Source of the DNA: Polyangium aurulentum
GTDB taxonomy: Bacteria; Myxococcota_A; Polyangia; Polyangiales; Polyangiaceae
Length of the DNA stretch: 64,000 nucleotides
Assembly: GCA_945875545.1 (NCBI GenBank)
Contig: CAMCKZ010000005.1
Span: 1-64,000 of the forward strand
Reading direction: 5' to 3'
Shown here: positions 1-64,000 of the stretch, piece by piece
How the letters are laid out: every line of letters starts with the position of its first letter
How positions within the stretch are numbered: the first letter of the stretch is position 1
Position numbers and translations under genes: made by a program
The notes under the pieces: generated by a model
The model's input: only the letters and a program-made list of their open reading frames with translations
Databases searched by the model: none
Told to the model about the DNA's origin: nothing

Positions 1-135
1 GCCGAACTTGGTGGCTGGATTTCGCAAAAGAATGGTCCACCCGGCAGCATCACCCTTTTTCGTGGCCTCGATCGTCTCGCCCAGATTACGCGGGGATTGG
101 AGCGCGCTCGCCAGATGGGAACGGCTCGAAGATGA
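1..135 (+). CDS. IS4/Tn5-type transposase, C-terminal end (5' part outside window)
   Basis: Frame 1 is open from the first base to a TGA at 133-135 and gives 44 residues. The stretch contains LGGW, then GPPGSITLFRGLDRL, then a short basic tail. IS4-family transposases of the Tn5-like group typically end with LGG, a GxPG turn and an RGLxxL helix, so this reads as the dimerisation end of such an enzyme. The DDE catalytic residues would lie outside the window. Whether the complete gene is intact, and where the terminal inverted repeat lies, cannot be seen. It is the only transposase sequence in the window. Confidence 0.7.
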   Translation, partial: AELGGWISQKNGPPGSITLFRGLDRLAQITRGLERARQMGTARR

Positions 136-584
136 GACCAATGGTGAGACAATGGGGCATGGGTCCCCGACGGGATTTGGCGCGCAGCAGGAAGGTTGTC
201 GGCGAGGGTCAGGCTAGTTCCCGGCGTTCACACCGACACGAGGAATGCCGCACCGCGCGAAGCGGAGTCCCTTGCACCCGCCGTGGCGACCGTGGCCGGG
301 AATTGGAAATTGTGGGTTCCGCAGAAAAAGACCCTTGCGGAGTCGAAGGATTTTCGTGCAAGCTGAGGCCGGCGCTGGAAAACATAGCGCGCCGCAAAGC
401 TCGGGCCGTTTGGGGCAAGAACACTCTCGTTAATTTCGACGAACGCCAACCACCTCCAACGCCTTCTGCCGCGCATGCATCGCGATGAAAATGCGACGAT
501 TTGTGCCGTCGCGGGTTTCCCAGCATCGACCGAGCGGATTGTCCCTCCCCATGGGGAGACCACGAGAAACACACCGGAGTGATC
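136..584. other. Gene-free stretch between transposase end and H1-like gene
   Basis: No frame here gives a recognisable protein. Open frames on both strands are GC-driven and overlap one another. The only structure seen is a decayed copy of the CTAG-ended dispersed element (372-531, listed separately). The right end of the insertion sequence should lie in the first part of this stretch, but no terminal repeat could be identified. Confidence 0.5.
372..531. repeat. Decayed copy of the CTAG-ended dispersed element
   Basis: Blocks occur in the same order as in the intact copies at 49854 and 58368: GCGCTGG-AAAC, CAAAGCT, ACTCTC, ATTTCGACGA, GCGACGATTTG and TTTCCCAGCATC. The spacing between blocks is larger and the CTAG ends are lost. 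Homology rests on colinearity of these blocks and was judged by eye. Confidence 0.5.
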
Positions 585-1556
585 ATGTCTGAAATTGTGT
601 CTGCCCTCTCCCCATCGGCGCCGCTTTCCTCGATGCCCACAGAAGGCCCGGCAGATGTGGCCGCTGTGTCGAAAACCAAATTCGTTCTGGCGCGGCCCAA
701 CCTTTCGGTCAGAGAGATTCTTTGTGAAGCCGCGGCTGCGGGCGTCGAGCTCACGTCTCCGTACGTGTACAAAATTCGTGTGCGCGCCGGTGAGGGCAAG
801 CGCGACGCGAAGAGGGCAGCTAGCGAGCTCCAGGCGAAATCCTCGGTCGCAGCGGTGGAGCCGGTCGTCGTTGCTCCTGCCGTCGTTGCTCCTGCCGTCG
901 TTGCCCCTGCCGTCGTTCCGCCGGTCGTCACGGCGCCGATAACCACGGTGGTTCGTCGTACCGCGTCCGGGCACTACCGCTCCGCCGGTTCCGTGATCGT
1001 GGCCGCGCCCGGAGCGGTGGCCGCGGTGGGCGCCGGGCCCGCTGCACAGGCCGCAGCGGTCGCACAAACCGCAGTGGCGGCCCCGAAGCCCGCGGTAACC
1101 GTACCGGTCGCACAAACCGCAGTGGCGGCCCCGAAGCCCGCGGTAACCGTGCCGGTCGCACAAACCGCAGTGGCGGCCCGGAAGCCCGCGGTAACCGTAC
1201 CGGTCGCACAAACCGCAGTGGCGGCCCCGAAGCCCGCGGTAACCGTGCCGGTCGCACAAACCGCAGTGGCGGCCCCGAAGCCCGCGGCCGCGGCACCCGT
1301 CGTCGTCGCCCCCACCCTGGGACGACCGTCGCGGGCGCGTCCCTCGTCCCGGCGCACGAAAGCGGCGCCGGTGGTCGCGAAAGCAGCGCCGGTGGTCGCG
1401 AAAGCAGCGCCGGTGGTCGCGATTTCCCCGGTCTCCGCGCCGGGCAACGACGCCGCGATGGCGGTTCGTCGCGCGGTCATTGAGCTCGGCGTCATCCGCG
1501 TGCGAGCCATCGTTGACGAAATAGCCCTGAAGCTCCAGGCATTTATCAACGGCTGA
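585..1556 (+). CDS. Low-complexity Ala/Pro/Val-rich protein with H1-like N-terminal module
   Basis: 323 residues from ATG 585; the frame is open further upstream, but the MSEIV start opens the ordered part. Residues about 25-65 carry an LSVREIL...VYKIR pattern seen at the N-terminus of multi-copy myxobacterial proteins sometimes described as histone-H1- or AT-hook-like. The C-terminal 30 residues form a helix with the IELG...VDEI pattern also typical of that group. The middle is low complexity: five copies of a 16-residue VAQTAVAAPKPAVTVP unit, VVAPA repeats and KAAPVVA repeats. A DNA- or nucleoid-associated role is inferred from the family pattern only. No signal peptide or membrane segment is seen. 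Confidence 0.7.
   Translation: MSEIVSALSPSAPLSSMPTEGPADVAAVSKTKFVLARPNLSVREILCEAAAAGVELTSPYVYKIRVRAGEGKRDAKRAASELQAKSSVAAVEPVVVAPAVVAPAVVAPAVVPPVVTAPITTVVRRTASGHYRSAGSVIVAAPGAVAAVGAGPAAQAAAVAQTAVAAPKPAVTVPVAQTAVAAPKPAVTVPVAQTAVAARKPAVTVPVAQTAVAAPKPAVTVPVAQTAVAAPKPAAAAPVVVAPTLGRPSRARPSSRRTKAAPVVAKAAPVVAKAAPVVAISPVSAPGNDAAMAVRRAVIELGVIRVRAIVDEIALKLQAFING
1059..1287 (+). repeat. 48-bp in-frame tandem repeat (about five units)
   Basis: Units begin at 1059, 1107, 1155, 1203 and 1251, each encoding VAQTAVAAPKPAVTVP with few changes (one P to R in unit 3; unit 5 degenerates after about 38 bases). A unit length divisible by three keeps copy-number changes in frame. Confidence 0.9.
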
Positions 1557-1722
1557 CCGGCGTCCCAAGACGACCAGCGTTCGCGTACGCCCCGAAAAAC
1601 GGTGCGTTCAAGTTCCGCCCTGCGGCTTCGCGCCCCCGTCTGCGGGGCACTTCCGAGCCCTTTTTCTCCGCAACGAAGCGTGTGGGTGCGCTTTCAATTT
1701 CGCAACCTGAGAGAACGAATCC

Positions 1723-2907
1723 ATGCGAATTCCGCGTTCCGTCGAGCCACTCATTTCGTCCGCATTGCCCAATTGGGATGGCGGCCTGCTTCGCGGATGG
1801 CTTTGCATGGTCCTCGCGGCGCTGGTCTTCCTGCCCGCCTGCACCAAGCGCGGGCCTTCCGTCCAACCCGACGCGATGGTAGAAGCACATTCCGTGCTTA
1901 GTCCAGGGGCCAAACCGGCGGACGATCTGCGCGCGCGTTTGAGCCCGCTGGCCTACGCGGTGACGCAAGAAGGTGCCACCGAGCCGCCGTTTGCGAATGC
2001 TTACTGGGACGAACATCGTCCGGGGATATTCGTCGATGTGGTCGATGGAACCCCGCTTTTTTCCTCGGCCGACAAGTTCGATTCGGGGACCGGTTGGCCA
2101 AGTTTTTCAAAACCCCTCCGGCCCGAGTCGGTCGAAGTGCGCCCGGACCACACCTCGGGCACGGAGCGAACCGAGGTCCGAAGTGCCAAAGCGGGTGGGC
2201 ATCTCGGCCACGTTTTCGACGACGGACCCGGGCCCACACACCTTCGGTATTGCATCAACTCGGCGGCGCTGCGCTTTGTTCGCGCGGAACACATGGAGGC
2301 CGAGGGCTTCGGCGCCGCCCGCGGGGCCGCAACCACGTCGACGCTGCCTTCGAAAGAATCGACGGTCTGCGCGCCCTCAACTGCTCAAGCGGGGGCCGCG
2401 CCACCCGGCTGCCGAGCCTCGACGGAGGTGGCGATTCTGGCGGGCGGGTGTTTTTGGGGAATGGAAGAAATACTCAGAACGGTTTCCGGTGTACTGGAAA
2501 CATCTGTTGGCTATACGGGGGGTGTTACTGAGCATCCAACATACGACGATGTTCATACGGGGCGCACTGGTCACGCAGAAGCTATCCGCGTGATCTTCGA
2601 CCCGGAGAAGATTAGCTTTCGGCAGCTGCTCGACGACTGGTTCTTTCGCATGCACGATCCCTCGACGCTCAACCGCCAGGGAAACGACCGGGGAACGCAG
2701 TACAGGTCGGCGATTTTTGCAACCAGCGAAGAGCAATTGGTGGAGGGCCTCGCGGCCAAGGCGCGCGCTGCCGCATCGGGACGGTGGAAGGGCCCCGTCG
2801 TCACGGAGGTTTCGCGCGCGGGAGAATTCACCCGCGCCGAAAGCGAGCATCAGCGCTATTTGGAGGGTCACCCGGGCGGCTACACGTGCCACTTCGTGAG
2901 GGACTAG
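1723..2907 (+). CDS. msrBA: Lipoprotein MsrB-MsrA fusion, peptide methionine sulfoxide reductase
   Basis: 394 residues. A hydrophobic segment ends in a lipobox with Cys40 (FLPAC), so the enzyme is probably a lipoprotein acting outside the cytoplasm. Residues about 66-186 are MsrB, reducing methionine-R-sulfoxide, with catalytic Cys177 in RYCINS. Residues about 236-394 are MsrA, for the S-form, with catalytic Cys243 in GGCFWG and a C-terminal YTCHF that may hold the resolving Cys. The CxxC zinc pairs found in many MsrB proteins are not seen. The order MsrB then MsrA is the less common fusion order. The gene stands alone, with 166 bp upstream and 173 bp downstream. Likely role: repair of oxidised envelope proteins. 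Confidence 0.9.
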
Positions 2908-3080
2908 AAGTGCGGTGGCAAATGGGTTTTCGCGACTCTTTAGCCATTGACATCATTGATGATTTTTGCGCGAGGTTGGGGATAAAGTGTCGGTTCCCGT
3001 CGGGCTCCTAAAGACGTCTTCGTCGTTCGAGTGTCCCGAGGGGGGTCCATCCCAACGAAAACCGCTCTACTATCCCGCCC

Positions 3081-5675
3081 ATGGCCGACGCCGAAAAGCC
3101 CCCCCCAGGTAAGCCTCCAACGCCTCCGGCGGCAACCCTCGCGAGCCATGGCAATAGCCGGTCGGGAGGGCCCCAAGAACAGGGGGCCTCGGCGCACCCC
3201 CCCACCCCCAAAGTCCCGGGAGAAAATCGTCCGTCGGGCCAGGCCGTCGCCGCCCCGGCCCCGGGTGGAGCAAGGCCCAGCAAGCCATCGATGAGGGCCG
3301 CGGTGCGCACCAAGGTTTCACCGGGCGCGGAGGGCGTGCCGGGCGTACCGGGCGCGCAGGTCGCAAAGGCCGCTCCGACCGCCGCCGACATTCAGCCCCT
3401 TCCGCCGTTGCCCGCCGATCTCGCCGCGTCCTTGGCCGGCGCCAGGGAGCGCGAAGAAACACCTCGCGCCCCCGCGACGCAGGTCCTCGCCCGCCCGCCC
3501 GAACGAGGGCTCGAGAAGGTTCGGGCCGTCGCGATTTCGATTCCACCGGATCCTGCTGATCCACCGAAAATTCGCGCTAGTTTCGGCAGCATTCGGCCCG
3601 CGGGCGCCGCCTCCCTCGTGGGCTCCGTCGTGGGCGGGCGCTACACGATTGAGAGGCTTCTCGGAGAGGGCGCAATGGGCGCGGTGTTCCTCGCTGAGCA
3701 TCGCTTGATGCGAAAAAAAGTCGCGCTCAAAGTCCTGCATCCGCAATGGAGCAGCGTGCCAGACATTGTGGCTCGCTTCGAGCGCGAGGCCATGGCCGCA
3801 AGCCGCATCGAGCATCCAAATGTGGCCGCCGCGACAGACTTCGGTCAGCTTGAAGATGGCTCGTTTTTTCTGGTCCTCGAGTTCGTCGAGGGACGAACTT
3901 TGCGAGAAGAATTGCAGGCGGGCGCGTTCCACGTACCTCGCGCACTCCAGGTAGTCAGGCAGATGGTTTCGGCCCTCGTGAAGGCCCATGGCCTCGGCAT
4001 CGTCCACCGCGATCTGAAGCCTGAAAATGTCATGCTCATCGAGCGCGGAGGGCACGCCGACTTCGTGAAGGTCCTCGACTTCGGAATCGCCAAGATCACC
4101 GAAGGCGAATTGGACCGAAAATCGGGCCCAAAAACGGAGGTGGGCATGGTGTATGGAACCCCCGAATACATGGCACCGGAGCAGGCGATGGGGCAGTCCG
4201 TCGACGGGCGGGCAGACCTTTACGCGATAGGTGTCATAGCTTACGAACTACTTACGGGAACAAGACCCTTTCATGCCGAGAACAAGCTGGCGCTTTTGGG
4301 TATGCACGTGCACGCGGACGTGCCCGCGATGTCCGATAAAAACCCCGTGGCAGGTGTGCCTCCGATGGTCGAGCGCCTCGTCCTTCGCCTCCTCGCAAAA
4401 AAGCCAACAGACCGGGTCGCGGACGCGAGGGCGCTCATCAACGACCTCGACGACCTGGCCCACGAGCTTCTGAACCTGGGGCTCTACGCGGACGACGACA
4501 TCAAAGCCATCGGCTCGATGCGCGAATTGCGGTCGCCGCGTGGCATCGATATTTCGAGCGGTCGCGCCGTCGAAAATCTCGCGTACGCCCCTACCGACCT
4601 CGTCCCCTCGAATACCGTCCCCGCGACGCAGCTGCTTCCGCGCGTCACCAAAGTAGCCGCGGCCCACGAAGAGGTCATCGATCTGGAACCGCGGAAGTCG
4701 AGGGCGCGCCCGGCCCTCGTAGCCGCCATCGCGGCGTTGTTTGGGGCCGCAATGACGGTGGCGGCGCTGGCCCTTGTTCGAGGTGGCGGAGCACACCCGG
4801 GGCCCGTGGCACCCCCTCCAGACGCTGCGGTCGCCGTGGTCGCGGCAATACCGGCGGCACCGCCCGCCCCGGCCCCCTACGCGCCGGAGAAAACCCTTCC
4901 CGCGCCCTCGGTCCCCGGTGCCTCGGCCGCGGGCACCCTTTTGCAGCCGTCGCCCTCAGCGGTTTGGCCGCCGGTGCCCGCCGTCGCGCCCGTCCTGACG
5001 GCGGCCACGGTGTCCCCGGAACAGGCCCTCCGCGAGGCCCAAGAGTTCACGCTCGCGGGCAAGTATGCGCGCGCCGTTTCGGTCCTCGAAGACGCCCTCG
5101 CGTCGCACCCGAAACACCCCGCGTTGTCCCTCGCGCTCTTCAAAGCCCAGCGCGGTTCATCGTCGCGCGCCCAGGCCTTGACCTCGGCCTCCAAGTGGCT
5201 TGAGAGCGATCCGAGCGCGGTGCCAAACGCCGCGCCGCAGCTCCTCGCAATGGTCGACGACGCCATCGCCTCCAACGACGGAATCGACGAAGCCTTGCGC
5301 CTCCTCGAAGATCGCCTAGGCGCACGCGGTGCGGATAAACTCTACGATCTCGCCTATGGCCCCGGCGCCAAAACCAGTCCATCCATCGCCGCCAGGGCGC
5401 GCACCGGATTGCAATTCGCGTCGGCTGTCACCAAGGCCACGCCTGCCCTCCGCATCACCATGCAAATGCGCCAAGCCCACGGCTGCGAAGAGGCGTCGGC
5501 GCTCATGAAACGCGCCCGCGAGGTGGCCGACGAACGCATCATTCCGGTGCTTCGCGCGTATGAAAAAACCGATGGCTGCCGGGGCACCGATTGTTACGCC
5601 TGCCTGCGATCCGGGTCCGACCTCGCGGACGCGATCCGCTCCGCGGAGAAGCGCGCTTACCCAAGCATACGATAG
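3081..5675 (+). CDS. Membrane-anchored Ser/Thr protein kinase
   Basis: 864 residues. The first 180 are Pro/Ala-rich and disordered. The Hanks-type kinase domain runs from about 187 to 465: glycine loop GEGAMG, Lys217, catalytic HRD at 309-311 followed by LKPEN, DFG at 333-335, and the APE-like MAPEQ. Residues 544-566 form a single membrane helix preceded by basic residues, giving a cytoplasmic kinase and an external tail. The tail starts Pro/Ala-rich and then becomes helical, with a TPR-like stretch around 645-700. All catalytic residues are present, so it should be active. This architecture is typical of PknB-like kinases of myxobacteria. Substrate unknown. Confidence 0.93.
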   Translation: MADAEKPPPGKPPTPPAATLASHGNSRSGGPQEQGASAHPPTPKVPGENRPSGQAVAAPAPGGARPSKPSMRAAVRTKVSPGAEGVPGVPGAQVAKAAPTAADIQPLPPLPADLAASLAGAREREETPRAPATQVLARPPERGLEKVRAVAISIPPDPADPPKIRASFGSIRPAGAASLVGSVVGGRYTIERLLGEGAMGAVFLAEHRLMRKKVALKVLHPQWSSVPDIVARFEREAMAASRIEHPNVAAATDFGQLEDGSFFLVLEFVEGRTLREELQAGAFHVPRALQVVRQMVSALVKAHGLGIVHRDLKPENVMLIERGGHADFVKVLDFGIAKITEGELDRKSGPKTEVGMVYGTPEYMAPEQAMGQSVDGRADLYAIGVIAYELLTGTRPFHAENKLALLGMHVHADVPAMSDKNPVAGVPPMVERLVLRLLAKKPTDRVADARALINDLDDLAHELLNLGLYADDDIKAIGSMRELRSPRGIDISSGRAVENLAYAPTDLVPSNTVPATQLLPRVTKVAAAHEEVIDLEPRKSRARPALVAAIAALFGAAMTVAALALVRGGGAHPGPVAPPPDAAVAVVAAIPAAPPAPAPYAPEKTLPAPSVPGASAAGTLLQPSPSAVWPPVPAVAPVLTAATVSPEQALREAQEFTLAGKYARAVSVLEDALASHPKHPALSLALFKAQRGSSSRAQALTSASKWLESDPSAVPNAAPQLLAMVDDAIASNDGIDEALRLLEDRLGARGADKLYDLAYGPGAKTSPSIAARARTGLQFASAVTKATPALRITMQMRQAHGCEEASALMKRAREVADERIIPVLRAYEKTDGCRGTDCYACLRSGSDLADAIRSAEKRAYPSIR

Positions 5676-5757
5676 ACATTTCGCGGATATACATAAACAT
5701 GTGTATATATTATCCATACATGTCATTCGTAGCTATATGATATGTGTATCTGTTGAG
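5664..5757. other. TA-rich patch with near-consensus DnaA-box-like words
   Basis: About 90 bases between the kinase stop and the next gene are strongly A+T-rich in an otherwise G+C-rich sequence. They contain TTATCCATA and TGTGTATAT, each one base from a DnaA box in forward or reverse sense, and a weaker TGTGTATCT. No gene fits here. Whether this is a promoter, an origin-like site or only a compositional patch cannot be decided from sequence. Confidence 0.45.
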
Positions 5758-5840
5758 AACCCCGCGGCGCTCGGTCCGGAGGCCGCGTCATGCGTATTAG
5801 CGACACAGACACGCTCGCTTTCGCGGTAGCCTCCGGGTGA

Positions 5841-6653
5841 ATGCGACGCTTCTCTGCCCTCCGATGTGCGGTTCCCGTCGTCGCCCTCTGGGCGGCCGCG
5901 TGCGCACCACAGCCAGCGATTTCGCCCACTTTCGCGTTGACTGCCCCCCCGCTGTTGGGCCCCGGTGCTCGCGATGAGAGCCCCTCTTGGGCCGCACGCG
6001 CGATGAAAAATTGCGGCACCGGGTATTCCGGGCCCACCATGAATCCCGGCGATGCCATTCGCCAAGCTCAGGCCGCCGCCCTCGGCAGTTTCGCGGAAGC
6101 CGAAGGCGTCCACGTCGAGACGGTCACCGTCGACACGGGCGACCATGTGTCCAGCGTCTCGACTTTGGTGAGCGAGGCGGTGCTAAAAAATGTCCGCGTC
6201 GTCGCCGTTGAAACCCAACGCACGGGCCGCTCCGACGACGCCGCCGCGCGGGTCACGCACGCCCTTGCGTGCCGCGTTGGAAGCGAGCCCTCGGGCCTCG
6301 TTCGCAACGCCCCCGCGTGGGTCATCGATCCCCGGGGTGCCGCCGGGGCCACCGAGGTCTGCGCCGTGGGCATTTCGGGCCCCACGCTGGAGCCCTCGGA
6401 CGCGCAAATACTCGCCAATCGCGATGGCGCGCGTGCTTTGGCTGCGATTCGTAGCGTTAACGTAAAACGTACGTCAGCCGATTACAGTAACGAGTATTAC
6501 GTTATACTTAGGAGTGACGCCGAGGTGCCCGAGAGCGCCGTGGAAGACGCGCTCCAGAGCAGCAAAGAACGAGAACACTGGGTCGATGACGAGGGACGCG
6601 GGCCGCTGGCGTTGCCGCGCAGCACGTTCGTCCTGCGGTGCGCTTCGCGGTAA
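5841..6653 (+). CDS. Putative outer-membrane lipoprotein, LPP20-like
   Basis: 270 residues. The signal peptide ends in AAAC with the lipidated Cys near residue 21. Two similar halves each show an Ala-rich helix after a short start motif (AIRQAQAAALGSF and ILANRDGARALAAI). This resembles LPP20-family lipoproteins, in which repeated RAxALA helices follow a conserved beta-strand; the match is loose. A notable patch at about 6442-6512 is written in AT-rich, rare synonymous codons (GTA, ATA, AGG, AGT, TCA) unlike the rest of the gene. Function unknown. Confidence 0.75.
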   Translation: MRRFSALRCAVPVVALWAAACAPQPAISPTFALTAPPLLGPGARDESPSWAARAMKNCGTGYSGPTMNPGDAIRQAQAAALGSFAEAEGVHVETVTVDTGDHVSSVSTLVSEAVLKNVRVVAVETQRTGRSDDAAARVTHALACRVGSEPSGLVRNAPAWVIDPRGAAGATEVCAVGISGPTLEPSDAQILANRDGARALAAIRSVNVKRTSADYSNEYYVILRSDAEVPESAVEDALQSSKEREHWVDDEGRGPLALPRSTFVLRCASR

Positions 6654-6686
6654 CACGGGTGCAAAGGGCCGTTTGCGGCCGCTGCT

Positions 6687-7466
6687 CTACCCGTTGATCT
6701 CGAGGCGAAGGAGGTTTCGTCCGACAAACAGATTGTCGCCGTGTTTGAGTTCAACTTCGTCGCGAATTCGCAGGTAAGTGCCGTTTCGCGAGCTGAGGTC
6801 GGAGAGCACGTAACGGCCCCCAACTTCGGCCACCTTGAAATGCTCGGTGCTCAGAAACCCATCGGCTGGCAGATTGATATCGCTGCCTTCGCGGCCCACC
6901 GTGACAGCCCCCTCGCGTGACGAAACCGCGGTGCCGTCTCCGCCGCCCTCGAGCGCCTGCACGAGGCGGAAGCTGCCAGCCTTGCTCGGCGTGTTGGAGA
7001 AGAACGTTCCGTCGGGATCGGGCCCGTTGGCCGGTGCGCCCAACAGCTCGAAACGAAAAACTTCGTCGCCCGCAAGAATGTGATCGCCGGCGCGCAGTTC
7101 GACCGGCTCGCGGAGGCGCAAATACACGCCATTGCGCGAGCCCAAGTCGCGGAGAATCAGACTTGCGCCGCGGTAAAAAAGCTCCGCGTGATGGGGTGCA
7201 ACAAACGGGTCGTCGACGAGAGCGATCTGGCCCGTGCGCCCAATAATGTGGGACTCGGCGACGAGCTGGTAGCTCATGCCCTCCATGCCCTCTCCGCGAA
7301 GAATAACCAGCCTCGCTCGCCCAACGGCCTGCATTTGACCGAACATCATGGTCTTCGCGGTTTGGTGCTCCGTCGCCACCGGATCGCCGCAACGGCCACA
7401 AAACTTGTGCTGAAGTGGGATTGGCGTCGAGCACGCGCGGCATACAAACGTTCGGGCTTGCTCCAT
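6687..7466 (-). CDS. Double-FHA protein with N-terminal zinc ribbon
   Basis: 259 residues. Residues about 9-26 have two CxxC pairs (CRAC and CGRC), a small zinc ribbon. Two FHA domains follow, about 52-140 and 165-255, each with the GR...SxxH...SRNG pattern used to bind phosphothreonine; the first has a weaker SxxH site (APHH) than the second (STEH). FHA domains recognise targets of Hanks-type kinases, and the kinase at 3081 is close by, so a link is plausible but inferred. No membrane segment is seen. Confidence 0.88.
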   Translation of the reverse strand: MEQARTFVCRACSTPIPLQHKFCGRCGDPVATEHQTAKTMMFGQMQAVGRARLVILRGEGMEGMSYQLVAESHIIGRTGQIALVDDPFVAPHHAELFYRGASLILRDLGSRNGVYLRLREPVELRAGDHILAGDEVFRFELLGAPANGPDPDGTFFSNTPSKAGSFRLVQALEGGGDGTAVSSREGAVTVGREGSDINLPADGFLSTEHFKVAEVGGRYVLSDLSSRNGTYLRIRDEVELKHGDNLFVGRNLLRLEING

Positions 7467-7557
7467 GGCACCGCCACCCTAGCCGAACCTGAGCCGCTTC
7501 CAAGATGACTTCGCTCGCCCGCGGCCTATGTTCGCCTTTTGCGTGCGAAATTGCTGG

Positions 7558-8157
7558 CTATGGTGAGCCCGCATCGACCTCGGGCGCAGGGGCCTTCGCA
7601 GCCACCGGCGTCAACACCGTGCGCCCCACGTTGGCGTCAAGGGGCCACGGGACCGACCATCGACGCAGCGTTGCGCGGTCGACAAACTCAAGGCGATTGC
7701 CGCGCTCGATCGCCGGAAACAAAACACGAACCGTCGTGACGAGCCCGTTCTCCAAGCTCGGAGGATTCTTGTAGTTTGCACGTACCGGCGGCGGGTCGGC
7801 CAGCAGTGGAAAGTTAAAACGCACGCGCTCAAGCAATGCGGGGCCCTCCAAAAGTTCGACCGCAAAACGGCCCATCCACCGCCCGGTTCGACGGGGAACC
7901 TCGAGCACCTGACGCGACGCCTTCGCTAGAACCGGCGTTCCCTTTTCCCAGGTAAAATCCATAAGAATTTCAACGTTAGAAAGCGTCGGATCCGGGTCTG
8001 GGGCCGTTGTGGGATCCGCAACGGGCACCGTGCGACCGGGAGGCGCGGCGGCATCCGGGGCACCGGCGTCAGCCTCCGCGTGGGCGACCGTGGTGGCTGC
8101 CGCGATGCCGAGCATCGGCACCAAGAACAGGTGGGGGAAGAAGCCGCGTTGCCGCAT
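7558..8157 (-). CDS. Secreted protein of unknown function
   Basis: 199 residues from ATG 8157, chosen because it opens a good signal peptide (MRQRGFFPHLFLVPMLGIAA, cleavage near AHA). A DAGAPDAAAPP linker follows, then a single compact domain with FTWEKG, GRWMGRFAVEL and RVRFNFPL strands. The start overlaps the end of the upstream rluA-like gene by 89 bases, as in tightly packed operons. I recognise no named family; it looks like a conserved myxobacterial periplasmic or surface protein. Confidence 0.7.
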   Translation of the reverse strand: MRQRGFFPHLFLVPMLGIAAATTVAHAEADAGAPDAAAPPGRTVPVADPTTAPDPDPTLSNVEILMDFTWEKGTPVLAKASRQVLEVPRRTGRWMGRFAVELLEGPALLERVRFNFPLLADPPPVRANYKNPPSLENGLVTTVRVLFPAIERGNRLEFVDRATLRRWSVPWPLDANVGRTVLTPVAAKAPAPEVDAGSP

Positions 8158-9055
8158 TGGATGCCAACTGCATATCGCCAATAGCGCCTCCGAGCCACGT
8201 CCATAACGCTTGAAATTCCTCCGGCGCCGGGCTCTCAAAAACGCGACCAATGGGCGCGCCAAGCACGAGGCGATGGCAGTGGAGCGCAACGCGGTCCCAT
8301 CGCCGTATCGCGCCGTTTGCCGCGGCCAGCGGCCTTCTCGAGCCGTAGATGCGGTCCCCCACGAGGGCGTGCCCTGCGTGCGATGCGTGAACACGAAGCT
8401 GGTGGGTTCGGCCCGTCACGGGGCGCAGAAGGAGCAGCGAATGAGAACGAGATTTCGTGGCCGCGACCACATTGAAAAAGCTCTTGGCCGCAACGGCACC
8501 CCGGCCATTCACCTCGCGGAGTTTTCCGTCGGCCCCTCGCCCGATAGGAAATTCCCAGGTTCCCATCGCATCGGGCGGAGTTCCGACGGCGATGGCCAGA
8601 TAGCCTCGCCCGTACAAATCTGCTCCGCGCAGCTCCATCAGTTCGCGGCGGGCCAAATCCGTTTTTGCAAAAATGATGAGGCCGCTGACACCCAAATCGA
8701 GACGACTCGAGGGGTGAAGCTCGCGGGCCAAAAGGCCGCGTTCCGCCGCGAGGACATCGAGCAGGGAGCGCGCGGTGCCCGAGAGTTCTGCAATGGTCAC
8801 GAGGCCCGGAGGCTTTTCCACGACAAGCAATTGGTCGTCTTCATGGTGCACCGCAATCGCCGCCGGGGTCGCGGGCGTGGCGGGCGTGGCGTGGCGCGCC
8901 GACTCCACGTGCACAATACACCCATATGAAATGGCGTCGGTCAGGCTGCGGGCTCGGACCCGCCCGATGAAAACGCGACCCTCACGTAACTCGCTGGAAT
9001 CAATCGGAAATATTGTGCACAACGCCTCAAGATTGGGCACACCCTGCGGCACCAC
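8069..9055 (-). CDS. RluA-family RNA pseudouridine synthase
   Basis: 328 residues from GTG 9055, 17 bases after the upstream gene's stop; this start opens the ordered S4-like N-terminal part (VPNLEALCTIFPI...LREGRVFIGRV). The synthase domain carries the active-site motif as SSRLDLGVSGLIIF, whose Asp is catalytic in this family, and the C-terminal GRTHQLRVHASH and DRIYG motifs. It converts uridine to pseudouridine in rRNA or tRNA; the target cannot be told from sequence. It lies in a leftward run with the PEP-utilising enzyme. Confidence 0.88.
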   Translation of the reverse strand: MVPQGVPNLEALCTIFPIDSSELREGRVFIGRVRARSLTDAISYGCIVHVESARHATPATPATPAAIAVHHEDDQLLVVEKPPGLVTIAELSGTARSLLDVLAAERGLLARELHPSSRLDLGVSGLIIFAKTDLARRELMELRGADLYGRGYLAIAVGTPPDAMGTWEFPIGRGADGKLREVNGRGAVAAKSFFNVVAATKSRSHSLLLLRPVTGRTHQLRVHASHAGHALVGDRIYGSRRPLAAANGAIRRWDRVALHCHRLVLGAPIGRVFESPAPEEFQALWTWLGGAIGDMQLASNAATRLLPPPVLGADARHRGSHHGRPRGG

Positions 9056-9072
9056 GACCCGGCGGCGGCCGC

Positions 9073-11730
9073 TCACGATTGGCGACCATCCAGGCGTTCC
9101 ACCGTGCCACGACTGCCGTCGATACGAATGCGCTCGCCGTCGCGAATGCGCACCGTGGCACCCTCGACATTCACCACCGCTGGCACGCCGAGCTCGCGGG
9201 CCACAATCGCCGCATGCGAAAGGGAGCCTCCAAGCTCGGTTACGACGCCGACCGCATCGAGAAAAAGTGGCGTCCATGCGGTGTCTGTCGTGGGTGTTAC
9301 GAGAATATCGCCGGGCTCCAGTCGGTCGATCGAGGCCGCCGAAAGCACAATGCGCGCTGTGCCCTCCACGACGCCAGCACTCGCGGGAATACCCTGGAGA
9401 GAGCTTGATTCGCGGGGAACCACGACGGGGGGCGGCGGCGACCCGACGAAGGTTGTCGGAGGCGCGGGGCGACGGTTGTCGCGAATCCACTCGACCCGCC
9501 GTGCGCGAACGAGGGACACGACATCGCTGCGTCCCCGATCAAGCGACTCCACGAGCTCGTTGGCGGTGAGCAGAAACACCGGTGCGACCGCGGCATATCC
9601 GTGTAGTTTACGCATATCGTTTTCGAGGTCCGGATGCCTGCGACGCAGGCGCGCATCGGCGACCAGCGCTGCTTCACGAATTCGGCCCAAAACGCGGGTA
9701 ACCCAGACGCGCATCACCTCGCGGTGGCGAGCGGCTCTCTTCGCGCGGCCGACGAGAACGCGAACGGCGAGGAGGGTCGCGGGGCCCACCGCCGATCGCA
9801 CCTTGGCCTCCGCCTGATCGGCGCGGGTTTTCACCGCGAGTTTTCGGCTCGCCAGGAACGGAAGTTCGACGTCGAGATCTTGCCGCAGCGTGACCCGCAG
9901 CATGGCGAACAGCGACGAAGGATCTTCGGTCCAACGCGGTTCGCAGAGCTCCGCTTCACGAATCGCGCGGTGACCAAATCGGGCCAAAAAATCGGTGAGT
10001 GCGGCGCGAACACTGGGCTCGTGCACGTGCTCGGGGGCAGTGATTTCGCTGCGCAATATCGCGTCGCGGATGTGCGGGGTGGCCGCCACGAGTTCCGCCA
10101 GCTGCAGCAGCGCGAGGGAGGGCTGCACCGAGGGCAGGTCCTGAATTCCCGTGGTGAGTGCCTGCGCGAGACCATCGCCTTCGACGGGAAACGTGCGTTC
10201 CAAAAGCAAGCGCAACGCCAAATACGCGCCGAGGGCACTGGCGGCGCACGTGAGCATCGCCGTTCCCGTGCGATCAAGAAGTCCTTGCAGCTCGCGAAAA
10301 CTTTTTCCGAGGCTCGAGTCCGGAAGAATCGCAAGTTCGAGGGCCGAGAATCGCTCTGAAAACCGCTCGGCCTCGCGCACGTAAGCGTCAACTGCGGAGT
10401 CGAGTCCAAGCTGGGTTTCGAGGAGCCGCGCACCCATGAAGGGAAGCCGCGCGAGCTGCCCCAGCGTCGGCTTTTCGCGCCGCTCCGACGCGAGTTCGTC
10501 CGTGCCCGCGCCGCCGCCAAGTTCAATGAGAAGGCGCGGGTTTAGCCACGGCAATTGGCTGGCAATTTCCATGAATTGCGAAAGGTTTAGGTAGAATCGC
10601 CCGTGCACGTTGCCGACCATCGGCGCCTCTTTTTTTACCGGGCACCCGAGCGCCTCAAACGCCGCGCGAAATCCTTTGTCAGCGAAACCGCCCGCGACGC
10701 TCCAAGTGAGCGGCGTGGCGACCCCGGGCAAGGCCTCCGCCAAGTTGGCGCAGCTCCACACGGTGGCCGCGTCGCCGCCTCGCGGAAAGGCCCGCGACGT
10801 GATGGGCCTGGCCTGAAGCACGATGAGGGCTGCGCCGTGAAACGCAAACTCGACGTCCCAACGAACCATGCCGCCAAGGCGTTCGAGGCGCAGTGCGAGC
10901 TCGGCGAGGGCGCCAAGGTCGGCGCCTTCGAGCGACGGCTTTCGCCCCTCGGAAATGGTTGCAAGATGCACCGATAATCCGTCGGCCACGAGCGCCGGTG
11001 ACTTCTGCGCGATCTGGCTCTCGACGACCCGACCGCGGTCGTCCATGCGCCAGGAGTCCGCGGGCGCGCGCCCGTCAACCAAGGGAATTCCCAGGCCAAA
11101 CGTCGCGTTCACGAGGCGACCGGCGCCGCCAAGAGGATGCCGCGTAAACAAAACGCCCGACGCGCGCGCGGGCACAACGCGCTGCACGAGCACCGCCATC
11201 GCCGCTTCGCGAATGCCGCGATGGCCCAAGTAACGGACAGCCCTCGGCGTAGCGAGAGAGGCCCACACCTCACGGATCGCCTCCAAGAGTTCGGCCGCAC
11301 TTGACACGCCGATGCGCGACGCCGCCACCCCGGCCATCGACAGAGCATCGCCGTCTTCGACCGTAGCGCTGGAACGAACCGCGAGGGCCCGGGTTCCGTT
11401 TTCCGAAGCGGACAACCACAGCTGTTCGAGTTCCCCATCGAAGCCCGTGGGCAAGGCCATCGATTGCCACGCGGCGTGCGCCCGCCCCACGCGGTTGACG
11501 CCGCGCTGATCGTCGATGCGCAGGAGCTGTTCCAGGGTCAGTTCCGACGGCAAGTACCGGGCCGCGTCGGTGTACACTTCAGCCGGGCAAATCCACGACT
11601 CGGGCACGACAAAGCCCGCGCGCTGGAGGCGAAGCAGGGAGGCTGCTTTCCCCCCGAGGGAGCGAACTTCTTGACCGCGTCGAGTGGGGGCAGCGGCCAG
11701 CGAAAAGAGGTACCGAGGCTTCGCCGCCAT
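9073..11730 (-). CDS. PEP-synthase/rifampin-phosphotransferase-like enzyme
   Basis: 885 residues. Residues about 20-315 are the PPDK N-terminal ATP-grasp domain (LGGKAASL, AVRSSATVEDG, RWDVEFA, VLQARPI). The centre is a long helical region. The C-terminal 85 residues are the swivelling phosphohistidine domain, with the phospho-accepting His near 839 in GGSLSHAAIVAREL. The C-terminal PEP/pyruvate TIM barrel of true PEP synthase is absent, so length and order match rifampin phosphotransferases and related dikinases of unknown substrate. Calling it a resistance gene would be unsafe. It is 3 bases downstream of the OmpA-like gene and probably co-transcribed. Confidence 0.85.
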   Translation of the reverse strand: MAAKPRYLFSLAAAPTRRGQEVRSLGGKAASLLRLQRAGFVVPESWICPAEVYTDAARYLPSELTLEQLLRIDDQRGVNRVGRAHAAWQSMALPTGFDGELEQLWLSASENGTRALAVRSSATVEDGDALSMAGVAASRIGVSSAAELLEAIREVWASLATPRAVRYLGHRGIREAAMAVLVQRVVPARASGVLFTRHPLGGAGRLVNATFGLGIPLVDGRAPADSWRMDDRGRVVESQIAQKSPALVADGLSVHLATISEGRKPSLEGADLGALAELALRLERLGGMVRWDVEFAFHGAALIVLQARPITSRAFPRGGDAATVWSCANLAEALPGVATPLTWSVAGGFADKGFRAAFEALGCPVKKEAPMVGNVHGRFYLNLSQFMEIASQLPWLNPRLLIELGGGAGTDELASERREKPTLGQLARLPFMGARLLETQLGLDSAVDAYVREAERFSERFSALELAILPDSSLGKSFRELQGLLDRTGTAMLTCAASALGAYLALRLLLERTFPVEGDGLAQALTTGIQDLPSVQPSLALLQLAELVAATPHIRDAILRSEITAPEHVHEPSVRAALTDFLARFGHRAIREAELCEPRWTEDPSSLFAMLRVTLRQDLDVELPFLASRKLAVKTRADQAEAKVRSAVGPATLLAVRVLVGRAKRAARHREVMRVWVTRVLGRIREAALVADARLRRRHPDLENDMRKLHGYAAVAPVFLLTANELVESLDRGRSDVVSLVRARRVEWIRDNRRPAPPTTFVGSPPPPVVVPRESSSLQGIPASAGVVEGTARIVLSAASIDRLEPGDILVTPTTDTAWTPLFLDAVGVVTELGGSLSHAAIVARELGVPAVVNVEGATVRIRDGERIRIDGSRGTVERLDGRQS

Positions 11731-11733
11731 GGG

Positions 11734-13608
11734 TCAGTTGAACTCGAAGTCGCTGGACTTCTTCGTCGTCGGAATGGGCACCGGGGCCCGTGTCGGGGTG
11801 TCGGCAGGAGGCGGCGCGACCTCGGTAGCAGGCGACGCTTTTTGCGGAATACCTGGCACAGATGACGGCGCTACGTTGGCCTGTTCAAGTATATGAAATT
11901 CCACCCGTCGGTTGCGCGACCGACCGCCGTCGTCGCCGTTGGTGGCGATCGGACGCTCTTGGCCGAAGCCCTCGGCCTCGAGGCGCGCAGCGGCCACGCC
12001 ATGCTCCGTTAGCCAGCGTTCGACCGAGTGGGCCCGGGCGTCCGACAGCTTCTTATTCGTGTCGGCGCGGCCTCGGTTGTCGGTGTGCCCCTCGATCGAT
12101 ATTCGCGTGATTCGTGTATGGAGTTTCAATACCGCCGCCACCTCTTCCAAGATCGGAAACGAGACAGGAAGCAGGAAGGCCGACGCGGTCTTGAACTGCA
12201 CTTGTTGCAAAAACCGAATTTGCTTGCCTTCGAGGCGAATATAGCGGGGGCACCCGTTGTCGTCGGGACTGATGTTTTGAACGCCGGGTTCTTCAGGGCA
12301 TGCGTCGTCGTCGTCTTCGATGCCGTCGCCGTCGTAGTCGCTCTCGGGGCAGCCATCGAAGTCTTCGATGCCGTCTTTGTCTTCGGCCTGCGTCGGGCAC
12401 TTATCAAGCAGGTCCACGATGCCGTCGCCGTCTGTATCTTTGGCCTTCGGGCAGCCGTCGGTGCCGTCCGGTGGCTCGCCGTCTTCGGCCTCGAGAACGC
12501 ACGCATCGACGTCGTCGAAGATGCCGTCTTTGTCTGTGTCGATGCGGATACGGCGCTTCTTCGCCGCCTCATCATCGATTCGTCGGTGCTCAAGATCGGT
12601 GAGTTCGTCGCCGGGTGTTTCGCGGTAGCCAATGAGAGCAGTTGCACGAAAATCCGGGGCCCCGTAGCCGCCGAGAATCATGGTTCCAAGCGACGGACCG
12701 GCCCACCATTCGTTCTTTTCGCCGAAACGAAACCGGGCCTCGGCGAGCCACTCGACGGGCGAATTTCTTGGAGCGAAAAGCGTCTTGCCGACGATGGGAT
12801 CGTTGGCCTCGAGGCCTGTTTGACCAAAGATGCTGATGCCCCCGCGCATGTTCCACGCGGGAAACGGAACGAACGCGCCGACAGCCCAGCGCCACTCATT
12901 GCCGACGCCGATACCGTTGTTTTTGCGCGGGTCGTTGAGGCGCACCGGGGGCCGAATATTCACGCCGGTGTTGGCGACCAAGCTCACGTCGCCGACCCTG
13001 TATTCGCCCGCGACGAGGGCCGCTGCGGTCAGTTCGCCGTCGCCCCCAAAGCTGCTCCTGGTGCCGTTGCCCGTGGGCGCGAACACGCTCAATTGCGTCG
13101 CGATGGCGATCGTTTCGTCTTGGCTACGCCATGCGAGAGCGCGCGCATCGACCCGCAAATCGCCGGCCCACGCGCCGCTCGTCGTGACGAGGGACGACTG
13201 GCTGCTAAAAAAATCGTTGTCTTGCGGGTAGGCTGGGTTCTTGCCCGACTGATTGAGCGCAATCGGCAACGTGAGAGAAAACTGCCAGCGCTCCCACAGC
13301 TGCGCGCCGAAAGTTAGCGTGGTCGTAAACTGCTGCGAAATCACTGCCCGTTCCGATGCCCGCAGCGTCAAAGCGTCGCCGGTCAGCGAAGACGTTTTGA
13401 GGGGATTCATCGTCAAGCCCAGCGCCATCTGCGCGAAGAGATTGGGGGTCTTGCGAAACTTGGGCCTTACGAGGCCGACGCCGTCGTCGGGGCCGCCAGC
13501 GATGTCGAGCCGGTCCAAGTGGAACGTGCGAGACTGAGCCGACGCCGGCAGCGAACCAAGCAGGGCCGCGAGCGCAAAACCGGAAACAACATAACGTCGG
13601 GCGTACAT
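11734..13608 (-). CDS. OmpA-family outer-membrane protein with thrombospondin type-3 repeats
   Basis: 624 residues with a cleavable signal peptide (PASAQS). Residues about 30-340 look like an N-terminal beta-barrel. Residues about 359-455 carry calcium-binding type-3 repeats (DTDGDGI, DYDGDGI with DxCP pairs). Residues about 470-575 are an OmpA peptidoglycan-binding domain (IEGHTDNRGRADTN...LSDARAHSV). The protein would sit in the outer membrane and tether it to peptidoglycan. It is the first gene of a leftward run and is divergent from rpmH; the 187-bp gap would hold both promoters. Confidence 0.9.
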   Translation of the reverse strand: MYARRYVVSGFALAALLGSLPASAQSRTFHLDRLDIAGGPDDGVGLVRPKFRKTPNLFAQMALGLTMNPLKTSSLTGDALTLRASERAVISQQFTTTLTFGAQLWERWQFSLTLPIALNQSGKNPAYPQDNDFFSSQSSLVTTSGAWAGDLRVDARALAWRSQDETIAIATQLSVFAPTGNGTRSSFGGDGELTAAALVAGEYRVGDVSLVANTGVNIRPPVRLNDPRKNNGIGVGNEWRWAVGAFVPFPAWNMRGGISIFGQTGLEANDPIVGKTLFAPRNSPVEWLAEARFRFGEKNEWWAGPSLGTMILGGYGAPDFRATALIGYRETPGDELTDLEHRRIDDEAAKKRRIRIDTDKDGIFDDVDACVLEAEDGEPPDGTDGCPKAKDTDGDGIVDLLDKCPTQAEDKDGIEDFDGCPESDYDGDGIEDDDDACPEEPGVQNISPDDNGCPRYIRLEGKQIRFLQQVQFKTASAFLLPVSFPILEEVAAVLKLHTRITRISIEGHTDNRGRADTNKKLSDARAHSVERWLTEHGVAAARLEAEGFGQERPIATNGDDGGRSRNRRVEFHILEQANVAPSSVPGIPQKASPATEVAPPPADTPTRAPVPIPTTKKSSDFEFN

Positions 13609-13722
13609 GAGCCCGGGAGGTTAAAGCGAAGCGCGTCGAAAACACACCATTTCCGGCCCCGGTATCATTCTGTTTTTCATGGCCGGGCTCGCTATTTCAG
13701 CAACGGCTTCGAAACGGGGCAC

Positions 13723-13751
13723 TTGACAACGGGAACGCGGGTTGCTTAGAC
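13723..13751 (+). promoter_or_regulatory. Candidate sigma-70 promoter of rpmH
   Basis: TTGACA at 13723-13728 is a perfect -35 box. After 17 bases comes TTAGAC at 13746-13751, a weak -10. The site lies 45 bases before the rpmH start and points into the cluster. Confidence 0.5.
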
Positions 13752-13795
13752 CCACAGCCCCTTCTCTCTCTGCGCATTCTCGCGCTGGAATTGTC

Positions 13796-13945
13796 ATGAA
13801 GCGCACCTATCAGCCGCACAACATCCGCCGTCTTCGTACCCATGGTTTCCGAGCTCGCATGGAGTCGGCCGGTGGTCGCAAGGTTCTCCAGAACCGCCGT
13901 CGCAAGGGTCGTTGGCGACTAACGGTGTCGACCTACGAGAAGTGA
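13796..13945 (+). CDS. rpmH: Ribosomal protein bL34
   Basis: 49 residues, MKRTYQP start, RTHGFRARM and [13 protein letters not shown]: the canonical small basic L34 of the large ribosomal subunit, with a short extra C-terminal tail ([10 protein letters not shown]). First gene of the rpmH-rnpA-yidD-yidC-jag cluster. Its stop overlaps the GTG start of rnpA, giving translational coupling. Confidence 0.98.
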
Positions 13946-14328
13946 GCTTCGCTTCTTTTCCGAAATCGGCACGGCTTCGGCGTCGATCGGAATTTGATGC
14001 GCTTCGACATGCGACGGGCCGTTCAGGTTCGTCGCATTTCGTGTTTGTGGTGCGCCCCACGGGCGAGGCGGGCGAGGCGGGCGAGGTCGCAGCGGCGGCG
14101 CGCCTGGGAATTATCGTGTCAAAGCGCGTCGGTGGTGCCGTTGCGCGAAACCGCGTCAAGCGCCTTTGCCGCGAGTGTTTTCGCCAGTGGGCCGCGATGC
14201 GACAAGCCCGCGCCGACATTCTCGTCATCGCCAAGCCGGGCTCGCCGTCGCTGAATTTGGCGGCCACGAGGCGCCAGTTTCAAAGGCTCCTGCGCCTCCT
14301 CCAAGACCTGCCCGCGGCCAAACCGTGA
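13942..14328 (+). CDS. rnpA: Ribonuclease P protein component
   Basis: 128 residues from GTG 13942, chosen because it overlaps the rpmH stop as GTGA. An in-frame TTG 30 bases upstream would also be open. The RNase P protein signature is present: [14 protein letters not shown] at the start and [15 protein letters not shown] in the middle, the basic RNR helix that binds the catalytic RNA. Processes the 5' ends of tRNA precursors. Its stop overlaps the yidD start in the same GTGA way. Confidence 0.96.
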
Positions 14329-14546
14329 CGTTCGCCGCACAGTGCCTTTTCGCGGCGGTACGGGGCTACCAGCGCGTGTTGTCGCCGTTTCTTGGGGGCC
14401 ATTGCCGGTTCGAGCCAAGCTGTTCCCACTACGCCCTCGCGTGCATCAAACGGCACGGAGCGTGGCGCGGTTTCTGGCTCTCGCTCACGCGCATCATGCG
14501 TTGCCAACCGCTGTGCAAAGGCGGATACGATCCCCCGCCTTCGTGA
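14325..14546 (+). CDS. yidD: Membrane protein insertion efficiency factor YidD
   Basis: 73 residues from GTG 14325. It has the family pattern YQRVLSPFLGGHCRFEPSCSHYAL, then CIKRHGAWRGFWLSLTRI and RCQPLCKGGYDPPP. YidD is a small amphipathic membrane-associated protein that assists YidC-dependent insertion. The four Cys positions typical of the family are kept. The frame is open upstream, but that part overlaps rnpA and matches nothing. Confidence 0.95.
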   Translation: MTFAAQCLFAAVRGYQRVLSPFLGGHCRFEPSCSHYALACIKRHGAWRGFWLSLTRIMRCQPLCKGGYDPPPS

Positions 14547-14604
14547 CCGGGCGGCGCTTCTTTGTGGCGAGCGCCGAAGACCCTGCTAGCAGCGGTCATC
14601 CTTC

Positions 14605-16329
14605 ATGGAAAGTCCTGTCCTTCGCTGGTCCCTCATCGCTCTCGCGGTCATTCTCGCGGTCAAATTTGGCCCATCGGTTTTTGGCAGTGAGCACAAAGTT
14701 CAGCCGGTGCCCGCGGTGCACTACGTCGACGCGCCGGGCTTTGTGGGCGACCCCGTAGACACCCCGTCCGGCCAGCCCCCCGAGGGCGATATATGCAGTC
14801 TACAAGGGTTGGATTTCGTCGCGGATTTTTCTTCGCGAGGAGCGGCCATCACTCACTTTCGGCTCACGAGCGAAAAGTACGCACTGAGCCCCGCCGCCGA
14901 CCTTAGTTCCACGGTTTCCAATGAGCGCTGGCGCTCGCTTCGCACGCTTTTTCGCTCGGTTTCTCGCGCCAACGCGCCAGACGGTTCCGATCAACTGCCG
15001 TACGATCGTTTCAACTGGGCGCTCGCGGCACACGACGGCAAATCGTGCACGTTTACCCACGACGCCCCCTCGGCCTTGGTCACCAAGCGCATCACGGCAG
15101 GCACCCGGCCCTACGAGCTCAGCGTCGAGACCACGATCGAAAATCGCGCCGCCGAGGCACGCTCTCACCGCTTTTCGATTGGGGCCTATGCCTACCGAAA
15201 AAACGAAGACGTCAAAGGTAGCTTTGGCCGTGTTTCGCCTTTCCAAACCGACCTCACCGTTGCTTCGGGCGAAGAGGTCATTCGCAAGCCCAAGGGTGAT
15301 TTTCAGACGGGCTGGTTCGAAAAAGACGGCGTCGATCGTTACGTAGCGGTCACCAATTATTACTTCGCCCAAGCCATCGTTCCCGTCGCCGACGAGCTGC
15401 AGCCGCGGCCTCAGGGCGAACTCCTTGGTGAGCAGTGGTTCGCCCCCGGCCAAGACCCCGACGCCGACGACGCGGGCATGGTCTTCCACGCCAACCTCGA
15501 GTACGCCTCGCGCACGCTGAAACCCGGCGAAAAAGCTACCTATCGGCAAGATGCGTACTTCGGCCCGAAGGAGCGCGATCTGCTCGCCGCCGCCCTCGGC
15601 GGGCACGCGAGGCTGTCTGATTTGATCGACCTCGGAACGTTTTCCGGCGTCGCGAAGGTTCTCGTCGGTGCCCTCCGTTTTCTGGCCGAGCACGTCACGA
15701 GCGGTTCCTGGGGTTTGGCGGTCGTTTGCCTCACCTTCGCGCTGCGCATGCTCCTCTTGCCCCTTCTCATTCCGGGCATCCAGACCACCGTCGGAATGCG
15801 CAAGATCAAGCCTGAAATCGAGCTAATCAACGAGCGTTTCAAAGACGACCAAATGGCCAAAACCATGGCCACCCAAGAACTTTGGCGGAAGCACAAAATC
15901 AACCCCGCAAAAGGCTGCCTCCCGCAGCTGGCGGCGATGCCCGTGTGGTTCGCCATGTACACCACGCTGCAGACCGCAGTTGAGATGTACAATACACACT
16001 TTCTTTGGTTCCGCGATCTCTCCGCGCCGGACCCGTACTACGTGCTCCCGCTCTTGCTCGGCGGCTTCATGATTGTTCAGCAAAAGCTCGTGCCTGCGCA
16101 GGGAATGGACCCAATGCAGCAGCAAATGATGACGTGGCTTATGCCTCTCATTTTCACGACGATGATGCTTTTTCTTCCGGCGGCCCTCGGCCTCTACATG
16201 CTCACCAACAGCGTGCTCGGCATCGCCCAGCAGCTCGTCGTGGAGCGCATCGCCCAGAACCAGTCCGCACCTTCCATCGTCGTCTCCGAACCCACTCCGA
16301 CCGCGCCTCGAACCAACGCGCGCGCCTGA
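14605..16329 (+). CDS. yidC: Membrane protein insertase YidC
   Basis: 574 residues. An N-terminal membrane helix (about 7-25) is followed by the large periplasmic domain of Gram-negative YidC (about 60-345) and five hydrophobic segments (about 350-545). The conserved hydrophilic groove lies in GMRKIKPEIELINERFKDD, and LPLLIPGIQ contributes the first core helix. The long periplasmic domain supports a diderm host. The stop codon is inside the first unit of a 15-bp tandem repeat. Confidence 0.96.
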   Translation: MESPVLRWSLIALAVILAVKFGPSVFGSEHKVQPVPAVHYVDAPGFVGDPVDTPSGQPPEGDICSLQGLDFVADFSSRGAAITHFRLTSEKYALSPAADLSSTVSNERWRSLRTLFRSVSRANAPDGSDQLPYDRFNWALAAHDGKSCTFTHDAPSALVTKRITAGTRPYELSVETTIENRAAEARSHRFSIGAYAYRKNEDVKGSFGRVSPFQTDLTVASGEEVIRKPKGDFQTGWFEKDGVDRYVAVTNYYFAQAIVPVADELQPRPQGELLGEQWFAPGQDPDADDAGMVFHANLEYASRTLKPGEKATYRQDAYFGPKERDLLAAALGGHARLSDLIDLGTFSGVAKVLVGALRFLAEHVTSGSWGLAVVCLTFALRMLLLPLLIPGIQTTVGMRKIKPEIELINERFKDDQMAKTMATQELWRKHKINPAKGCLPQLAAMPVWFAMYTTLQTAVEMYNTHFLWFRDLSAPDPYYVLPLLLGGFMIVQQKLVPAQGMDPMQQQMMTWLMPLIFTTMMLFLPAALGLYMLTNSVLGIAQQLVVERIAQNQSAPSIVVSEPTPTAPRTNARA

Positions 16330-16428
16330 TTCTTCAGGGCCTGATTCTCCAGAGCCTGATTCCCCAAAGCCTGATTCCCCAGAGCCTGATTCTCCAGAGC
16401 CTGATTCCCCAAAGCCTGCTTTCCCAGA
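16324..16428 (+). repeat. Seven 15-bp tandem units duplicating the yidC stop codon
   Basis: Seven consecutive units of the form GCCTGATTCYCCARA fill almost the whole yidC-jag gap. The first unit contains the yidC stop (TGA at 16327-16329). Units 2-6 repeat GCCTGA in the same frame, while unit 7 reads GCCTGC and lacks the TGA. No strong hairpin is seen. Confidence 0.92.
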
Positions 16429-16438
16429 GGAATTCCAC

Positions 16439-16969
16439 GTGGAAACGAACCCAGAAAATAGCGCGGTCATTGATGCCGCCGATGAGCAAACGCAAAAAGC
16501 CCTCACCTTTGTGGGCAATATTCTCTCGGCCATGGGCGTGAATGCCCGCGTGGCCTTTGATGGTGTCGAGCAATCCGACAGCGGCCATACCGAGGTCAAA
16601 CTCGCGATCACCGGCGAAGACGCCAACGTCGTGATCGGCAAAAAGGGCCTCGTTCTCGACGCCCTTCAATACCTCGTATCGCGCGTCGCCAATCGCCCGG
16701 GCGCGCCCCGTCGATTCTTCAACCTCGACGCCGATGGCTTTCGCGCCAACCACGAGAGCCGCCTCGGCGACATGGCAAAAAAGCTCGCACTTCGCGTCGC
16801 GAAAGAAGGAAAAGTCGTCACCTTCGATCCGATGAGTGCGCGCGATCGCCGCGTCGTCCACCGTGCGCTTTCAGGCCTTGAAGGCGTGAAAACCGAGTCG
16901 TCGGGCGAAGAGCCCAATCGCCGCGTGCACATCATGCCGTCGGCGGCAACGACTCCTGCCGCTGTCTAA
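16439..16969 (+). CDS. jag: Jag/KhpB-type RNA-binding protein (KH and R3H domains)
   Basis: 176 residues from GTG 16439. The start is set by the tandem repeat ending at 16428, and the first residues are METNPENS. Residues about 15-50 resemble the short Jag-N helix, then a KH domain with the GxxG loop as VIGKKG, and an R3H domain with the arginine/histidine pair in DRRVVHRALSG. KhpB proteins bind RNA in the cytoplasm and are usually encoded next to yidC, as here. The C-terminal tail is Ala/Thr/Pro-rich. A terminator-like hairpin follows. Confidence 0.92.
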   Translation: METNPENSAVIDAADEQTQKALTFVGNILSAMGVNARVAFDGVEQSDSGHTEVKLAITGEDANVVIGKKGLVLDALQYLVSRVANRPGAPRRFFNLDADGFRANHESRLGDMAKKLALRVAKEGKVVTFDPMSARDRRVVHRALSGLEGVKTESSGEEPNRRVHIMPSAATTPAAV

Positions 16970-16973
16970 TTGC

Positions 16974-17004
16974 CCCGAGCCTTAGGCCTCGTGCCGAGGC
17001 TCGG
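16974..17004 (+). terminator. Terminator-like hairpin after jag
   Basis: CCGAGCCT pairs with AGGCTCGG across a 15-base loop that can itself fold (CCTCG/CGAGG). It is followed by CCCTTCTTG, only weakly T-rich. It sits five bases after the jag stop, so it may end the rpmH-jag transcript. Confidence 0.55.
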
Positions 17005-17086
17005 CCCTTCTTGAACAAGGGTGCATTGTGCAGCTATCGCCGTGCTTGCTCGTTCATGCACGGTGCGTTAGCAATGCGCCTCGTAA

Positions 17087-17160
17087 GCGTCACTAGCTCA
17101 GCTGGATAGAGCGTCGGCCTCCGGAGCCGAAGGTCGGTGGTTCGAATCCACCGTGACGCG
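17087..17160 (+). tRNA. tRNA-Arg (anticodon CCG)
   Basis: Acceptor arms GCGTCAC/GTGACGC. D arm GCTCAGCTGGATAGAGC. Anticodon stem TCGGC/GCCGA around loop CTCCGGA, anticodon CCG reading the Arg codon CGG. T arm with GGTTCGAATCC. 74 nt without an encoded CCA; discriminator G. Confidence 0.97.
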
Positions 17161-17187
17161 CGTTGGTTATTCGCCCCGTGGTGCTTC

Positions 17188-18540
17188 ATGCCTCCCTCTG
17201 CGTTACCCGCGATTTCCCCAGTTCCCGTCCTTGCCGCGTGGGGCCGAATCGCAAAGCCCGGGAGCGAATGGCTCGTCGACGACCTCGAGGGCGCGTCTCT
17301 CGGGGCCAATCTGTCGCGCGGCCTCGGGCGGTCCTACGGCGATTCGTCGTTGCCTGCATCTTGCACTGATCGCGTCGTGGCGACGCGCCGGGCCAATCGC
17401 ATTGTGTCCGTCGATGCAGGCACCGGTGTTTTGCGGGCCGAGGCCGGCCTGACCCTCGCTGAAATTAACCGGCTTTTCATTCCCCGGGGGCTGTTCACAC
17501 CGGTCACGCCGGGCACGAAATTCGTCACCCTCGGGGGCATGGTGGCGAGCGATGTGCACGGAAAAAACCACCACGTGGAGGGCTGCTTCGGTGCCCACGT
17601 GCGGGCCCTTAAAATGCGCCTCGCGGACGGTTCGCTCGTTGAAACTTCGCCATCAAGCGAGCCCGATCTTTTCTACGGAACGCTTGGCGGCATGGGGCTT
17701 CTTGGTCACGTGTTGGAAGTTGAGTTCACGCTCAAGCCCATCGCGTCACCGTGGATATGGATGGAGAGCCAACGCGTCACGGGGCTCGAAGAGTTTATGG
17801 AATCCCTCGGTCGGGCGGCGCCGGCGTGGCCCATGACGGTGGGCTGGATTGATTGCGTAAGCCTAGGAAAAAACCTGGGGCGCGGCATTCTGATCGCGGG
17901 CCGGTGGGCTGAAAAAGACGAGGCCCCGCCGGTTGCGCCGGACGCGCCGCGAGGGTGGGGTATGCCCATAGACTTTCCTAACGCAGCCCTAAACCATACG
18001 TCAGCTTTGCTCTTTAATACTGCGTATTACTGGAAACATTGGCAAAGGTCGCGCACGGCGCTCGTGTCTCCTGAGCCATTTTTTTATCCCCTTGATGCGG
18101 TCCACGACTGGAATCGCGTCTACGGCAGTCGTGGATTCACGCAGTACCAATGTGTCATTCCGCGGGCGTGCGGCGCGGTCGCTGTGCGCGAGTTCATGGA
18201 GCGCCTCACGCGTTTCGGAACCGCGTCTCCGCTGTGTGTCATCAAAGACTGCGGGCCCGAGGGAAAAGGCACGCTTTCCTTTCCGCTGGAGGGCACGAGC
18301 ATCGCCGTAGACATGCCCGTGTCCGCAGGAATTCAGCGCGTCGTCGACCAACTGAATGAGTTTGTGATCGCCACCGGCGGCCGCATCTACCTCACCAAAG
18401 ATGCCTTCACGCGCCCGGAGCATTTTCGCGCGATGGAGCCTCGCTTGCCGGCGTTCGAGGCCGCGCGCGAAAAGTACGACCCGTCGCGCCGGCTCCGCAG
18501 CGCCCAGTCGGTGCGTCTCTTTGGCGACCGGACGTCCTGA
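17188..18540 (+). CDS. DprE1-like FAD-dependent oxidase
   Basis: 450 residues from ATG 17188, 27 bases after the tRNA. The first half is a PCMH-type FAD-binding domain with GRSYGDSSL and LGGMVASDVHGKNHH, the hallmark of decaprenylphosphoryl-beta-D-ribose 2-epimerase subunit 1, and GTLGGMGLLGHV. The C-terminal part ends with FRAMEPRLPAF...KYDPSRRL..AQSVRL, typical of the same family. DprE1 oxidises the 2'-OH of a polyprenyl-phospho-ribose and DprE2 reduces the keto product; two DprE2-like reductases follow directly. The actual sugar substrate here is unknown. Codons at about 17968-18040 are unusually AT-rich. Confidence 0.88.
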   Translation: MPPSALPAISPVPVLAAWGRIAKPGSEWLVDDLEGASLGANLSRGLGRSYGDSSLPASCTDRVVATRRANRIVSVDAGTGVLRAEAGLTLAEINRLFIPRGLFTPVTPGTKFVTLGGMVASDVHGKNHHVEGCFGAHVRALKMRLADGSLVETSPSSEPDLFYGTLGGMGLLGHVLEVEFTLKPIASPWIWMESQRVTGLEEFMESLGRAAPAWPMTVGWIDCVSLGKNLGRGILIAGRWAEKDEAPPVAPDAPRGWGMPIDFPNAALNHTSALLFNTAYYWKHWQRSRTALVSPEPFFYPLDAVHDWNRVYGSRGFTQYQCVIPRACGAVAVREFMERLTRFGTASPLCVIKDCGPEGKGTLSFPLEGTSIAVDMPVSAGIQRVVDQLNEFVIATGGRIYLTKDAFTRPEHFRAMEPRLPAFEAAREKYDPSRRLRSAQSVRLFGDRTS

Positions 18541-18592
18541 ATCGCGGTCGAGCGTTTGCCAAAGTGGTGTAGTCGCCGGCTCGGAGACGAAT

Positions 18593-19360
18593 GTGAAAGC
18601 AGTGATTCTTGGCGGAACCTCGGGGATGGGCCGTGCCCTCGCGCAGCGCATGGCGGAACGCGGAGACCATGTATTTTTGCTCGGAATCGGCGAAATTGAG
18701 CTCGCGAAAAGTGCGGCCGATTTGGCGGCTCGCAGCCGCATCGCGGCCAAGGCGGAGAGTTCGGCCAGCGCGGCCCTCGCGACCTGGGCTGTCTGCGATC
18801 TTGAATCGCCCGAGACCTTTGGCCCCGCTCTCGATGCCGCCGACGCAGCCCTTGGTAACTTCGATGCGGTCGTTGTGACCGCGGCGCTTTTCGCGACGCA
18901 AGCGGCCCTCGAGGCCGACCTCGAATTGGCGCGCCGTCTGCTCACCGTCAACTACGCGCACACCGTGGTATTTTGCGAGCATGTGCGGCAGCGACTGTTG
19001 GCGCGCGGCGGCGGTTCGCTCACGGTATTTTCCTCCGTGGCCGGCGATCGCGGGCGAAAACCTGTGGGGCTTTACGGTTCGGGAAAGGCTGGGCTCTCGC
19101 ACTACCTTGAGTCGCTCGATCACAAATTCCACGATCAGGGCCTTCACGTGCTCACGGTCAAACCGGGCTTTGTCAAAACAGGAATGACCGCAGGCCTCAA
19201 GCCACCCCCCTTCGCGGGCGAGCCCGAGAGCGTTGCCGATGACGTTCTTCGGGCCATCGATCGCCGCATAGCCGTTGTCTATACACCGCGCATATGGTCG
19301 CTTGTAATGCTGGTTATTCGCTGGCTTCCGCGCTTTATCATGCGCAAGATTGGATTCTGA
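18593..19360 (+). CDS. DprE2-like short-chain dehydrogenase/reductase, first copy
   Basis: 255 residues from GTG 18593, preceded by GGAG at a good distance. Rossmann glycine motif GGTSGMG, a SSVAGDRGRK stretch holding the catalytic Ser, and YGSGKAG with the catalytic Tyr-xxx-Lys. The C-terminal VKPGFVKTGMT and a closing hydrophobic and basic tail (LPRFIMRKIGF) match DprE2-type reductases, which reduce the 2-keto sugar made by DprE1. It begins 52 bases after the oxidase, so the two probably form an operon. The last 80 bases are locally AT-rich. Confidence 0.85.
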   Translation: MKAVILGGTSGMGRALAQRMAERGDHVFLLGIGEIELAKSAADLAARSRIAAKAESSASAALATWAVCDLESPETFGPALDAADAALGNFDAVVVTAALFATQAALEADLELARRLLTVNYAHTVVFCEHVRQRLLARGGGSLTVFSSVAGDRGRKPVGLYGSGKAGLSHYLESLDHKFHDQGLHVLTVKPGFVKTGMTAGLKPPPFAGEPESVADDVLRAIDRRIAVVYTPRIWSLVMLVIRWLPRFIMRKIGF

Positions 19361-19362
19361 AA

Positions 19363-20112
19363 ATGGCCCACGTTCTCGTCCTCGGGGCGACTTCGGCCAT
19401 CGCAGCGGAGGCCTCTTTGCTTTACGCGGCTCGCGGCGACCGGGTTCATCTCGTGGGGCGAGCGCCGGAGAAACTTGCCGCCATCGCCGCTCGCTGCGTC
19501 GCCGTCTCCTCGCAGCCCGTGAGTTCCCAGGTTGCCGATTTCAGCGCGCTTGCACGCCAGGAAAATGTCATTGCAGAATGCATGCGTATCTTGGGCGGCG
19601 TGGACCTCGTGCTCATCGCGCACGGGGAGCTTGGCAACCAGCTCGAGACCGAGACGTCTTTCGCCGCAGCGGAGGCGATTTTGCGAGTTAATTTCCTCAG
19701 TCCTGTGGCGCTGCTGATTCCGATCGCGAACGCCATGGAGGCGCAACGCGGCGGGCGAATAGGCGTCATCACGTCCGTCGCAGGCGATCGCGGTCGCCCT
19801 CGCAACTACACGTACGGTGCCGCGAAGGGTGCGCTCTGCACGTACTTGCAGGGCCTGCGCACGCGGCTCTATTCGGCCGGCGTGACGGTGACGACCTTGA
19901 AGCTTGGCCCGGTGGATTCTCCGATGACGGGCGCACACAAAAAGAACGCGCTCTTCGCCAAGCCTCAATCGGTCGCAGTCTCGATTGTGAGCGCGATCGA
20001 TGCGGGCGCGTCGGAGGTCTACGTGCCTGGTTTTTGGCGCGTCATCATGGCGATCGTCCGAAATATGCCCGAGGCTTTGATGCAGCGCCTCGCGTTCTTA
20101 TCCGGCCGGTGA
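19363..20112 (+). CDS. DprE2-like short-chain dehydrogenase/reductase, second copy
   Basis: 249 residues, starting two bases after the previous stop. Rossmann motif GATSAIA, SVAGDRGRPRNYTYGAAKGAL with Ser, Tyr and Lys in place, and TLKLGPVDSPMT. The SVAGDRGR stretch is shared with the first copy, so the pair probably arose by duplication. The glycine motif is less canonical (GATSAIA) than in the first copy. One of the two may have changed substrate. Its end overlaps the convergent TPR gene by 15 bases. Confidence 0.85.
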   Translation: MAHVLVLGATSAIAAEASLLYAARGDRVHLVGRAPEKLAAIAARCVAVSSQPVSSQVADFSALARQENVIAECMRILGGVDLVLIAHGELGNQLETETSFAAAEAILRVNFLSPVALLIPIANAMEAQRGGRIGVITSVAGDRGRPRNYTYGAAKGALCTYLQGLRTRLYSAGVTVTTLKLGPVDSPMTGAHKKNALFAKPQSVAVSIVSAIDAGASEVYVPGFWRVIMAIVRNMPEALMQRLAFLSGR

Positions 20113-20883
20113 CCCGGTGCTTCCGCCGTCGGATTTAACGCCAATGCGTTCGATGGCTTGGCGTGCGAGCAGGAGCTCGGGGGCCAATGAAATCATCAAG
20201 ATGGGCCGCTGCTCCGTCGTGCGTCGGACGAATGACTCGAGGTATTTGTTCGCCACCTCGCGTTCGCCGAGTTCGATGGCGAGCATGCCAAGAACGAATC
20301 GACCGTAACCCTGTCCGCAGGGCGCGGCGGTTAGTTCCTCCAAATGTTCCCGCGCGTCTTCGACGATTTCGCCGGCGGCCAGCAGCGCGAGGGTCAAGTG
20401 AGCCCGGTACAACGGACGCTCGTTCGTCGACCAGCGATGCGCCCGTTCAAGGGCCGCGACCGCCTCGTCGTAGCGACCTCGGGCGAACAAAAATCCGCCG
20501 AGAGTCCAGTGATGAAAACCGCGCCGCGCGGGCGGGCAACTTCGCGCCGCTGCACGAAGATGAACCGCCGCGCCGTCCACATCTCCCAAGGCAAACGCCG
20601 CCCGCGCCGCATCTTGGTGGCACACATCGACAAGTTCGCCCAGGGTCAGCGCGAGTTCCGCGACGCGGAGCGCCTTCTCGAAACGCCGCGACTCGTAGTG
20701 GGCCAAATAAAGCTGACGAAGCAGCAGCACTTCCGTGTCGGCGTCGAGTTCGCCCTCGCCGAGCCCAGCCCTCGCGTGGCGCGCCCTCGCAACCGGCGTT
20801 CGCGCCGCGATGGCCTTGGCGAGAAACTCCTCAGGCGCGGGCCTGATCACCTCGGAACGCTCCTGAACCTTTGTCGAGGGCAT
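20098..20883 (-). CDS. TPR-type repeat protein of unknown function
   Basis: 261 residues, almost wholly helical. At least three TPR-like pairs are visible (LYLAHYESRRFEKALRVAEL, LGGFLFARGRYDEAVAALERA, LGMLAIELGEREVANKYLESF). No signal peptide or membrane helix. It probably acts as a protein-interaction scaffold in the cytoplasm. Convergent with the DprE2-like gene and divergent from the small lipoprotein gene at 20911. Confidence 0.75.
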   Translation of the reverse strand: MPSTKVQERSEVIRPAPEEFLAKAIAARTPVARARHARAGLGEGELDADTEVLLLRQLYLAHYESRRFEKALRVAELALTLGELVDVCHQDAARAAFALGDVDGAAVHLRAAARSCPPARRGFHHWTLGGFLFARGRYDEAVAALERAHRWSTNERPLYRAHLTLALLAAGEIVEDAREHLEELTAAPCGQGYGRFVLGMLAIELGEREVANKYLESFVRRTTEQRPILMISLAPELLLARQAIERIGVKSDGGSTGSPAG

Positions 20884-20910
20884 ACTTGTAGTCTACGTGT
20901 ACTTTCACCG

Positions 20911-21210
20911 ATGCGCCAAATCCGAATGGAAACAATTCTTGCCCGAATCGCATTCCTGACCGTGCTTTGTGGCTGTGGTCGACCCGCCACGCGCGACGAC
21001 TGCGAGCGGATCTTTCAGCGGATTGTTGAGCTGGAACTCCGCGACTTGCAGACGACCGAGGCCGCTACCGTCGCGCGCAAGACCTCTGAGCTGCGGGCTG
21101 CGTTCACACGCGATCTCGATGGCTGCGTGGGCAAGCGCATTCACAAAAACCTGGTAAAGTGCTTGGAAGATGCGACAGCCGCGGCCCAGGTCGACGACTG
21201 TCTTCGCTAG
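20911..21210 (+). CDS. Small lipoprotein, unknown
   Basis: 99 residues from ATG 20911 (ATG 20926 also possible). The lipobox is LTVLCGC. The mature part is mostly helical and has paired Cys residues (DDCERIF, DGCVGKR, KCLED, DDCLR), suggesting two disulphides. The frame is open far upstream, but only the part from 20911 makes a lipoprotein signal. Small Cys-paired lipoproteins of this layout are common in myxobacteria; function unknown. Confidence 0.7.
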   Translation: MRQIRMETILARIAFLTVLCGCGRPATRDDCERIFQRIVELELRDLQTTEAATVARKTSELRAAFTRDLDGCVGKRIHKNLVKCLEDATAAAQVDDCLR

Positions 21211-21395
21211 CAGGCGGCTACAAACAGGCACCACCAAGCACAGCCGTCGTCAGTCGCGCAACGTCCAATGTATAGACGAAGTATTGCGTCGTATGTGTTA
21301 CGTACGTGGTCAATCGGTCGGCCTAAGACCGGGGCCTTGGGGCCTACGGAACAGCGCCGTCGCGCGTCGCGGCGAGATGCGCTACGCGACCAAGC
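21211..21395. other. TA-rich intergenic patch with TACGTACGT
   Basis: Between the small lipoprotein and the methyltransferase gene. A core of about 80 bases holds GTATAGAC, GTATTGCGTCGTATG and TTACGTACGT in a G+C-rich setting. No gene, hairpin terminator or clear promoter pair seen. Similar patches lie at 22098-22194 and at other sites. Confidence 0.5.
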
Positions 21396-22097
21396 ATGTC
21401 CGCGCGCCCGTCTTTCGACCCTCAGAATCAAGCCGAGTTTGATGCCGTTGCCGGTGACTACGACCGACTGCATCGTGAAAATATCAAGCTGAGCGGCGAG
21501 GACCCGGAGTACTTCGCGCGTTACAAACTGGGCGTCCTGAAACGAATTCTCGGCGCGGATTTCGCGCTGCCGCTCCTCGACTTCGGCTGCGGCATTGGCA
21601 ACCTCACAAAGTTTCTCGTCGAGGCGTTTCCCGTCGTTCACGGCTACGATCCCTCGTCCGAAAGCGTGAAGATGGCGAAAGATCGGGCCCCAAATGCGGT
21701 GTTCACCTTCGAGGAGAACGAGCTCGCCCCGGGCTACTTCGGCGCCGTCGTCATCGCCAACGTGCTTCACCACGTGCCGCCCGCAGACCGCGAGGCGCTT
21801 CTCGGCCGCTTGGTTTCAAAACTTGCGCCTGGCGGAAAAGTCGTCGTGTTCGAGCACAACCCTTGGAACCCGGTGACCCGTAAAGTTGTGAACGAGTGCG
21901 CCTTCGATGCCGACGCGGTGCTCCTTCCGCCAACGGAGATCACGCAGCGTCTCCGCCACGCGGGCCTCGCGAACGTCACGACGAAGTACATCGTCTTCTT
22001 TCCTCGCGCACTCTCCGCGCTCCGCGGCATGGAACCAGGCCTCGCGTGGCTTCCCCTTGGTGCACAAGTGGCCATCACAGGCGAGCGATCCGCGTGA
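21396..22097 (+). CDS. Class I SAM-dependent methyltransferase
   Basis: 233 residues. SAM-binding motif I LLDFGCGIGNLT, then GYDPSSESV, a motif IV region VVIANVLHHVPP and LAPGGKVVVFEH: the methyltransferase type 11/12 fold. The N-terminal DYDRLHRENIKLSGEDPEYF resembles small-molecule or lipid methyltransferases. Substrate unknown. It stands alone between two TA-rich intergenic patches. Confidence 0.88.
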   Translation: MSARPSFDPQNQAEFDAVAGDYDRLHRENIKLSGEDPEYFARYKLGVLKRILGADFALPLLDFGCGIGNLTKFLVEAFPVVHGYDPSSESVKMAKDRAPNAVFTFEENELAPGYFGAVVIANVLHHVPPADREALLGRLVSKLAPGGKVVVFEHNPWNPVTRKVVNECAFDADAVLLPPTEITQRLRHAGLANVTTKYIVFFPRALSALRGMEPGLAWLPLGAQVAITGERSA

Positions 22098-22194
22098 CAA
22101 ATACCAGGGGAATCGGACTGTCACCCAGATAGACACATACGTACAACATCTTCTGCCTATACGACGATCATACTACGTATGTCGCAGATGCGGC
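22098..22194. other. TA-rich intergenic patch
   Basis: Between two convergent genes. It contains ATAGACACATACGTAC and CATACTACGTATG, the latter a near-palindrome around TACGTA. No T-tract hairpin typical of a terminator was found. Confidence 0.45.
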
Positions 22195-22911
22195 TCACGG
22201 GGCTAGCGAAGTATCTTGCGTGGCGGGACGCGCCCGCGAACCCTTGGCGCGGCGGTGCAGAACGCAAAGCACGGCACCGAAGACAGCCGTTCCAACGGCC
22301 GCCCACGCGAGGGCGCTTGGCGTGGGATTTCGCACGAGAACCATCAATCGTTCGCCGAGCACGCACACGGCGATAACTCCAGGGCCCATGCCTACGAGCG
22401 TGCCAACGACGTACGTGCGCAAGTGCACATGAAACGCCCCCGCGCAGAGGTTCACAAACGTGAACGGGAGCACCGGCAACAGACGGACCGCGACGATGGC
22501 CTCGAAGCCGGCACCCTGCACCGCACGCCGAACGCGTGCCGGAGCGATGCGCTCGACGACCCTCTCACCGAGGACGCGGCCCGCGCCGTACGCCAGGAGG
22601 GCCGATAGCAAAGCGCCGGCAAATGCCAGGGGAATCGACACCGCGGGGCCGTAAAATAGCGCGGTTTGCGCGATGACGAACCACACGGAAATAAAGAGCG
22701 CGCCCGCCGCGACAAACGCGCCGAGCAGCATGATGGGCAACAGCGGGTGCCCGGCGAGCGACGCCATCGCGCGTTGAAGCTTCGCGGCGTCGAGGTAGTC
22801 GAGGTAGTCGGCGATACGCGTGCAACGCGCCGCAAGCGCCACACCGAGCAACACCGCGAGAGCCGCGGCGGCCAAGGCGAGGTGTCGTGGCCCAATGCGC
22901 ATGGGGCCCAT
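22195..22911 (-). CDS. VTT-domain (DedA/TVP38-like) membrane protein
   Basis: 238 residues from ATG 22911 (ATG 22902 also possible). Five or six hydrophobic segments. The re-entrant-loop motif of the VTT/SNARE-associated family is visible as GPAVSIPLAFAGALLSALLAYGAGR and the RLLPVLPFTFVNLCAGAF segment with its conserved Arg and Pro. Such proteins act in lipid scrambling or as proton-coupled transporters. Divergent from the D-aminoacylase-type gene at 23067. Confidence 0.85.
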   Translation of the reverse strand: MGPMRIGPRHLALAAAALAVLLGVALAARCTRIADYLDYLDAAKLQRAMASLAGHPLLPIMLLGAFVAAGALFISVWFVIAQTALFYGPAVSIPLAFAGALLSALLAYGAGRVLGERVVERIAPARVRRAVQGAGFEAIVAVRLLPVLPFTFVNLCAGAFHVHLRTYVVGTLVGMGPGVIAVCVLGERLMVLVRNPTPSALAWAAVGTAVFGAVLCVLHRRAKGSRARPATQDTSLAP

Positions 22912-23066
22912 AGAGCCATGCACGAAGCGTTCGCGCAATGCGATCGAAGGAGCCGCGGGCCGCCACGTCTCGCCTGAAAGTGCGCGGGGTCTCCGTCGGG
23001 CCACGACGCACGGTTTCTCCCGCGTCCACCTTGACCGAGGCCTGCCCCGGGGCGATGCTGCGCGCC

Positions 23067-24821
23067 ATGGACACGCTCATTACCGGTGGTTTGGTGGTTG
23101 ACGGCACGGGCGCTGCGCCCTTTGAGGCCGACGTCGCGATTGCGGGCGGGCGCATCGTCGCCATCGGAAAAAACCTCGGGGGCGCGACGCACACAATCGA
23201 CGCGCGCGGGTGCATCGTTACGCCGGGCTTCGTCGATATTCACTCGCACTACGATGGGCAAGTGAGCTGGGACGAGGAGTTTCGTCCGTCGTCGGTGCAC
23301 GGCGTAACAACCGCCGTCATGGGCAGCTGCGGCGTCGGATTCGCACCCGTGAAAGAGGCCGATCGCACGCGCATCATCGGGCTCATGGAGGGCGTGGAAG
23401 ACATCCCTGGGGCCGCGCTTGCCGAGGGAATTCGCTGGCGGTGGGAAACAGTTGAAGAATACATGAATACCCTCGACGCGATGCCGCACGCGATCGATTT
23501 CGCGGTGACGGTTCCTCACGATGCGCTGCGTATCTTCGTCATGGGTGACCGTGCCGAGGCGCGCGAGACCGCCACCGACGCCGACCTCGCGGCGATGCAA
23601 AACGTGCTTCACGAGGCCCTCAAAGCCGGAGCCGTCGGCTTTTCCACAGGCCGCAGCGACAACCACAAAGACAACCGCGGGAGCGACACGCCCGCCGCCG
23701 ATGTTTCGAAGCGCGAGCTCGCGGCGCTGGCCAGTGCGCTCAAGGGCGTTGGTCACCGCGTGCTGCAAATCGTCAGCGATTTCGACATGGCGCGAGGGCC
23801 GCAAGCCTTCGACGGCGAGTTCGAAATCGTTGAGGCAATGGCCGAGGCGAGCGGCGCGCCCATCAGCATTTCGCTTCTTCAGCGCACCGGGGACACCGAA
23901 CAATGGAGGGCGATTCTCTCGCGCGTGGAGGCGGCGGTGGAAAAGGGAATGAACATGAAGGTGCAGACTGCACCTAGAGGCATCGGCGTACTGCTGGGCC
24001 TCGAGGCCACGTTCCACCCGTTCATCGGATTTCCGAGCTACAAAAAAGTGGCGACCCAGCCCCTCGCGGAACGCGTTGCGTACCTTCGCAACCCGGAGGT
24101 TCGTGCGCAGATTCTTCAGGAAAAATCCGACCGTTTGGCCGGTGACGGTAGTTCGATTCCGCCCCTTGTCGACCAACTTCTTGCACACCTCGACTTCATC
24201 GCGACGCGTCTTTTTCGCCTCGGCGCGCGGCCGAACTACGAGCCGAAACGGGACGAAGCGATCTTCGCCGAGGCCACGCGCAGCGGTCAAACAGTCCTCG
24301 AGGTGCTGTACGACGCGATGCTCGAAGACGACGGGCACGCGCTGCTCTACTTCCCCATTTACAACTACGCCGCGGGCAACCTCGACGCCGTCGCCGAGAT
24401 GCTCCACCACCCGCGCGCGCTCTTGGGGCTCTCCGATGGCGGGGCTCACGTTGGAACGATTTGCGACGCAAGTTTCCAGTCTTTTCTCCTCACGCACTGG
24501 GTTCGCGATCGCGCCGAGCGCAAACTTTCCCTCGAAAAAGCCGTGCACATGCTCACGGGCGCGAACGCGACGTGGGCCGGCTTCGACGATCGCGGCGTGC
24601 TCGCAGCGGGAAAAAAAGCCGACGTCAACGTCATCGATTTGCAGGCCCTCGAACTTCTGTCGCCGCGCCTCGTTCACGATCTGCCCGCCGCTGGACGGCG
24701 CTTTTTGCAGGATGCAAAAGGCTACCGCGCGACCCTCGTTAACGGCGTCGTGATCGCGCAAGACGGTGAACTCACCGGCGCGCGGCCCGGTCGCCTCGTT
24801 CGCGGCGCGGCCATCGCGTAA
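23067..24821 (+). CDS. N-acyl-D-amino-acid deacylase family amidohydrolase
   Basis: 584 residues from ATG 23067 ([11 protein letters not shown] 23055 also possible). Amidohydrolase fold: an N-terminal small beta-domain, then the metal site in [12 protein letters not shown], the SCGVGFAP segment typical of D-aminoacylases, GFSTGR, the Asp-containing [12 protein letters not shown], and the C-terminal [10 protein letters not shown] that closes the small domain. Predicted to hydrolyse an N-acyl-D-amino acid or a related amide using zinc in the cytoplasm. The substrate is not certain, since this subfamily also contains other amidases. It has no signal peptide. Confidence 0.88.
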
Positions 24822-24879
24822 CTGGCGTGACCGGCGAAACGGGCTTGGCAGTGGGCAAAAAAAAAGATGCGCGCCGTTG

Positions 24880-24908
24880 AATAGACCCGGCGGGGCGGCG
24901 TCTATTTT
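24880..24908 (+). terminator. Hairpin with T-run after the amidohydrolase gene
   Basis: AATAGAC at 24880-24886 pairs with GTCTATT at 24900-24906, running into TTTT. An A9 tract lies 15 bases upstream, so the structure could work in both directions. The loop is long and G+C-rich. Confidence 0.4.
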
Positions 24909-24990
24909 CCCGGAGACCTACTCGGGCACGCCCTCATCGGGAGAGCTGCCCGCGAGGACTTTTGCTGCCAAAAAACATTGGAGTCTTTTC

Positions 24991-25272
24991 ATGATTCGCA
25001 CCATCGCCGCTCTCGCCGTCGTCCTCGTTTCTTCCCTCGCGTCGGCGCAAACGTCGGCACCCGCCGCTGCGACAGCCGAGGCCAAGCCGAAGGCAGCCGA
25101 AGTAGCGAAGCCCGCCGCACCGGCCGAAGCCAAAAAAGACGAAGTCAAAAAAGACGCCGTCAAGAAGGACGAAGCCAAGAAGTCCTCACCGCCCGCCGCC
25201 GCGCCTCCTGTTGCTGCGCCGGCTGCACCCGTCGCCCCGGCCGCTGCGCCCGCCGCGAAGACCTCGCGCTAA
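24991..25272 (+). CDS. Small secreted Ala/Lys/Pro-rich protein
   Basis: 93 residues from ATG 24991 with GGAG seven bases before it. A signal peptide (MIRTIAALAVVLVSSLASAQ) is followed by a wholly low-complexity mature part: EAKPKAAEVAKPAAPAEA, then KKDEVKKDAVKKDEAKK, then a Pro/Ala tail. This resembles TolA-like or H1-like linkers. No folded domain. Probably periplasmic; function unknown. Confidence 0.72.
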   Translation: MIRTIAALAVVLVSSLASAQTSAPAAATAEAKPKAAEVAKPAAPAEAKKDEVKKDAVKKDEAKKSSPPAAAPPVAAPAAPVAPAAAPAAKTSR

Positions 25273-25295
25273 GTCAAGCTTTCTAACGCTTGCAT

Positions 25296-25327
25296 CGAGG
25301 TTCACGGATCTTTTTCCGTGGGCCTCG
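25296..25327 (+). terminator. Bipartite hairpin downstream of the small secreted protein gene
   Basis: Outer stem CGAGG/CCTCG and inner stem CACGGA/TCCGTG with a T-rich loop, 24 bases after the stop. There is no T-run after the stem, so it may be a weak or Rho-assisted terminator or an mRNA-stabilising structure. Confidence 0.4.
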
Positions 25328-25405
25328 ACGTGTTTATCCCGCACCGTCGCATAATTCTTACATAAGGGCCTTGCGCTTACGATGTAGGATGCTACCCGGT
25401 GGCTT

Positions 25406-26419
25406 ATGGCAACTTTCCTTCGTTTCTTTGGTCTCGCAGCCGCCGCTCTTCCTCTTTTTGCTCTCTCCGGTTGTGGAGCAGCACCAGATTCTACCGGTGA
25501 AGATGCCGTAGCCGAGGCGGGCGACGAACTCATTGCCGGCAAAGTTCAGATCGTCGTCTCCGTCGATTGGGAGGGTCGCGAGCTTGCGGCGACAAACCTC
25601 GACGCGATGAAGGCGTTTCGATCGGCAAACCCCACGGTTCCCCTCGTTCAGTTTCTCAACGCCGCGTACTATTTCAAGCCTGGCGCTGACGCTGCCGCGA
25701 CGTCCGTGAAGATCGCGTCGGTCTTGAAGCCGAGCGACGAACTGGGCCTCCACATTCACGGCTGGAAGCGCCTTTTTGAGGCCTCCGGCGTGGCGTTTCG
25801 CACGACGCCAACGTTTTGGGGCACGCCGGTTCTCGAGGACTCTTGCTCCTTCGACTGCGGTCACGAAGTTCCGATCAGCGCCTACAACACGGGCGAACTT
25901 CAGAGCGTCATTCGCACGAGCAATGCCACGCTCCGCGCCAACGGTTTTGCGATCGGAAAGAGCTTTCGCGCCGGCGGCTGGATGGCCACGACCTCGGTGC
26001 GCGAAGCCTTGACCGCCGAGGGTTTTACCGTCGATTCGTCCGCAGCCAACGTCGCACTTTTGTCCGACGAGCTCGTGGGCCTGCCGGTTCTGGGCTGGCT
26101 TAAAAACCTCTGGGGCTCGGTGCAATCGACTTCGCAGCCGTACGCCATCGCAACGCGGTCCGGTTCTCTCAAAGAAATTCCAGACAACGGCGCCCTCGCC
26201 GATTACGCGACGTCGGCGGAAATGGTCACCGTGTTTCAGGCTCACAAGGCGCGCTTGAAGCTCTCGCCCACGAAGAACACGGTCATGAGCATCGGCTTCC
26301 ACCAAGAGACCGCGAAGACCTACTTGCCCCGCGTGACGTCGGCCATCCTGCGCATCAAGCAGATCGCGGCCGCTGAAAATATCCGCGTGGTCTTCGTTAC
26401 GACCGCCGCGGTGAAGTGA
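25406..26419 (+). CDS. Lipoprotein with polysaccharide-deacetylase-like fold
   Basis: 337 residues. Signal peptide with lipobox ALSGC, mature protein outside the inner membrane. The pattern VSVDWEGREL, LGLHIHGWK, SFRAGGWM and MSIGFHQE follows the order of NodB-type deacetylase motifs: Asp in the first strand, an HxH metal site, an RxGGW substrate loop and a late His. The spacing is looser than in typical chitin or peptidoglycan deacetylases, so the substrate and even the activity are inference. It precedes larE by about 100 bases with a hairpin between. Confidence 0.72.
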   Translation: MATFLRFFGLAAAALPLFALSGCGAAPDSTGEDAVAEAGDELIAGKVQIVVSVDWEGRELAATNLDAMKAFRSANPTVPLVQFLNAAYYFKPGADAAATSVKIASVLKPSDELGLHIHGWKRLFEASGVAFRTTPTFWGTPVLEDSCSFDCGHEVPISAYNTGELQSVIRTSNATLRANGFAIGKSFRAGGWMATTSVREALTAEGFTVDSSAANVALLSDELVGLPVLGWLKNLWGSVQSTSQPYAIATRSGSLKEIPDNGALADYATSAEMVTVFQAHKARLKLSPTKNTVMSIGFHQETAKTYLPRVTSAILRIKQIAAAENIRVVFVTTAAVK

Positions 26420-26423
26420 CACA

Positions 26424-26446
26424 CGCGGGCTCTCGCCCGTCTTTCT
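26424..26446 (+). terminator. Short GC hairpin with T-rich tail
   Basis: CGGGC at 26426-26430 and GCCCG at 26435-26439 with a four-base loop, followed by TCTTTCTGT. Six bases after the deacetylase-like gene stop. Confidence 0.45.
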
Positions 26447-26520
26447 GTGAGCCCACAAAACATCGTTCGTTCGCCCGGCCCGAAGCTGCTTTTCGGCGAC
26501 GGGCGCGCTAGTTGGGAAGC

Positions 26521-27411
26521 ATGCCTGCGTCGCCCGAACCATCGCCCGTCTTGACGCCCGACCTCGCGACAAAACTGCTCGGCCTGCGCGAAGATTTTCA
26601 ACGATGGGGATCCGCTCTCGTTTGTTTTTCCGGCGGCATCGACAGCACCCTGGCAGCGGCGATCGCTCACGACGTTTTGGGCGATCGCGCGGTGGCCATG
26701 ACCGCCGTTTCGCCCTCCCTCGCACCGAGCGAATTGATTCACGCGCGGGAGCTTGCGAAGGCCCTTGGCATGCGCCACGAGGTCGTCGAATCGCACGAAA
26801 TAGACGACCCCCAATACGTCGCAAACGACGGAAATCGTTGCTTTTTTTGCAAGACCGAACTCTACGCAATCGCCACGCGCAAAGCCCAAGAATGGAACCT
26901 CGCGGCGGTCGTCAACGGCACCAACCTCGACGACCTCGGTGACTACCGACCGGGCCTCAAAGCGGCCTCCAGCGCGCACGTTGAAAGCCCGTTCGTGGCC
27001 CACGGTTTAACGAAAGATGACGTCAGGCAGTTGGCCAAGCATCTCGCGCTCCCGAGCTGGAACAAACCCGCTGCGGCGTGCCTCTCGAGTCGCTTGCCCC
27101 ACGGCACACCCGTGACGCGCGAGAGACTCGTGCAGATTGCAACCTTTGAGTCCGCATTGCACGAAATGGGGCTTCGTCAGGTGCGCGTTCGGTGGCACGG
27201 GCTGCCGGGCCTCGATGGGCAAGTGGCCTCGTCGCTCGCCCGCGTTGAAGTCGATAGCGTCGAGCTTCCGGCGGCGTTTTCGCAGGCCAATGCCATTGCT
27301 GCCGCGGGCAAATCTGCAGGCTTCATGTTCGTCACGATCGACCTCGATGGCTACCGCGTCGGCAGTCAAAACGCGATCATCGGCAAGCGCACTTTGCCTA
27401 TCCTTGGGTGA
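26521..27411 (+). CDS. larE: LarE-type ATP-dependent sulfur transferase
   Basis: 296 residues from ATG 26521. PP-loop SGGIDST near residues 36-42 binds ATP. NRCFFCKTEL and AACLSSRLPHGTPVT are LarE hallmarks; the Cys in AACLSSR is the sulfur donor in sacrificial LarE enzymes. LarE thiolates the nicotinic-acid-derived pincer cofactor of nickel lactate racemase. No larA, larB or larC is in the window, so the cofactor pathway must lie elsewhere or the enzyme has another role. Its stop overlaps an in-frame GTG of the DUF3105 gene. Confidence 0.9.
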   Translation: MPASPEPSPVLTPDLATKLLGLREDFQRWGSALVCFSGGIDSTLAAAIAHDVLGDRAVAMTAVSPSLAPSELIHARELAKALGMRHEVVESHEIDDPQYVANDGNRCFFCKTELYAIATRKAQEWNLAAVVNGTNLDDLGDYRPGLKAASSAHVESPFVAHGLTKDDVRQLAKHLALPSWNKPAAACLSSRLPHGTPVTRERLVQIATFESALHEMGLRQVRVRWHGLPGLDGQVASSLARVEVDSVELPAAFSQANAIAAAGKSAGFMFVTIDLDGYRVGSQNAIIGKRTLPILG

Positions 27412-27476
27412 ACAGTTTCTGCTCTTGTGTTGCCTTCGACACACTGCTTTTTTCTCATTTCCCCGTGCGCCTCGCC

Positions 27477-28169
27477 ATGCCCCAAGCTCCTTTCGCGATC
27501 CGTGTCTTGCGCGGTTTTTTGCTTGGAATAGGCATCGCTGCGGGAACGCTCACGGTTGCCGGCTGCGCCCCTCACCACGAGCCCCTAGACACGCGCCCGG
27601 AGGCCCCACGCCGGCCCTACGACGCCGGGCCCGACGCGGGAGGCATCGTGGTGAGCGAGGTCGATGGAGGTGCGGGAGGCTGCAACCAGGCAACCATCTA
27701 CGACCCGAATCCGTCGGCCAATCACGTGGCCCCGGGAACGCCCCTCGTCTACGCGAGCATGCCTCCCGTTGGCGGCGATCACTACGGACTTTGGGCAGAT
27801 TACCAAAACTATACGTACCCTATAGACCACGGATACCTCGTCCATTCTCTGGAGCACGGCGCGGTCATTTTCTTTTACCGTTGCGCGGCCCGCGAGGCCT
27901 GCCCCGGGCTAGCCAACGACCTCGAAACATTGGCAGAAACGGTGATCCCACAAGACCCGCTCTGCGCCCCATACCCCCATGTGCGAAGGCGCATCATCGT
28001 TGTTCCCGAACCGAATTTGACGTCCGTCGTGGCGGCTTCCGCGTGGCGCCATGGGCTCGCTCTGCACTGCGTCGACCTCGCCGCCCTCGCCGCCTTCACG
28101 CTGGCCCATTACGACCGCGCGACCGAATCGTTGTGCGCACCGGGCATCGCGCCTCCGCCGCGCCAATAA
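27477..28169 (+). CDS. DUF3105 lipoprotein
   Basis: 230 residues from ATG 27477, which opens a good lipoprotein signal (TVAGC). An upstream GTG at 27408 overlaps the larE stop but would put the signal 23 residues inward. A DAGPDAGG linker leads to the DUF3105 core: PPVGGDHYGLWADY, PIDHGYLVHSLEHGAVIFFYRC. The conserved histidines in GGDHY and HSLEHG suggest a metal site. Surface or periplasmic; function unknown. Confidence 0.87.
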   Translation: MPQAPFAIRVLRGFLLGIGIAAGTLTVAGCAPHHEPLDTRPEAPRRPYDAGPDAGGIVVSEVDGGAGGCNQATIYDPNPSANHVAPGTPLVYASMPPVGGDHYGLWADYQNYTYPIDHGYLVHSLEHGAVIFFYRCAAREACPGLANDLETLAETVIPQDPLCAPYPHVRRRIIVVPEPNLTSVVAASAWRHGLALHCVDLAALAAFTLAHYDRATESLCAPGIAPPPRQ

Positions 28170-28196
28170 CGCGCGGGCTGCCTTGTCGGCACGCGG

Positions 28197-29993
28197 CTAA
28201 CGGTCGTTCAGTTGCACGTGAGCGGCGCGCCCTTCGATACCCGTGGTGCCCTCGGTCGTTTTCACAAACTCGCCGGAACCAACGACCAGGCGCCGCCGCT
28301 CATCGCGAGGGCCCGCAAGAAGCAATTCATAGGCCTCGTCGCACGCCAACGACGCCATCGTGGCCGCCGGGGAAACGCCGCTGAAGAAAAAGATTTCGGC
28401 ACCTGGCGGCGAGGTTACAACGTGAACCACGCCAGGATTTCCAGCGCCGCCAACCTGCGGGCCCGGCTCCGCGGAAGGCCACGGGTCCATGCCACTCGGA
28501 GGCTTTGCGTCGAGTTGAATGGCGAGTTCGTAGCGGGCCCCCTGCCCTCCGTGATTCCACGGCGCGCCCGCGGGAATCACCGCTCGGCGGACGCGAAAAC
28601 CCTCGGCCATAGCGACCCACTCGAGGCGCGCGCCCGCAGGAAGATGCGCGACGTCGAGGGGAGATGTGCCCATGCGGCGAAAAAGCTCCGCGCCCGGGGG
28701 AATGCCCTCGACGGTTAGCGTGGCTTCGCACGGGGACTGCACGCCGCGCACGCCCGCGCGAAACGCCGAGACGACCGCATCGGACCCGGTGCCTTCGCCG
28801 CGACCCGCAACTTTTAGGCCCAGCAGAACCCCCGCGCACAGCACGACGAGCGCGCCGAAGGCTGGCCAGCGCCACCGCGTCCATCGTGTATTCTGCACGG
28901 AACTCACGACGCGCTCCGTCACGAGGCGAGCGGTCTGACGTCGCGGATCGAAAAAAATTTCCCCGGAAGGTTCACTCCCATCGATGCCGGGGAAACGCAG
29001 AGAAAGCGCACCGGAATTTGGACCCACCGGTTCCGCACCATCGCCGGCACCCACAGAATCTTGCGCGACTGCGAGGATGTTCGCGGGATGCAAAGGCGCG
29101 GGCGAATCGGCCGCGAGCCCCTCGGCGGGAGCCAGCCTTTCCCGCGTGTGCAGCGCTTCCGAGGCGAACCCCGGAGGCGCGGCAGGGGTTTCTACCAGGG
29201 CAACGGGCGCGTCGCGCGGGGCCTCAGGAACCTCGGACGTCGTGCTGGGACGCTCCGCAGGCGCGGGCTCGGGGAGCTCGCTGATGTCGATGCGCGGCGG
29301 CGGGCGCGGAGGACCCATTTCGGACACCGCGGCCACGGCCGCTGGCGGGGGCGCCAAGGGCTCGACCCGTGGAAGGTTGCCAAGTGCGTCAGGGCGCGGC
29401 GCGTCGCTTGTTGGGACCTCCAGCGCCTCTGGCGGGGCCATCGGGGCCATCGGGGCCAGCGCGCCTACTGGGTGGACCGCCGGGGGCGGCGGCGTGGACG
29501 GCCTGTGCAGTTTTTCCGGCGTGGTGAGCGCGCCATGGCGGCCGATGCCGAGCGAGACCCGTCGCGCCTCGCGCGCCAAACGCGCCACGGCCCGACGCCC
29601 GGCCCCGCGGTTTAGCGGAATCAGCGCGGCCTCGATCTCGGTCACGAAGAGATCGCGTTGCCCCTCCGCGACGCGCTCGGCGGCCGCATGAAGCGCCGGC
29701 GTACTTGACCCTCCGGCCGCAAGAAGTCGGCCGAGGATGGACCGCAAACAGGCCTCGGTTGTGGGCTCGTTTGACTCGGTGGCCTGGACGACCGCGACCA
29801 CGCCTTCTTCGCCTACGACGACGGCTGCGGGCTCCAAAGCCAGGTGCTCGTGGGCACAAGCGCCCGCCAAATCCAGCAGCAAATAACCTGCTGTTTCCGC
29901 TGCAAGAGGAACGAGCTTGGCCAGCACAGCTTCGAGCACGGCGTCCAAGTGAATGACGTTATCGAGGGCGGTCGTCATGGGTCCGGCGCTCAT
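28197..29993 (-). CDS. Membrane protein with myxobacterial N-terminal domain and PEGA-like tail
   Basis: 598 residues from ATG 29993, overlapping the hisF stop by four bases. Residues about 5-150 are a helical domain ([29 protein letters not shown]...[27 protein letters not shown]) found, to my recollection, in other myxobacterial proteins but not named. A long Pro/Ala/Glu-rich linker follows, then one membrane helix at about 372-392 and an external part with a PEGA-like strand pattern ([13 protein letters not shown]...[10 protein letters not shown]) at about 410-470. Such tails are common on kinase-associated surface proteins of this group. Function unknown. Confidence 0.7.
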
Positions 29994-30763
29994 GCCGCAA
30001 TCACGTGCCGCACCGGAAGCCCGGCCGCTTCAAGGGCGGTCTTCGCTTCACCGATGGTGAATTGCCCGTCGTGAAAAATCGATGCGGCCAGTACCGCGCT
30101 CGCGTGGCCTTCGCGAAAACCGGCGACGAGGTGTTCCAGCGTGCCGACGCCGCCGCTCGCAATCACCGGAACGGAAACGGCATCGGCGACGAGCCTCGTG
30201 AGCTCCAGATCGAAGCCTTGCCGGGTTCCGTCGCGGTCCATGCTTGTCAAGAGAATTTCGCCCGCACCGGCGCGCACCACGGTGTCGGCCCAGACCACCG
30301 CGTCGAGTCCCGTCGCGGTGCGGCCTCCCGCGATAAAAACCTCGAAACCCGAGCCATCGGGGCGACGCTTGGCATCGATCGCGACGACAATCGCCTGGGA
30401 ACCCCACCGATCGGCGCACCGCGTAACGACCGCAAGATTTTTCACCGCGGCACTGTTGATGCTTACTTTATCGGCACCGGCGCGCAGCAGCGCCTCCACG
30501 TCCGAAACCGCGCCGACCCCTCCGCCGACGGTGAGTGGGCACGAGGTTTCGTCGGCTGCGCGCGCGACCACATTGAGCATCGATCGGCGGCCTTCGACGG
30601 TGGCGGTGATGTCGAGAAAAACAATCTCGTCGGCCCCTTGCGCGTCGTAACGGCCCGAGGCTTCGATGGGGCAGCCCGCATCGCGAAGCCCGAGAAAGTT
30701 CACACCTTTGACAATGCGACCGTCTTTCACGTCGAGGCAGACGATTACACGGCTCGCGAGCAT
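29990..30763 (-). CDS. hisF: Imidazole glycerol phosphate synthase, cyclase subunit
   Basis: 257 residues, canonical TIM barrel. [18 protein letters not shown] carries the first catalytic Asp, [12 protein letters not shown] and INSAAVKN the phosphate sites, [13 protein letters not shown] the second catalytic Asp, and [11 protein letters not shown] the second phosphate loop. With HisH it makes imidazole glycerol phosphate and AICAR in histidine biosynthesis. No other his gene is nearby; the neighbours are a PEGA-type protein (coupled) and the Fic-like gene. Confidence 0.97.
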
Positions 30764-30777
30764 GCGCCGCGCCCCGC

Positions 30778-31584
30778 CTAGCTCGATTTCTCGAGCATGT
30801 TGTTCACGTTCACCAGGTAATCGTGAATAGACGTTGTAATGAGGGTAACAAGCTGAGGCAAAGACCCCTTCAAGCTATCGTAATACGCATTGCGATCCCG
30901 CGCATGCAAGATGGCCGGGGCAAGACCGGCGCGCACGAGCATGATGTTCATGAACAGGCGAGCGACCGTTCCGCTGTTGGACGCGAATGGGAAAATTCGC
31001 ACGAGATCGTAGTGGACGCGGGCCGCAATCTTGATCGGATTTTTGAGCTTTGCGGCGTCTTCGGACCGGAGCCACAAGAACACGTTCTCGATACGATGCT
31101 GCACGCGATCCGGCGGGCAATACTCGTGGAGATAGAGCCGGTGCTGCGGAATATCTTTGCGGTACTTGATCGACGAGATGTCGCCATCTTCGGGATGGAA
31201 GTACATGTAGATTTGCCGAAAAAGGTTGAAATCGGTGGGCACGCTCGCGTCGAGCATCATGGCCCGTGCGAAATCGAGGGCCTTCTTGTGCTTGGCAATT
31301 GCCTCGCAAAGTGGCTGCAGGCTCGTGTCGGCCGTGGCCATGCCCGCGCCCCCGTTGTCGAGCGCCAAATGGAGCTCGGGCAATTCGTACACGCCCCCTT
31401 CAAGACCCGCATCGTTGCGAATCCACGCCATTTCGAGGCGCTCGCGGTAACGCTTGCGGACCAAACGGTTGGCGCGCCAAAAGCGCTCCTCCACCTGAGA
31501 CGTGCGCTCGACCAGCACAAGGTCGGGGCGATCATCAAACAGCGGATACGGATCTCGAGCGACGACTCGCACGACCATGGGCAA
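30778..31584 (-). CDS. Fic-fold protein with degenerate active site
   Basis: 268 residues. An N-terminal helix with NDAGLEGG (57-64) matches the inhibitory (S/T)xxxE(G/N) type of Fic proteins, and the helical core and C-terminal [11 protein letters not shown] match the Fic fold. The catalytic loop at about 197-210 reads [14 protein letters not shown] where the family has I-H-P-F-x-D/E-G-N-G-R-xx-R. The catalytic His is Phe, and the GNGR phosphate anchor is lost. AMP transfer is therefore unlikely by the usual mechanism. Codons at about 30815-30890 are AT-rich. It lies 14 bases upstream of hisF on the same strand. Confidence 0.72.
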
Positions 31585-31687
31585 AAAACCTCGTGACCTG
31601 CTGGGTATCCAGCAAGGGCAGATCCGCTTACTCGAAAGAGGGCAATTTGGTCAACGATAGACGTGATCGGTTTCGCGGCCGGGCACC

Positions 31688-32551
31688 TTAGGCCGTTAGG
31701 CCGGTCGCCGCTTCGCTGGCCTGCCACAGCTTCGCCGCAGCCCCGTCGTCTTGGGCCAATCGGCTCGTTCGCCCCTCGGCGGAGGCCGAAAAATACTTGC
31801 CCGTTACCGACGCCACCGCAGGCGAAGCACTAAGGAAAATGCTGGTCTTCGCCCCATCTTCGGCCTTCGTAAGAAACGGCGCAGCGAGGCGCGAAAAGAA
31901 TGCGGCCACCCCTCCGTCGGTCTTGCCGAAGCCTGTGGCGACCACGCCCGGATGGAGGCAATTGACGGTCACGCCCATCGAAATCGTGCGCCGCGAAAGC
32001 TCGCGCGTGAACAGAATATTGAACAATTTTGAGTTTCCGTAGGCGCGCCACGCGCTGAAATTCGTGTGCAGCTCGAGGTCGTCCCAGTCGATTTTCGCCT
32101 GACGATGGGCCATGGACGACACATTCACGATGCGCCCGCCCCCGTGCTCCCGAAGCCGCGGCAAGAGCCCGAGCGCCATCGCGAAGTACCCGAGATGGTT
32201 TGTGGCATACGTGTGTTCGTGCCCCTCGGACGTCTTTCGGTAGCTCGTGGCGAGCACCCCCGCGTTGTTCAAGAGCACGTCGATGCGCGGCGTGGTCTCG
32301 AGAATCTCCTGGGTTGCGCGCCGGCAATCGGCCTTGAGCGACACGTCTGCGAGGACGAGACGCACCCCGCCCGCGCCGGGCATCGCCTGCAGCAGAAGCT
32401 GTGCCGCTTCGCCCTTGTCGCGCGTGCGGCAAACCATCACCACGTCGGCCCCGGCCCCGACAAAAGCCTGGGCCGCTTGGAACCCAATGCCTTGATTCGC
32501 CCCGGTGACGACAAAAGTTTTTCCGCGAAGAGATTCAGGGGCAAGGATCAT
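31688..32551 (-). CDS. Short-chain dehydrogenase, retinol-dehydrogenase-like
   Basis: 287 residues from ATG 32551 (ATG 32563 also possible). NADP-type Rossmann motif VVTGANQGIGF, NNAGVL, the SSMAHRQ catalytic Ser region and YGNSKLFN with Tyr-xxx-Lys, then VNCLHPGVVATGFG. The long loop after the Ser region (KIDWDDLELHTNFSAWRAY) is typical of the retinol-dehydrogenase/WW-oxidoreductase-like branch. Substrate unknown. Divergent from dprA. Confidence 0.88.
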   Translation of the reverse strand: MILAPESLRGKTFVVTGANQGIGFQAAQAFVGAGADVVMVCRTRDKGEAAQLLLQAMPGAGGVRLVLADVSLKADCRRATQEILETTPRIDVLLNNAGVLATSYRKTSEGHEHTYATNHLGYFAMALGLLPRLREHGGGRIVNVSSMAHRQAKIDWDDLELHTNFSAWRAYGNSKLFNILFTRELSRRTISMGVTVNCLHPGVVATGFGKTDGGVAAFFSRLAAPFLTKAEDGAKTSIFLSASPAVASVTGKYFSASAEGRTSRLAQDDGAAAKLWQASEAATGLTA

Positions 32552-32645
32552 GGCGCGAATCATGCGCCAAATTCCAATGGCCGGAAGAAAATAGGCCCTG
32601 CCCGTGCATTCTACACGCAATTTTATTGGCGCCCCAGCGATAGGA

Positions 32646-33488
32646 ATGGAGATGGCCCTCCTCGATCTCATTCCGCCCCGCCTGGCCCACCATTTCAAAG
32701 ATGGTCTCGCGAGCGATGGCTCGCTTCCGAAGACGCGGCCGCCAACCCTTGCCCTCGTCGGAAGTCGCGCCGCAACCCTCGAGGCAGCTCGCTTGACGCG
32801 CCACCTTGCGGCCCTCGCGGTGCAACGCGGAATGGTCATCGTGTCGGGCGGCGCGCGGGGCATCGACACCGCGGCACACGAGGGCGCGATGGAGGCTGGC
32901 GGCATCACGTGGCTCGTATCGCCTGGCCCGCTCGGCGAGGCTTTTCCCAGAGAAAATAGAGACCTCTTTGCCCGGGTCGTTCGGGGCGGCGGCGCCATCG
33001 TCACACGCCAACTTGGTGCCGCGAGTCCGTCCACGCGCCTCTTTTTTAAGCGCAACGCTCTTCTTGTCGCCCTGTCCGACGCGGTCGTCGTCATCCAAGC
33101 AGGCTTTCCCTCCGGCACCCTCAACGCGGCGAAACACGCGCGGGACTTCGCCGTTCCCCTCTGGGCATGCGCTGCACCGCCGGGGCTCACCGCCTTCGCG
33201 GGCACCAACAGCCTCCTCGAAAAGGGCCTGGCGAAAGCGGTGTGGCGACCCGAGCTGCTCTTCAGCTCCCTGGGCCTTCCAGACACACCGCCCCATACGC
33301 CATGCGTACAGATAAGCCTGGAGGCCACGCCCCTGCTCAATGCGATGAGCGAAAAAGCGATGCATCTCGATGATATTATTGATGTTTGTTCTATGGCTGG
33401 GCACGAAGTTGCTGTGCACCTCTTGACGCTCGCGGGTCTTGGCGTGGTACGCGAGGGGCCCCCCGGTTGGTTCCGGCGTCTCCGTTAA
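32646..33488 (+). CDS. dprA: DNA-processing protein DprA
   Basis: 280 residues from ATG 32646 (GTG 32604 or ATG 32652 are alternatives). Rossmann-like core with LALVGSRAAT, MVIVSGGARGIDTAAHEGAM, FPRENR, FFKRNALLVALSDAVVVIQA and SGTLNAAKHA, which together define DprA/Smf. The C-terminal part has a short winged-helix-like domain. In competent bacteria DprA loads RecA on incoming single-stranded DNA. It precedes topA by 60 bases, the usual arrangement. Confidence 0.93.
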   Translation: MEMALLDLIPPRLAHHFKDGLASDGSLPKTRPPTLALVGSRAATLEAARLTRHLAALAVQRGMVIVSGGARGIDTAAHEGAMEAGGITWLVSPGPLGEAFPRENRDLFARVVRGGGAIVTRQLGAASPSTRLFFKRNALLVALSDAVVVIQAGFPSGTLNAAKHARDFAVPLWACAAPPGLTAFAGTNSLLEKGLAKAVWRPELLFSSLGLPDTPPHTPCVQISLEATPLLNAMSEKAMHLDDIIDVCSMAGHEVAVHLLTLAGLGVVREGPPGWFRRLR

Positions 33489-33548
33489 CGCGGTTGGTGC
33501 CGGCTCACCGACATCGTCAGACCCTGCAATTTCCCGAGCCGTGTTCCT

Positions 33549-35927
33549 ATGGGCAAGACCCTTGTCGTCGTTGAGTCTCCGGCCAAAGCCAAGACCATCA
33601 AAAAGTACCTCGGCGCCGGCTACGAAGTCCTGGCTTCGAAGGGCCACATCAAAGATCTCCCCACCTCGACGAAATTCGAGAAGCGGCCGGTTATCGATGT
33701 GCAGAACGGCTTCCAAGAAATCTTCATCACGCTCGAGGGCAAAGAGAAGGTCATCGCCGAGATAAAGTCCGCCGCCAAAGAGGCCGATATGGTCCTCCTT
33801 GCGACCGACCCGGATCGCGAAGGCGAGGCGATTGCGTTCCACATCGCCGACGTCATTGCGGCGAGCAAAACGCCTTCTAAACGCGTGGAATTTCACGAGA
33901 TTACGAAGAAGGGCGTTCTGTACGGGGTGGCCAACCCGAGGGAGCTAAACCACAGCCTCTACGATGCCCAACGCGCGCGCCGCGTTCTCGACCGCATCGT
34001 CGGCTACGATGTGTCGGCTGTGGTGTGGAGCAAGCTCGCGTTTGGTCTCTCCGCGGGCCGCGTGCAATCGGTAGCCCTGCGGCTCATCGTCGATCGTGAG
34101 CGCGAGATTCAGGCCTTCGTTGCGGATGAATATTGGAACATCGCGGTCGCCCTTCAGCGCGACGCCGAAAAGACCAAAAAGGGCGTCTTTCGTGGGCGAC
34201 TTGCCACGTACCAAGGCAAGAAAATCGCGGTCACAAACGGCGACACAGCGGCCCGCGTGACCTCGCACCTGGAGAAGGCGAAATACCGAGTTACGAAGGT
34301 GACCAAGGCCGAGCGAAAGCGCCACTCGCCCGCCCCGTACTCGACGAGCAAGCTGCAACAAGACGCCGTCTCGCGCTTGGGCTTCACCGCCAAGAGAACC
34401 ATGCAGACTGCACAGGCTCTTTACGAGGGCATCGACCTCGGAAAAGATGGCGGCACGGTGGGCCTCATCACGTACATGCGTACCGACTCCGTGCGCTCCT
34501 CGCCGGACGCGGTGGAGCAGGCGCGCGAGTTCATTGGCAAGGAATTTGGCAAGGCTTTCGTTCCTGCGCAGCCTCGGACTTACAAGTCCAAGAAGAACGC
34601 GCAAGACGCCCACGAAGCCATTCGGCCAACGAGCCTCGACCTGCCCCCCGAGGTTGTGCGCAAGCACCTGAAAGATGAACAATACAAGCTTTACAAGCTT
34701 ATCTGGCAGCGCTTCGTCGCCTCTCAAATGAACGACGCGGTCTTCGACCAAACGAGCGTCGACATTGATGCCACCGCGGGCACAGAAGTCTACGGGCTTC
34801 GCGCTTCGGGACGCACCATGAAGTTCGCGGGTTGGCTCGAGGTCTACGGCATCAGCGAAGACACCAGCACCAAGCTCGCCGGCGAAGATGATGGCAAAGA
34901 CGGCAAAGACGACGAGGCCGACGATGAGAACGCGGCGTTGCCCGAACTGACCCAGGGCGAAGGCCTTGCGCGCGTCACTCCTCCGGGCGTGATTTCGGAG
35001 CAAAAGTTTACGCAGCCTCCCGCGCGCTACTCGGAAGGTTCGCTTGTAAAAGAGCTGGAAGAACGGGGCATCGGCAGGCCGAGCACCTACGCCGAAATCA
35101 TCAACAAGGTGCAGGCGCGCGACTACGTTGAAAAGATCGATGGCGGCCGTTTCAAGCCCTCGGATCTGGGCTGTTACATCGTCGATGGCCTCGTCAAAGG
35201 CACCATGGATTTCATGGAGCCCGAGTTCACAAGTCAGATGGAGGCGCAGCTCGACGAAGTGGAGGCCGGACGCGAAGACCGCGTCGAGGTGCTCACGAAA
35301 TTCTACGAGCGCTTCCAGAAACAGCTCACGGTGTTGAAGGCCACGGAGCGATGGGGGCCTTCCGCGGAGAGCACGGGAGAGGCTTGCCCCACGTGCAAAA
35401 CCGGCGACGTCCAAAAGCGCTGGTCGAAGTTCGGCTTCTATTTGGGCTGCGCAAACTATTCCGACAAGAAGATCAAGTGCGACTACAAGAAAGACCTCGG
35501 CACCAACGGCCAAGGCGTCGAACTCCCTAAAATTGAGGGAATTTCCTGCGATACATGCGGCAAGGCCATGGTCGTCAAGGGCGGTCGATTTGGCGTCTTT
35601 CTGTCGTGTTCCGACTACCCGGCGTGCAAGCAAACGCGTCCGATGCCGCTCGGCGTGCCCTGCCCAAAGTGCTCCGGTGATCTCATCGAGGTGCGCTCCA
35701 AGAAGCGCGGCTCACGCACTTTTTATGGGTGCGTGAACTACGCAAAAGAGGGCGTGAAGTGCGACTTCAAACTTTGGCAGAAGCCCATCGCCGAACCCTG
35801 CCCAGGCTGCGGAGCGAAATTCCTTCTGTTCGGGGGAACGAAAGCCAAGCCCTTGCAGGTGTGCGCCGACAAAGAATGCGGCTTCAAGCGGCCGGCGCCG
35901 GTGCCCGTGGAAGACGGCGCGGCGTAG
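33549..35927 (+). CDS. topA: DNA topoisomerase I
   Basis: 792 residues. TOPRIM domain at the N-terminus (LVVVESPAKAKTIKKYLG, ATDPDREGEAIAFH). The catalytic Tyr is residue 309 in ITYMRTDSVR. An acidic insert (DDGKDGKDDEADDENA) lies near residue 450. The C-terminal third carries four zinc-ribbon modules with paired Cys (CPTCKTGD, CDTCGKAM, CPKCSGD, CPGCGAKF). Relaxes negative supercoils as a type IA enzyme. Essential housekeeping gene. Confidence 0.98.
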   Translation: MGKTLVVVESPAKAKTIKKYLGAGYEVLASKGHIKDLPTSTKFEKRPVIDVQNGFQEIFITLEGKEKVIAEIKSAAKEADMVLLATDPDREGEAIAFHIADVIAASKTPSKRVEFHEITKKGVLYGVANPRELNHSLYDAQRARRVLDRIVGYDVSAVVWSKLAFGLSAGRVQSVALRLIVDREREIQAFVADEYWNIAVALQRDAEKTKKGVFRGRLATYQGKKIAVTNGDTAARVTSHLEKAKYRVTKVTKAERKRHSPAPYSTSKLQQDAVSRLGFTAKRTMQTAQALYEGIDLGKDGGTVGLITYMRTDSVRSSPDAVEQAREFIGKEFGKAFVPAQPRTYKSKKNAQDAHEAIRPTSLDLPPEVVRKHLKDEQYKLYKLIWQRFVASQMNDAVFDQTSVDIDATAGTEVYGLRASGRTMKFAGWLEVYGISEDTSTKLAGEDDGKDGKDDEADDENAALPELTQGEGLARVTPPGVISEQKFTQPPARYSEGSLVKELEERGIGRPSTYAEIINKVQARDYVEKIDGGRFKPSDLGCYIVDGLVKGTMDFMEPEFTSQMEAQLDEVEAGREDRVEVLTKFYERFQKQLTVLKATERWGPSAESTGEACPTCKTGDVQKRWSKFGFYLGCANYSDKKIKCDYKKDLGTNGQGVELPKIEGISCDTCGKAMVVKGGRFGVFLSCSDYPACKQTRPMPLGVPCPKCSGDLIEVRSKKRGSRTFYGCVNYAKEGVKCDFKLWQKPIAEPCPGCGAKFLLFGGTKAKPLQVCADKECGFKRPAPVPVEDGAA

Positions 35928-35956
35928 GCCTCGTTGCCTGCAGTCTGCCGCGGTTT

Positions 35957-36445
35957 ATGAGCGCTACGCCCAACTACATCACGCGCGAGGGAGCCGAGCA
36001 GCTGCAACACGAGTTGACGCGGCTTCGCAGAGAAGAGCGGCCAGTCATTGTGCTGGAGGTTTCTGACGCCGCGGCCCAAGGCGATCGCAGTGAGAATGCA
36101 GAATACATCTATGGAAAGAAGAAGCTGCGCGAGATTGATCGACGCCTAGGCTTTCTTTTGAGCCGCCTCGAACGCGTTGAGATCGTGACGCCTTCGGAGC
36201 CGGTGCACGGCAAAGCGGCGTTCGGTCATTGGGTGACGGTGCAAGACGAAGAGGGAAAGTGTTCCAGCTACCGGCTTGTGGGCGAGGACGAAATCAGCCT
36301 GCCTCGCGGCGATATTTCGTGGAAATCTCCTCTCGCCCGCGCGGTCATCGGAAAGCAAAAGGGAGCCACTGTCACGGTTTTGCGCCCGAGCGGGCCGGTG
36401 GACTTGGAGCTCATTGAGGTGAGCTTGAACAAGCCGTCGCCGTGA
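35957..36445 (+). CDS. greB: Transcript cleavage factor GreB
   Basis: 162 residues from ATG 35957, 29 bases after topA. N-terminal coiled-coil with the tip motif GDRSENAEY, whose Asp/Glu pair reaches the RNA polymerase active site, and a C-terminal FKBP-like domain (LARAVIGKQKGATVTV). GDRSENAEY with KLREIDRRLGFLLSRLE is of the GreB rather than GreA type. Rescues backtracked RNA polymerase. Confidence 0.93.
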   Translation: MSATPNYITREGAEQLQHELTRLRREERPVIVLEVSDAAAQGDRSENAEYIYGKKKLREIDRRLGFLLSRLERVEIVTPSEPVHGKAAFGHWVTVQDEEGKCSSYRLVGEDEISLPRGDISWKSPLARAVIGKQKGATVTVLRPSGPVDLELIEVSLNKPSP

Positions 36446-36489
36446 GCGCCTTTTTTTTGATCGCGTGATCGCGGCCAGCAGCCAAGCTC

Positions 36490-37059
36490 CTACGAGCCCC
36501 ACTTCGCGACGATGGCGCGGGCCCGCGTCGCAAATTTTTCCATGTGGTGCTTTTCAAATTCGGCCCACGTCGCGAGCGACTTGGTGTTGAAAACGCGGTC
36601 GACGAATACGAGGCCATCAAGGTGATCGCACTCGTGTTGAAAGGTGCCTGCGGTGAGGCCACGAACCTCGTAACCAACGGGTTTTCCCGTTCGATCGAGG
36701 GCATCAACCCTGATTTCTGCGAACCGCTCCACCTCACCTCGGAGGTTGGGAACCGACAGGCAGCCTTCGTAATTGACGAACGTCTCGGGCGACAGGGGCG
36801 TCAACACCGGGTTCACAAGAATGGTGAGAGGCCAGTTGGGTTTGTAGGGATACCGGGGATTGTCTTTTACCCAGATGGCGCAAATGCGAACGCCGTGACC
36901 AACCTGGGGAGCGGCGAGACCGGCGCCGTTGGCGTGCACCATCGTCTCGACCAAGTCGTCGATGAACGGCTGCATCGACGGCAAGTCTTCGACCATCACC
37001 TCGCGCGAAGGCTCGCGTAGAAATGGATCGCCGAGGGTGACTATCGGGAGGAGCGCCAT
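36490..37059 (-). CDS. def: Peptide deformylase
   Basis: 189 residues from ATG 37059; the frame is open upstream into the FHA gene, but MALLPIVTLGDPFLREPS is the standard deformylase N-terminus. All three motifs are present: GAGLAAPQVG, EGCLSVP (metal Cys) and QHECDHLDG (metal His pair and catalytic Glu). Removes the formyl group from new proteins. It follows the FHA/pseudo-CpaF gene by 22 bases on the same strand. Confidence 0.96.
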   Translation of the reverse strand: MALLPIVTLGDPFLREPSREVMVEDLPSMQPFIDDLVETMVHANGAGLAAPQVGHGVRICAIWVKDNPRYPYKPNWPLTILVNPVLTPLSPETFVNYEGCLSVPNLRGEVERFAEIRVDALDRTGKPVGYEVRGLTAGTFQHECDHLDGLVFVDRVFNTKSLATWAEFEKHHMEKFATRARAIVAKWGS

Positions 37060-37081
37060 CGGGGTTCGTCGGCCGCGGGCT

Positions 37082-39133
37082 TCAGGCCCCTCGACGGAAA
37101 AGGCCCGGGTCGAGACGAACACCTCGCGAGGCAAAATCCTGAAGAAATCTTGGTACAACACCCGTGGCTGCGAGGGTTGTGTCGGTACCGCCGAAGTCGA
37201 CGGCGGAAAAGAGATCGCGCGTGAGTACCTGTTTGCTGTCGCTGCCCGCAACCTCCGCAATGCGCGTGATGCGCGTCTTGGCGCTCAAAACATCGGACAG
37301 CTCGAAGGCTACGTCGAAGGCTTCTGCGACGATTTCGCGCGCTGCCTCCGGGCTGAGACCCGGGTTGCCCATGACGAGTTGCGCACTCGTACGGGCGAGC
37401 GCTTGACGCAGCGAAGGCGCGACCACGACGACGAGCATACCGCGTGCACCCGCCGTAATCGCGTCCAAAACCGGGACCACCGTTGCGGCAACGAGGGGCG
37501 CCACGATGATGCGATCAACGCGCAGCCGTAGTGCCGTTTGAATGACGCGGTCATCGCTCGATGGAACAACGACAACGTCGCGGAGCGAGCGAAGATCGGG
37601 CACTTCGATGCCGCCGACGAGGAGAATGCGTTCCCTGGAAAACTCCGAGGAAAACGCCGCAAGAAGCCGGGCACCTTCTGCGGCGGTGGGCGCCGAAATG
37701 AGAAGGTTCGCACGCACATGAATGCATGCTGCACCTATTTCTGCGAAGGACCGACCAAGGCCCGTTGCGGCGGCGAACGAGGCCAGATCGGCCGCGACGA
37801 AACGGCGCTTCGCCAGCGAGAATGTGGTTGTGGCGCACAGCGGCGACGAACACGCGGTGAGGTTCGTGCCACTGCGAAGTGCCCCCTCGAAGGTGCCCTC
37901 GCCGTCCGTCCACGGGAGCCCGCCCTCGCTCGCGATTCGTCGCAAGGCGTAGAGTAGCGCGCTGTCGCTGGCCACTGCCGGCGCGTCGGAGATCGAGCCG
38001 TCGTGGCGCAGTATGCTCAACACGCGACCCGCGGCACCGACGATTTCGACGACGTCGTCGTCGCGAAGCAGTGCCCCGAGAGCGCCGCCCTCCGTCGCTT
38101 CTTCGATGGCCCGGGACTCAAAATCCGGAGAGACCGTAAGAGGATCTTCGCTGCGCAAACGCACGACTTGCTCGCGCACAGCCTGCTCAAGCCGACGCCG
38201 CGTGGTTTCGTCCAAAGGCCGGCCATCGCGAAGGCCTGAGCGCCCGACGACGTCGAAGGCCCGTTCGACCACGATCGCGAGGGCGACCAACGACGTATCG
38301 GCGTCTTCACTCGTACGGGTGGCCTCGGGCATGCGCGGCGCGCGCGCGGAGTGCTTGGGGGCGCGCGCCGATTTGTCTGCGGGCGGCTGGGGGTAGGCAG
38401 ACATCGACGGGGGCGGCGAGGGAATCGAGGCGGCGAGCGGTGCCGCCGGATCCGCGGGCAACACCGTAGGCGCGGGCGGGGGCGGGGGCGCGGGGGGCGC
38501 GGGAGGCAACGTGGGGCGCGCCGGGGACAGGGGCGCGTGGTGGTGACCCGCGTGTGCAGGCAGCGGGGCTCCGGCGGGCGGCACTGCGGCTGCCACTTGG
38601 CCGAGCATGACCGTGGCACCGCGCGCAGCCCCCCGAGCCGGCGCGGCAGGAGGCGGCGGTGGGCTCGAGATGGGCCGTGGCGCGGCCACGGAGTCGGGGC
38701 GGGCCGTGTGGCGCACCGGGGCTGGGGCAAACTCGAAGGGCGGCGCGGGAAGCGGCGGCGGGGAAAAACCTCGGCTCGGGGTTGCGAGGGCTAGCGCTTC
38801 GGCGCTGGCCAAATCGATGGGAATTGGCGCGCCGGATCCGAGCGACGGCATCTCGACGCGCAGGACGAAATCGCCCACGTAAACCTTGTCGCCCTCGCGC
38901 AAAATGGTGGCGTTGGCGATTTTCTTGCCATTGACCCAGGTGCCGTTCGTGGACTTCAGGTCGCTCACGATGAAGCGGCCATCTTTCAGCGCAAGCTTCG
39001 CGTGTTGCTTCGAGACGTTGCCCTTGTCGAGACGAAGATCGACGCCCTGGGCTCGCCCGACGACCACTTCTCCCTGCACAAAGGTCTCGCGGCGCTCGGC
39101 ACCGCCTTTTTCGCTGATAACGATCGTAAACAT
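37082..39133 (-). CDS. FHA protein with CpaF-like domain lacking the P-loop
   Basis: 683 residues. Residues about 20-95 are a complete FHA domain (VVGRAQG, SKQHAKL, KSTNGTWVNG). Residues about 100-270 are Pro/Ala-rich. The C-terminal 400 residues follow a CpaF/TadA secretion ATPase: an N-domain like CpaF helices, then INLLISxx at about 476-490. Here the Walker A motif is replaced by ISAPTAAEGAR, with neither GKT nor Lys. The Walker B region (RILLVGGIEVPDL), the VDRIIVAPLV stretch and the GARGMLVVVVAPS region keep the hydrophobic frame but lose catalytic residues. A non-hydrolysing, phospho-regulated relative of CpaF is the best reading. Confidence 0.8.
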   Translation of the reverse strand: MFTIVISEKGGAERRETFVQGEVVVGRAQGVDLRLDKGNVSKQHAKLALKDGRFIVSDLKSTNGTWVNGKKIANATILREGDKVYVGDFVLRVEMPSLGSGAPIPIDLASAEALALATPSRGFSPPPLPAPPFEFAPAPVRHTARPDSVAAPRPISSPPPPPAAPARGAARGATVMLGQVAAAVPPAGAPLPAHAGHHHAPLSPARPTLPPAPPAPPPPPAPTVLPADPAAPLAASIPSPPPSMSAYPQPPADKSARAPKHSARAPRMPEATRTSEDADTSLVALAIVVERAFDVVGRSGLRDGRPLDETTRRRLEQAVREQVVRLRSEDPLTVSPDFESRAIEEATEGGALGALLRDDDVVEIVGAAGRVLSILRHDGSISDAPAVASDSALLYALRRIASEGGLPWTDGEGTFEGALRSGTNLTACSSPLCATTTFSLAKRRFVAADLASFAAATGLGRSFAEIGAACIHVRANLLISAPTAAEGARLLAAFSSEFSRERILLVGGIEVPDLRSLRDVVVVPSSDDRVIQTALRLRVDRIIVAPLVAATVVPVLDAITAGARGMLVVVVAPSLRQALARTSAQLVMGNPGLSPEAAREIVAEAFDVAFELSDVLSAKTRITRIAEVAGSDSKQVLTRDLFSAVDFGGTDTTLAATGVVPRFLQDFASRGVRLDPGLFRRGA

Positions 39134-39245
39134 GCGCCTCGCAGGGAACCAAACGGTCCCGATGCGCGATTGTGCGCGGTCGATGAGAAAAATGTCAACG
39201 ACTCGCAGCGCTCCGCGGCCGTTTCATGCGGTGGCGGGCCTGAAA

Positions 39246-39428
39246 CTACGCGGTATCGGAGTCGCGGCGGTCGTGTTCGCTGGCGACCATGCCGAGCAGC
39301 TCGCTCGCGAACGCAAGCACCTCACGCTCGCCAAAACCGCCCGCCAGCAATTCGCGGTAAAGCGAACGCGCGAGAATCGGCACCGCACGGGAGTCGGGAG
39401 AAGTCGCGGTCGTCGTTGTGCTGTTCAT
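39246..39428 (-). CDS. Small conserved-looking protein
   Basis: 60 residues from ATG 39428; a longer upstream frame is unlikely. The core ARSLYRELLAGGFGEREVLAFASELLGMV is one amphipathic helix pair with a Gly turn, preceded by a Thr/Ser-rich start and followed by an acidic tail. The regular helix pattern argues for a real gene, and I recall similar small proteins in other myxobacteria. It lies 112 bases upstream of the FHA/pseudo-CpaF gene on the same strand. Function unknown. Confidence 0.55.
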   Translation of the reverse strand: MNSTTTTATSPDSRAVPILARSLYRELLAGGFGEREVLAFASELLGMVASEHDRRDSDTA

Positions 39429-39728
39429 GGGTTTCCTGGCATCCCGGCGGGGGACACATGCCCAATGCAACGCTTACGCCATCGCTTTTTGCCGCTATTT
39501 TTCCGCTGTTTGTCCATGGCGACGCGCGAGGTGTGAAGGGATTCGCCCGCCCCACTGCGCAATTCTGTTCGCACCGTGGCTGTATGCGCACACCCCGCGG
39601 GGGGAGGCGGCGGGAGAAGCTCGTGCCTTTTTCCCCCCGAATGCCGAATTTCATTGACAGCCGTCAAATCTTCTTTCCGCACCGCGCTGGCTGACGAGCG
39701 GGGCCAACAATCGGCTACGCACAGGGCC
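39429..39728. other. Divergent intergenic region
   Basis: Three hundred bases between the small leftward gene and the rightward membrane protein gene. Short T-rich and G-rich tracts occur (a C/T-run near 39630, a G-run near 39600), but no convincing promoter pair, hairpin or gene was found. It should hold both promoters. Confidence 0.4.
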
Positions 39729-41081
39729 ATGTTCTCGCACCGGCACAGGCTTCGGGCGGCCCATGCGGCGGCCATCTACGTGCTCGCAACCGTCATCTTT
39801 GCCGTCTTTGCGGGGCGCGATCGCCTGCTGCACCACACGCCGTTCAACCACTACGCGCACCTTGCGGATGCTTGGCTCCACGGGCGGCAAGACCTCGCGC
39901 ACGGGTCGCCGGCTTACGCGCAGGGAAATGATTTCGCGGTGTTTGAGGGCAAGACGTTCATCAGCTTTCCGCCCTTTCCGGCGGTCCTGATGATGCCGTG
40001 GGTGGCCATCGCGGGCTCGCCGGAAAACTTTCTTGATGGGCGGTTTATCGTGATGCTCGCGGGGCTTGCCCCGGCCCTTCTGTTTCTTCTCCTGGAGGCC
40101 CTTCGCGACGACGGACGGAGCTCCCGCGGGACCATCGGTAATGCAGCTTTTTCGTTGCTGTTCGCGTTCGGAACCGTGTTCTTTTTCACCGCTGTTCAGG
40201 GCACCGTTTGGTTCGCCGCGCACGTGGTTGGCGTTGTACTCTGCATCCTTTTTCTCCTCGCGAGCCTGGGAGGTCGCCGCCCCCTCCTCGCCGGCGTTGC
40301 GTTGGCCTGCGCGTGGGCCACGCGGCCGGGCCTCCTGCTGTACGCGCCATTCTTTTTCTACGAGCTGCTCCGCGAACCCGGCGACGACGCCGACGAAACG
40401 CAGTCGTGGGGAACGAGCGCCGCGGCCGCCCTTCGCAAGGGGCTGCGGCGCAAACGTGTTTGGGTGCACGCGGCCCTGTTCGCCATACCCGTAACGCTCT
40501 CGTTCGCGCTCGCCTCCTGGTCGAACTTTACGCGCTTCCACAACCCGAGCCCCTTTGCATTTGGCCACGAACACCTCACCGTCGTGTGGCATGAGCGCAT
40601 CGCTCGCTGGGGTCTGTTCGGGTACCATTACCTCGGAAAAAATCTGGGCATTTTCCTTTCGAGCCTGCCGTGGATTTCCGCAAAAACCGCCTCGCCGACC
40701 GAGGCCGTTTTTCGCGTGAACGAGCACGGCCTCGCGCTCTGGTTCACGACGCCGCTCTATTTTTGGCTTTTCGCTTCGCGACGCAAACAGCCGATCTCGG
40801 TGGTGCTCGCGCTTATCGCCCTCGGGCCGTGCGTCCTTGACTTGCTTTACCAAAACAGCGGATGGCGCCAGTTTGGCTACCGCTTTTCGAGCGATTACGC
40901 GGTTCCGCTCTTCTTGTTACTGGCCACAAGCCACCTCCGCCTGCGCCGCGTTCCCGTGCTGATGGCCTGCGTTTGGGCTATCGGGTGGAACGCTTGGGGC
41001 GCGTGGACGTTTGATCGCGTAGCGTATGACCATTACTACTTTCGAGATGGGTCACAAACGGTCGTTTACCAGCCCGATTAA
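39729..41081 (+). CDS. Polytopic membrane protein, glycosyltransferase-C-like
   Basis: 450 residues from ATG 39729. About ten hydrophobic helices. The first external loop has an aromatic and acidic stretch (HYAHLADAWLHGRQDL) reminiscent of the DxD/DE-containing loop of ArnT/PMT-type GT-C glycosyltransferases, and later segments (WATRPGLLLYAPFFFYEL, YRFSSDYAVPLFLLLA) fit that fold. The donor would be a polyprenyl-phospho-sugar, but no diagnostic residue was confirmed. Alone between divergent and convergent neighbours. Confidence 0.7.
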   Translation: MFSHRHRLRAAHAAAIYVLATVIFAVFAGRDRLLHHTPFNHYAHLADAWLHGRQDLAHGSPAYAQGNDFAVFEGKTFISFPPFPAVLMMPWVAIAGSPENFLDGRFIVMLAGLAPALLFLLLEALRDDGRSSRGTIGNAAFSLLFAFGTVFFFTAVQGTVWFAAHVVGVVLCILFLLASLGGRRPLLAGVALACAWATRPGLLLYAPFFFYELLREPGDDADETQSWGTSAAAALRKGLRRKRVWVHAALFAIPVTLSFALASWSNFTRFHNPSPFAFGHEHLTVVWHERIARWGLFGYHYLGKNLGIFLSSLPWISAKTASPTEAVFRVNEHGLALWFTTPLYFWLFASRRKQPISVVLALIALGPCVLDLLYQNSGWRQFGYRFSSDYAVPLFLLLATSHLRLRRVPVLMACVWAIGWNAWGAWTFDRVAYDHYYFRDGSQTVVYQPD

Positions 41082-41161
41082 CGTATTTCTATGTACGTAG
41101 TATTGTCACCGTATGACGCGCGCATAGGCCCCGTTTTCTATGGCGGCCGGACCATCGAAAC

Positions 41162-41905
41162 TTAGCGGGAGGCGCGGGCGATGGTGACCTTCGTCATCGT
41201 CACGTGGTCCGTAGGGCGCTCGCGCTGCGATGGCACCGTGGCGATGGCATGAACGACGTCGATCTGTTTGCACTCGCCAAAAATCGAGTAGCCGCCGTCG
41301 AGGTGCGGCGTCACTCCATCGGTGATAAAAAACTGCGAGCTGTTGGTGTTGGGCCCGTGATTGGCCATGCACATGAGCCCCGCGCGATCGTGCTTCGCGC
41401 CCGGCCACACCTCGTCGATGAACTCGTAACCCGCATCCCCGCTGCCGTCGCCGTTTTGGTCGCCGCCCTGGATGACGAAGCCCGGAATGACACGATGAAA
41501 CTTGAGCCCGTCGTAGAACGGCCTCGTGACCCACGGGCCGCCGCGCCCCTGCTTCCACTTGCGCGTGCCGCGAGCCAGACCCACAAAATTGGCGACGGTG
41601 ACCGGGGCCTTGTCTTCGAAAAGTGTGCACGTCAGCGTGCCCTTCGTGGTCTCGATTGTGGCCGTTAGAGGCCCGCTGCCCTCCACGCCCTGCGTCGCCG
41701 ATGCCAGCGTAAACACTGGTGAATCTCCTTCACTTCCGCGAGACGCGAGCACCAGCGGTCCCTCGCTCTTTTCGGGTTCGCTCGGCGGCCGCTTGCAACC
41801 CGAGGCGACGAATCCGGCGCAGGCCAGCGCCGCCCAGGCCCATGAAGCACAGGCCCATGAAAAAGAAGAGACACGCGAGAACTTTGTGAAGCGGATCGAA
41901 CGCAT
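41162..41905 (-). CDS. Lipoprotein cyclophilin (peptidyl-prolyl isomerase)
   Basis: 247 residues. Lipobox VASGC, then a linker, then a cyclophilin domain with YDGLKFHRVIPGFVIQGGD, containing the catalytic Arg, and ANHGPNTNSSQFFIT. It catalyses prolyl cis/trans isomerisation outside the inner membrane, helping envelope proteins fold. The signal region contains a short nucleotide duplication (AGGCCCATGAA twice). The C-terminal part follows the compact bacterial cyclophilin pattern. Leftward, 48 bases after the DUF192 gene. Confidence 0.92.
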   Translation of the reverse strand: MRSIRFTKFSRVSSFSWACASWAWAALACAGFVASGCKRPPSEPEKSEGPLVLASRGSEGDSPVFTLASATQGVEGSGPLTATIETTKGTLTCTLFEDKAPVTVANFVGLARGTRKWKQGRGGPWVTRPFYDGLKFHRVIPGFVIQGGDQNGDGSGDAGYEFIDEVWPGAKHDRAGLMCMANHGPNTNSSQFFITDGVTPHLDGGYSIFGECKQIDVVHAIATVPSQRERPTDHVTMTKVTIARASR

Positions 41906-41953
41906 GGCCGCTGCATAGCCGCCTTCGCTCCCGGGCAGAAGCGCGGGGTGGCG

Positions 41954-42655
41954 TTAGTTGCTCAGATTGATCCGCATGCCAGGCCGCAAACCGTGGCGAC
42001 GGGACCAGCCCCCGGGCACTTCGAGCACGTAGCGCGACGGACACGAAACCTGCCGCGGCTCGTCGCTCAACGGGTGCGCACTTTCGGCAATCCCCACCAC
42101 GGTGCCATCGGAAGCCAGGAAGGCTATGTCCAAAGATATGCATGTATCATGCATCCAAAATGCGTGAGGCCCTTCGGCTTCAAGATCGAAGACCATGCCT
42201 TCGTTTTCACCAAGACGCTTTCGGTACATCAGCCCCTGTTCGCGCTCCGCGTCGCTCAAGGCCCATTCGACAACCAGGCTCTCCCCGGCCACCGCCAAGG
42301 GCGCGGAGCGAAAACGGCGGACTGGCGACGGCTCGCTCGGGCACCGCGCATCTGCGACGGGCGGCGGCGTCACGGGCGGCTCGGGGGTGAGGGCAGTAAG
42401 ACAGCGCTGCGGCGTCGAAACCTTCGCCGCGGGGCTGCCAGCGGCCTTAGTCGCGGCCTTGGTCGCAGTCAGAGGCTCCGGCGGAGGGGCCTTGCAGCCG
42501 AGGACCAGAACGGCGAGCAGCGTGGCAAGCCGTGGCAGCCGCGGTGACGGAGAAAATCGAACCAAGGCGAAAGCCGCTGGCACTGGCGCTGCTGGCGCTG
42601 GCACTGGCACTGGCACTGGCGCTGGCGAACGGATTTTTCCGGCCCTTGCCGTCAC
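41954..42655 (-). CDS. DUF192 lipoprotein
   Basis: 233 residues from GTG 42655, which overlaps the upstream HMG-CoA lyase stop as GTGA. The first 30 residues contain a Pro/Val/Ala repeat encoded by ACTGGC-type hexamers, then a signal with lipobox VLGC. The DUF192 domain is clear: QGLMYRKRL, GMVFDLEAEGPHAFWMHDTCISLDIAFLASDG. DUF192 proteins are small, often secreted and of unknown function. The long N-terminus before the signal is odd; a later TTG start (about residue 32) would give a more normal signal peptide. Confidence 0.85.
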   Translation of the reverse strand: MTARAGKIRSPAPVPVPVPAPAAPVPAAFALVRFSPSPRLPRLATLLAVLVLGCKAPPPEPLTATKAATKAAGSPAAKVSTPQRCLTALTPEPPVTPPPVADARCPSEPSPVRRFRSAPLAVAGESLVVEWALSDAEREQGLMYRKRLGENEGMVFDLEAEGPHAFWMHDTCISLDIAFLASDGTVVGIAESAHPLSDEPRQVSCPSRYVLEVPGGWSRRHGLRPGMRINLSN

Positions 42656-43572
42656 GCGCGAAGGCCCCGAATGCCCGCCTGGTGGACCTTGCCGGGAAGG
42701 ACTCGACCCACAAGACTCTCGGCGACCCGGCCCGCCTCCACGATCTTTTCGAGGTCGATGCCCGTGCCCACACCCATTCCAGCTAGCATATAGACGAGGT
42801 CTTCTGTGGCTAGGTTACCGGCTGCGCCTGGGGCATACGGGCAACCGCCCATGCCGCCGACGGAAGAATCAAAGTCTCGGACACCCATTTCGAGGCCCAC
42901 GAGAACGTTCGCCAACGCCGTTCCTCGGGTGTCGTGCATGTGGAGCGCGAGCTGCGGAACTTGAAACTCGCGGAACATGAGAGCCAGGAGGTCGCGCGTT
43001 TGCCGGGGTGTGCCGCAGCCGATCGTGTCGCCGAGGGACACCTGGTAACAGCCTTGCGCCAAGAGGGACCGGGCCACATCGACGACACTTCCTGGGTCAA
43101 TCGCGCCTTCGTAGGGGCAACCCCACGCGGTCGACACATAGCCTCGCACGCGAAGGCCACTGGCGAGGGCCGGCGCGATGACCTCGTGAAAAGCCTCCAG
43201 GGTCTTGGCGACGGACTTGTTCACGTTGCGCAGATTGTGCGTCTCACTCGCGCTGATAAAAACCGCGATTTCCTCGATGCCCACGGCGCGCGCGCGCTCA
43301 AGACCGCGAGCGTTGGGGCACAGCGCACTCCACATCACGCCGGGCGGCCGCGACACGTGGCGGGAAACTTCGTCGGCGTCGGCGAGTTGCGGAATCCACT
43401 TGGGCGACACAAAACTCGTGAGCTCAATGCGCTTTAGCCCGGCGTTTGCGAGAGCATCGGCGAGGCGGAGTTTGTCTCGCAAAATGACCGTCGCGCGCTC
43501 GTTCTGGAGGCCATCGCGAAGCGACACTTCGTAGAGCGAGACTTCCGCCGGGAGCGACTCAAAAAGGCCCAC
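42652..43572 (-). CDS. mvaB: Hydroxymethylglutaryl-CoA lyase
   Basis: 306 residues from GTG 43572, two bases after the purF stop (TTG 43578 would overlap it). HMGL-like TIM barrel: EVSLRDGLQNE (metal Asp; Pro of the usual SPRDG is Leu), ELTSFVSPKWIPQLADA, SASETHN, YVSTAWGCPYEG, HMHDTRGTAL and GGMGGCPYAPGAAGN with the catalytic Cys. It cleaves HMG-CoA to acetoacetate and acetyl-CoA in leucine degradation or ketone metabolism. Co-oriented with purF and DUF192 with overlapping or abutting ends. Confidence 0.93.
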   Translation of the reverse strand: MGLFESLPAEVSLYEVSLRDGLQNERATVILRDKLRLADALANAGLKRIELTSFVSPKWIPQLADADEVSRHVSRPPGVMWSALCPNARGLERARAVGIEEIAVFISASETHNLRNVNKSVAKTLEAFHEVIAPALASGLRVRGYVSTAWGCPYEGAIDPGSVVDVARSLLAQGCYQVSLGDTIGCGTPRQTRDLLALMFREFQVPQLALHMHDTRGTALANVLVGLEMGVRDFDSSVGGMGGCPYAPGAAGNLATEDLVYMLAGMGVGTGIDLEKIVEAGRVAESLVGRVLPGKVHQAGIRGLRA

Positions 43573-43574
43573 GT

Positions 43575-45062
43575 TCAATCGGCCATTCGGATGGAGAACG
43601 AGTTGCGTTCGGCGCGGTTCATGCCGTCGAACGAGATGGGGTAATCGCCGCTGAAGCAAGCGTGGCAAAAAGACGCCTTGTCTCCGCTGCCCGCCACGGA
43701 CTCCAACATTCCGTCGAGCGAGAGGTAGCCGATGGTGTCGGCGGTCACGTAGCGCGCGATTTCTTCCACCGTGTGACTTGACGCAATGAGCTCGCGGCGG
43801 GTCGGGGTGTCGATACCGTAGTAACACGGCCATTGGGTTGGCGGGCTGGCAATTCGCAGGTGAACCTCTCGCGCACCCGCGTCGCGGATCATCTTCACAA
43901 TCTTGCGTGAGGTCGTGCCGCGAACGATGGAGTCGTCGATCACGACCACGCGCTTGCCGCGAAGAACGCCTTCGACGGGGTTCAATTTAAGGCGCACGCC
44001 GAAGTGGCGAATCGACTGCTGCGGCTCGATAAACGTGCGGCCCACGTAGTGGCTGCGAATAAGCCCGAGCTCGAAGGGAATGCCCCGCTCCTTCGCGTAG
44101 CCCAACGCGGACGGCACGCCGCTGTCGGGCACGGGAATCACGACGTCGGCGTCGATGGGATGCTCGATCGCGAGGCGGGCACCGAGACTCTTACGAACTT
44201 CGTAAACGCTGCGACCACCAAGCTGCGAATCAGGGCGTGCAAAGTACACGTGTTCAAAAACGCAGGCGCGACGAGGAGCGGGCTTAAACGGCCGAATGGT
44301 GCGAATGCCCGTGTTGTCGATGATGAGCATTTCTCCAGGCTCGACATCGCGCAAGTACTCCGCGCCAATGAGGTCAAAGGCCGTCGGTTCGCTCGCAAGA
44401 ACGTGGGCATCTTTGGGCCCGGGGAGCATGCCGAGGCACAGCGGACGAATGCCCATCGGATCGCGCGCCGCAATCAGCGTGCCTTCGTTCATGAAGACAA
44501 TCGACCACGCGCCCTCAACGTGATTGAGCGCCTCCGCGATGCGGTCTTCGAAGGAGACCTCTTTGCTCATCGCCACCAAATGCAGAAGCACCTCGGTGTC
44601 GCTCGACGACTGAAAAATGCTCCCGCGCTCTTCAAGATTTTGGCGAAGCTGTTCGGCATTCGTGAGGTTGCCGTTGTGGGCCACAGCGAGCGCCCCACGC
44701 GAATAATTGATGGCAAAAGGCTGCGCGTTCTTCAGGTGAGAGCCGCCAGCGGTGCTGTAGCGCACATGCCCAATCGCCAAGCGCCCGGGCAGCTTTGCGA
44801 GCTGCTCCGAACTGAATGCATCTTGCACCAGCCCCATTGAACGATGCGCGTAGAGCTGTTGGCCGTCGCTCGTCACGATGCCCGCCGACTCTTGCCCGCG
44901 ATGCTGAAGAGCGTGCAACCCCAGGTACGCGAGATTGGCTGCCTCGGTGTGCCCGAATATCGCGAAGACACCGCACTCGTCGCGGAAGTGATCGTCGCTC
45001 GGATCGAACGCCGTCGTGGTGGGAAGTTGAGCCGGGTCGAGGATAACGAGGTTACGGCGCAT
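43575..45062 (-). CDS. purF: Amidophosphoribosyltransferase
   Basis: 495 residues from ATG 45062. Glutaminase domain begins after a 29-residue propeptide, with catalytic Cys30 in [11 protein letters not shown]. Then [23 protein letters not shown], the PRPP-binding [17 protein letters not shown], and C-terminal Cys residues (SFCHACFSG) of the iron-sulfur type seen in the Bacillus-like class. First step of purine synthesis: PRPP plus glutamine to phosphoribosylamine. The propeptide is longer than in B. subtilis. Confidence 0.97.
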
Positions 45063-45218
45063 GCGCGCTGCGTAGCCCCGGGAGAAGCGAATCGCTAGAA
45101 CGCTTTTCATGCGCGACGAAAGGACCGGCAGCCGCGCGGAACACGCCGCGCGACGTAGGTGCCGCAAAACCCTCGTATCGTCTTGATAAGACAGGTTTTT
45201 CGACCGCGAAAAGCGCGT

Positions 45219-46061
45219 TTACTGGCAGCTGCGCGTGGTCTGGTTGCACGTCGTCGAGCCCGCGTCGGTCACGGCACCACACGCGAGGCCGTTGGACCCC
45301 GCCGCGCCGCAGTACGCGCACGTGCCCACGCCGCCATCGAGATTGATGCAGACTGCAAGTTGACGCGGGTTCGTCAAGCCGCAATCGGAGCCCGTGGTGC
45401 AGGTCTTGGTCATGGGCGGGCACGCGCCGCCATCGGCGACGTCCGAGCACGTGAGGCTGCTGCCGAAGGGCGGCGAGAAGGTTGCACACGACGTGGCCTT
45501 GCCCGCGCACGACGTTCCGCCGCACGTGACGACGCAGCGCTTGGTGTCGTCGCATGACTGTTGCGCGGCGACGCAGCCCTCTTGGCAATTGCGCACCGCG
45601 ACGCGCCCGCACGCGTACTTGCCTCCGCTGGCGAAACAAAGGTTGTCGGCGCCGCACGCCGCGCCACTCGCGCTGTCGCAGGTTCCGCAGGAAACCGTGC
45701 GGCTCGCTCCGCAACGATCGGTGACGACGACATCGCCGCAATTGAGGTTCTTATCTGTGCACTCGCGCGCAAGCAGGGCTGCGTCCGTTTCCGGCGCGCA
45801 GGCCTCCGCGGTATCGCCTGCGTCGACCGCGGCGTCGACCGCGGTATCGCCTGCGTCGACCGCAGCGTCGACCGCGGCGTCGAGCTCTGGGCCCGCATCG
45901 ACCGCGGCGTCGAGCTCTGGGCCCGCGTCGTCGACCAGCGTTGCAGGATCGACGCCGATATCGGCCTCCACAGGTTCAATCGATTGGCACGCCGCGAACG
46001 CCCCTCCAGCAGTGACCGCGACGAGCGAGAGCAGCGTAGGCAGGGAGAGCTTCATGACCAT
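45219..46061 (-). CDS. Cys-rich lipoprotein with Asp/Ala repeat linker
   Basis: 280 residues. Signal peptide ending in AFAAC, then a linker of repeated DAAVDAGD-type units encoded by tandem GTCGAC-rich repeats at about 45820-45935, then a Cys-rich domain with about twenty Cys (NCGDVVV, SCGTCDS, CGADNLC, TCGGTSCAG). The Cys spacing resembles secreted myxobacterial surface proteins of no named family. Probably cell-surface exposed and disulphide-stabilised. Function unknown. Confidence 0.75.
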   Translation of the reverse strand: MVMKLSLPTLLSLVAVTAGGAFAACQSIEPVEADIGVDPATLVDDAGPELDAAVDAGPELDAAVDAAVDAGDTAVDAAVDAGDTAEACAPETDAALLARECTDKNLNCGDVVVTDRCGASRTVSCGTCDSASGAACGADNLCFASGGKYACGRVAVRNCQEGCVAAQQSCDDTKRCVVTCGGTSCAGKATSCATFSPPFGSSLTCSDVADGGACPPMTKTCTTGSDCGLTNPRQLAVCINLDGGVGTCAYCGAAGSNGLACGAVTDAGSTTCNQTTRSCQ

Positions 46062-46077
46062 TGTGCGTAGTAAACCA

Positions 46078-47220
46078 TCATCCGCGCTTTTTTAACAGCC
46101 GATCAACAAGCCACTCCACCATAGGATTCCACACGGCGGCCTGGGCCTTGGACCCTGCAATAATACCAATGTGACCACCGGGTGCCAGTCGGTAGGTTTT
46201 GTCGGTACTTCCGAGCACGTCGAGAATGCGCTGGGTCGACCGCGGCGGCGCGACGTTGTCGCTCTTGCCCGCGAAGGCCAAAACTGGGCACGTCACGGCG
46301 CGCAAATCCACGTGCCGATCGCCAAAGCGAAGCTCATTTTGCACGAGCTGGTTGCCCGTGACCATGTCTCGAACGAGCTGCTTGAACGCCTCTTTGGGAT
46401 ACGGAATCATGTCCGTGAGCCACGTTTCGACGGCGTCGTGGGACTTCACGTAGTCTTCGTCCCAAAGATTGAGCGCCAGGTCGAAATAGCGCGTGAGCAG
46501 CTTGGGCCCGCCCATCAGCTTGAAGCCCGTGGAGCTCCACTCGCCGGGAATATTTCCGAGGCGGTCCATCACCGTGTCCACGAAAGGCGCGCCCAAACGC
46601 GCGGCTACGGTCAGCATGCCCATGCGATCAAAATCGACCGGAGCTGCCACGGTGACGATGGCCCGCACCCGGTCGTCGCGAAAGGCCGCCGCGTGAATGA
46701 GCGCGAAAAGCCCGCCCATGCAGTACCCGACAAGAGCCAGTTCGCTCGTCTTCGCGTCGGCGAGGGTGGCGTCGATGCACCGAGGAACAAAATCGAGAAC
46801 GTAGTCGTCGAGACTCAAACCCTCGTCGGATGTATCGGGTATTCCGAAATCTATAAGGTATACGTCAAAGCCTGCATTCCGCAGGCATCGGATCATCGAG
46901 TGGTCCGGCCGCAAGTCGTAAACGTAGGGCCGCACCATGAGCGGCGGAATAAGAAGAACCGGAATGCCGAGACGCGGCGCGAGGTCGACCTCGATCTCGG
47001 AATGCCCGAGTTCAACCTGCTCGGCCTCGACGCTCCGAATACGCCACAGTTCCAGCTTGTCTCGCCGAAAAATTAGGTCTTTTGCAGCATTTCCCATCTG
47101 CGGACGCTGCCCGCCATCGACGAGATACACGAGGGCGTTGACGACGGACAACACCGCGCGGTCCACCGCCTTTCGCACGGGTTTCGGCACGATACGCGGG
47201 GGTGGAAGCGATGCGGCCAT
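46078..47220 (-). CDS. phaC: Poly(hydroxyalkanoate) synthase, class III-like PhaC
   Basis: 380 residues, alpha/beta-hydrolase. The lipase-like box is GYCMGG, with Cys in place of Ser as in PHA synthases; the Asp (GKSDNVAPP) and His (GGHIGII) of the triad are in place. The length fits the short PhaC of classes III/IV, which need PhaE or PhaR partners; neither is seen nearby. Polymerises 3-hydroxyacyl-CoA into storage polyester. A run at about 46845-46870 uses rare AT-rich codons (GTA, CTT, ATA, GGA, ATA). Confidence 0.92.
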   Translation of the reverse strand: MAASLPPPRIVPKPVRKAVDRAVLSVVNALVYLVDGGQRPQMGNAAKDLIFRRDKLELWRIRSVEAEQVELGHSEIEVDLAPRLGIPVLLIPPLMVRPYVYDLRPDHSMIRCLRNAGFDVYLIDFGIPDTSDEGLSLDDYVLDFVPRCIDATLADAKTSELALVGYCMGGLFALIHAAAFRDDRVRAIVTVAAPVDFDRMGMLTVAARLGAPFVDTVMDRLGNIPGEWSSTGFKLMGGPKLLTRYFDLALNLWDEDYVKSHDAVETWLTDMIPYPKEAFKQLVRDMVTGNQLVQNELRFGDRHVDLRAVTCPVLAFAGKSDNVAPPRSTQRILDVLGSTDKTYRLAPGGHIGIIAGSKAQAAVWNPMVEWLVDRLLKKRG

Positions 47221-47255
47221 ATTTGTCTCGCGCTTTTCTTGACAACGCCGCCTAA

Positions 47256-48962
47256 TTATGCATCGAGCAGAGTCATGGCCGCCATGCCGTGCTCGAAGCG
47301 GCTCACCGAAGCGGCGAGCTCAATGCCCGGAGGCAAGAGCCCTCGCACTTGACCGACGACTTGTTCCACAAGATGTTTGCCCTCTTGCGTGCTCGAGCCG
47401 GTCATGACGACCGCAAAGCGAAGGGGGCCGACCTTTCCGGCCGTGGTTGCAACCAGCGACAGGAGCAGCATGTCGGTTAGTTCGACGACGCGCTGGGCTG
47501 CGCGACGAAGCGCCAACATTTCCAAAATGGTGGGCCTGTCGGAGACGAGGCGATTGGGGCTTCTGAGTTCGTAGCGAGCCACAGTCAATGGTATTTCGGC
47601 CCACCACGCGAAGCGCATTTCGTCTTCAAGTGCCTTGATGAACGGCGCGCGATTGAGGAGCGCGAGGAGGCCGCAACGCTTGCCCAAATAGTTGCGCGCG
47701 CGCACGTGGCCCGCGCTGTCTTTGGCAAACGAGACGAGCTTGTAGCGGAGTTCGCCGAACTGCACTTCGCCGCCGTGCAGCAGGTTGAAGGAGCGTTGGC
47801 GCTCGTAGTTGTGCTCCACGTAAGTGCCGTTTGTGGAGCCAGCATCTTCGATGAGCCACGAGCCGTTGGACCACGTGAGCGCGGCGTGCGAACCGCTCAC
47901 GGTTTGTTCCGGCGAGACGACTTCGTTGTCGGGTTTACGGCCCACGCGCATGGCCGGGCGATCGAGATGCACCAGCGCACCGACGCTCTCGGGCGCATGC
48001 GTGCTGTACGTGACGAGCAGCGACTGTTGGCCCGACATGAACTGCATCATCGCCATGCGACCCGGCGGCGGACCGGGATCGAGGCGCTCGCGGGGCAACT
48101 GAATGGGATTGGTGGTCAGCGTTTGCGGATTGAAGAAACGCATCTGCCTAGCGTGCGGCCGGGCGTTGGAGTCTTCGTGCAAACACATGAAAACTTGCTT
48201 CACTTCGTCGTGGCTCAGACTCGACGCGATGTCGAACATGATGCCCTCACGAAGCCTCTTGGCCGTGGCCCGGTAGTTCGGCTCGGGAACGCGGCAAGAC
48301 CACATTTCGAATAGGGTAAGACCGAGCGCATACACGTCGTCTTCGGCCGTAGCGATGCCCGCGCGCATGCGTTCGGGTGACATGTAATTGGGGGTTCCGC
48401 CGTCGGGAATATGCCGCCCCGAGGAGCGTTGTTGCGCGCGCTGGCGCTCTTGCGCAAAGCCGAAGTCGAGGACGATCGCCTTGCCGATGCCGCCGTCGTG
48501 GGTGGCCGTGACCATCACGTTGCCGGGCTTGAGATCGCCATGCACGAGGCCCTGCTGATGAATCGCGGCGACGCCGGAACAGATGTCTTGAGCGAGGCGC
48601 CGGAACTCGTCTGGGGTGTAGCCGCCCTGAGCTTTTTTCCTGCGAATATGCGTGTGAAGCGTCTGGCCAATGATGTGCTCCATCACGAGGATGGGGCCGT
48701 AATCCGAGGGCACGAGATCGTGGACGCGGCAGACGTTCGGGTGGCTCACGCTGCGGGCCAGAAGAAGCTCTTTACGCAGAGCCTCTTTGTCTTCTTCCGA
48801 TGCGCGCGATTCTTCGCGAACAATCTTCAAGGCCACAGCCTGAAGGGCCGTGCGATCATGGGCCAGGAAGACTTCGCCCATGCCTCCCTTGCCGAGACTT
48901 TGCTTAATCTCGTACCGGTCGTTGATGACCATGCCGGGCGCGATGGGCGTTAGCATCACCAT
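47256..48962 (-). CDS. Ser/Thr kinase with FHA and GGDEF-like C-terminal domain
   Basis: 568 residues from ATG 48962 (ATG 48956 also possible). Kinase domain: GKGGMGEVFLA, VALKIV, then VHGDLKPGN in place of HRD and VLDFGFA. The Arg of HRD is Gly, so it is a non-RD kinase. An FHA domain follows at about 325-420 (VGRKPDNEV, SGSHAAL, GSTNGTYVE). The last 150 residues look like a GGDEF-type alpha/beta fold without the GGDEF residues (RAPFIKALEDEMRFA...LTVARYEL...VGPLRFAVVM). Divergent from the LolA-like gene by 73 bases. Confidence 0.88.
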   Translation of the reverse strand: MVMLTPIAPGMVINDRYEIKQSLGKGGMGEVFLAHDRTALQAVALKIVREESRASEEDKEALRKELLLARSVSHPNVCRVHDLVPSDYGPILVMEHIIGQTLHTHIRRKKAQGGYTPDEFRRLAQDICSGVAAIHQQGLVHGDLKPGNVMVTATHDGGIGKAIVLDFGFAQERQRAQQRSSGRHIPDGGTPNYMSPERMRAGIATAEDDVYALGLTLFEMWSCRVPEPNYRATAKRLREGIMFDIASSLSHDEVKQVFMCLHEDSNARPHARQMRFFNPQTLTTNPIQLPRERLDPGPPPGRMAMMQFMSGQQSLLVTYSTHAPESVGALVHLDRPAMRVGRKPDNEVVSPEQTVSGSHAALTWSNGSWLIEDAGSTNGTYVEHNYERQRSFNLLHGGEVQFGELRYKLVSFAKDSAGHVRARNYLGKRCGLLALLNRAPFIKALEDEMRFAWWAEIPLTVARYELRSPNRLVSDRPTILEMLALRRAAQRVVELTDMLLLSLVATTAGKVGPLRFAVVMTGSSTQEGKHLVEQVVGQVRGLLPPGIELAASVSRFEHGMAAMTLLDA

Positions 48963-49035
48963 TATTCGCACGATGATAACCCAAGACGGTTCGCTCGTGG
49001 CGCCCCGCACGATCTTTCGTCGATTCAAGGCCAAG

Positions 49036-49809
49036 ATGAAGACACATTTCCTCGGTTGTTCAGCCTTTTTCCTGCTTTCTACCCTCGCGGCGGGTGCCGG
49101 GCCCGAGACGGTCGCCGAGCTCGTCCAACGAAGCCTGCGCGCCGAGTTTTTCGCCGGCTCGTCCACCCGAATTCGCGCCCGGTTGGTGCTCACGGGCAAG
49201 GACGGCAAGAGTCAGGACCGAGCCTTTTCCGCCTGGGGAAAACGCGACGAAAACGGGCAGCGCCGAACCCTCGTTCGCTTCGAGAGTCCGGCTTCCGTTG
49301 AGGGCGTCTCGTTCCTCATGTCGCAGCGGGCCGCGGAGCCCGATGAGCAATACCTATACCTTCCCAAGTTCAAGTCTACACGGCGTATTGGTGGTGCCAG
49401 TGAGCGTCAGTCGAGCTTCATGGGCAGCGACTTTTCGTACGCGGACCTCGAGCGCAAAGATGTTCGCGACGCAACCTACGAAGTCTTGGGCGACGAGACC
49501 GTCGCCGGTAAACCCTGCGCCCACGTGATCGCCAGGCCTCGCGCCGCCAGCGCCTACAGCCGCGTGGAGTTGTGGATTCGGCGAGCCGATGCCGTGGCCC
49601 TGCGAATCGCCATGTTTGATGCAGACGGTGCCCTGCTCAAAACGACCGTAACGCGGCGCGTGCGCGTGGTCGATGGAGAGCCGGTCATCGTTGAATCGCG
49701 CACCGAAAATGCGCGCACGGGGCATGTCACCGAGCTTGTCGTCGAAGAGGTGACGAGGGCCGACAACCTCGACGACGCATTTTTTTCCCCCGCTAGTTTG
49801 GCGCGATGA
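49036..49809 (+). CDS. LolA-like outer-membrane lipoprotein-sorting protein
   Basis: 257 residues from ATG 49036. Signal peptide FFLLSTLAAGAGP, then a LolA-like beta-sheet domain with SFLMSQRAAEPDEQYLYLPKFKSTRRIGG...SFMGSDFSYADLERKD. This 'LolA_like' type usually accompanies MMPL/RND lipid exporters and a barrel protein. Here it is coupled by a four-base overlap to the beta-barrel gene at 49806, but no MMPL exporter is in the window. Periplasmic lipid or lipoprotein carrier is the inferred role. Confidence 0.85.
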   Translation: MKTHFLGCSAFFLLSTLAAGAGPETVAELVQRSLRAEFFAGSSTRIRARLVLTGKDGKSQDRAFSAWGKRDENGQRRTLVRFESPASVEGVSFLMSQRAAEPDEQYLYLPKFKSTRRIGGASERQSSFMGSDFSYADLERKDVRDATYEVLGDETVAGKPCAHVIARPRAASAYSRVELWIRRADAVALRIAMFDADGALLKTTVTRRVRVVDGEPVIVESRTENARTGHVTELVVEEVTRADNLDDAFFSPASLAR

Positions 49810-51485
49810 ATCGGTCCGATTCGCGAGGGGCGCAGCTGCTGTTGATCGCGTTTCTAGGAATGCGCTGGGAAACGCGGACGCTCCCAAAGCTAGTGCAGGG
49901 CGAGGCAGGAATACTCTCTGTATTTCGACGAGCCGAAGCGACGATTTGGGGCGGCCCGCCGTTTCCCAGCATCCACCTAGGGGTCGAAACCGCAAGCGCG
50001 CGCGGGCCGTCGGGCGGGGCGGGCGAGCCCATCGACGAGGTCATCGAGGACGATTCGTTTGCGCCAAAAGCCCCTCCGCGAAGCCCACGATCCGAGCCAA
50101 CGCCGTCGACCTTTTACGCGCGCGGCGTGACCCGCGCGACGCTCTTTCTCAATGGCAACGGCGAGGGCTCGGGCACGCCACTTGATCGTTACGAAACGCG
50201 GACGTTTCTGTTCGTCGGAGCGAAGAGTTCGGCGCAGGAAAAGAACGCTTGGCGCATTGAATTGCGCAGCGATTTACTCGGCCGTTCCCTGGCAAATCCT
50301 TCGAGCGACAACAGCCAAGCATGGGATCTCGAGGCCCGTCCGTGGGAGGCTTGGTGGCGCGCCCATCCCTCCGAAACCACGCGCCTCAAACTCGGTTTCC
50401 AGTCGATCAATTGGGGCGTCCTGGACGTGGGTGCAGCGTCCGACGTCTTCGCCAGTTTTGATCTTCGGCTTGGTCCCGCGCTGACCCCCGCCGAGGTGCG
50501 AATGCCCGTCCCCGCGGCGGTCGTGAGCTGGAGCCCTTCGTCGCGGGTGGACGTCGAATTGGCGGCCCTGCCCTTCTTCACGCCTCACCGATTTGACCTC
50601 ACAGGAACGCGCTACGCCGCGTTGTCGCCCCAGACGCTGGGCCCGCTTGCGCAAGCGTTTGATCGCGGCACCCTGACCCGCATCACCGACGGAATCGCCC
50701 GTGCCAATGGCATCGATGCTCGGCCCGACCACGGCGAATTGGGCCTTCGAATCACCGTGCATCTTGCACGCATCGATCTCGCGGTCACCGCTGCAGCCCC
50801 TCGCAATCGCTTTCCGTCGTACCGCGTGAGCGAAGCCTTTGAGGCCGTTTTGCGGAATCCCACAGCTCCCGCTCTCTTCCGAATGCAACAGGAGCTAGAC
50901 GCTGGTATCCAGCCAATTGCCGCCAATTACGCGCGATACATGCAGTTTGCAGTCGATGCGCAGGGCTCTTGGGGCTCGGTTCCCTGGGGCGCCGAACTTG
51001 GGCTGTCGTCACGGCGCGAGCTCGTTTCTTCGACGCCCCTGTCGAGTGCTCCGGCACCTCGCGCGCATGTTTTTCAGGGCGGCTTGCGCGCGAGCAAAGT
51101 ATGGGGCGACCTGACCGTTGCGGGACAAGCTGCAGTCTACACCCTTCTCAATTCCTCCAGCGATGGGGGATCGGTGGTGATTACACCCATTCTTTTCGGC
51201 GACCGCCGCACCACAGCCCTCGCTGTTGCAAGCCTGCGCTACGAGCTTCGCGCGTTCTTTTTTGAGGCCAGCGCATTGGGGCTTTGCGGTGGGCCTGAGC
51301 TCGCATCTTCGCCCTGCGCAAGCACCACGATTTTGGCCACGGGCCGCGCGGGCTACGGCACCGATGACTTCAGTGTATCTCTCGGAGGCACGGGAATTCG
51401 CTCATCGAACGGGAAAGATCTTCCGTTGAATGCGGCCATCGATCAACTCGTACTGCGGCTTGATTTCACGCCCCCTGGCCGCTGA
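49806..51485 (+). CDS. Outer-membrane beta-barrel protein interrupted by dispersed element
   Basis: 559 residues from ATG 49806 (overlaps the upstream stop as ATGA). A short hydrophobic signal (AQLLLIAFLG) is followed at once by 42 residues encoded by the CTAG-ended element (49854-49981). After it comes an acidic linker and a long beta-strand-rich region with alternating aromatic and hydrophobic residues, ending RLDFTPPGR. The barrel resembles DUF1302-type porins that pair with LolA-like carriers. The element is in frame and leaves the reading frame open, but it separates the signal from the mature protein, so secretion may be affected. Confidence 0.8.
   Translation: MNRSDSRGAQLLLIAFLGMRWETRTLPKLVQGEAGILSVFRRAEATIWGGPPFPSIHLGVETASARGPSGGAGEPIDEVIEDDSFAPKAPPRSPRSEPTPSTFYARGVTRATLFLNGNGEGSGTPLDRYETRTFLFVGAKSSAQEKNAWRIELRSDLLGRSLANPSSDNSQAWDLEARPWEAWWRAHPSETTRLKLGFQSINWGVLDVGAASDVFASFDLRLGPALTPAEVRMPVPAAVVSWSPSSRVDVELAALPFFTPHRFDLTGTRYAALSPQTLGPLAQAFDRGTLTRITDGIARANGIDARPDHGELGLRITVHLARIDLAVTAAAPRNRFPSYRVSEAFEAVLRNPTAPALFRMQQELDAGIQPIAANYARYMQFAVDAQGSWGSVPWGAELGLSSRRELVSSTPLSSAPAPRAHVFQGGLRASKVWGDLTVAGQAAVYTLLNSSSDGGSVVITPILFGDRRTTALAVASLRYELRAFFFEASALGLCGGPELASSPCASTTILATGRAGYGTDDFSVSLGGTGIRSSNGKDLPLNAAIDQLVLRLDFTPPGR
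49854..49981 (+). repeat. CTAG-ended dispersed element, copy B (inside barrel gene)
   Basis: 128 bp. The left end is CTAGGAATGCGCTGGGAAACG and the right end in reverse complement is CTAGGTGGATGCTGGGAAACG, an imperfect inverted repeat of about 21 bases sharing CTAGG and GCTGGGAAACG. The inside is nearly identical to the copy at 58368 over the left half (to about 52 bases) and the right third (TATTTCGACGA, AAGCGACGATTTGGGGCGG). No transposase is encoded. Confidence 0.88.
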
Positions 51486-51528
51486 CCAGGGCCGCTGACC
51501 AGGGCCGCTGACCAGGGCCGCTGCCCCG
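51477..51528 (+). repeat. Four 13-bp tandem units duplicating the barrel gene stop codon
   Basis: Units of GGCCGCTGACCAG, the fourth ending GCCCCG. The first unit contains the stop TGA of the barrel gene (51483-51485), and the TGA is repeated in each unit of the GACCAG form. The repeat lies between two convergent genes (barrel and xth) and each unit can pair with its neighbours (CTGG/CCAG). Confidence 0.88.
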
Positions 51529-51535
51529 AGGACCG

Positions 51536-52291
51536 TTACGCCGTGAAGAGAGCCTCGAGAGGCGCGTGGTCGCTGGTGCCGAACTCGCGATGCAGCGTGA
51601 TGCTTTCGAGGGCCGCGCTGAGGGCGTCGTTCGTAAGAATGTAGTCGATGCGCTGGCCAAGATTTCGGAGCTTCGCGCCCTTCCAATAGGGCCACCAGGT
51701 AAAGAAGCGGTCGTCGTCAGGATGTTTCACGCGCGTGAGGTCTGTGAAGCCGCCGGCGCTCATCATGTTTTCAAACAGCGTTCGCTCTTCGGGCCTCTGG
51801 GCCATGGCCTTTTCGTCGCGTTGCGACGGATGAACGTCGATCGGAAATCGCGCGACGTTCAGGTCGCCCGCCAAGAGAAATGGGCCCCGTATGGTCTCGC
51901 TCTGCGCCCACGCCGCAGCCTCGCCCATGAAACCCGTTTTTGCTGCGTAATCCTTGCCGCCATTGGGCAAATACATGCACGCGAGGGTTCCCTTTTCGGT
52001 TCGCGCCAGCAGCACGCGCGTTTCGAAATCGAGCGTGGGAATTTCGAAAACGGGTTCGACCGAGAAGGCCTCTTTTGACAACAAAATGGCGACGCCGGAA
52101 TAACCACCGAGGGCGCCGTGCCAGTGCATCCAGTAGCGATCTTCGAGGGCGCGCACCTCGGCAGGAACCTGCTCGGGTGCGGCCTTTATTTCTTGCAGCA
52201 AGAGGGCGCTGGGTTTCGCTTCTTCGACGAAAGACACCACCTGCGCGGCCCGGGCGCGAATACCGTTCACGTTCCAGGTAACAACGCGCAC
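51536..52291 (-). CDS. xth: Exodeoxyribonuclease III
   Basis: 251 residues. MRVVTWNVNGIRAR start, LLLQEIKA (metal Glu), GALGGYSGVAILLSK, LLAGDLNVAR (Asp and Asn), RIDYILTN and the C-terminal TSDHAPL (Asp-His) are the complete set of the AP-endonuclease/exonuclease III family. Acts on abasic sites and 3' blocked ends in base-excision repair. It follows the methyltransferase gene by three bases, probably one transcript. Confidence 0.96.
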   Translation of the reverse strand: MRVVTWNVNGIRARAAQVVSFVEEAKPSALLLQEIKAAPEQVPAEVRALEDRYWMHWHGALGGYSGVAILLSKEAFSVEPVFEIPTLDFETRVLLARTEKGTLACMYLPNGGKDYAAKTGFMGEAAAWAQSETIRGPFLLAGDLNVARFPIDVHPSQRDEKAMAQRPEERTLFENMMSAGGFTDLTRVKHPDDDRFFTWWPYWKGAKLRNLGQRIDYILTNDALSAALESITLHREFGTSDHAPLEALFTA

Positions 52292-52294
52292 CCC

Positions 52295-53143
52295 CTACAC
52301 CTCCGTGGCGCGCGGCACACGCACACTCGGGCGACCCTCAAGGCGCACTTCTTCGCCGGGCCTGGCCGCAATCACGATGGTGCTCGGTGGCCTAAAACTA
52401 AGAGGCTGCGTCGGGTCTCCGCCCATCTTTTCGAAGAACCGCAGGGCCACGCGATGCGCCCGCTCTTCGCCCAATTGGTCTGCGATGCGCCGCCACGTGC
52501 AACCCTCTTTCATCGCGTCGACGAAAGCTTCGAGGCTGCGAAAACTCATGGTGTGCCGAACCACGGTGAGGCGCACGATGGACAATTCGGCCGATGCGAG
52601 CATCGCTTGGAGGGAGTCGCGGGCGGCGAGAATACGCGTCTTCGGGCGAGGATAATGGGGCTCAAGCTCCCTCAAAACTTCATTCATCGACTCAAATGCG
52701 TCGTCGGCATCGGGGGGGCCCGAGATCAGAATTCCCAGCTTTCCGCCTGGGGCCAGCGCCTTCGCCCACGCCGCAATCGTCTCGTCGCGGTTCTCGATCT
52801 GCCACAGGCCGAACGCGCAGACGACGGCGTCCCAGGGACCTCCGCTCGTATCGGCGGCATCGGCCACCGCACACGTGACGCGATCGGTGAAACCTGCCTC
52901 GGTGATAGACGCTGCACATACATCGACCATACCGCTGGCCATGTCTGTCGCGCGCACGTGCCCTGTGGTGCCGACGGCCCTGGCCACCGACAAAACCTCA
53001 GTGCCGGGGCCGCACGTGGTGACGAGAACGCGTTGCCCCGGATCGAGCGCGAGCTGCTCGATGAGGTCGACGTGGTAGGGCCGAAATCGCGGCACCCATT
53101 CAGAGACGTAGCGGTCGGCGGCTCGATTCCAGGGCGTTCCCAT
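52295..53143 (-). CDS. Class I SAM-dependent methyltransferase
   Basis: 282 residues. N-terminal NRAADRYVSEWVPRFRPYHVDLIEQL, motif I VLVTTCGPGTEVLSVA, TDMASGMVD, motif IV DAVVCAFGLWQI and LAPGGKLGILISGPP: the UbiE/type-11 group. The Cys at the motif I turn (TTCGPG) is a normal variant. Likely substrate a small molecule; not identifiable. Ends three bases upstream of xth. Confidence 0.85.
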   Translation of the reverse strand: MGTPWNRAADRYVSEWVPRFRPYHVDLIEQLALDPGQRVLVTTCGPGTEVLSVARAVGTTGHVRATDMASGMVDVCAASITEAGFTDRVTCAVADAADTSGGPWDAVVCAFGLWQIENRDETIAAWAKALAPGGKLGILISGPPDADDAFESMNEVLRELEPHYPRPKTRILAARDSLQAMLASAELSIVRLTVVRHTMSFRSLEAFVDAMKEGCTWRRIADQLGEERAHRVALRFFEKMGGDPTQPLSFRPPSTIVIAARPGEEVRLEGRPSVRVPRATEV

Positions 53144-53250
53144 GCCGTTAGACTAGACGCGGTGAGGCTGTGGCTCAAGGCAGAGGACGCCTCGCGGCAA
53201 TCTTTCTTGTGCGCGCCGCCGGTGGGGAATTTACCAGGCTTTTACCTACT

Positions 53251-53364
53251 AGAGCAGTTTACGGTCGGGGAGAGCGCATGCTGCCGCTCCCCCGACGACC
53301 CCCACCAGCTTTTATGCTGACTCGCCCGCCCCCATGCGGGGTCAATGCGACTGAAAACCGCTCT
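53251..53364. repeat. Imperfect long inverted repeat with inner hairpins
   Basis: AGAGCAGTTTACGGTC at 53251 and GACTGAAAACCGCTCT at 53349 are inverted repeats (13 of 16 matching). Inside, GTCGGGGAGAGCG faces CGCTCCCCCGAC, and CCCGC faces GCGGG around 53326-53340. The right arm overlaps the stop of the lamin-tail gene. A similar GAAAACCGCTCTA word lies at about 3058, just before the kinase start. Confidence 0.6.
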
Positions 53365-54349
53365 AACGGCAGATCGGTTGCTGGCGGAGACTCGTGCGAT
53401 CCGGTTGGAATGCCCCCGAATCGCCGCTGCGCACGCTCACGTCGTCGAACCATGCGGCGACGTCAAAAACGCGGCCGCCGAGGTACGAAACGCACCGATG
53501 GCGACGGTAGGTTTTGTCGCTCCAAATTTCACTGGCGGGCCGAACCCCGGGCTCGCCGAAAAAGTCCACGCGCAAATCGCTATCGTAGTCCACGCGACCA
53601 TTTTGGTTCGCGTCGAAAAAGAGGCCGATGCGATCGTCTCCGTTGAAGTTGACGACGTCGGTGTTGTGCGCGTCGCACTGCGTGTCGGGAGAGGCGGTGC
53701 CGTTGCAAAGAACGAAGGTTCCTCCCGCAGGTATTTGACCCGCGAGCATCACGTGCCAATTGCAGCTCGTGTACTGGTTGCTTTGAAGGCACAGACCGTA
53801 ACGGGAAAGGTCGATGGGGCGGGCCCCGGGGTTCCAAATCACGACCGCTTTGAACCACGCCGATTCGACTATTTTGCCGAATAAAAGCAGGTCTTCCGTG
53901 GCGACGCCGGGTACGCATTGACCGCCCTGGCAACTGAGGCCATACCCGCAAAAGGACCCGTTGGACTTCGTGGAAACCGCCGCGCACTCAGGAAGCCCCG
54001 CATCGCTGCACCGGTACGCACCGACGGTGCACGGGTCGAGGAGCGAACAAGCGCCAGCGGCCCCTCCGCAGGTGGCAACGATGCCTGCATCATGCACCGA
54101 GTTTCCGTCCAATATGCCTGCATCATGCACCGAGTTTCCGTCAACAACGCTTGCATCTTGCACGGAGTTTTCGTCGGGGATACTTGCATCATGCACGGAA
54201 GTTTCATCGGGCTTACTTGCGTCTTGCACGAATGGGCTGCCATCGCGCGGGCCCATGGGCGCGAGCGTTTCAGTGACCGCCTCGCCGGACCCGAAGCAGC
54301 CCGACACGATCAAACAAAGGCCCATCTCGCTCGCCAAGATCCACTTCAT
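53363..54349 (-). CDS. Lipoprotein with lamin-tail-like domain and DxxSVxDA repeats
   Basis: 328 residues. Lipobox IVSGC. Residues about 40-89 are five imperfect 11-residue units of the type DGNSVHDAGIL. A short Cys-rich part follows, then a beta-sandwich like a lamin-tail domain (EDLLLFGKIVESAWFKAVVIWNPGARPIDLSRYGLCL...GTFVLCNGTASP...DRIGLFFDANQNGRVDY), a fold common on secreted bacterial surface proteins. Surface-exposed adhesin or scaffold is an inference. Confidence 0.82.
   Translation of the reverse strand: MKWILASEMGLCLIVSGCFGSGEAVTETLAPMGPRDGSPFVQDASKPDETSVHDASIPDENSVQDASVVDGNSVHDAGILDGNSVHDAGIVATCGGAAGACSLLDPCTVGAYRCSDAGLPECAAVSTKSNGSFCGYGLSCQGGQCVPGVATEDLLLFGKIVESAWFKAVVIWNPGARPIDLSRYGLCLQSNQYTSCNWHVMLAGQIPAGGTFVLCNGTASPDTQCDAHNTDVVNFNGDDRIGLFFDANQNGRVDYDSDLRVDFFGEPGVRPASEIWSDKTYRRHRCVSYLGGRVFDVAAWFDDVSVRSGDSGAFQPDRTSLRQQPICR
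54083..54232 (-). repeat. 33-bp tandem repeat within the lamin-tail lipoprotein gene
   Basis: Units of 33 bases (GCCTGCATCATGCACCGAG core on the plus strand) begin at 54083, 54116, 54149 and 54182, with a partial fifth. Two adjacent units are nearly identical, the others more diverged, which suggests recent copying at one end. Confidence 0.88.
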
Positions 54350-54381
54350 GGCACCGCTCTAGCCCCCTTTTCGGCGGCGTA

Positions 54382-54400
54382 GACACCGCCTCGCGGTGCC
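54382..54400 (-). terminator. Hairpin downstream of tRNA-Ser
   Basis: Stem GACACCGC/GCGGTGCC with a three-base loop, about 16 bases beyond the tRNA 3' end on its strand. It lacks a T-run, so termination is possible but not certain. Confidence 0.35.
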
Positions 54401-54416
54401 TCACTAAGAACCCTAG

Positions 54417-54503
54417 CGGAGAGGGCGGGAGTCGAACCCGCGGTAGGGTCTCCCCTACGCTCGCTTAGCAAGCGAGTACCATAGGCCACTCGGTCACCTC
54501 TCC
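54417..54503 (-). tRNA. tRNA-Ser (anticodon GCT)
   Basis: Acceptor GGAGAGG/CCTCTCC. Anticodon stem CTCGC/GCGAG around TTGCTAA, anticodon GCT reading AGC/AGU. A long variable arm (GTAGGG/CCCTAC) typical of tRNA-Ser, and T arm GCGGGTTCGAACCCGC. 87 nt, no encoded CCA. Confidence 0.97.
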
Positions 54504-54575
54504 TGATAGCGCCGTGCGATTAGCGGTTTTCCGCGCGGGATGCAACGACCAACCCGCGGCAAAGTGAGGCCGCGA

Positions 54576-55280
54576 TCAACGCCAATTGGATGGGCGCGCG
54601 AGGACGCGGATCTTTTGACGGAGATTTTCGTCGATGATCTTCGGGTCAAATTGAATCGCGAGGCCGGGCAGCGCGGGCCCTACCTCCCAGCCCCGCGACC
54701 AAACCGTGATGGCCTCGTGCGTGGTGGGCGCCGGAAGAATATCTCGGAATTCAAGCTGGATTTTCACGCCGCGGGGAGGCGGAGAGTGCATGAAGACAAA
54801 GGCCCCGGCCATGCTGACATTCTGCGCGTTTCCGACGCGCCAGTCGGTTTCGCCCTCGCAGAAAATGCGAACGCGGCACTCGACGTTGACGCGGATGAAG
54901 CGGCGCTTGTACCGCGGGTGACGCCACGTGGGGTCTTCGGTCAGCATGCCCTCGAGGGCCACCGCGAGATGTTCGTTGTGGCGCGGCTCGGAACAAATGA
55001 CAGACACGTTGCCGTCGGGGGCGGTGCGGCAGCGCGCCACAGGCCACGCCATCTCGAGATTGAGCAGCGGGTTCATAACCGCCGCGCCCATGCGCACGCT
55101 GGTCATGATGTCGACGAGCACGCCCTGGGGCGGGGTGTCCGCGGCCTCCATAAAGAGGTCGTCGATGTTGGCCACAAAACGAACGCGCTCACCCCACTTG
55201 TCGCAGTGGGGTTTGTAGAGTCCTTGGCGTTCCTCAAGGCACAACACAAAGATACGCGGGGCCTGCTGCTCTTCGCTCAT
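54576..55280 (-). CDS. PilZ-domain protein, probable c-di-GMP receptor
   Basis: 234 residues. Residues about 10-115 look like a degenerate receiver or partner domain (IFVLCLEERQGLY...VLVDIMTSVRMG). The C-terminal PilZ domain (about 118-225) has RYKRRFIRVNVECRVRI, supplying the RxxxR-type arginine motif, and VSMAGAFVFM, the (D/N)xSxxG motif. PilZ domains bind c-di-GMP; a diguanylate cyclase is encoded on the other side of the intergenic region. Cytoplasmic. Confidence 0.88.
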   Translation of the reverse strand: MSEEQQAPRIFVLCLEERQGLYKPHCDKWGERVRFVANIDDLFMEAADTPPQGVLVDIMTSVRMGAAVMNPLLNLEMAWPVARCRTAPDGNVSVICSEPRHNEHLAVALEGMLTEDPTWRHPRYKRRFIRVNVECRVRIFCEGETDWRVGNAQNVSMAGAFVFMHSPPPRGVKIQLEFRDILPAPTTHEAITVWSRGWEVGPALPGLAIQFDPKIIDENLRQKIRVLARPSNWR

Positions 55281-55744
55281 ACGAGCAGCTCCTCCATCAG
55301 CGTCACGTCGGCGTTCATCCCCGCTAGAATCGCACCGTCTGCGTGCGCCGTCGACGGTCTTTCGTGCGGCAAGTGAAAGAAGATTTCTCCCGCAAACCTT
55401 CTAGAATTATAGATGCGGCTGCGCCGAACGCGCTGGACTTTCTGGCGTTTTTCGGGCCCACGTCTCCGTTTTCGACGGCCTGAGGACGTCGACGGCCGCG
55501 CGTAGCCCGGGCCATAAGCCTCCCCCGCGCAAAATTTGATTCCGTATTGCCGAACCAAGTCACAGAAGTACATCGCACATACAATCATCTACCATCGCCT
55601 ATCTTACGTATGTTCGTATTTGCGCCACGGCGTGTCTTCCACGATGCCCCAAAAAGAACCGCAGCCCGCAATAACCCCGGTCCCCGTACGGCAGCGCGGC
55701 AGAAGGTTCACGCGAGAAGCCCCTTCGCGCGTTAGGGTCTGGCC
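55281..55744. other. Intergenic region between PilZ and diguanylate cyclase genes
   Basis: Divergent region of 464 bases. A leftward open frame of 103 codons ends four bases into the PilZ start, but it has no family features and was not called. The stretch 55555-55620 is a TA-rich patch (ACATAC, CTTACGTATG). Promoters for both divergent genes should be here, but no clear pair was found. Confidence 0.45.
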
Positions 55745-57640
55745 ATGGTCTCGGACGCTACACCGCCCTCCACTGCGGTCCTCGCTGCGCCCGAAGTCGA
55801 ATCCCCCTGGGCAGCCATCGCGATACGAATCGCAGCCAGCGACACCCTCCCCGAAGGACTAACGGCGATCGCCGAAGGGCTCGCGGCTTCGTCGCGGGTC
55901 GATGTCGCGCACTGGTTTATTGGCGGAGAATCGGGCTTGCAAAGCCGCATTTGGTGCTCGCAAGACCATACGGAAAGCGCCGAGCTTTTGCGGCGTCTCC
56001 GAAGTGCGCACAGCGGTCACGCGTCGACCGCATCGCCCAACATCGAGGATGGCGCGGCAAGCCAAGACGCGACGATGCGCCTCGCCCATTCCCTCGGACT
56101 TCGCTTTCGCCTTTTGATGCACTTTGCACATATGGCGCCGCCGCTGGCCCTGGAGCTGTGGTCTCGCGAACGCGATCCCCTGGCGTCTCTCGTCCCGGAG
56201 GCGGGCACGCTCATCGCGCTCACCGCCGCCGTTGCACATCGGGCCGAGCGGTTCGCGCGTTTGACTGCGGAGGCCACGCGGTTTCGCCGCTTGATTGCCG
56301 GTGCACCGATTCCGCTCTTGATGCTCGGAGACTCGGGAACTATTTTGGAGGCCAATCGAGCGGCCATGCGCGTATTTGGTGTGAGTGTGGGCTCGGTTTT
56401 CGCGCTGCCTCTCGTTCCCGACGACGACGAAAACTTCCCCGCGAGTCCGGCGCTACGAGGAGAGGTCGCCGTTGAAACCGACGGCGTCGAGCGCCGTGTG
56501 GAGCTCTTGGCGTGGCCCGTTGACGACGGCGTTGGGCGAATTCAAGTGGTCATTGGCCGCGACGTCACCGAGCAAGTCGGCGCGAGCCGCGAACTGCGTC
56601 GAGCGATCGACGAGCAGGCTCGCTACGCCCAAGAACTCTCGAGGCGTTACAGCGAGATCGCCCTTCTAAGCCAATGGGCCGAGACGCTGGAAACGTGCGT
56701 TCACCGGCACGAAGTCAAAGACGTGATGATGCGCTTTGGGCCTCTCCTGTTTCCCTCTTCGAGCGGCGCATTTTTTCAACCGTTCGGCAAGGGAACGAGC
56801 ATCGAGCAGGTGTCGGCGTGGGGCAATACCGACTCCTCGGTGAAGGCATTTTCCCTGGAAGATTGCTGGTCATTTCGTCGCGGAATGGTTCACGAGGGTA
56901 GCATCGATGGAGGCGGCCCGAGGTGCCCGCACGTGCACGCCACCCTGCGCGGAAATACGCTTTGCGTTCCGCTTCTCGCGCAAGGGCAACCCCTCGGGCT
57001 TTTGCATTTGGCCTTCAACGACTCCCCGCAAGCTTTCGATCGCGGCCTCCGTTACGAACTCGCCAAGACCGTCGGTGAGCACGTCTCGCTCGCCCTTGCC
57101 AACCTTCGCCTTCGCGAAGAGCTGCGCCAACAGTCGCTCTCCGATCCGCTCACCGGGTTGCACAATCGCAGGTCGATGGAAGAGACCCTTGATCGCGAAG
57201 TGCATCGCGCGCGCCGCCACGATGGAACGGTGACCGTTCTGCTCTTGGACGTGGATCATTTCAAACACTTCAACGATCAACACGGTCACGATGCGGGCGA
57301 TGCGGTTCTCGTTTGCGTAGCAGATTTCCTCAAAAAACGCACACGCGGTGAAGATCTCGCATGCCGTTACGGCGGCGAAGAATTTCTCTTGATCCTCGCG
57401 GGAGCACCCCTCGATGCGGGGCTCACACGGGCCGAAAGTATCCGTGCGGGCATCGCCGAGTTACCTGTCACTGTGGGCGGTCGAAGGCTCGACGCGGTCA
57501 CCGTTTCCATCGGCGTTGCCTCGCTGCCCCTTCACGCCGCCGAGTCCGCGGAGCTCATTACCGCCGCCGATGGCGCGCTCTACACCGCCAAGCGCGAAGG
57601 CCGAAATCGGGTGGTGGCGGCCTCCACGAATCGCGAGTGA
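55745..57640 (+). CDS. Diguanylate cyclase with GAF-PAS-GAF sensor
   Basis: 631 residues. GAF-like region at about 24-175, PAS-like at about 185-280 (APIPLLMLGDSGTILEANRAAMRVFGV), short coiled coil, second GAF at about 305-465, then GGDEF at about 468-625 with LLLDVDHFKHFND, the catalytic GGEEF near residue 542 and DPLTGLHNRR. The product-inhibition site RxxD (RGED) is present five residues before GGEEF. It should make c-di-GMP from GTP in response to a ligand. No membrane helix, so cytoplasmic. Confidence 0.93.
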   Translation: MVSDATPPSTAVLAAPEVESPWAAIAIRIAASDTLPEGLTAIAEGLAASSRVDVAHWFIGGESGLQSRIWCSQDHTESAELLRRLRSAHSGHASTASPNIEDGAASQDATMRLAHSLGLRFRLLMHFAHMAPPLALELWSRERDPLASLVPEAGTLIALTAAVAHRAERFARLTAEATRFRRLIAGAPIPLLMLGDSGTILEANRAAMRVFGVSVGSVFALPLVPDDDENFPASPALRGEVAVETDGVERRVELLAWPVDDGVGRIQVVIGRDVTEQVGASRELRRAIDEQARYAQELSRRYSEIALLSQWAETLETCVHRHEVKDVMMRFGPLLFPSSSGAFFQPFGKGTSIEQVSAWGNTDSSVKAFSLEDCWSFRRGMVHEGSIDGGGPRCPHVHATLRGNTLCVPLLAQGQPLGLLHLAFNDSPQAFDRGLRYELAKTVGEHVSLALANLRLREELRQQSLSDPLTGLHNRRSMEETLDREVHRARRHDGTVTVLLLDVDHFKHFNDQHGHDAGDAVLVCVADFLKKRTRGEDLACRYGGEEFLLILAGAPLDAGLTRAESIRAGIAELPVTVGGRRLDAVTVSIGVASLPLHAAESAELITAADGALYTAKREGRNRVVAASTNRE

Positions 57641-57690
57641 GAAGCGCCTGCGCGTGGACGAAATCCGCAACGTGTGTCAACCCTAGCGCC

Positions 57691-58371
57691 GTGAACGACG
57701 AGTCTCCTCCGGCCGGTGAATCGAGACGCGCGCGACGGCGGCGAGTGAAGGCGTCGAAGGTGCGAAAACCGATCACCGAAGACATCTTTAATCTGCCAAA
57801 TTCCCTGACATTTGGCCGCATTTTGGCCATCGTTCCCTTCTGCGTTTTTCTCTCCCAAGACACAAAACGCAGCGGAGTGATCGCGGCCTTTATCTTCACC
57901 ATCGCGGCCATCACCGATTTCTTCGATGGCTATTTGGCGCGGCGTCTCGGCATCGAGTCGGTCCTTGGCAAGTTTCTTGACCCCCTCGCCGACAAGCTCA
58001 TCGTCATGGCGGCCTTGGTCGGGTGCGTGCATTTGGGCCGCATATCGCCGTGGTTTGTCGCCGTTCTCTTGGGCCGCGAACTATCCGTGAGCGGGCTGCG
58101 CGCCATTGCCAGCAGCGAGGGCGTGGTCATTGCGGCGGGCCAAGACGGCAAGACGAAAACGGCCCTTCAGATGATTGGCCTCATCTGCCTCGTGGCGGCG
58201 TACCCCGTGCGCCTTGACTACGGCTACCTCAATTTCGGCACGTTGAACCTGATGCGCGTTGGGCGCTTTTTGCTTTATATTTCCCTGGCATTCTCCGTGG
58301 CGGCCATGGCGGAATACCTTCGAATGTTTGCGGCCGCCGTCGACGCAAAAATCTCGAAGCGATCAGCCTAG
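57691..58371 (+). CDS. pgsA: CDP-diacylglycerol-glycerol-3-phosphate phosphatidyltransferase
   Basis: 226 residues from GTG 57691. N-terminal basic stretch, then DIFNLPNSLTFGRIL and the CDP-alcohol motif D-G-xx-A-R-(x8)-G-xxx-D-xxx-D as DGYLARRLGIESVLGKFLD plus PLAD. Four or five membrane helices. It makes phosphatidylglycerol phosphate. The stop TAG (58369-58371) is part of the CTAG end of the dispersed element that follows. Confidence 0.92.
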   Translation: MNDESPPAGESRRARRRRVKASKVRKPITEDIFNLPNSLTFGRILAIVPFCVFLSQDTKRSGVIAAFIFTIAAITDFFDGYLARRLGIESVLGKFLDPLADKLIVMAALVGCVHLGRISPWFVAVLLGRELSVSGLRAIASSEGVVIAAGQDGKTKTALQMIGLICLVAAYPVRLDYGYLNFGTLNLMRVGRFLLYISLAFSVAAMAEYLRMFAAAVDAKISKRSA

Positions 58372-58508
58372 AAGTGTGCTGGGAAACGCGGACGCTCCCA
58401 AAGCTAGTGCAGGGCGAGGTAGGCCTGTGTTCGAAAAGAGGGCGTCGTATTTCGACGAGAACAAGCGACGATTTGGGGCGGTTCCCCGTTTCCCAGCGTC
58501 CACCTAGG
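58368..58508 (+). repeat. CTAG-ended dispersed element, copy C (at the pgsA stop)
   Basis: 141 bp. Left end CTAGAAGTGTGCTGGGAAACG, right end in reverse complement CTAGGTGGACGCTGGGAAACG. Nearly identical to copy B over the left half, about 13 bases longer in the middle. Both copies have an open frame WETRTLPKLVQGE in the left half, which may be chance conservation of DNA. Confidence 0.88.
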
Positions 58509-58580
58509 CCAAAGAAACCCAGCGTCGCGCGGGCGCCGTTCGTCGATGGTGCGCCGCTCTATCGATGCTAGGCGGAGCCT

Positions 58581-58913
58581 ATGTTGGGTTTCATCCGCGT
58601 CGCCGTCGCATGCATGTTTCTCGCAGCCGCAACAAATGGTTGCAGTCTGCAACTAGAAGGCGAGCGATGCAGCGTCGCGAACGGCAACGGCGATTGCGAG
58701 GGTTCGCTTGTGTGCACCAAGCACGAACTCCTCTCTCAGAGCCCCGTGGATCGCTGCTGCCCGGCCGATCGTCAGCAAGCGACCACGATCGCTTGCTCGG
58801 TCACGTTCACCGGCGCGAGCGACGCAGGTTCAAGCCCCACCGAGCCGATGGTCGATGCGGGATCGCCCGACGCCGCCCCCGCCGACGCAGCGATTTTGCT
58901 CAGCGATCGCTGA
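58581..58913 (+). CDS. Small Cys-containing lipoprotein
   Basis: 110 residues from ATG 58581. Signal peptide with lipobox TNGC, then a short Cys-rich part (ERCSVANGNGDCEGSLVCTKHELL...RCCPAD) and a DAGSSP..VDAGSPDAAPADAA tail. This layout is frequent among small myxobacterial surface lipoproteins; function unknown. It begins 72 bases after the dispersed element. Confidence 0.75.
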   Translation: MLGFIRVAVACMFLAAATNGCSLQLEGERCSVANGNGDCEGSLVCTKHELLSQSPVDRCCPADRQQATTIACSVTFTGASDAGSSPTEPMVDAGSPDAAPADAAILLSDR

Positions 58914-58975
58914 CAAGCAATGGAGCGGCGAGGCAACGTAGAGGGGCCTTGACGGAGCCCTTTCACGAAGCCCTT

Positions 58976-59458
58976 TTACTGAAGAAGCGCGGCGAAATCG
59001 CGCGCCCACCATACGAGCGGAACCGAGGCCTCCGTAGCGGCCCGTGCGCCCGTTACGTCGAGCAAGAAGACGCGATGGTCCCCCGCGTCGGTGATGGTTT
59101 GCACCCGCGCTAGAAGCCCCGCTGCAGCGCCGCTGATGAGGGGCACAGCACCTCCCTCGGCCTCCAGCGCCACGCCGTCAAAGCGGCTTCCTTCGTGCGA
59201 ATCCATGCCCGCAAACCGCAGGGCGAGCGCCTCCGCACCCCCAGGCAAAATGCTGACGGAAAGTGAGTCTCCGACGCGCACGCTGGCACCAAGCTGCGAC
59301 GAAAGGGCGAGACACACGAGCACCATGGGCGGCTCGGCACTCACGCTGGCAAACGCGGCCACGGTCATGCCGTGAAGCTCGCCGTCCACGCGCCCAATGA
59401 CAACGGTGACGCCGGACGCAAAACGGCTCATCGCTTCTTTAAACAGGGCACCGGTCAT
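58976..59458 (-). CDS. Flavin reductase-like FMN-binding protein
   Basis: 160 residues from ATG 59458 (GTG 59476 also open). Flavin-reductase domain: FKEAMSRFASGVTVVIG, GMTVAAFASVSAEPPMVLVCL and FAGMDSHEGSRFDG. This is the small NAD(P)H:flavin reductase component of two-component monooxygenases (HpaC type). It starts seven bases after the FemAB-like gene and is probably part of that leftward set; the partner monooxygenase is not seen. Confidence 0.88.
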   Translation of the reverse strand: MTGALFKEAMSRFASGVTVVIGRVDGELHGMTVAAFASVSAEPPMVLVCLALSSQLGASVRVGDSLSVSILPGGAEALALRFAGMDSHEGSRFDGVALEAEGGAVPLISGAAAGLLARVQTITDAGDHRVFLLDVTGARAATEASVPLVWWARDFAALLQ

Positions 59459-59465
59459 GGGGTGT

Positions 59466-60425
59466 CTATAGGACACCGCGGCGAAGAAAGCGCTTCACCT
59501 TGTCTTTCAGGCCCACCTTCGCGAGAAACTGCACCGCTCCCCGCGAGATGCCGTGCATCGCGGCTTGCCCCAAAAATAGCTCGAGCCCCCGGATCGATTT
59601 CTGAAAAAAATAGAGGTCCACGCAGTCGATTGCCTCCGTGCCGAAGGTCTCTTTGTGGCGGGTTTCGCCTTCGCCGAAATCAAATATCGCGTGGGGCTGG
59701 ACCGAAAAAAGGTCTTCCAGGACGGCCAGTTGCAAGACAACTCCTGGGGATATTTTTGAGAAGTTATCGTCGTACCCGCAGTAGTCGTACGATATAAGAT
59801 GGCCATCTATTGTAGCATACAGGTATGCAACTGGTATTCCGCCTGGGCCATCGAGCAGGTAGCCACGCGCAGCTTGGCGTTGGCCCCGAGAGCGCAGGTC
59901 TGAGAGAAACGCGTCGTTCGACGGAAGCCCCTTTTTGAACAGGCGTTCCTGATAAGTTTTTGCCGCGAGAGGAACGGCCTCCCGGTGAAATGCCGCGAGT
60001 TCTGCCGGTGTCGAACTCACGCGAACGCCGAGGACGCCGCCGCACTCGTCGCGAAACTTGCGCTGCTTTTTCTGGAGCTGCCGACGACGATCCGGCGGCA
60101 ATCCGTCGAGGTAACCTTTGAACGTGCCCTTCAAGTGAATCGTGCTGCGTCGGTAATGGTGCGGCGCAAACCGCACGTAAGGCCCCACCATCGAGACCAC
60201 CGGAAGCGGAGCGGCAACGGGCTGCGACAAGACCATCACGCAATGGGAACCGAGAAAATCCGAGTCGTGTTGCGGATGAAACGAGCCGTCGTCGATCGGG
60301 CGTTCGAGAAAGAGGCTCGTGTCGACGGCTACCTTGACGTGCCGCGCAGCGATCTGAACCTCTCCGAGCTGGTAGCGAAAACGGACCGTCTCAAGACGGT
60401 ACCGCTCGGGCGATGCGTTCGTCAT
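59466..60425 (-). CDS. FemAB/GNAT-like peptidoglycan or acyl transferase
   Basis: 319 residues. A GNAT-type C-terminal half (PVAYLYATIDGHLISYDYCGYD...SPGVVLQLAVLEDLF...DFGEGETRHKETFG), typical of the BioF2-like acetyltransferase family (Acetyltransf_6), with an N-terminal helical half that includes DRRRQLQKKQRKF. Such proteins transfer amino acids or acyl groups; the substrate is not clear. A patch at about 59750-59835 is AT-rich with repeated ATA codons. Starts in a four-base overlap with the upstream lyase gene. Confidence 0.75.
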   Translation of the reverse strand: MTNASPERYRLETVRFRYQLGEVQIAARHVKVAVDTSLFLERPIDDGSFHPQHDSDFLGSHCVMVLSQPVAAPLPVVSMVGPYVRFAPHHYRRSTIHLKGTFKGYLDGLPPDRRRQLQKKQRKFRDECGGVLGVRVSSTPAELAAFHREAVPLAAKTYQERLFKKGLPSNDAFLSDLRSRGQRQAARGYLLDGPGGIPVAYLYATIDGHLISYDYCGYDDNFSKISPGVVLQLAVLEDLFSVQPHAIFDFGEGETRHKETFGTEAIDCVDLYFFQKSIRGLELFLGQAAMHGISRGAVQFLAKVGLKDKVKRFLRRGVL

Positions 60426-61750
60426 GGCGCCAAACGACGCTTGCCGGGGAGCTCGAGAAGGGGCGCGTGCAAAAGGTCTTCGGGGGCGAGATCCAAGAAC
60501 GCCGCCACGAGGTTTGCGTCGTCGAAACCTAGGCGAATTCCTCGACGAACTTCGGCCAAAAGTGCCCGGGCGCTCGCAGCGTCGTCGAAGGTGTTTCCCG
60601 TGCGGGTGGCCTGGGCTTTGGTGCCGAGGAAGGTATCTAGTCGACGGAGTACGTTATCGCGACCCTCCACATACGATGTCAATACGGCGGCACGACGCGA
60701 TACGATTTGCGCCGGGTGGATGTCCCACCCTTGAGGGTACCCCTCGGCGAGTTGCCTTCGCACGCGCTCGGCATGGTGGCGGAAGGCCCGATGGACGACC
60801 TCGCGATTCTCGCGGTCTTCGGCCGAACCGAGGGCCGCGTCGCGGTGCGGACCGATGGGAATCTCGAGAAAAGGGCCGTCTGAAACTTCAAGGTCGGACC
60901 GCGCCGCCGCGAGCCCAATGACGGACCGGACGTAAAGGCATGACGGGTGATCGAGCGACTGACTGCGCGCGGGCACGCCGAGGGAAGCGGTGTAATCGAA
61001 CGCGCCAAAGTGCATCGCGGCGAGCCTTCCGCGCGAGACCGACGCCCACAAGGCAATCGGCACACGGCCTTCGCGATCGAGCAGCGCGTCGGGGGTTTCG
61101 ACCATCGCCTCCAAAACAAAACTCCGCGCGGGGAGGTCGTGATCGGTCTCGAGTCTCTCGAGAGCGCGCGCCGCCATCGCCAATTCTTGGAGCTGCGTGA
61201 CCTTGGGAAGCGTGACGCGAAACGGGTCTCGCGCCGGGCGCCAACCTCGCGCAACCATCGTGTCGACGACGATGGCCAAGGTTCGCAAACTGCGTTTCGC
61301 GGTGGCAGCCTCGAAGGCACGCACGCGAATACCGATGCGCGCTGGCCAGAGTTCTACGCGCTTTTCTGCGATCGCCTCGCCCGCCAACTCCGCGTGGGCG
61401 TCTTCTTCCGCGTCGGTGCGAGGCCCGTAACCATCTTCGAAATCGATGCGAACATCTTCGATGGGTGTTCGCTCGAGACTCGCCCGCACCCGCTCACGCA
61501 GGGACGACACACTCGCTACGCTAGGCATACCGAAACAAGCCGCAAACTCGTTGTCGTTGGACAGGTACGAATCGACCGCCGTCAGTACGGCGTTGCCGAG
61601 TTTTACCAAGGAACCAACGCGAAACCGATGGGCCCCTCCGTACAGGGTTGACGTCGGTTGAATTCCGTGCCTCTCGGGAAACGTTACGGGCTCTGGTCCC
61701 AGGGCCGCGAGGGATGCAAGGCGGTCTGGACTCGGGTTCGCGAGGTTCAT
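60422..61750 (-). CDS. HpcH/CitE-superfamily lyase-like protein
   Basis: 442 residues. TIM-barrel pattern of the aldolase/citrate-lyase-beta group: VRIDFEDGYGPR (metal Glu/Asp pair), IGIRVRAFE (substrate Arg), LPKVTQ, VLEAMVETPDAL (second metal Glu), MHFGAFDYTASLG and GWDIHPAQI. The length and extra C-terminal part match the DUF6986-type branch. It may cleave or form C-C bonds on an acyl-CoA or a keto acid; substrate unknown. Divergent from the acyl-CoA dehydrogenase at 61924. Confidence 0.82.
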   Translation of the reverse strand: MNLANPSPDRLASLAALGPEPVTFPERHGIQPTSTLYGGAHRFRVGSLVKLGNAVLTAVDSYLSNDNEFAACFGMPSVASVSSLRERVRASLERTPIEDVRIDFEDGYGPRTDAEEDAHAELAGEAIAEKRVELWPARIGIRVRAFEAATAKRSLRTLAIVVDTMVARGWRPARDPFRVTLPKVTQLQELAMAARALERLETDHDLPARSFVLEAMVETPDALLDREGRVPIALWASVSRGRLAAMHFGAFDYTASLGVPARSQSLDHPSCLYVRSVIGLAAARSDLEVSDGPFLEIPIGPHRDAALGSAEDRENREVVHRAFRHHAERVRRQLAEGYPQGWDIHPAQIVSRRAAVLTSYVEGRDNVLRRLDTFLGTKAQATRTGNTFDDAASARALLAEVRRGIRLGFDDANLVAAFLDLAPEDLLHAPLLELPGKRRLAP

Positions 61751-61864
61751 GGCTCGACAGTAGACCCCCGAACGGAGGCCTTCGCTCCCTTTATTTGCGG
61801 CCCGTCACGTCAGGAAAAAGCGGTTGGGTATATTTCCTGGCACTTCGCCTCTTGACGCGCAAAC

Positions 61865-61878
61865 TGAATGACCGTTCA
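61865..61878. promoter_or_regulatory. Candidate TetR-type operator before the acyl-CoA dehydrogenase
   Basis: TGAATGACCGTTCA is an imperfect palindrome with TGAA and TTCA arms, the form seen in operators of TetR-family fatty-acid regulators. It lies 46 bases before the GTG start and between divergent genes. Confidence 0.35.
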
Positions 61879-61923
61879 ATGTTTGACGCGCTGCGTGCGC
61901 CTGTCATGCCTCGGAGGCTCCCC

Positions 61924-63783
61924 GTGTCGAAAGTCGTTCAAGCCATCAACCGTTACAAGGCCGATCTTCGTGAGTTCGAGTTCCTGCTCTTTGAGCAGTT
62001 CAACCTCCGAACCGACATCTTGGCGAGCGACCTCTACGAGGCCTGGGGCGAAGACGAAATCCGCACGTCGCTCGCGGAATGTTACCGTTTTGTCAAGGAG
62101 GTCACCGGCCCTCTCAACGCCATCGGCGACGCCGAAGGGTGCAAAATCGTTGACGGCCGCATCAAGACGCCAACGGGCTTCAAAAATGCGTGGAACAAAC
62201 TCTACGAAGCCGGGTGGCGCGGCATTTCCGTCAAACCCGAGTTCGGGGGGGCCGGCGCTCCCTATGCCATCATGGTCATGGTCGAAGAACTGCTGAGCGG
62301 CTCCAACACGGCGTTCGCCATGTATCCGGGGCTCTGCGCCGGCGCGGCCGAAGTCATGATGCACTTCGCCACAGACGAGCAAAAAGCCCTGTTTGTGATC
62401 CGAATGATCAAGGGCGAGTGGGGCGGCACGATGTGCCTTACGGAGCCGAGTGCGGGCAGCGACGTCGGGTCTTCGCGAACGACCGCTAGGCCTCTCGGCG
62501 ACGGCACCTACGCCATCGCGGGCACGAAGATTTATATCTCCGGCGGCGACCACGACCTCGCGGAAAACGTCATCCACTTGGTGCTCGCCCGCGTCGATGG
62601 CGCGCCCGCCGGCACCAAGGGCCTCACGCTCTTTATCGTGCCTCGAATTCGCCCCAACGCCGAGGGCCTTCTTGGCGAATTCAACGACGTCTCCGTCGGT
62701 GCCATTGAGCACAAGATGGGCATCAACGGCTCCGCGACGTGCGTCGTGAATTTTGGCGAAAACGGCCAGTGCATCGGCACGCCGGTCGGCGGCGACGCGC
62801 GCCTGAATCAGGGCATGAGCCAGATGTTCGTCATGATGAACGGCGCACGAATTGCCGTGGGAATTCAAGGAGTTGCGGTTGCATCGAGCGCCTACTTGAA
62901 CGCCCTCGATTACGCGAAAGATCGCAAGCAGGGCTCGAGCATCGCGAACTGGAAAGACGCTACGGCACCGCGCGTTGCGATCATCGAGCACGCCGATGTG
63001 CGGCGCATGCTGATCGACATGAAAGCGCGCGTCGAGGGCTGCCGGGCCCTCGCCATCAAGCTCGCCTACCACCAAGATATGGCGATCATTCTCAAGGGCA
63101 AAGACGACGAAGCTTCCGCGTACCACATCGGGCAAGTCGACCTCCTCGTGCCCCTCGTGAAGGCGTATTCGTCGGACCAAGCGTTTCGCGTTTGCGAGAC
63201 CGCGATCCAGGTTTATGGCGGCGCCGGCTACACGCGCGACTACCCCGTTGAGCAGTCGTGCCGCGACTCCAAAATCTTCTCCATCTACGAGGGCACGAAC
63301 CACATTCAGGCGATGGATTTGGTCGGCCGAAAACTCGGGCAACGCGGCGGTGCCAACACCCAGGCGTTCATCGGCGACGTGGCGAAATTTGTTGCGGCGC
63401 ACAGCGAACATCCACGCATTGGTGGCGCGGTGAAACAGCTCGCGGCCGCCCAAGAGGCGCTCGCAGGTTCGGCCATGAAGCTGCTTTATTGGTTTCAAGC
63501 GGGCAAGGTTCAGCAGGTGCCTTTGCAAGCAAACCGCTTCCTCGAGATGATGAGCGAGGTCGCCGTCGGGTGGCTGCTTTTGGAGCAGGCGGTCATTGCT
63601 CACACCAAGCTGCCCGACGTGGCCGAGGGGCACCCAGACCATGCATTCTACACGGGAAAACTTTTTGCCGCCGAGTACTACGCGCACAACGTTCTACCGG
63701 GCGTGGCCTTCAAGGCTTCGCTGCTCGACAACGAAAACACGTCGGCAATCGATATCCCCGACGCGGCCTTCGCCACGGTGTAG
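61924..63783 (+). CDS. Acyl-CoA dehydrogenase, DmdC/AcdB-like
   Basis: 619 residues from GTG 61924, set by a perfect GGAGG at 61913-61917 six bases before it. The family's long N-terminal helix bundle is followed by MCLTEPSAGSDVGS (FAD and substrate loop), KIYISGGDHD, and QVYGGAGYTRDYPVEQSCRDSKIFSIYEGTNHIQAMDL, a stretch typical of DmdC-type acyl-CoA dehydrogenases. A catalytic Glu is in YEGTN. Length 600 matches this group rather than the 380-residue classical enzymes. Oxidises an acyl-CoA, possibly medium-chain or 3-methylmercaptopropionyl-CoA; substrate uncertain. Ended by a strong terminator. Confidence 0.92.
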   Translation: MSKVVQAINRYKADLREFEFLLFEQFNLRTDILASDLYEAWGEDEIRTSLAECYRFVKEVTGPLNAIGDAEGCKIVDGRIKTPTGFKNAWNKLYEAGWRGISVKPEFGGAGAPYAIMVMVEELLSGSNTAFAMYPGLCAGAAEVMMHFATDEQKALFVIRMIKGEWGGTMCLTEPSAGSDVGSSRTTARPLGDGTYAIAGTKIYISGGDHDLAENVIHLVLARVDGAPAGTKGLTLFIVPRIRPNAEGLLGEFNDVSVGAIEHKMGINGSATCVVNFGENGQCIGTPVGGDARLNQGMSQMFVMMNGARIAVGIQGVAVASSAYLNALDYAKDRKQGSSIANWKDATAPRVAIIEHADVRRMLIDMKARVEGCRALAIKLAYHQDMAIILKGKDDEASAYHIGQVDLLVPLVKAYSSDQAFRVCETAIQVYGGAGYTRDYPVEQSCRDSKIFSIYEGTNHIQAMDLVGRKLGQRGGANTQAFIGDVAKFVAAHSEHPRIGGAVKQLAAAQEALAGSAMKLLYWFQAGKVQQVPLQANRFLEMMSEVAVGWLLLEQAVIAHTKLPDVAEGHPDHAFYTGKLFAAEYYAHNVLPGVAFKASLLDNENTSAIDIPDAAFATV

Positions 63784-63836
63784 GCCGCCACGCGGCAACG
63801 GGCAGGCACGCAATTAGCAGCGTTTTCGCTGGGTTT

Positions 63837-63868
63837 GGGGCCGCAGAAATGCGACCCCTTTTGTTTTT
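63837..63868 (+). terminator. Rho-independent terminator after the acyl-CoA dehydrogenase
   Basis: GGGG-c-CGCA, GAAA loop, TGCG-a-CCCC, then TTTTGTTTTT. Nine stem positions with one mismatch, ideal for intrinsic termination. Confidence 0.85.
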
Positions 63869-63909
63869 GTCTCTTGGGTGCCTTGCGGCGAGTATGCGAT
63901 CATCACCCC

Positions 63910-64000
63910 GTGAACGTCATTCTCACGGATCGCTTGGAGCTCGTGCCCGTCACCGCCGAACTTGTGCGCGCGGTCTTGGCCAACGATCGAGACCGCTGCG
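63910..64000 (+). CDS. GNAT acetyltransferase, N-terminal start (cut by window edge)
   Basis: The frame from GTG 63910 is open to the window end and gives MNVILTDRLELVPVTAELVRAVL. TxRLxLxPxT at the start is the usual opening of RimJ/RimL-like GNAT acetyltransferases. Only 30 residues are visible, so the type cannot be refined. It follows the terminator by 41 bases and has no strong ribosome binding site. Confidence 0.65.
   Translation, partial: MNVILTDRLELVPVTAELVRAVLANDRDRC

Follow-up and report, generated by a model that had tools for sequence, protein, structure and literature searches.

The gene at positions 30778..31584 on the minus strand of the window, the 64,000-nucleotide stretch of Polyangium aurulentum DNA analyzed here, encodes a non-canonical Fic-fold protein, designated Fic*, from a large clade that is as old as the classes of its phylum, Myxococcota. 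In this clade, an aromatic residue stands in place of the catalytic histidine of Fic enzymes, while the inhibitory lock hardly varies. A single histidine motif is the usual ground for reading a Fic protein as AMPylating, and the Fic* family separates what the Glu-Arg lock does structurally from what it does to restrain catalysis. Judged from sequence conservation, there is an even chance that Fic* is a permanently locked, non-AMPylating Fic protein that binds a conserved partner or ligand.

Translation of Fic* could begin at a TTG codon (31584; 268 amino acids) or two codons on at ATG 31578 (266 amino acids), which is conserved in two loci of the same genus (L003 and L004). The protein passes the curated Pfam cut-off for Fic (PF02661; 44.2 bits versus a cut-off of 24, E 3.6e-11) and is the sole Fic match in its 3.5 Mb genome. 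Among solved structures, the chains most similar in sequence come from human FICD (E 8.6e-14). A Foldseek search with an AlphaFold model (mean pLDDT 87.7 from an input alignment of 44 sequences) yields 39 matches at E ≤ 0.001 with FICD on top (E 1.2e-8), and VIA-align superimposes the model on FICD with a Z of 25.6 and an rmsd of 3.0 over 244 residues (model residues 14-268). This match covers the N-terminal region bearing the inhibitory-type helix, and the model has a helix at residues 40-61. The Pfam score and the fold match together exclude chance similarity, and Fic* belongs to the Fic fold, as the original prediction had proposed. The flap region (residues 141-160) is modeled with lower confidence (block means of 71 and 76) and without any predicted strand; the model thus does not show the customary flap hairpin. 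The top named records matching Fic* are from two lake metagenome bins (L032 and L033), followed by Polyangiaceae (Sorangium, Polyangium, Labilithrix and Minicystis).

In the active-site loop (residues 197-210; 30955..30996, minus strand), the FICD segment DGNGRTSR aligns to SNSGTVAR. Position by position, F198 corresponds to H363, S202 to D367, N203 to G368, S204 to N369, G205 to G370, T206 to R371 and R209 to R374, where FICD residue numbers are those of the aligned chain plus 102. The histidine, the metal-binding acid, the adjoining Gly and Asn, and the first arginine are gone, and the proline, phenylalanine, second glycine and last arginine are kept. Compared with the AMP transferase motif HxFx[D/E]GNGRxxR, Fic* thus lacks the catalytic histidine (F198) as well as the acid and GN (S202, N203 and S204), and neither the window protein nor the family rows match the Doc kinase motif HPFx[D/E]GNKR. 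The earlier claim that the catalytic histidine and GNGR had been lost is borne out, and with the histidine, acid and asparagine all replaced, the non-AMPylating role that was suggested with it is probable, at least as regards canonical AMPylation.

The inhibitory-type motif NDAGLEG (residues 57-63; 31396..31416, minus strand) has indeed been retained, as originally predicted. N57-D-A-G-L-E62-G63 aligns to T-V-A-I-E234-G of FICD, with the glutamate present in 137 of 139 family rows (Asp in the other 2) and the glycine in all 139. The Ser or Thr of the class II motif [S/T]xxxE[G/N], which is T230 in FICD, corresponds to D58 in the window and is Asp in 133 of 139 rows. Other residues were placed around the pocket by sequence alignment to FICD. 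The R231-x-x-Y234-Y235 segment with K239 (residues 231-241; 30864..30894, minus strand) includes R231 and Y234, which occur in all rows and align to FICD R396 and Y399. The flap-position segment (residues 140-155; 31120..31167, minus strand) carries R142, P146, H148, R149, Y151 and H153, which are nearly invariant in the class to which the window belongs. FICD (HYPE), a class II Fic protein, is the best match to Fic* in both fold and sequence, with equivalents of E234-G, R374, R396, Y399 and Y400 kept. Fic* differs from it in having no counterparts of H363, D367, N369 and R371, no TPR part and no predicted flap beta-hairpin.

The variant loop is not peculiar to the window. A family match is present in 89 of 97 near relatives and, as a single gene, in 64 of the 68 good genomes among them. 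A profile built from 32 members finds matches in 155 of 377 Myxococcota genomes at E up to 1e-10, an upper figure because canonical Fic genes such as L201 appear among the weak rows (E above about 1e-25), and the family reaches several other classes of the phylum. These counts refer to Myxococcota; the scan of genome contigs used patterns from the window protein alone. The family alignment comprises 140 rows, from which identical ones alone were removed, such that close relatives are counted many times. The 138 rows with letters at the motif have Phe (85), Tyr (47), Trp (4), Ser (1) or His (1) at the histidine position, making it aromatic in 136; gaps at the motif in L062 and L080 are an alignment effect, with separate reading giving F in both. 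The last arginine (R209) is found in 138 of 138 rows and the second glycine in 136 of 138, and the acid position is Glu in 8 of 140 rows, with Asn in 1.

The homolog comparison that the original prediction had called for thus shows the variant loop to be a conserved trait of the family. The loop as first read stands for a family motif, [F/Y]PFxx[D/H]SGK in its own order, but its exact letters are a genus-level variant (N203 and T206). The motif differs by lineage. The family of the window has RVFPFxxDSGKVARL, and the order's other families have QIYPFPKHSGKVARL. Within the class the forms are IYPWTKNSGKVARL and IFPWPxISGRVARL, family f38 has VYPFRRNPGTTARL, f28 has VFPFDERTGVVGRL and f56 has WPFDDRAGTAGRL. 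The single row with histidine, L102 (genome G077; HPFARHSGKLAR), still lacks GNGR and is nested within a tyrosine clade of the tree, and its histidine is therefore best read as a secondary change.

As a control, other Fic genes of the Myxococcota loci and three plasmid relatives were compared, and HPxxxGNGR is kept in 32 of 36 hits, although three genes enter the count twice and the use of His-motif genes to seed the profile favors the recovery of their kind. Among plasmid records, 29 matched Fic*, the best at 29 percent identity, and the three inspected all keep the histidine. One further locus (L118, genome G029) contains a 925-amino-acid open reading frame with two Fic-like motifs, LPFNDGNGR and RPFDGGNER, neither of which has the motif histidine.

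A tree of 123 rows separates 96 Fic* family rows from 27 canonical Fic rows with support of 99/97. When the 12 motif residues are masked, 68 family rows still split from the 27 canonical rows (SH-aLRT 97). The Fic* family is thus firmly one clade against these 27 canonical sequences, several of which have long branches, and it was probably fixed early within Myxococcota. A horizontal or phage origin was also considered and rejected, as none of 27 pattern matches in viral contigs encodes a relative.

What a Fic protein altered in this manner might do can be approached through characterized enzymes. In the account of Fic catalysis given in PMC6408439, the histidine acts as the base and the acid as a metal ligand. 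For EfFic, the same source describes deAMPylation as needing the histidine, the motif acid and the glutamate, with loss of the histidine or the acid abolishing the reaction, and reports a salt bridge between the inhibitory glutamate and the last motif arginine; the role of this arginine is taken from section 6 of PMC4454073. Because catalysis needs the histidine and the acid, both of which nearly all members have lost, and because the glutamate and last arginine are kept, we infer a locked Fic fold. Lacking both a general base and a ligand for the metal, Fic* would be unable to transfer or remove AMP by the known mechanism. E62 and R209 would stay bridged and fill the place of the ATP gamma-phosphate, such that Fic* would be held permanently in the form that is the inhibited one in ordinary Fic enzymes. 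Nucleotide sensing, which the original prediction raised as a possibility, is conjectural, and the kept pair should, if anything, disfavor triphosphate binding. The pocket beneath the invariant flap (R142, H148, R149, Y151 and H153) might then bind a conserved partner peptide or a small anionic ligand, since side chains conserved to this degree point to a dedicated binding function and not to a leftover of an old enzyme. Under the same reading, Fic* would serve some housekeeping process as a subunit that binds or regulates. In a number of lineages it is probably tied to GTP cyclohydrolase II (RibA), and this link suggests a housekeeping enzyme as the partner there.

Weighing against a locked protein are the side chains of the invariant His, Arg, Tyr and Lys residues, which look excessive for a mere scaffold and would equally fit an active site that had been rebuilt. 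Such a site is the main rival, as AvrB shows that a protein without the motif can still be an enzyme. Under such a scheme, the flap residues H148, R149, Y151 and H153, together with E62, R209 and the Ser-Gly-Lys loop, would support some other transfer or hydrolase chemistry, a possibility that we regard as rather unlikely but deserving of serious consideration. The polar flap side chains are invariant in the class of the window (R-x-x-x-P-x-HR-x-Y-x-H; H148, R149 and Y151 in 119 of 119 rows with letters, H153 in 118 of 119), position 206 holds a basic residue, either K or R, in 109 of 119 rows of this class, and the HR-x-Y portion extends to families f38 and f49, in which H153 is replaced by Gln. 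However, the flap HR is missing in families f28 (where Y151 is kept), f36, f47 and f56 despite the aromatic substitution in all four, and the lysine at position 206 is threonine in the window genus. Moreover, E62 and R209, both retained, would together obstruct the phosphate site.

Other altered Fic-like proteins offer partial parallels. AvrB, an altered member of the Fido superfamily (PMC2686095, PMC10866546), resembles Fic* in having a Fic-like fold without the Fic motif, but it is described in PMC10866546 as an effector with rhamnosyltransferase activity. It is not among the fold matches listed for Fic*, which carries little weight against an AvrB-like fold. BepC of Bartonella likewise has an altered but conserved motif and, as PMC7842960 presents it, a Fic domain that acts without catalysis. 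Unlike Fic*, BepC keeps the histidine and GNGR (HxFxKGNGRxxR) and is a secreted effector, whereas Fic* is chromosomal, mostly single copy and phylum-wide. In Doc clade D2 of Khater and Mohanty (2015; PMC4454073), the catalytic histidine is replaced in all members. The replacement there is glutamine in a single-domain Doc protein that keeps NKR, whereas in Fic* it is aromatic, GN is lost and the inhibitory glutamate is kept. PMC8401265 describes Bep variants with further changed Fic motifs, and Campylobacter Fic2, whose motif is also changed, still needs its histidine according to PMC5651007.

The association with RibA emerges from distant members of the family. PF00925 was used to locate ribA (GTP cyclohydrolase II) in 78 genomes that have a Fic* place and belong to other orders and classes, and the two genes adjoin on the same strand in 35; G119 and G125 were dropped from the 80 genomes searched because they have no full Fic* place. 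The pairing occurs in four GTDB families (10 of 11 genomes in f16, 15 of 18 in f28, 5 of 5 in f36 and 5 of 5 in f56, with ribA upstream in G298) and in none of the other 13 of the 17 families scored. Its restriction to 4 of 17 families and its absence from the family of the window argue against the RibA part of the proposal. In the three f16 loci inspected, 2 to 18 bases separate the Fic* stop and the ribA start, and the gap is larger in the other families. This short spacing makes a single Fic*-ribA transcript plausible for f16. The adjacent RibA proteins score above the threshold of the NCBIfam ribA model (TIGR00505) and, by eye, keep Cys-x10-Cys-x-Cys, which we take to be the RibA zinc site. 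Stand-alone ribA genes lie beside Fic* at L173-L175, L184, L189, L191, L192, L194-L198, L199 and L200, and each of 13 genomes with such a pair has at least one further PF00925 match elsewhere, usually longer and RibBA-like.

RibA is therefore a candidate partner for a Fic protein, and if the association is real, a dead or altered Fic would be linked to vitamin B2 synthesis. It is also conceivable, though doubtful, that this is a Fido family with a swapped catalytic center, in which the invariant flap His-Arg/Tyr/His and the locked Glu-Arg pair form a new site. The site would act on or with GTP cyclohydrolase II, or else on or with the products of that enzyme (guanine nucleotide or phosphoribosyl compounds). 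Such an arrangement would amount to Fic-based control of flavin or purine flux in myxobacteria. In the literature outside subscription journals, our search found no account of an aromatic-for-histidine clade, nor of a Fic-RibA pairing.

As regards a toxin-antitoxin module, the neighbors found at Fic* loci, in a survey that took in short open reading frames unsystematically, are housekeeping genes. Genes for ThiE (thiE), recN, nth, ilvE and rsmH occur close to Fic* in individual lineages and were judged not telling; in f38, ilvE (branched-chain aminotransferase) closely precedes Fic* in L185 and in four other loci. In the window, Fic* is followed by hisF, encoding an imidazole glycerol phosphate synthase subunit (29990..30763, minus strand; 14 bases downstream of the Fic* stop). 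The proximity to hisF noted in the original prediction is thus correct for this locus, but the arrangement is limited to part of its own family and is not the most telling one. hisF follows Fic* in 21 loci, all of this family, with a gap of mostly 4 to 23 bases, and nine loci have protein X directly in its place, so hisF is not favored as a functional partner of the Fic* family.

Protein X (28197..29993, minus strand; 598 amino acids) overlaps the end of hisF and is of membrane type, with an N-terminal domain at 29484-29969. This domain has no Pfam match, and its model (pLDDT 87.7) gives as its best Foldseek match the KIND domain of Spir (E 0.019, TM 0.59). The top four VIA matches are the KIND domain of Spir-1 (Z 13.2-13.5 over 132-138 residues), and the other listed rows are protein kinases. 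HRD and DFG are absent from the domain consensus by eye, and the domain looks like a non-catalytic kinase C-lobe on the grounds of fold and sequence. It resembles Spir-1 KIND in fold but differs in being part of a bacterial membrane protein with no Pfam sequence match. The companion would thus add a bacterial kinase-C-lobe-like protein to the same gene string. Fic* might accordingly be a structural subunit or dedicated partner of X in a complex of Fic-like and kinase-C-lobe-like proteins, which we consider improbable. X does follow Fic* in 29 loci, nine of them without hisF, and the fold match of its first domain fits such a complex. However, the domain has a single match in 54 of 59 relatives, yet of the 37 genomes in this set that belong to the family of the window, just 14 have X beside Fic*, and outside this family no such pair was observed.

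Residual or altered AMPylation or deAMPylation without the histidine is very unlikely. E62, which supports deAMPylation in FICD and EfFic, is kept, and a His-to-Ala mutant of IbpA, as cited in PMC4454073, reportedly retains some activity. Nevertheless, the histidine, acid, asparagine and first arginine have been lost together across the phylum, and the EfFic results of PMC6408439 noted above argue against a reaction in the absence of the histidine or acid.

Finally, decay of the window gene, whether old or as a recent pseudogene among homologs with the canonical motif, can be dismissed: the window genus does sit on a long stem in the tree (0.84 changes per column) and has lost H57 and K206, but the reading frame is open, the variant loop is conserved throughout the family (138 rows), the trees place it there, and dN/dS is low. 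Between three members of the genus, dN/dS is 0.10, 0.14 and 0.18, and the window gene is, by this measure, a divergent member of the family under purifying selection.

Follow-up and report, generated by a model that had tools for sequence, protein, structure and literature searches.

The window, i.e. the whole stretch of 64,000 nucleotides that was analysed, belongs to a draft assembly of Polyangium aurulentum of 3.52 Mb in 188 contigs, hereafter called G000. In it, a LolA-like gene is followed by a gene for an outer-membrane barrel protein, and the latter holds one copy of a palindromic element that is also found elsewhere in the window. The features are as follows:

49036..49809, plus strand: LolA-like gene, the stop codon of which overlaps the start of the barrel gene (ATGA)
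49806..51485, plus strand: DUF1302-type outer-membrane barrel gene of 559 codons, with copy B of the element in frame
49836..49859, plus strand: LLLIAFLG, the hydrophobic core of the signal peptide, on the 5' side of the insertion
49854..49980, plus strand: copy B, with CTAG at 49854-49857 and at 49977-49980, 119 bp between them and a net gain of 123 bp
49983..50006, plus strand: displaced c-region and cleavage motif, VETASA|RG, 3' of the insertion
364..534, plus strand: degenerate third copy, with an additional nested hairpin
58368..58507, plus strand: copy C, a non-coding long form (net 136 bp), the start of which coincides with the TAG stop codon of a pgsA-like gene for a CDP-alcohol phosphatidyltransferase

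A first-pass annotation had claimed that the barrel gene runs through copy B without a stop codon or a change of frame; this we confirm, and the frame downstream is intact as well. The insert had been put at about 42 residues, which was close: the CTAG-to-CTAG distance of 123 bp corresponds to exactly 41 codons. Its position, on the other hand, has to be corrected, because the element does not separate the signal peptide from the mature protein but lies within the signal peptide, between LLLIAFLG and ETASA|RG. As for copy C, the WETRTLPKLVQGE frame is open there as had been stated, but it is not part of a protein; copy C was considered as a coding copy and rejected, since its net length of 136 bp is not a multiple of three and it sits behind a stop codon.

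A start of the barrel gene inside or after the element was likewise considered and rejected. The ATGA overlap between the stop of the LolA-like gene and the start of the barrel gene is kept in two relatives, G001 and G002, which puts the true start ahead of the element, and no signal peptide would remain with a later start. Insertion-free alleles, which the annotation had proposed to look for, do exist: four relatives carry the barrel gene (G002, 59% identity; G001, 55%; G012, 36%; G018, 33%), the matches begin past the element, and the N-termini are without it in four out of four. When the flanks of copy B are joined without the element they give MNRSDSRGAQ-LLLIAFLGV-ETASA|RG, with the cleavage motif five residues past the hydrophobic core, and this reads as an ordinary-looking signal peptide. 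With the element in place, the ASA|RG motif is shifted by 41 residues, and the nearest alternative cleavage-like motifs are found 13-15 residues past the core. Judged from its sequence, the signal peptide is split by copy B between the hydrophobic core and the c-region, and because the cleavage motif has been moved 41 residues away, export of the barrel protein is probably impaired.

The RNA fold of copy B is a single long imperfect hairpin (-62.7 kcal/mol, z -4.95). Its ends, GCTGGGAAACG and CGTTTCCCAGC, are complementary, and the arms pair from the ends inwards, i.e. the element has terminal inverted repeats. A short form of 127 bp, both CTAGs included, is exact in 9 of 10 copies, the remaining one (L024) being one base shorter; a long form measures about 138-142 bp, and there are further forms with an extra nested hairpin. 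In its size of 127-190 bp, its multiple copies and its lack of a transposase gene the element resembles a MITE. BLAST returned at least 37 matches in G000, and a covariance model built from 19 copies at least some 30 distinct copies, a count that is possibly too low; the same model gave 7 matches in each of two congeneric genomes. Together with the strong hairpin, such numbers go far beyond what chance would produce. Among 39 genomes, BLAST matches were obtained in five, of which one is G000 itself or was counted beside it, two are of the same genus and the weak ones fall within the family. No meaningful match came from an Rfam search with element loci from several genomes. CTAG or a near variant of it flanks most copies on both sides; the DNA of the empty sites in the orthologs has diverged too far for a single CTAG to be recognised.

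Some further observations concern individual copies and other repeats. Several G000 copies (L028, L034-L038) have nested within them another small hairpin, CCCCATCC...GGATGGGTCCCC, which occurs in other arrangements as well, so that in this genome palindromes are nested within palindromes. One short copy (L015:1335-1461, on contig C16) immediately precedes a short-chain dehydrogenase gene, and its end supplies AGGGG before the ATG, possibly as part of a ribosome-binding site. The window also contains 33-bp tandem repeats at 54076-54207, which lie in the N-terminal part of an ORF on the minus strand (53363-54349) and give NSVHDAGI-like repeated units, and tandem repeats at 1003-1302 and 16309-16428 with units of 48 bp and 15 bp.

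To place the copies with respect to genes, 29 of those in G000 were set against open frames scored by a simple measure of codon usage, and the candidates were checked with Pfam. Besides the barrel gene, two G000 genes were found to hold the element in frame:

L020: MtnA gene, one copy of 41 codons, in frame
L016: class I/II aminotransferase gene, two tandem copies with a CTAG in common, 46 + 41 codons, in frame

Both proteins retain their conserved residues, and both have orthologs without the insert, with 75% (G002) and 72% (G001) identity for MtnA and 72% and 69%, respectively, for the aminotransferase; in both, the alignment runs up to the insertion point and on from it free of gaps, and the barrel orthologs likewise show no gap at the site. 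In-frame insertion into a conserved protein gene of which empty orthologs exist, as with Rickettsia palindromic elements (RPEs), is seen in the barrel, MtnA and aminotransferase genes alike. No second MtnA gene was found in G000 besides the one that bears the element. With its insert, MtnA clears the curated cut-offs of its families (413.6 bits versus 271 for PRK05720 and 374.6 versus 279 for TIGR00512), and AlphaFold2 gives the insert-bearing protein an MtnA fold (pTM 0.79; best solved match, 2yvk) in which the insert, modelled with low confidence (156-189), is flanked by a helix and a strand. At this position the MtnA of B. subtilis has a couple of residues only. The insert is thus predicted to be a disordered loop. 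For the aminotransferase the model has less confidence overall (mean pLDDT 65), and here, too, the inserts score lowest (197-296). A further case comes from G002, in which a regulator has a short element (L282:2553-2679, contig C352), in frame, between its FHA domain and its sigma-54 activator domain; no clear one-to-one ortholog of this regulator was found and the element itself is the evidence for insertion. Since in-frame copies occur in further genes, insertion of the element in genes is not a single accident. All in-gene copies (4 in 3 genes of G000 and 1 in G002) are open and share one orientation relative to the gene; the frame used is CTA-Gxx in the barrel gene and xCT-AGx in the others.

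A simple property of the short form may explain how genes can carry it. It is free of stop codons in four of the six frames, and in the other two it is the CTAG itself that reads TAG. A CTAG within a gene can stand in three phases, one of which reads TAG and can only be a stop codon, while in either of the remaining phases the short element can be read through whichever way round it lies, and its net length is a multiple of three. Consequently, a short form inserted at a genic CTAG either leaves the gene's frame open or is located directly after the stop codon. Four open frames were obtained in 0.7-1.4% of shuffled sequences, for an argument that was made after the sequence had been seen. A length divisible by three is found for 4 out of 4 in-gene copies of G000 versus 9 out of 25 others (p = 0.03, or 0.07 if the tandem pair is taken as one). 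When the copies were compared with 39 free CTAG sites, a background set that was drawn from the window alone and for which genes were called by the simple codon score, the flanking TAG proved to be the stop codon of a gene for 11 of 29 copies, copy C included, versus 2 of 39 free sites (p = 0.001). The same comparison shows that the element is found within genes less often than free CTAG sites are (4/29 copies versus 20/39 sites; p = 0.002). The picture that emerges is one of insertion at CTAG and subsequent loss of the harmful insertions.

What moves the element may be guessed from its target and its ends. Genome G031 contains a complete element of 1.3 kb with CTAG on both flanks, which ends in CAGGCTGCTGAAAAAC and the transposase of which is related to the IS5 family (NCBIfam NF033581), an assignment made through its G001 relative; the end of another such IS is present in G001. 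The ends of the G002 elements (CTAGCAGGCTGCTGAAAAA) are those of the G031 IS (common ends, CAGGCTGCTGAAAAA), whereas the ends of the G000 element match them only loosely. In G000 we saw no transposase with fitting ends, nor was the terminal repeat of the element found beside a transposase of this genome. Two transposase fragments of G000 are located at contig ends, and an autonomous IS may therefore be hidden by the draft assembly. Our best guess is that an IS5-family transposase acting in trans mobilises the element.

One feature does not fit a plain MITE: the apex of the hairpin is conserved in other bacteria as well. At least 110 stretches of bacterial genome sequence contain this apex, AGGAATACTNNNNGTATTTCGANGA; most belong to Desulfobacterales and other former Deltaproteobacteria, whereas about one occurrence would be expected by chance from a rough count of the specified bases. 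These matches were picked by the apex pattern, so that their identity at the apex is there by construction, and the informative point is that it recurs while the arms around it change. From family to family the arms are different and yet complementary: taken alone they give a median z of -6.6, with 37 of 40 below -2. These related hairpins have the apex in common with the G000 element but not the ends. Ordinary MITEs conserve their ends and not their middle; here the apex is conserved and the arms and ends vary, which is the reverse. The apex is absent from the G031 IS, matches no Rfam family, and was not found among the viral contigs of a viral collection. Same-apex hairpins with different complementary arms are present in many MAGs of Desulfobacterales and other deltaproteobacteria (L112-L221), and in isolate CSMAG_227 some copies retain the core and the 3' arm with a different 5' arm. 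We also considered whether same-apex elements occur elsewhere as coding insertions, but only a few of 117 matches are crossed by an open frame and none is convincing.

The explanation we favour, with a probability of roughly 0.84, is that of a MITE-like non-autonomous element which behaves like RPEs and is tolerated in frame as a passenger. A small, long hairpin with no gene of its own would insert at CTAG, with duplication of these 4 bp, and so end up flanked by CTAG on both sides, an IS5-family transposase probably providing the mobility in trans. Open frames and TAG-stop sites would let copies persist, among them those of the barrel, MtnA and aminotransferase genes. The inserted peptide would be a passenger that is probably translated along with its host gene and for the most part forms an unstructured loop; in the barrel gene, where it appears to split the signal peptide, it would probably weaken export. 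For the barrel gene itself, it is also possible, though we would bet against it, that the gene is dead or dying, its frame being open by luck and no exported protein with the peptide being made. The split signal peptide, with the nearest cleavage-like motifs 13-15 residues past the core, and the presence in G000 of a distant relative of the barrel gene (C21, 28% identity) are in line with this, but the frame of 559 codons is otherwise intact and aligns over its full length with the orthologs, and the element is also in frame in MtnA and the aminotransferase, both with their conserved residues. A recent insertion leaves little time for decay, so this reading may still hold for the barrel gene, and for that gene alone. 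A wider view, which the apex brings to mind and which we hold to be rather unlikely, is that the element belongs to a superfamily of hairpins, mostly of Desulfobacterota and Myxococcota-like genomes, with a conserved apex read by some factor and with variable complementary arms and ends; in the present lineage such a hairpin would have acquired a 3n length and four open frames, and genes could thus accommodate it.

The first-pass annotation had suggested a coding cassette, and of this the tolerated in-frame insertion stands, in two more G000 genes and in one gene of a relative. That the cassette is useful, i.e. retained because its peptide benefits the host proteins, is very improbable: the four in-gene copies in three G000 genes and the one in G002 are indeed open and in the same orientation, but the two frames in use yield unrelated peptides, the majority of the copies lie outside genes, they are rarer in genes than free CTAG sites are, and the insert of MtnA is predicted to be disordered. 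Dispersed imperfect palindromes with hairpins also call to mind REP/REPIN sequences mobilised by a Y1 (RAYT) transposase. However, a Y1 transposase (PF01797) is absent from G000, G001 and G002, while control genomes were positive, and the copies are bordered by CTAG on both sides, which leaves this origin with hardly any credibility. Finally, the annotation had itself named two findings that would speak against an insertion, a segment conserved in all orthologs as an ancestral part of the barrel protein and a true start located after it. An open frame is all that favours either; the orthologs are without the segment, a copy elsewhere, in an unrelated location, matches it with about 95% identity, and the conserved overlap with the upstream gene puts the start before it, so that we regard the chance of this as practically nil.

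Fusion of small palindromes to reading frames has precedents. RPEs are dispersed hairpins of 105-150 bp located between genes and, in frame, in conserved enzymes; 19 reading frames were concerned in the first report, and the product of one such gene, guanylate kinase (gmk), was shown to be active (Ogata et al. 2000, 2002, as summarised in PMC10969869 and PMC2229807). The G000 element is similarly a dispersed hairpin found in frame in conserved enzymes and between genes, but it differs by its clear CTAG target, its short form of strictly 3n length open in four frames, its use of TAG stops as sites and its unrelated host group. In its behaviour it works like an RPE, and we do not claim that it is one. 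Correia/NEMIS and ERIC (RU-1) are small MITEs with stop-free forms fused to reading frames, and Correia/NEMIS has a 107-bp form that is open and intragenic and a 155-bp form that has stops and is intergenic (PMC2229807, PMC2759123). The short and long forms of the G000 element parallel the latter two; however, ERIC and Correia have TA termini instead of CTAG, and RU fusions are described in conserved superfamily proteins at their C-terminal regions and not inside domains. The QMITE of Coxiella burnetii are MITEs with some in-frame insertions and overlaps with the 3' ends of genes, but their sequences differ from that of the G000 element and no CTAG rule is reported for them in the available part of the source (PMC5896051). 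To the IS5 family, the element is linked by the CTAG on both sides and by the ends that the G002 elements share with the complete G031 IS; it is set apart by the loose match of the G000 ends and by the hairpin apex, which the IS lacks. In open-access full texts, we found no paper on in-frame MITEs in myxobacteria or on IS5-family MITEs at CTAG. Small palindromes inserted in frame into conserved proteins have been documented most fully in Rickettsia; a 2024 review considers it "conceivable" that other prokaryotes undergo something similar (PMC10969869). Such insertion is now seen in a lineage unrelated to Rickettsia, with insert-free orthologs for three genes, and a simple mechanical reason can be offered for it (CTAG as target, 3n length, four frames without a stop, and the TAG stops of genes as safe sites), the predictions of which are testable. 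It also calls for caution with gene models, as peptides of this kind are insertions and not protein domains. While palindromes fused in frame were thus already known from other systems, the unrelated lineage and the clear target rule are what the present element adds to them.
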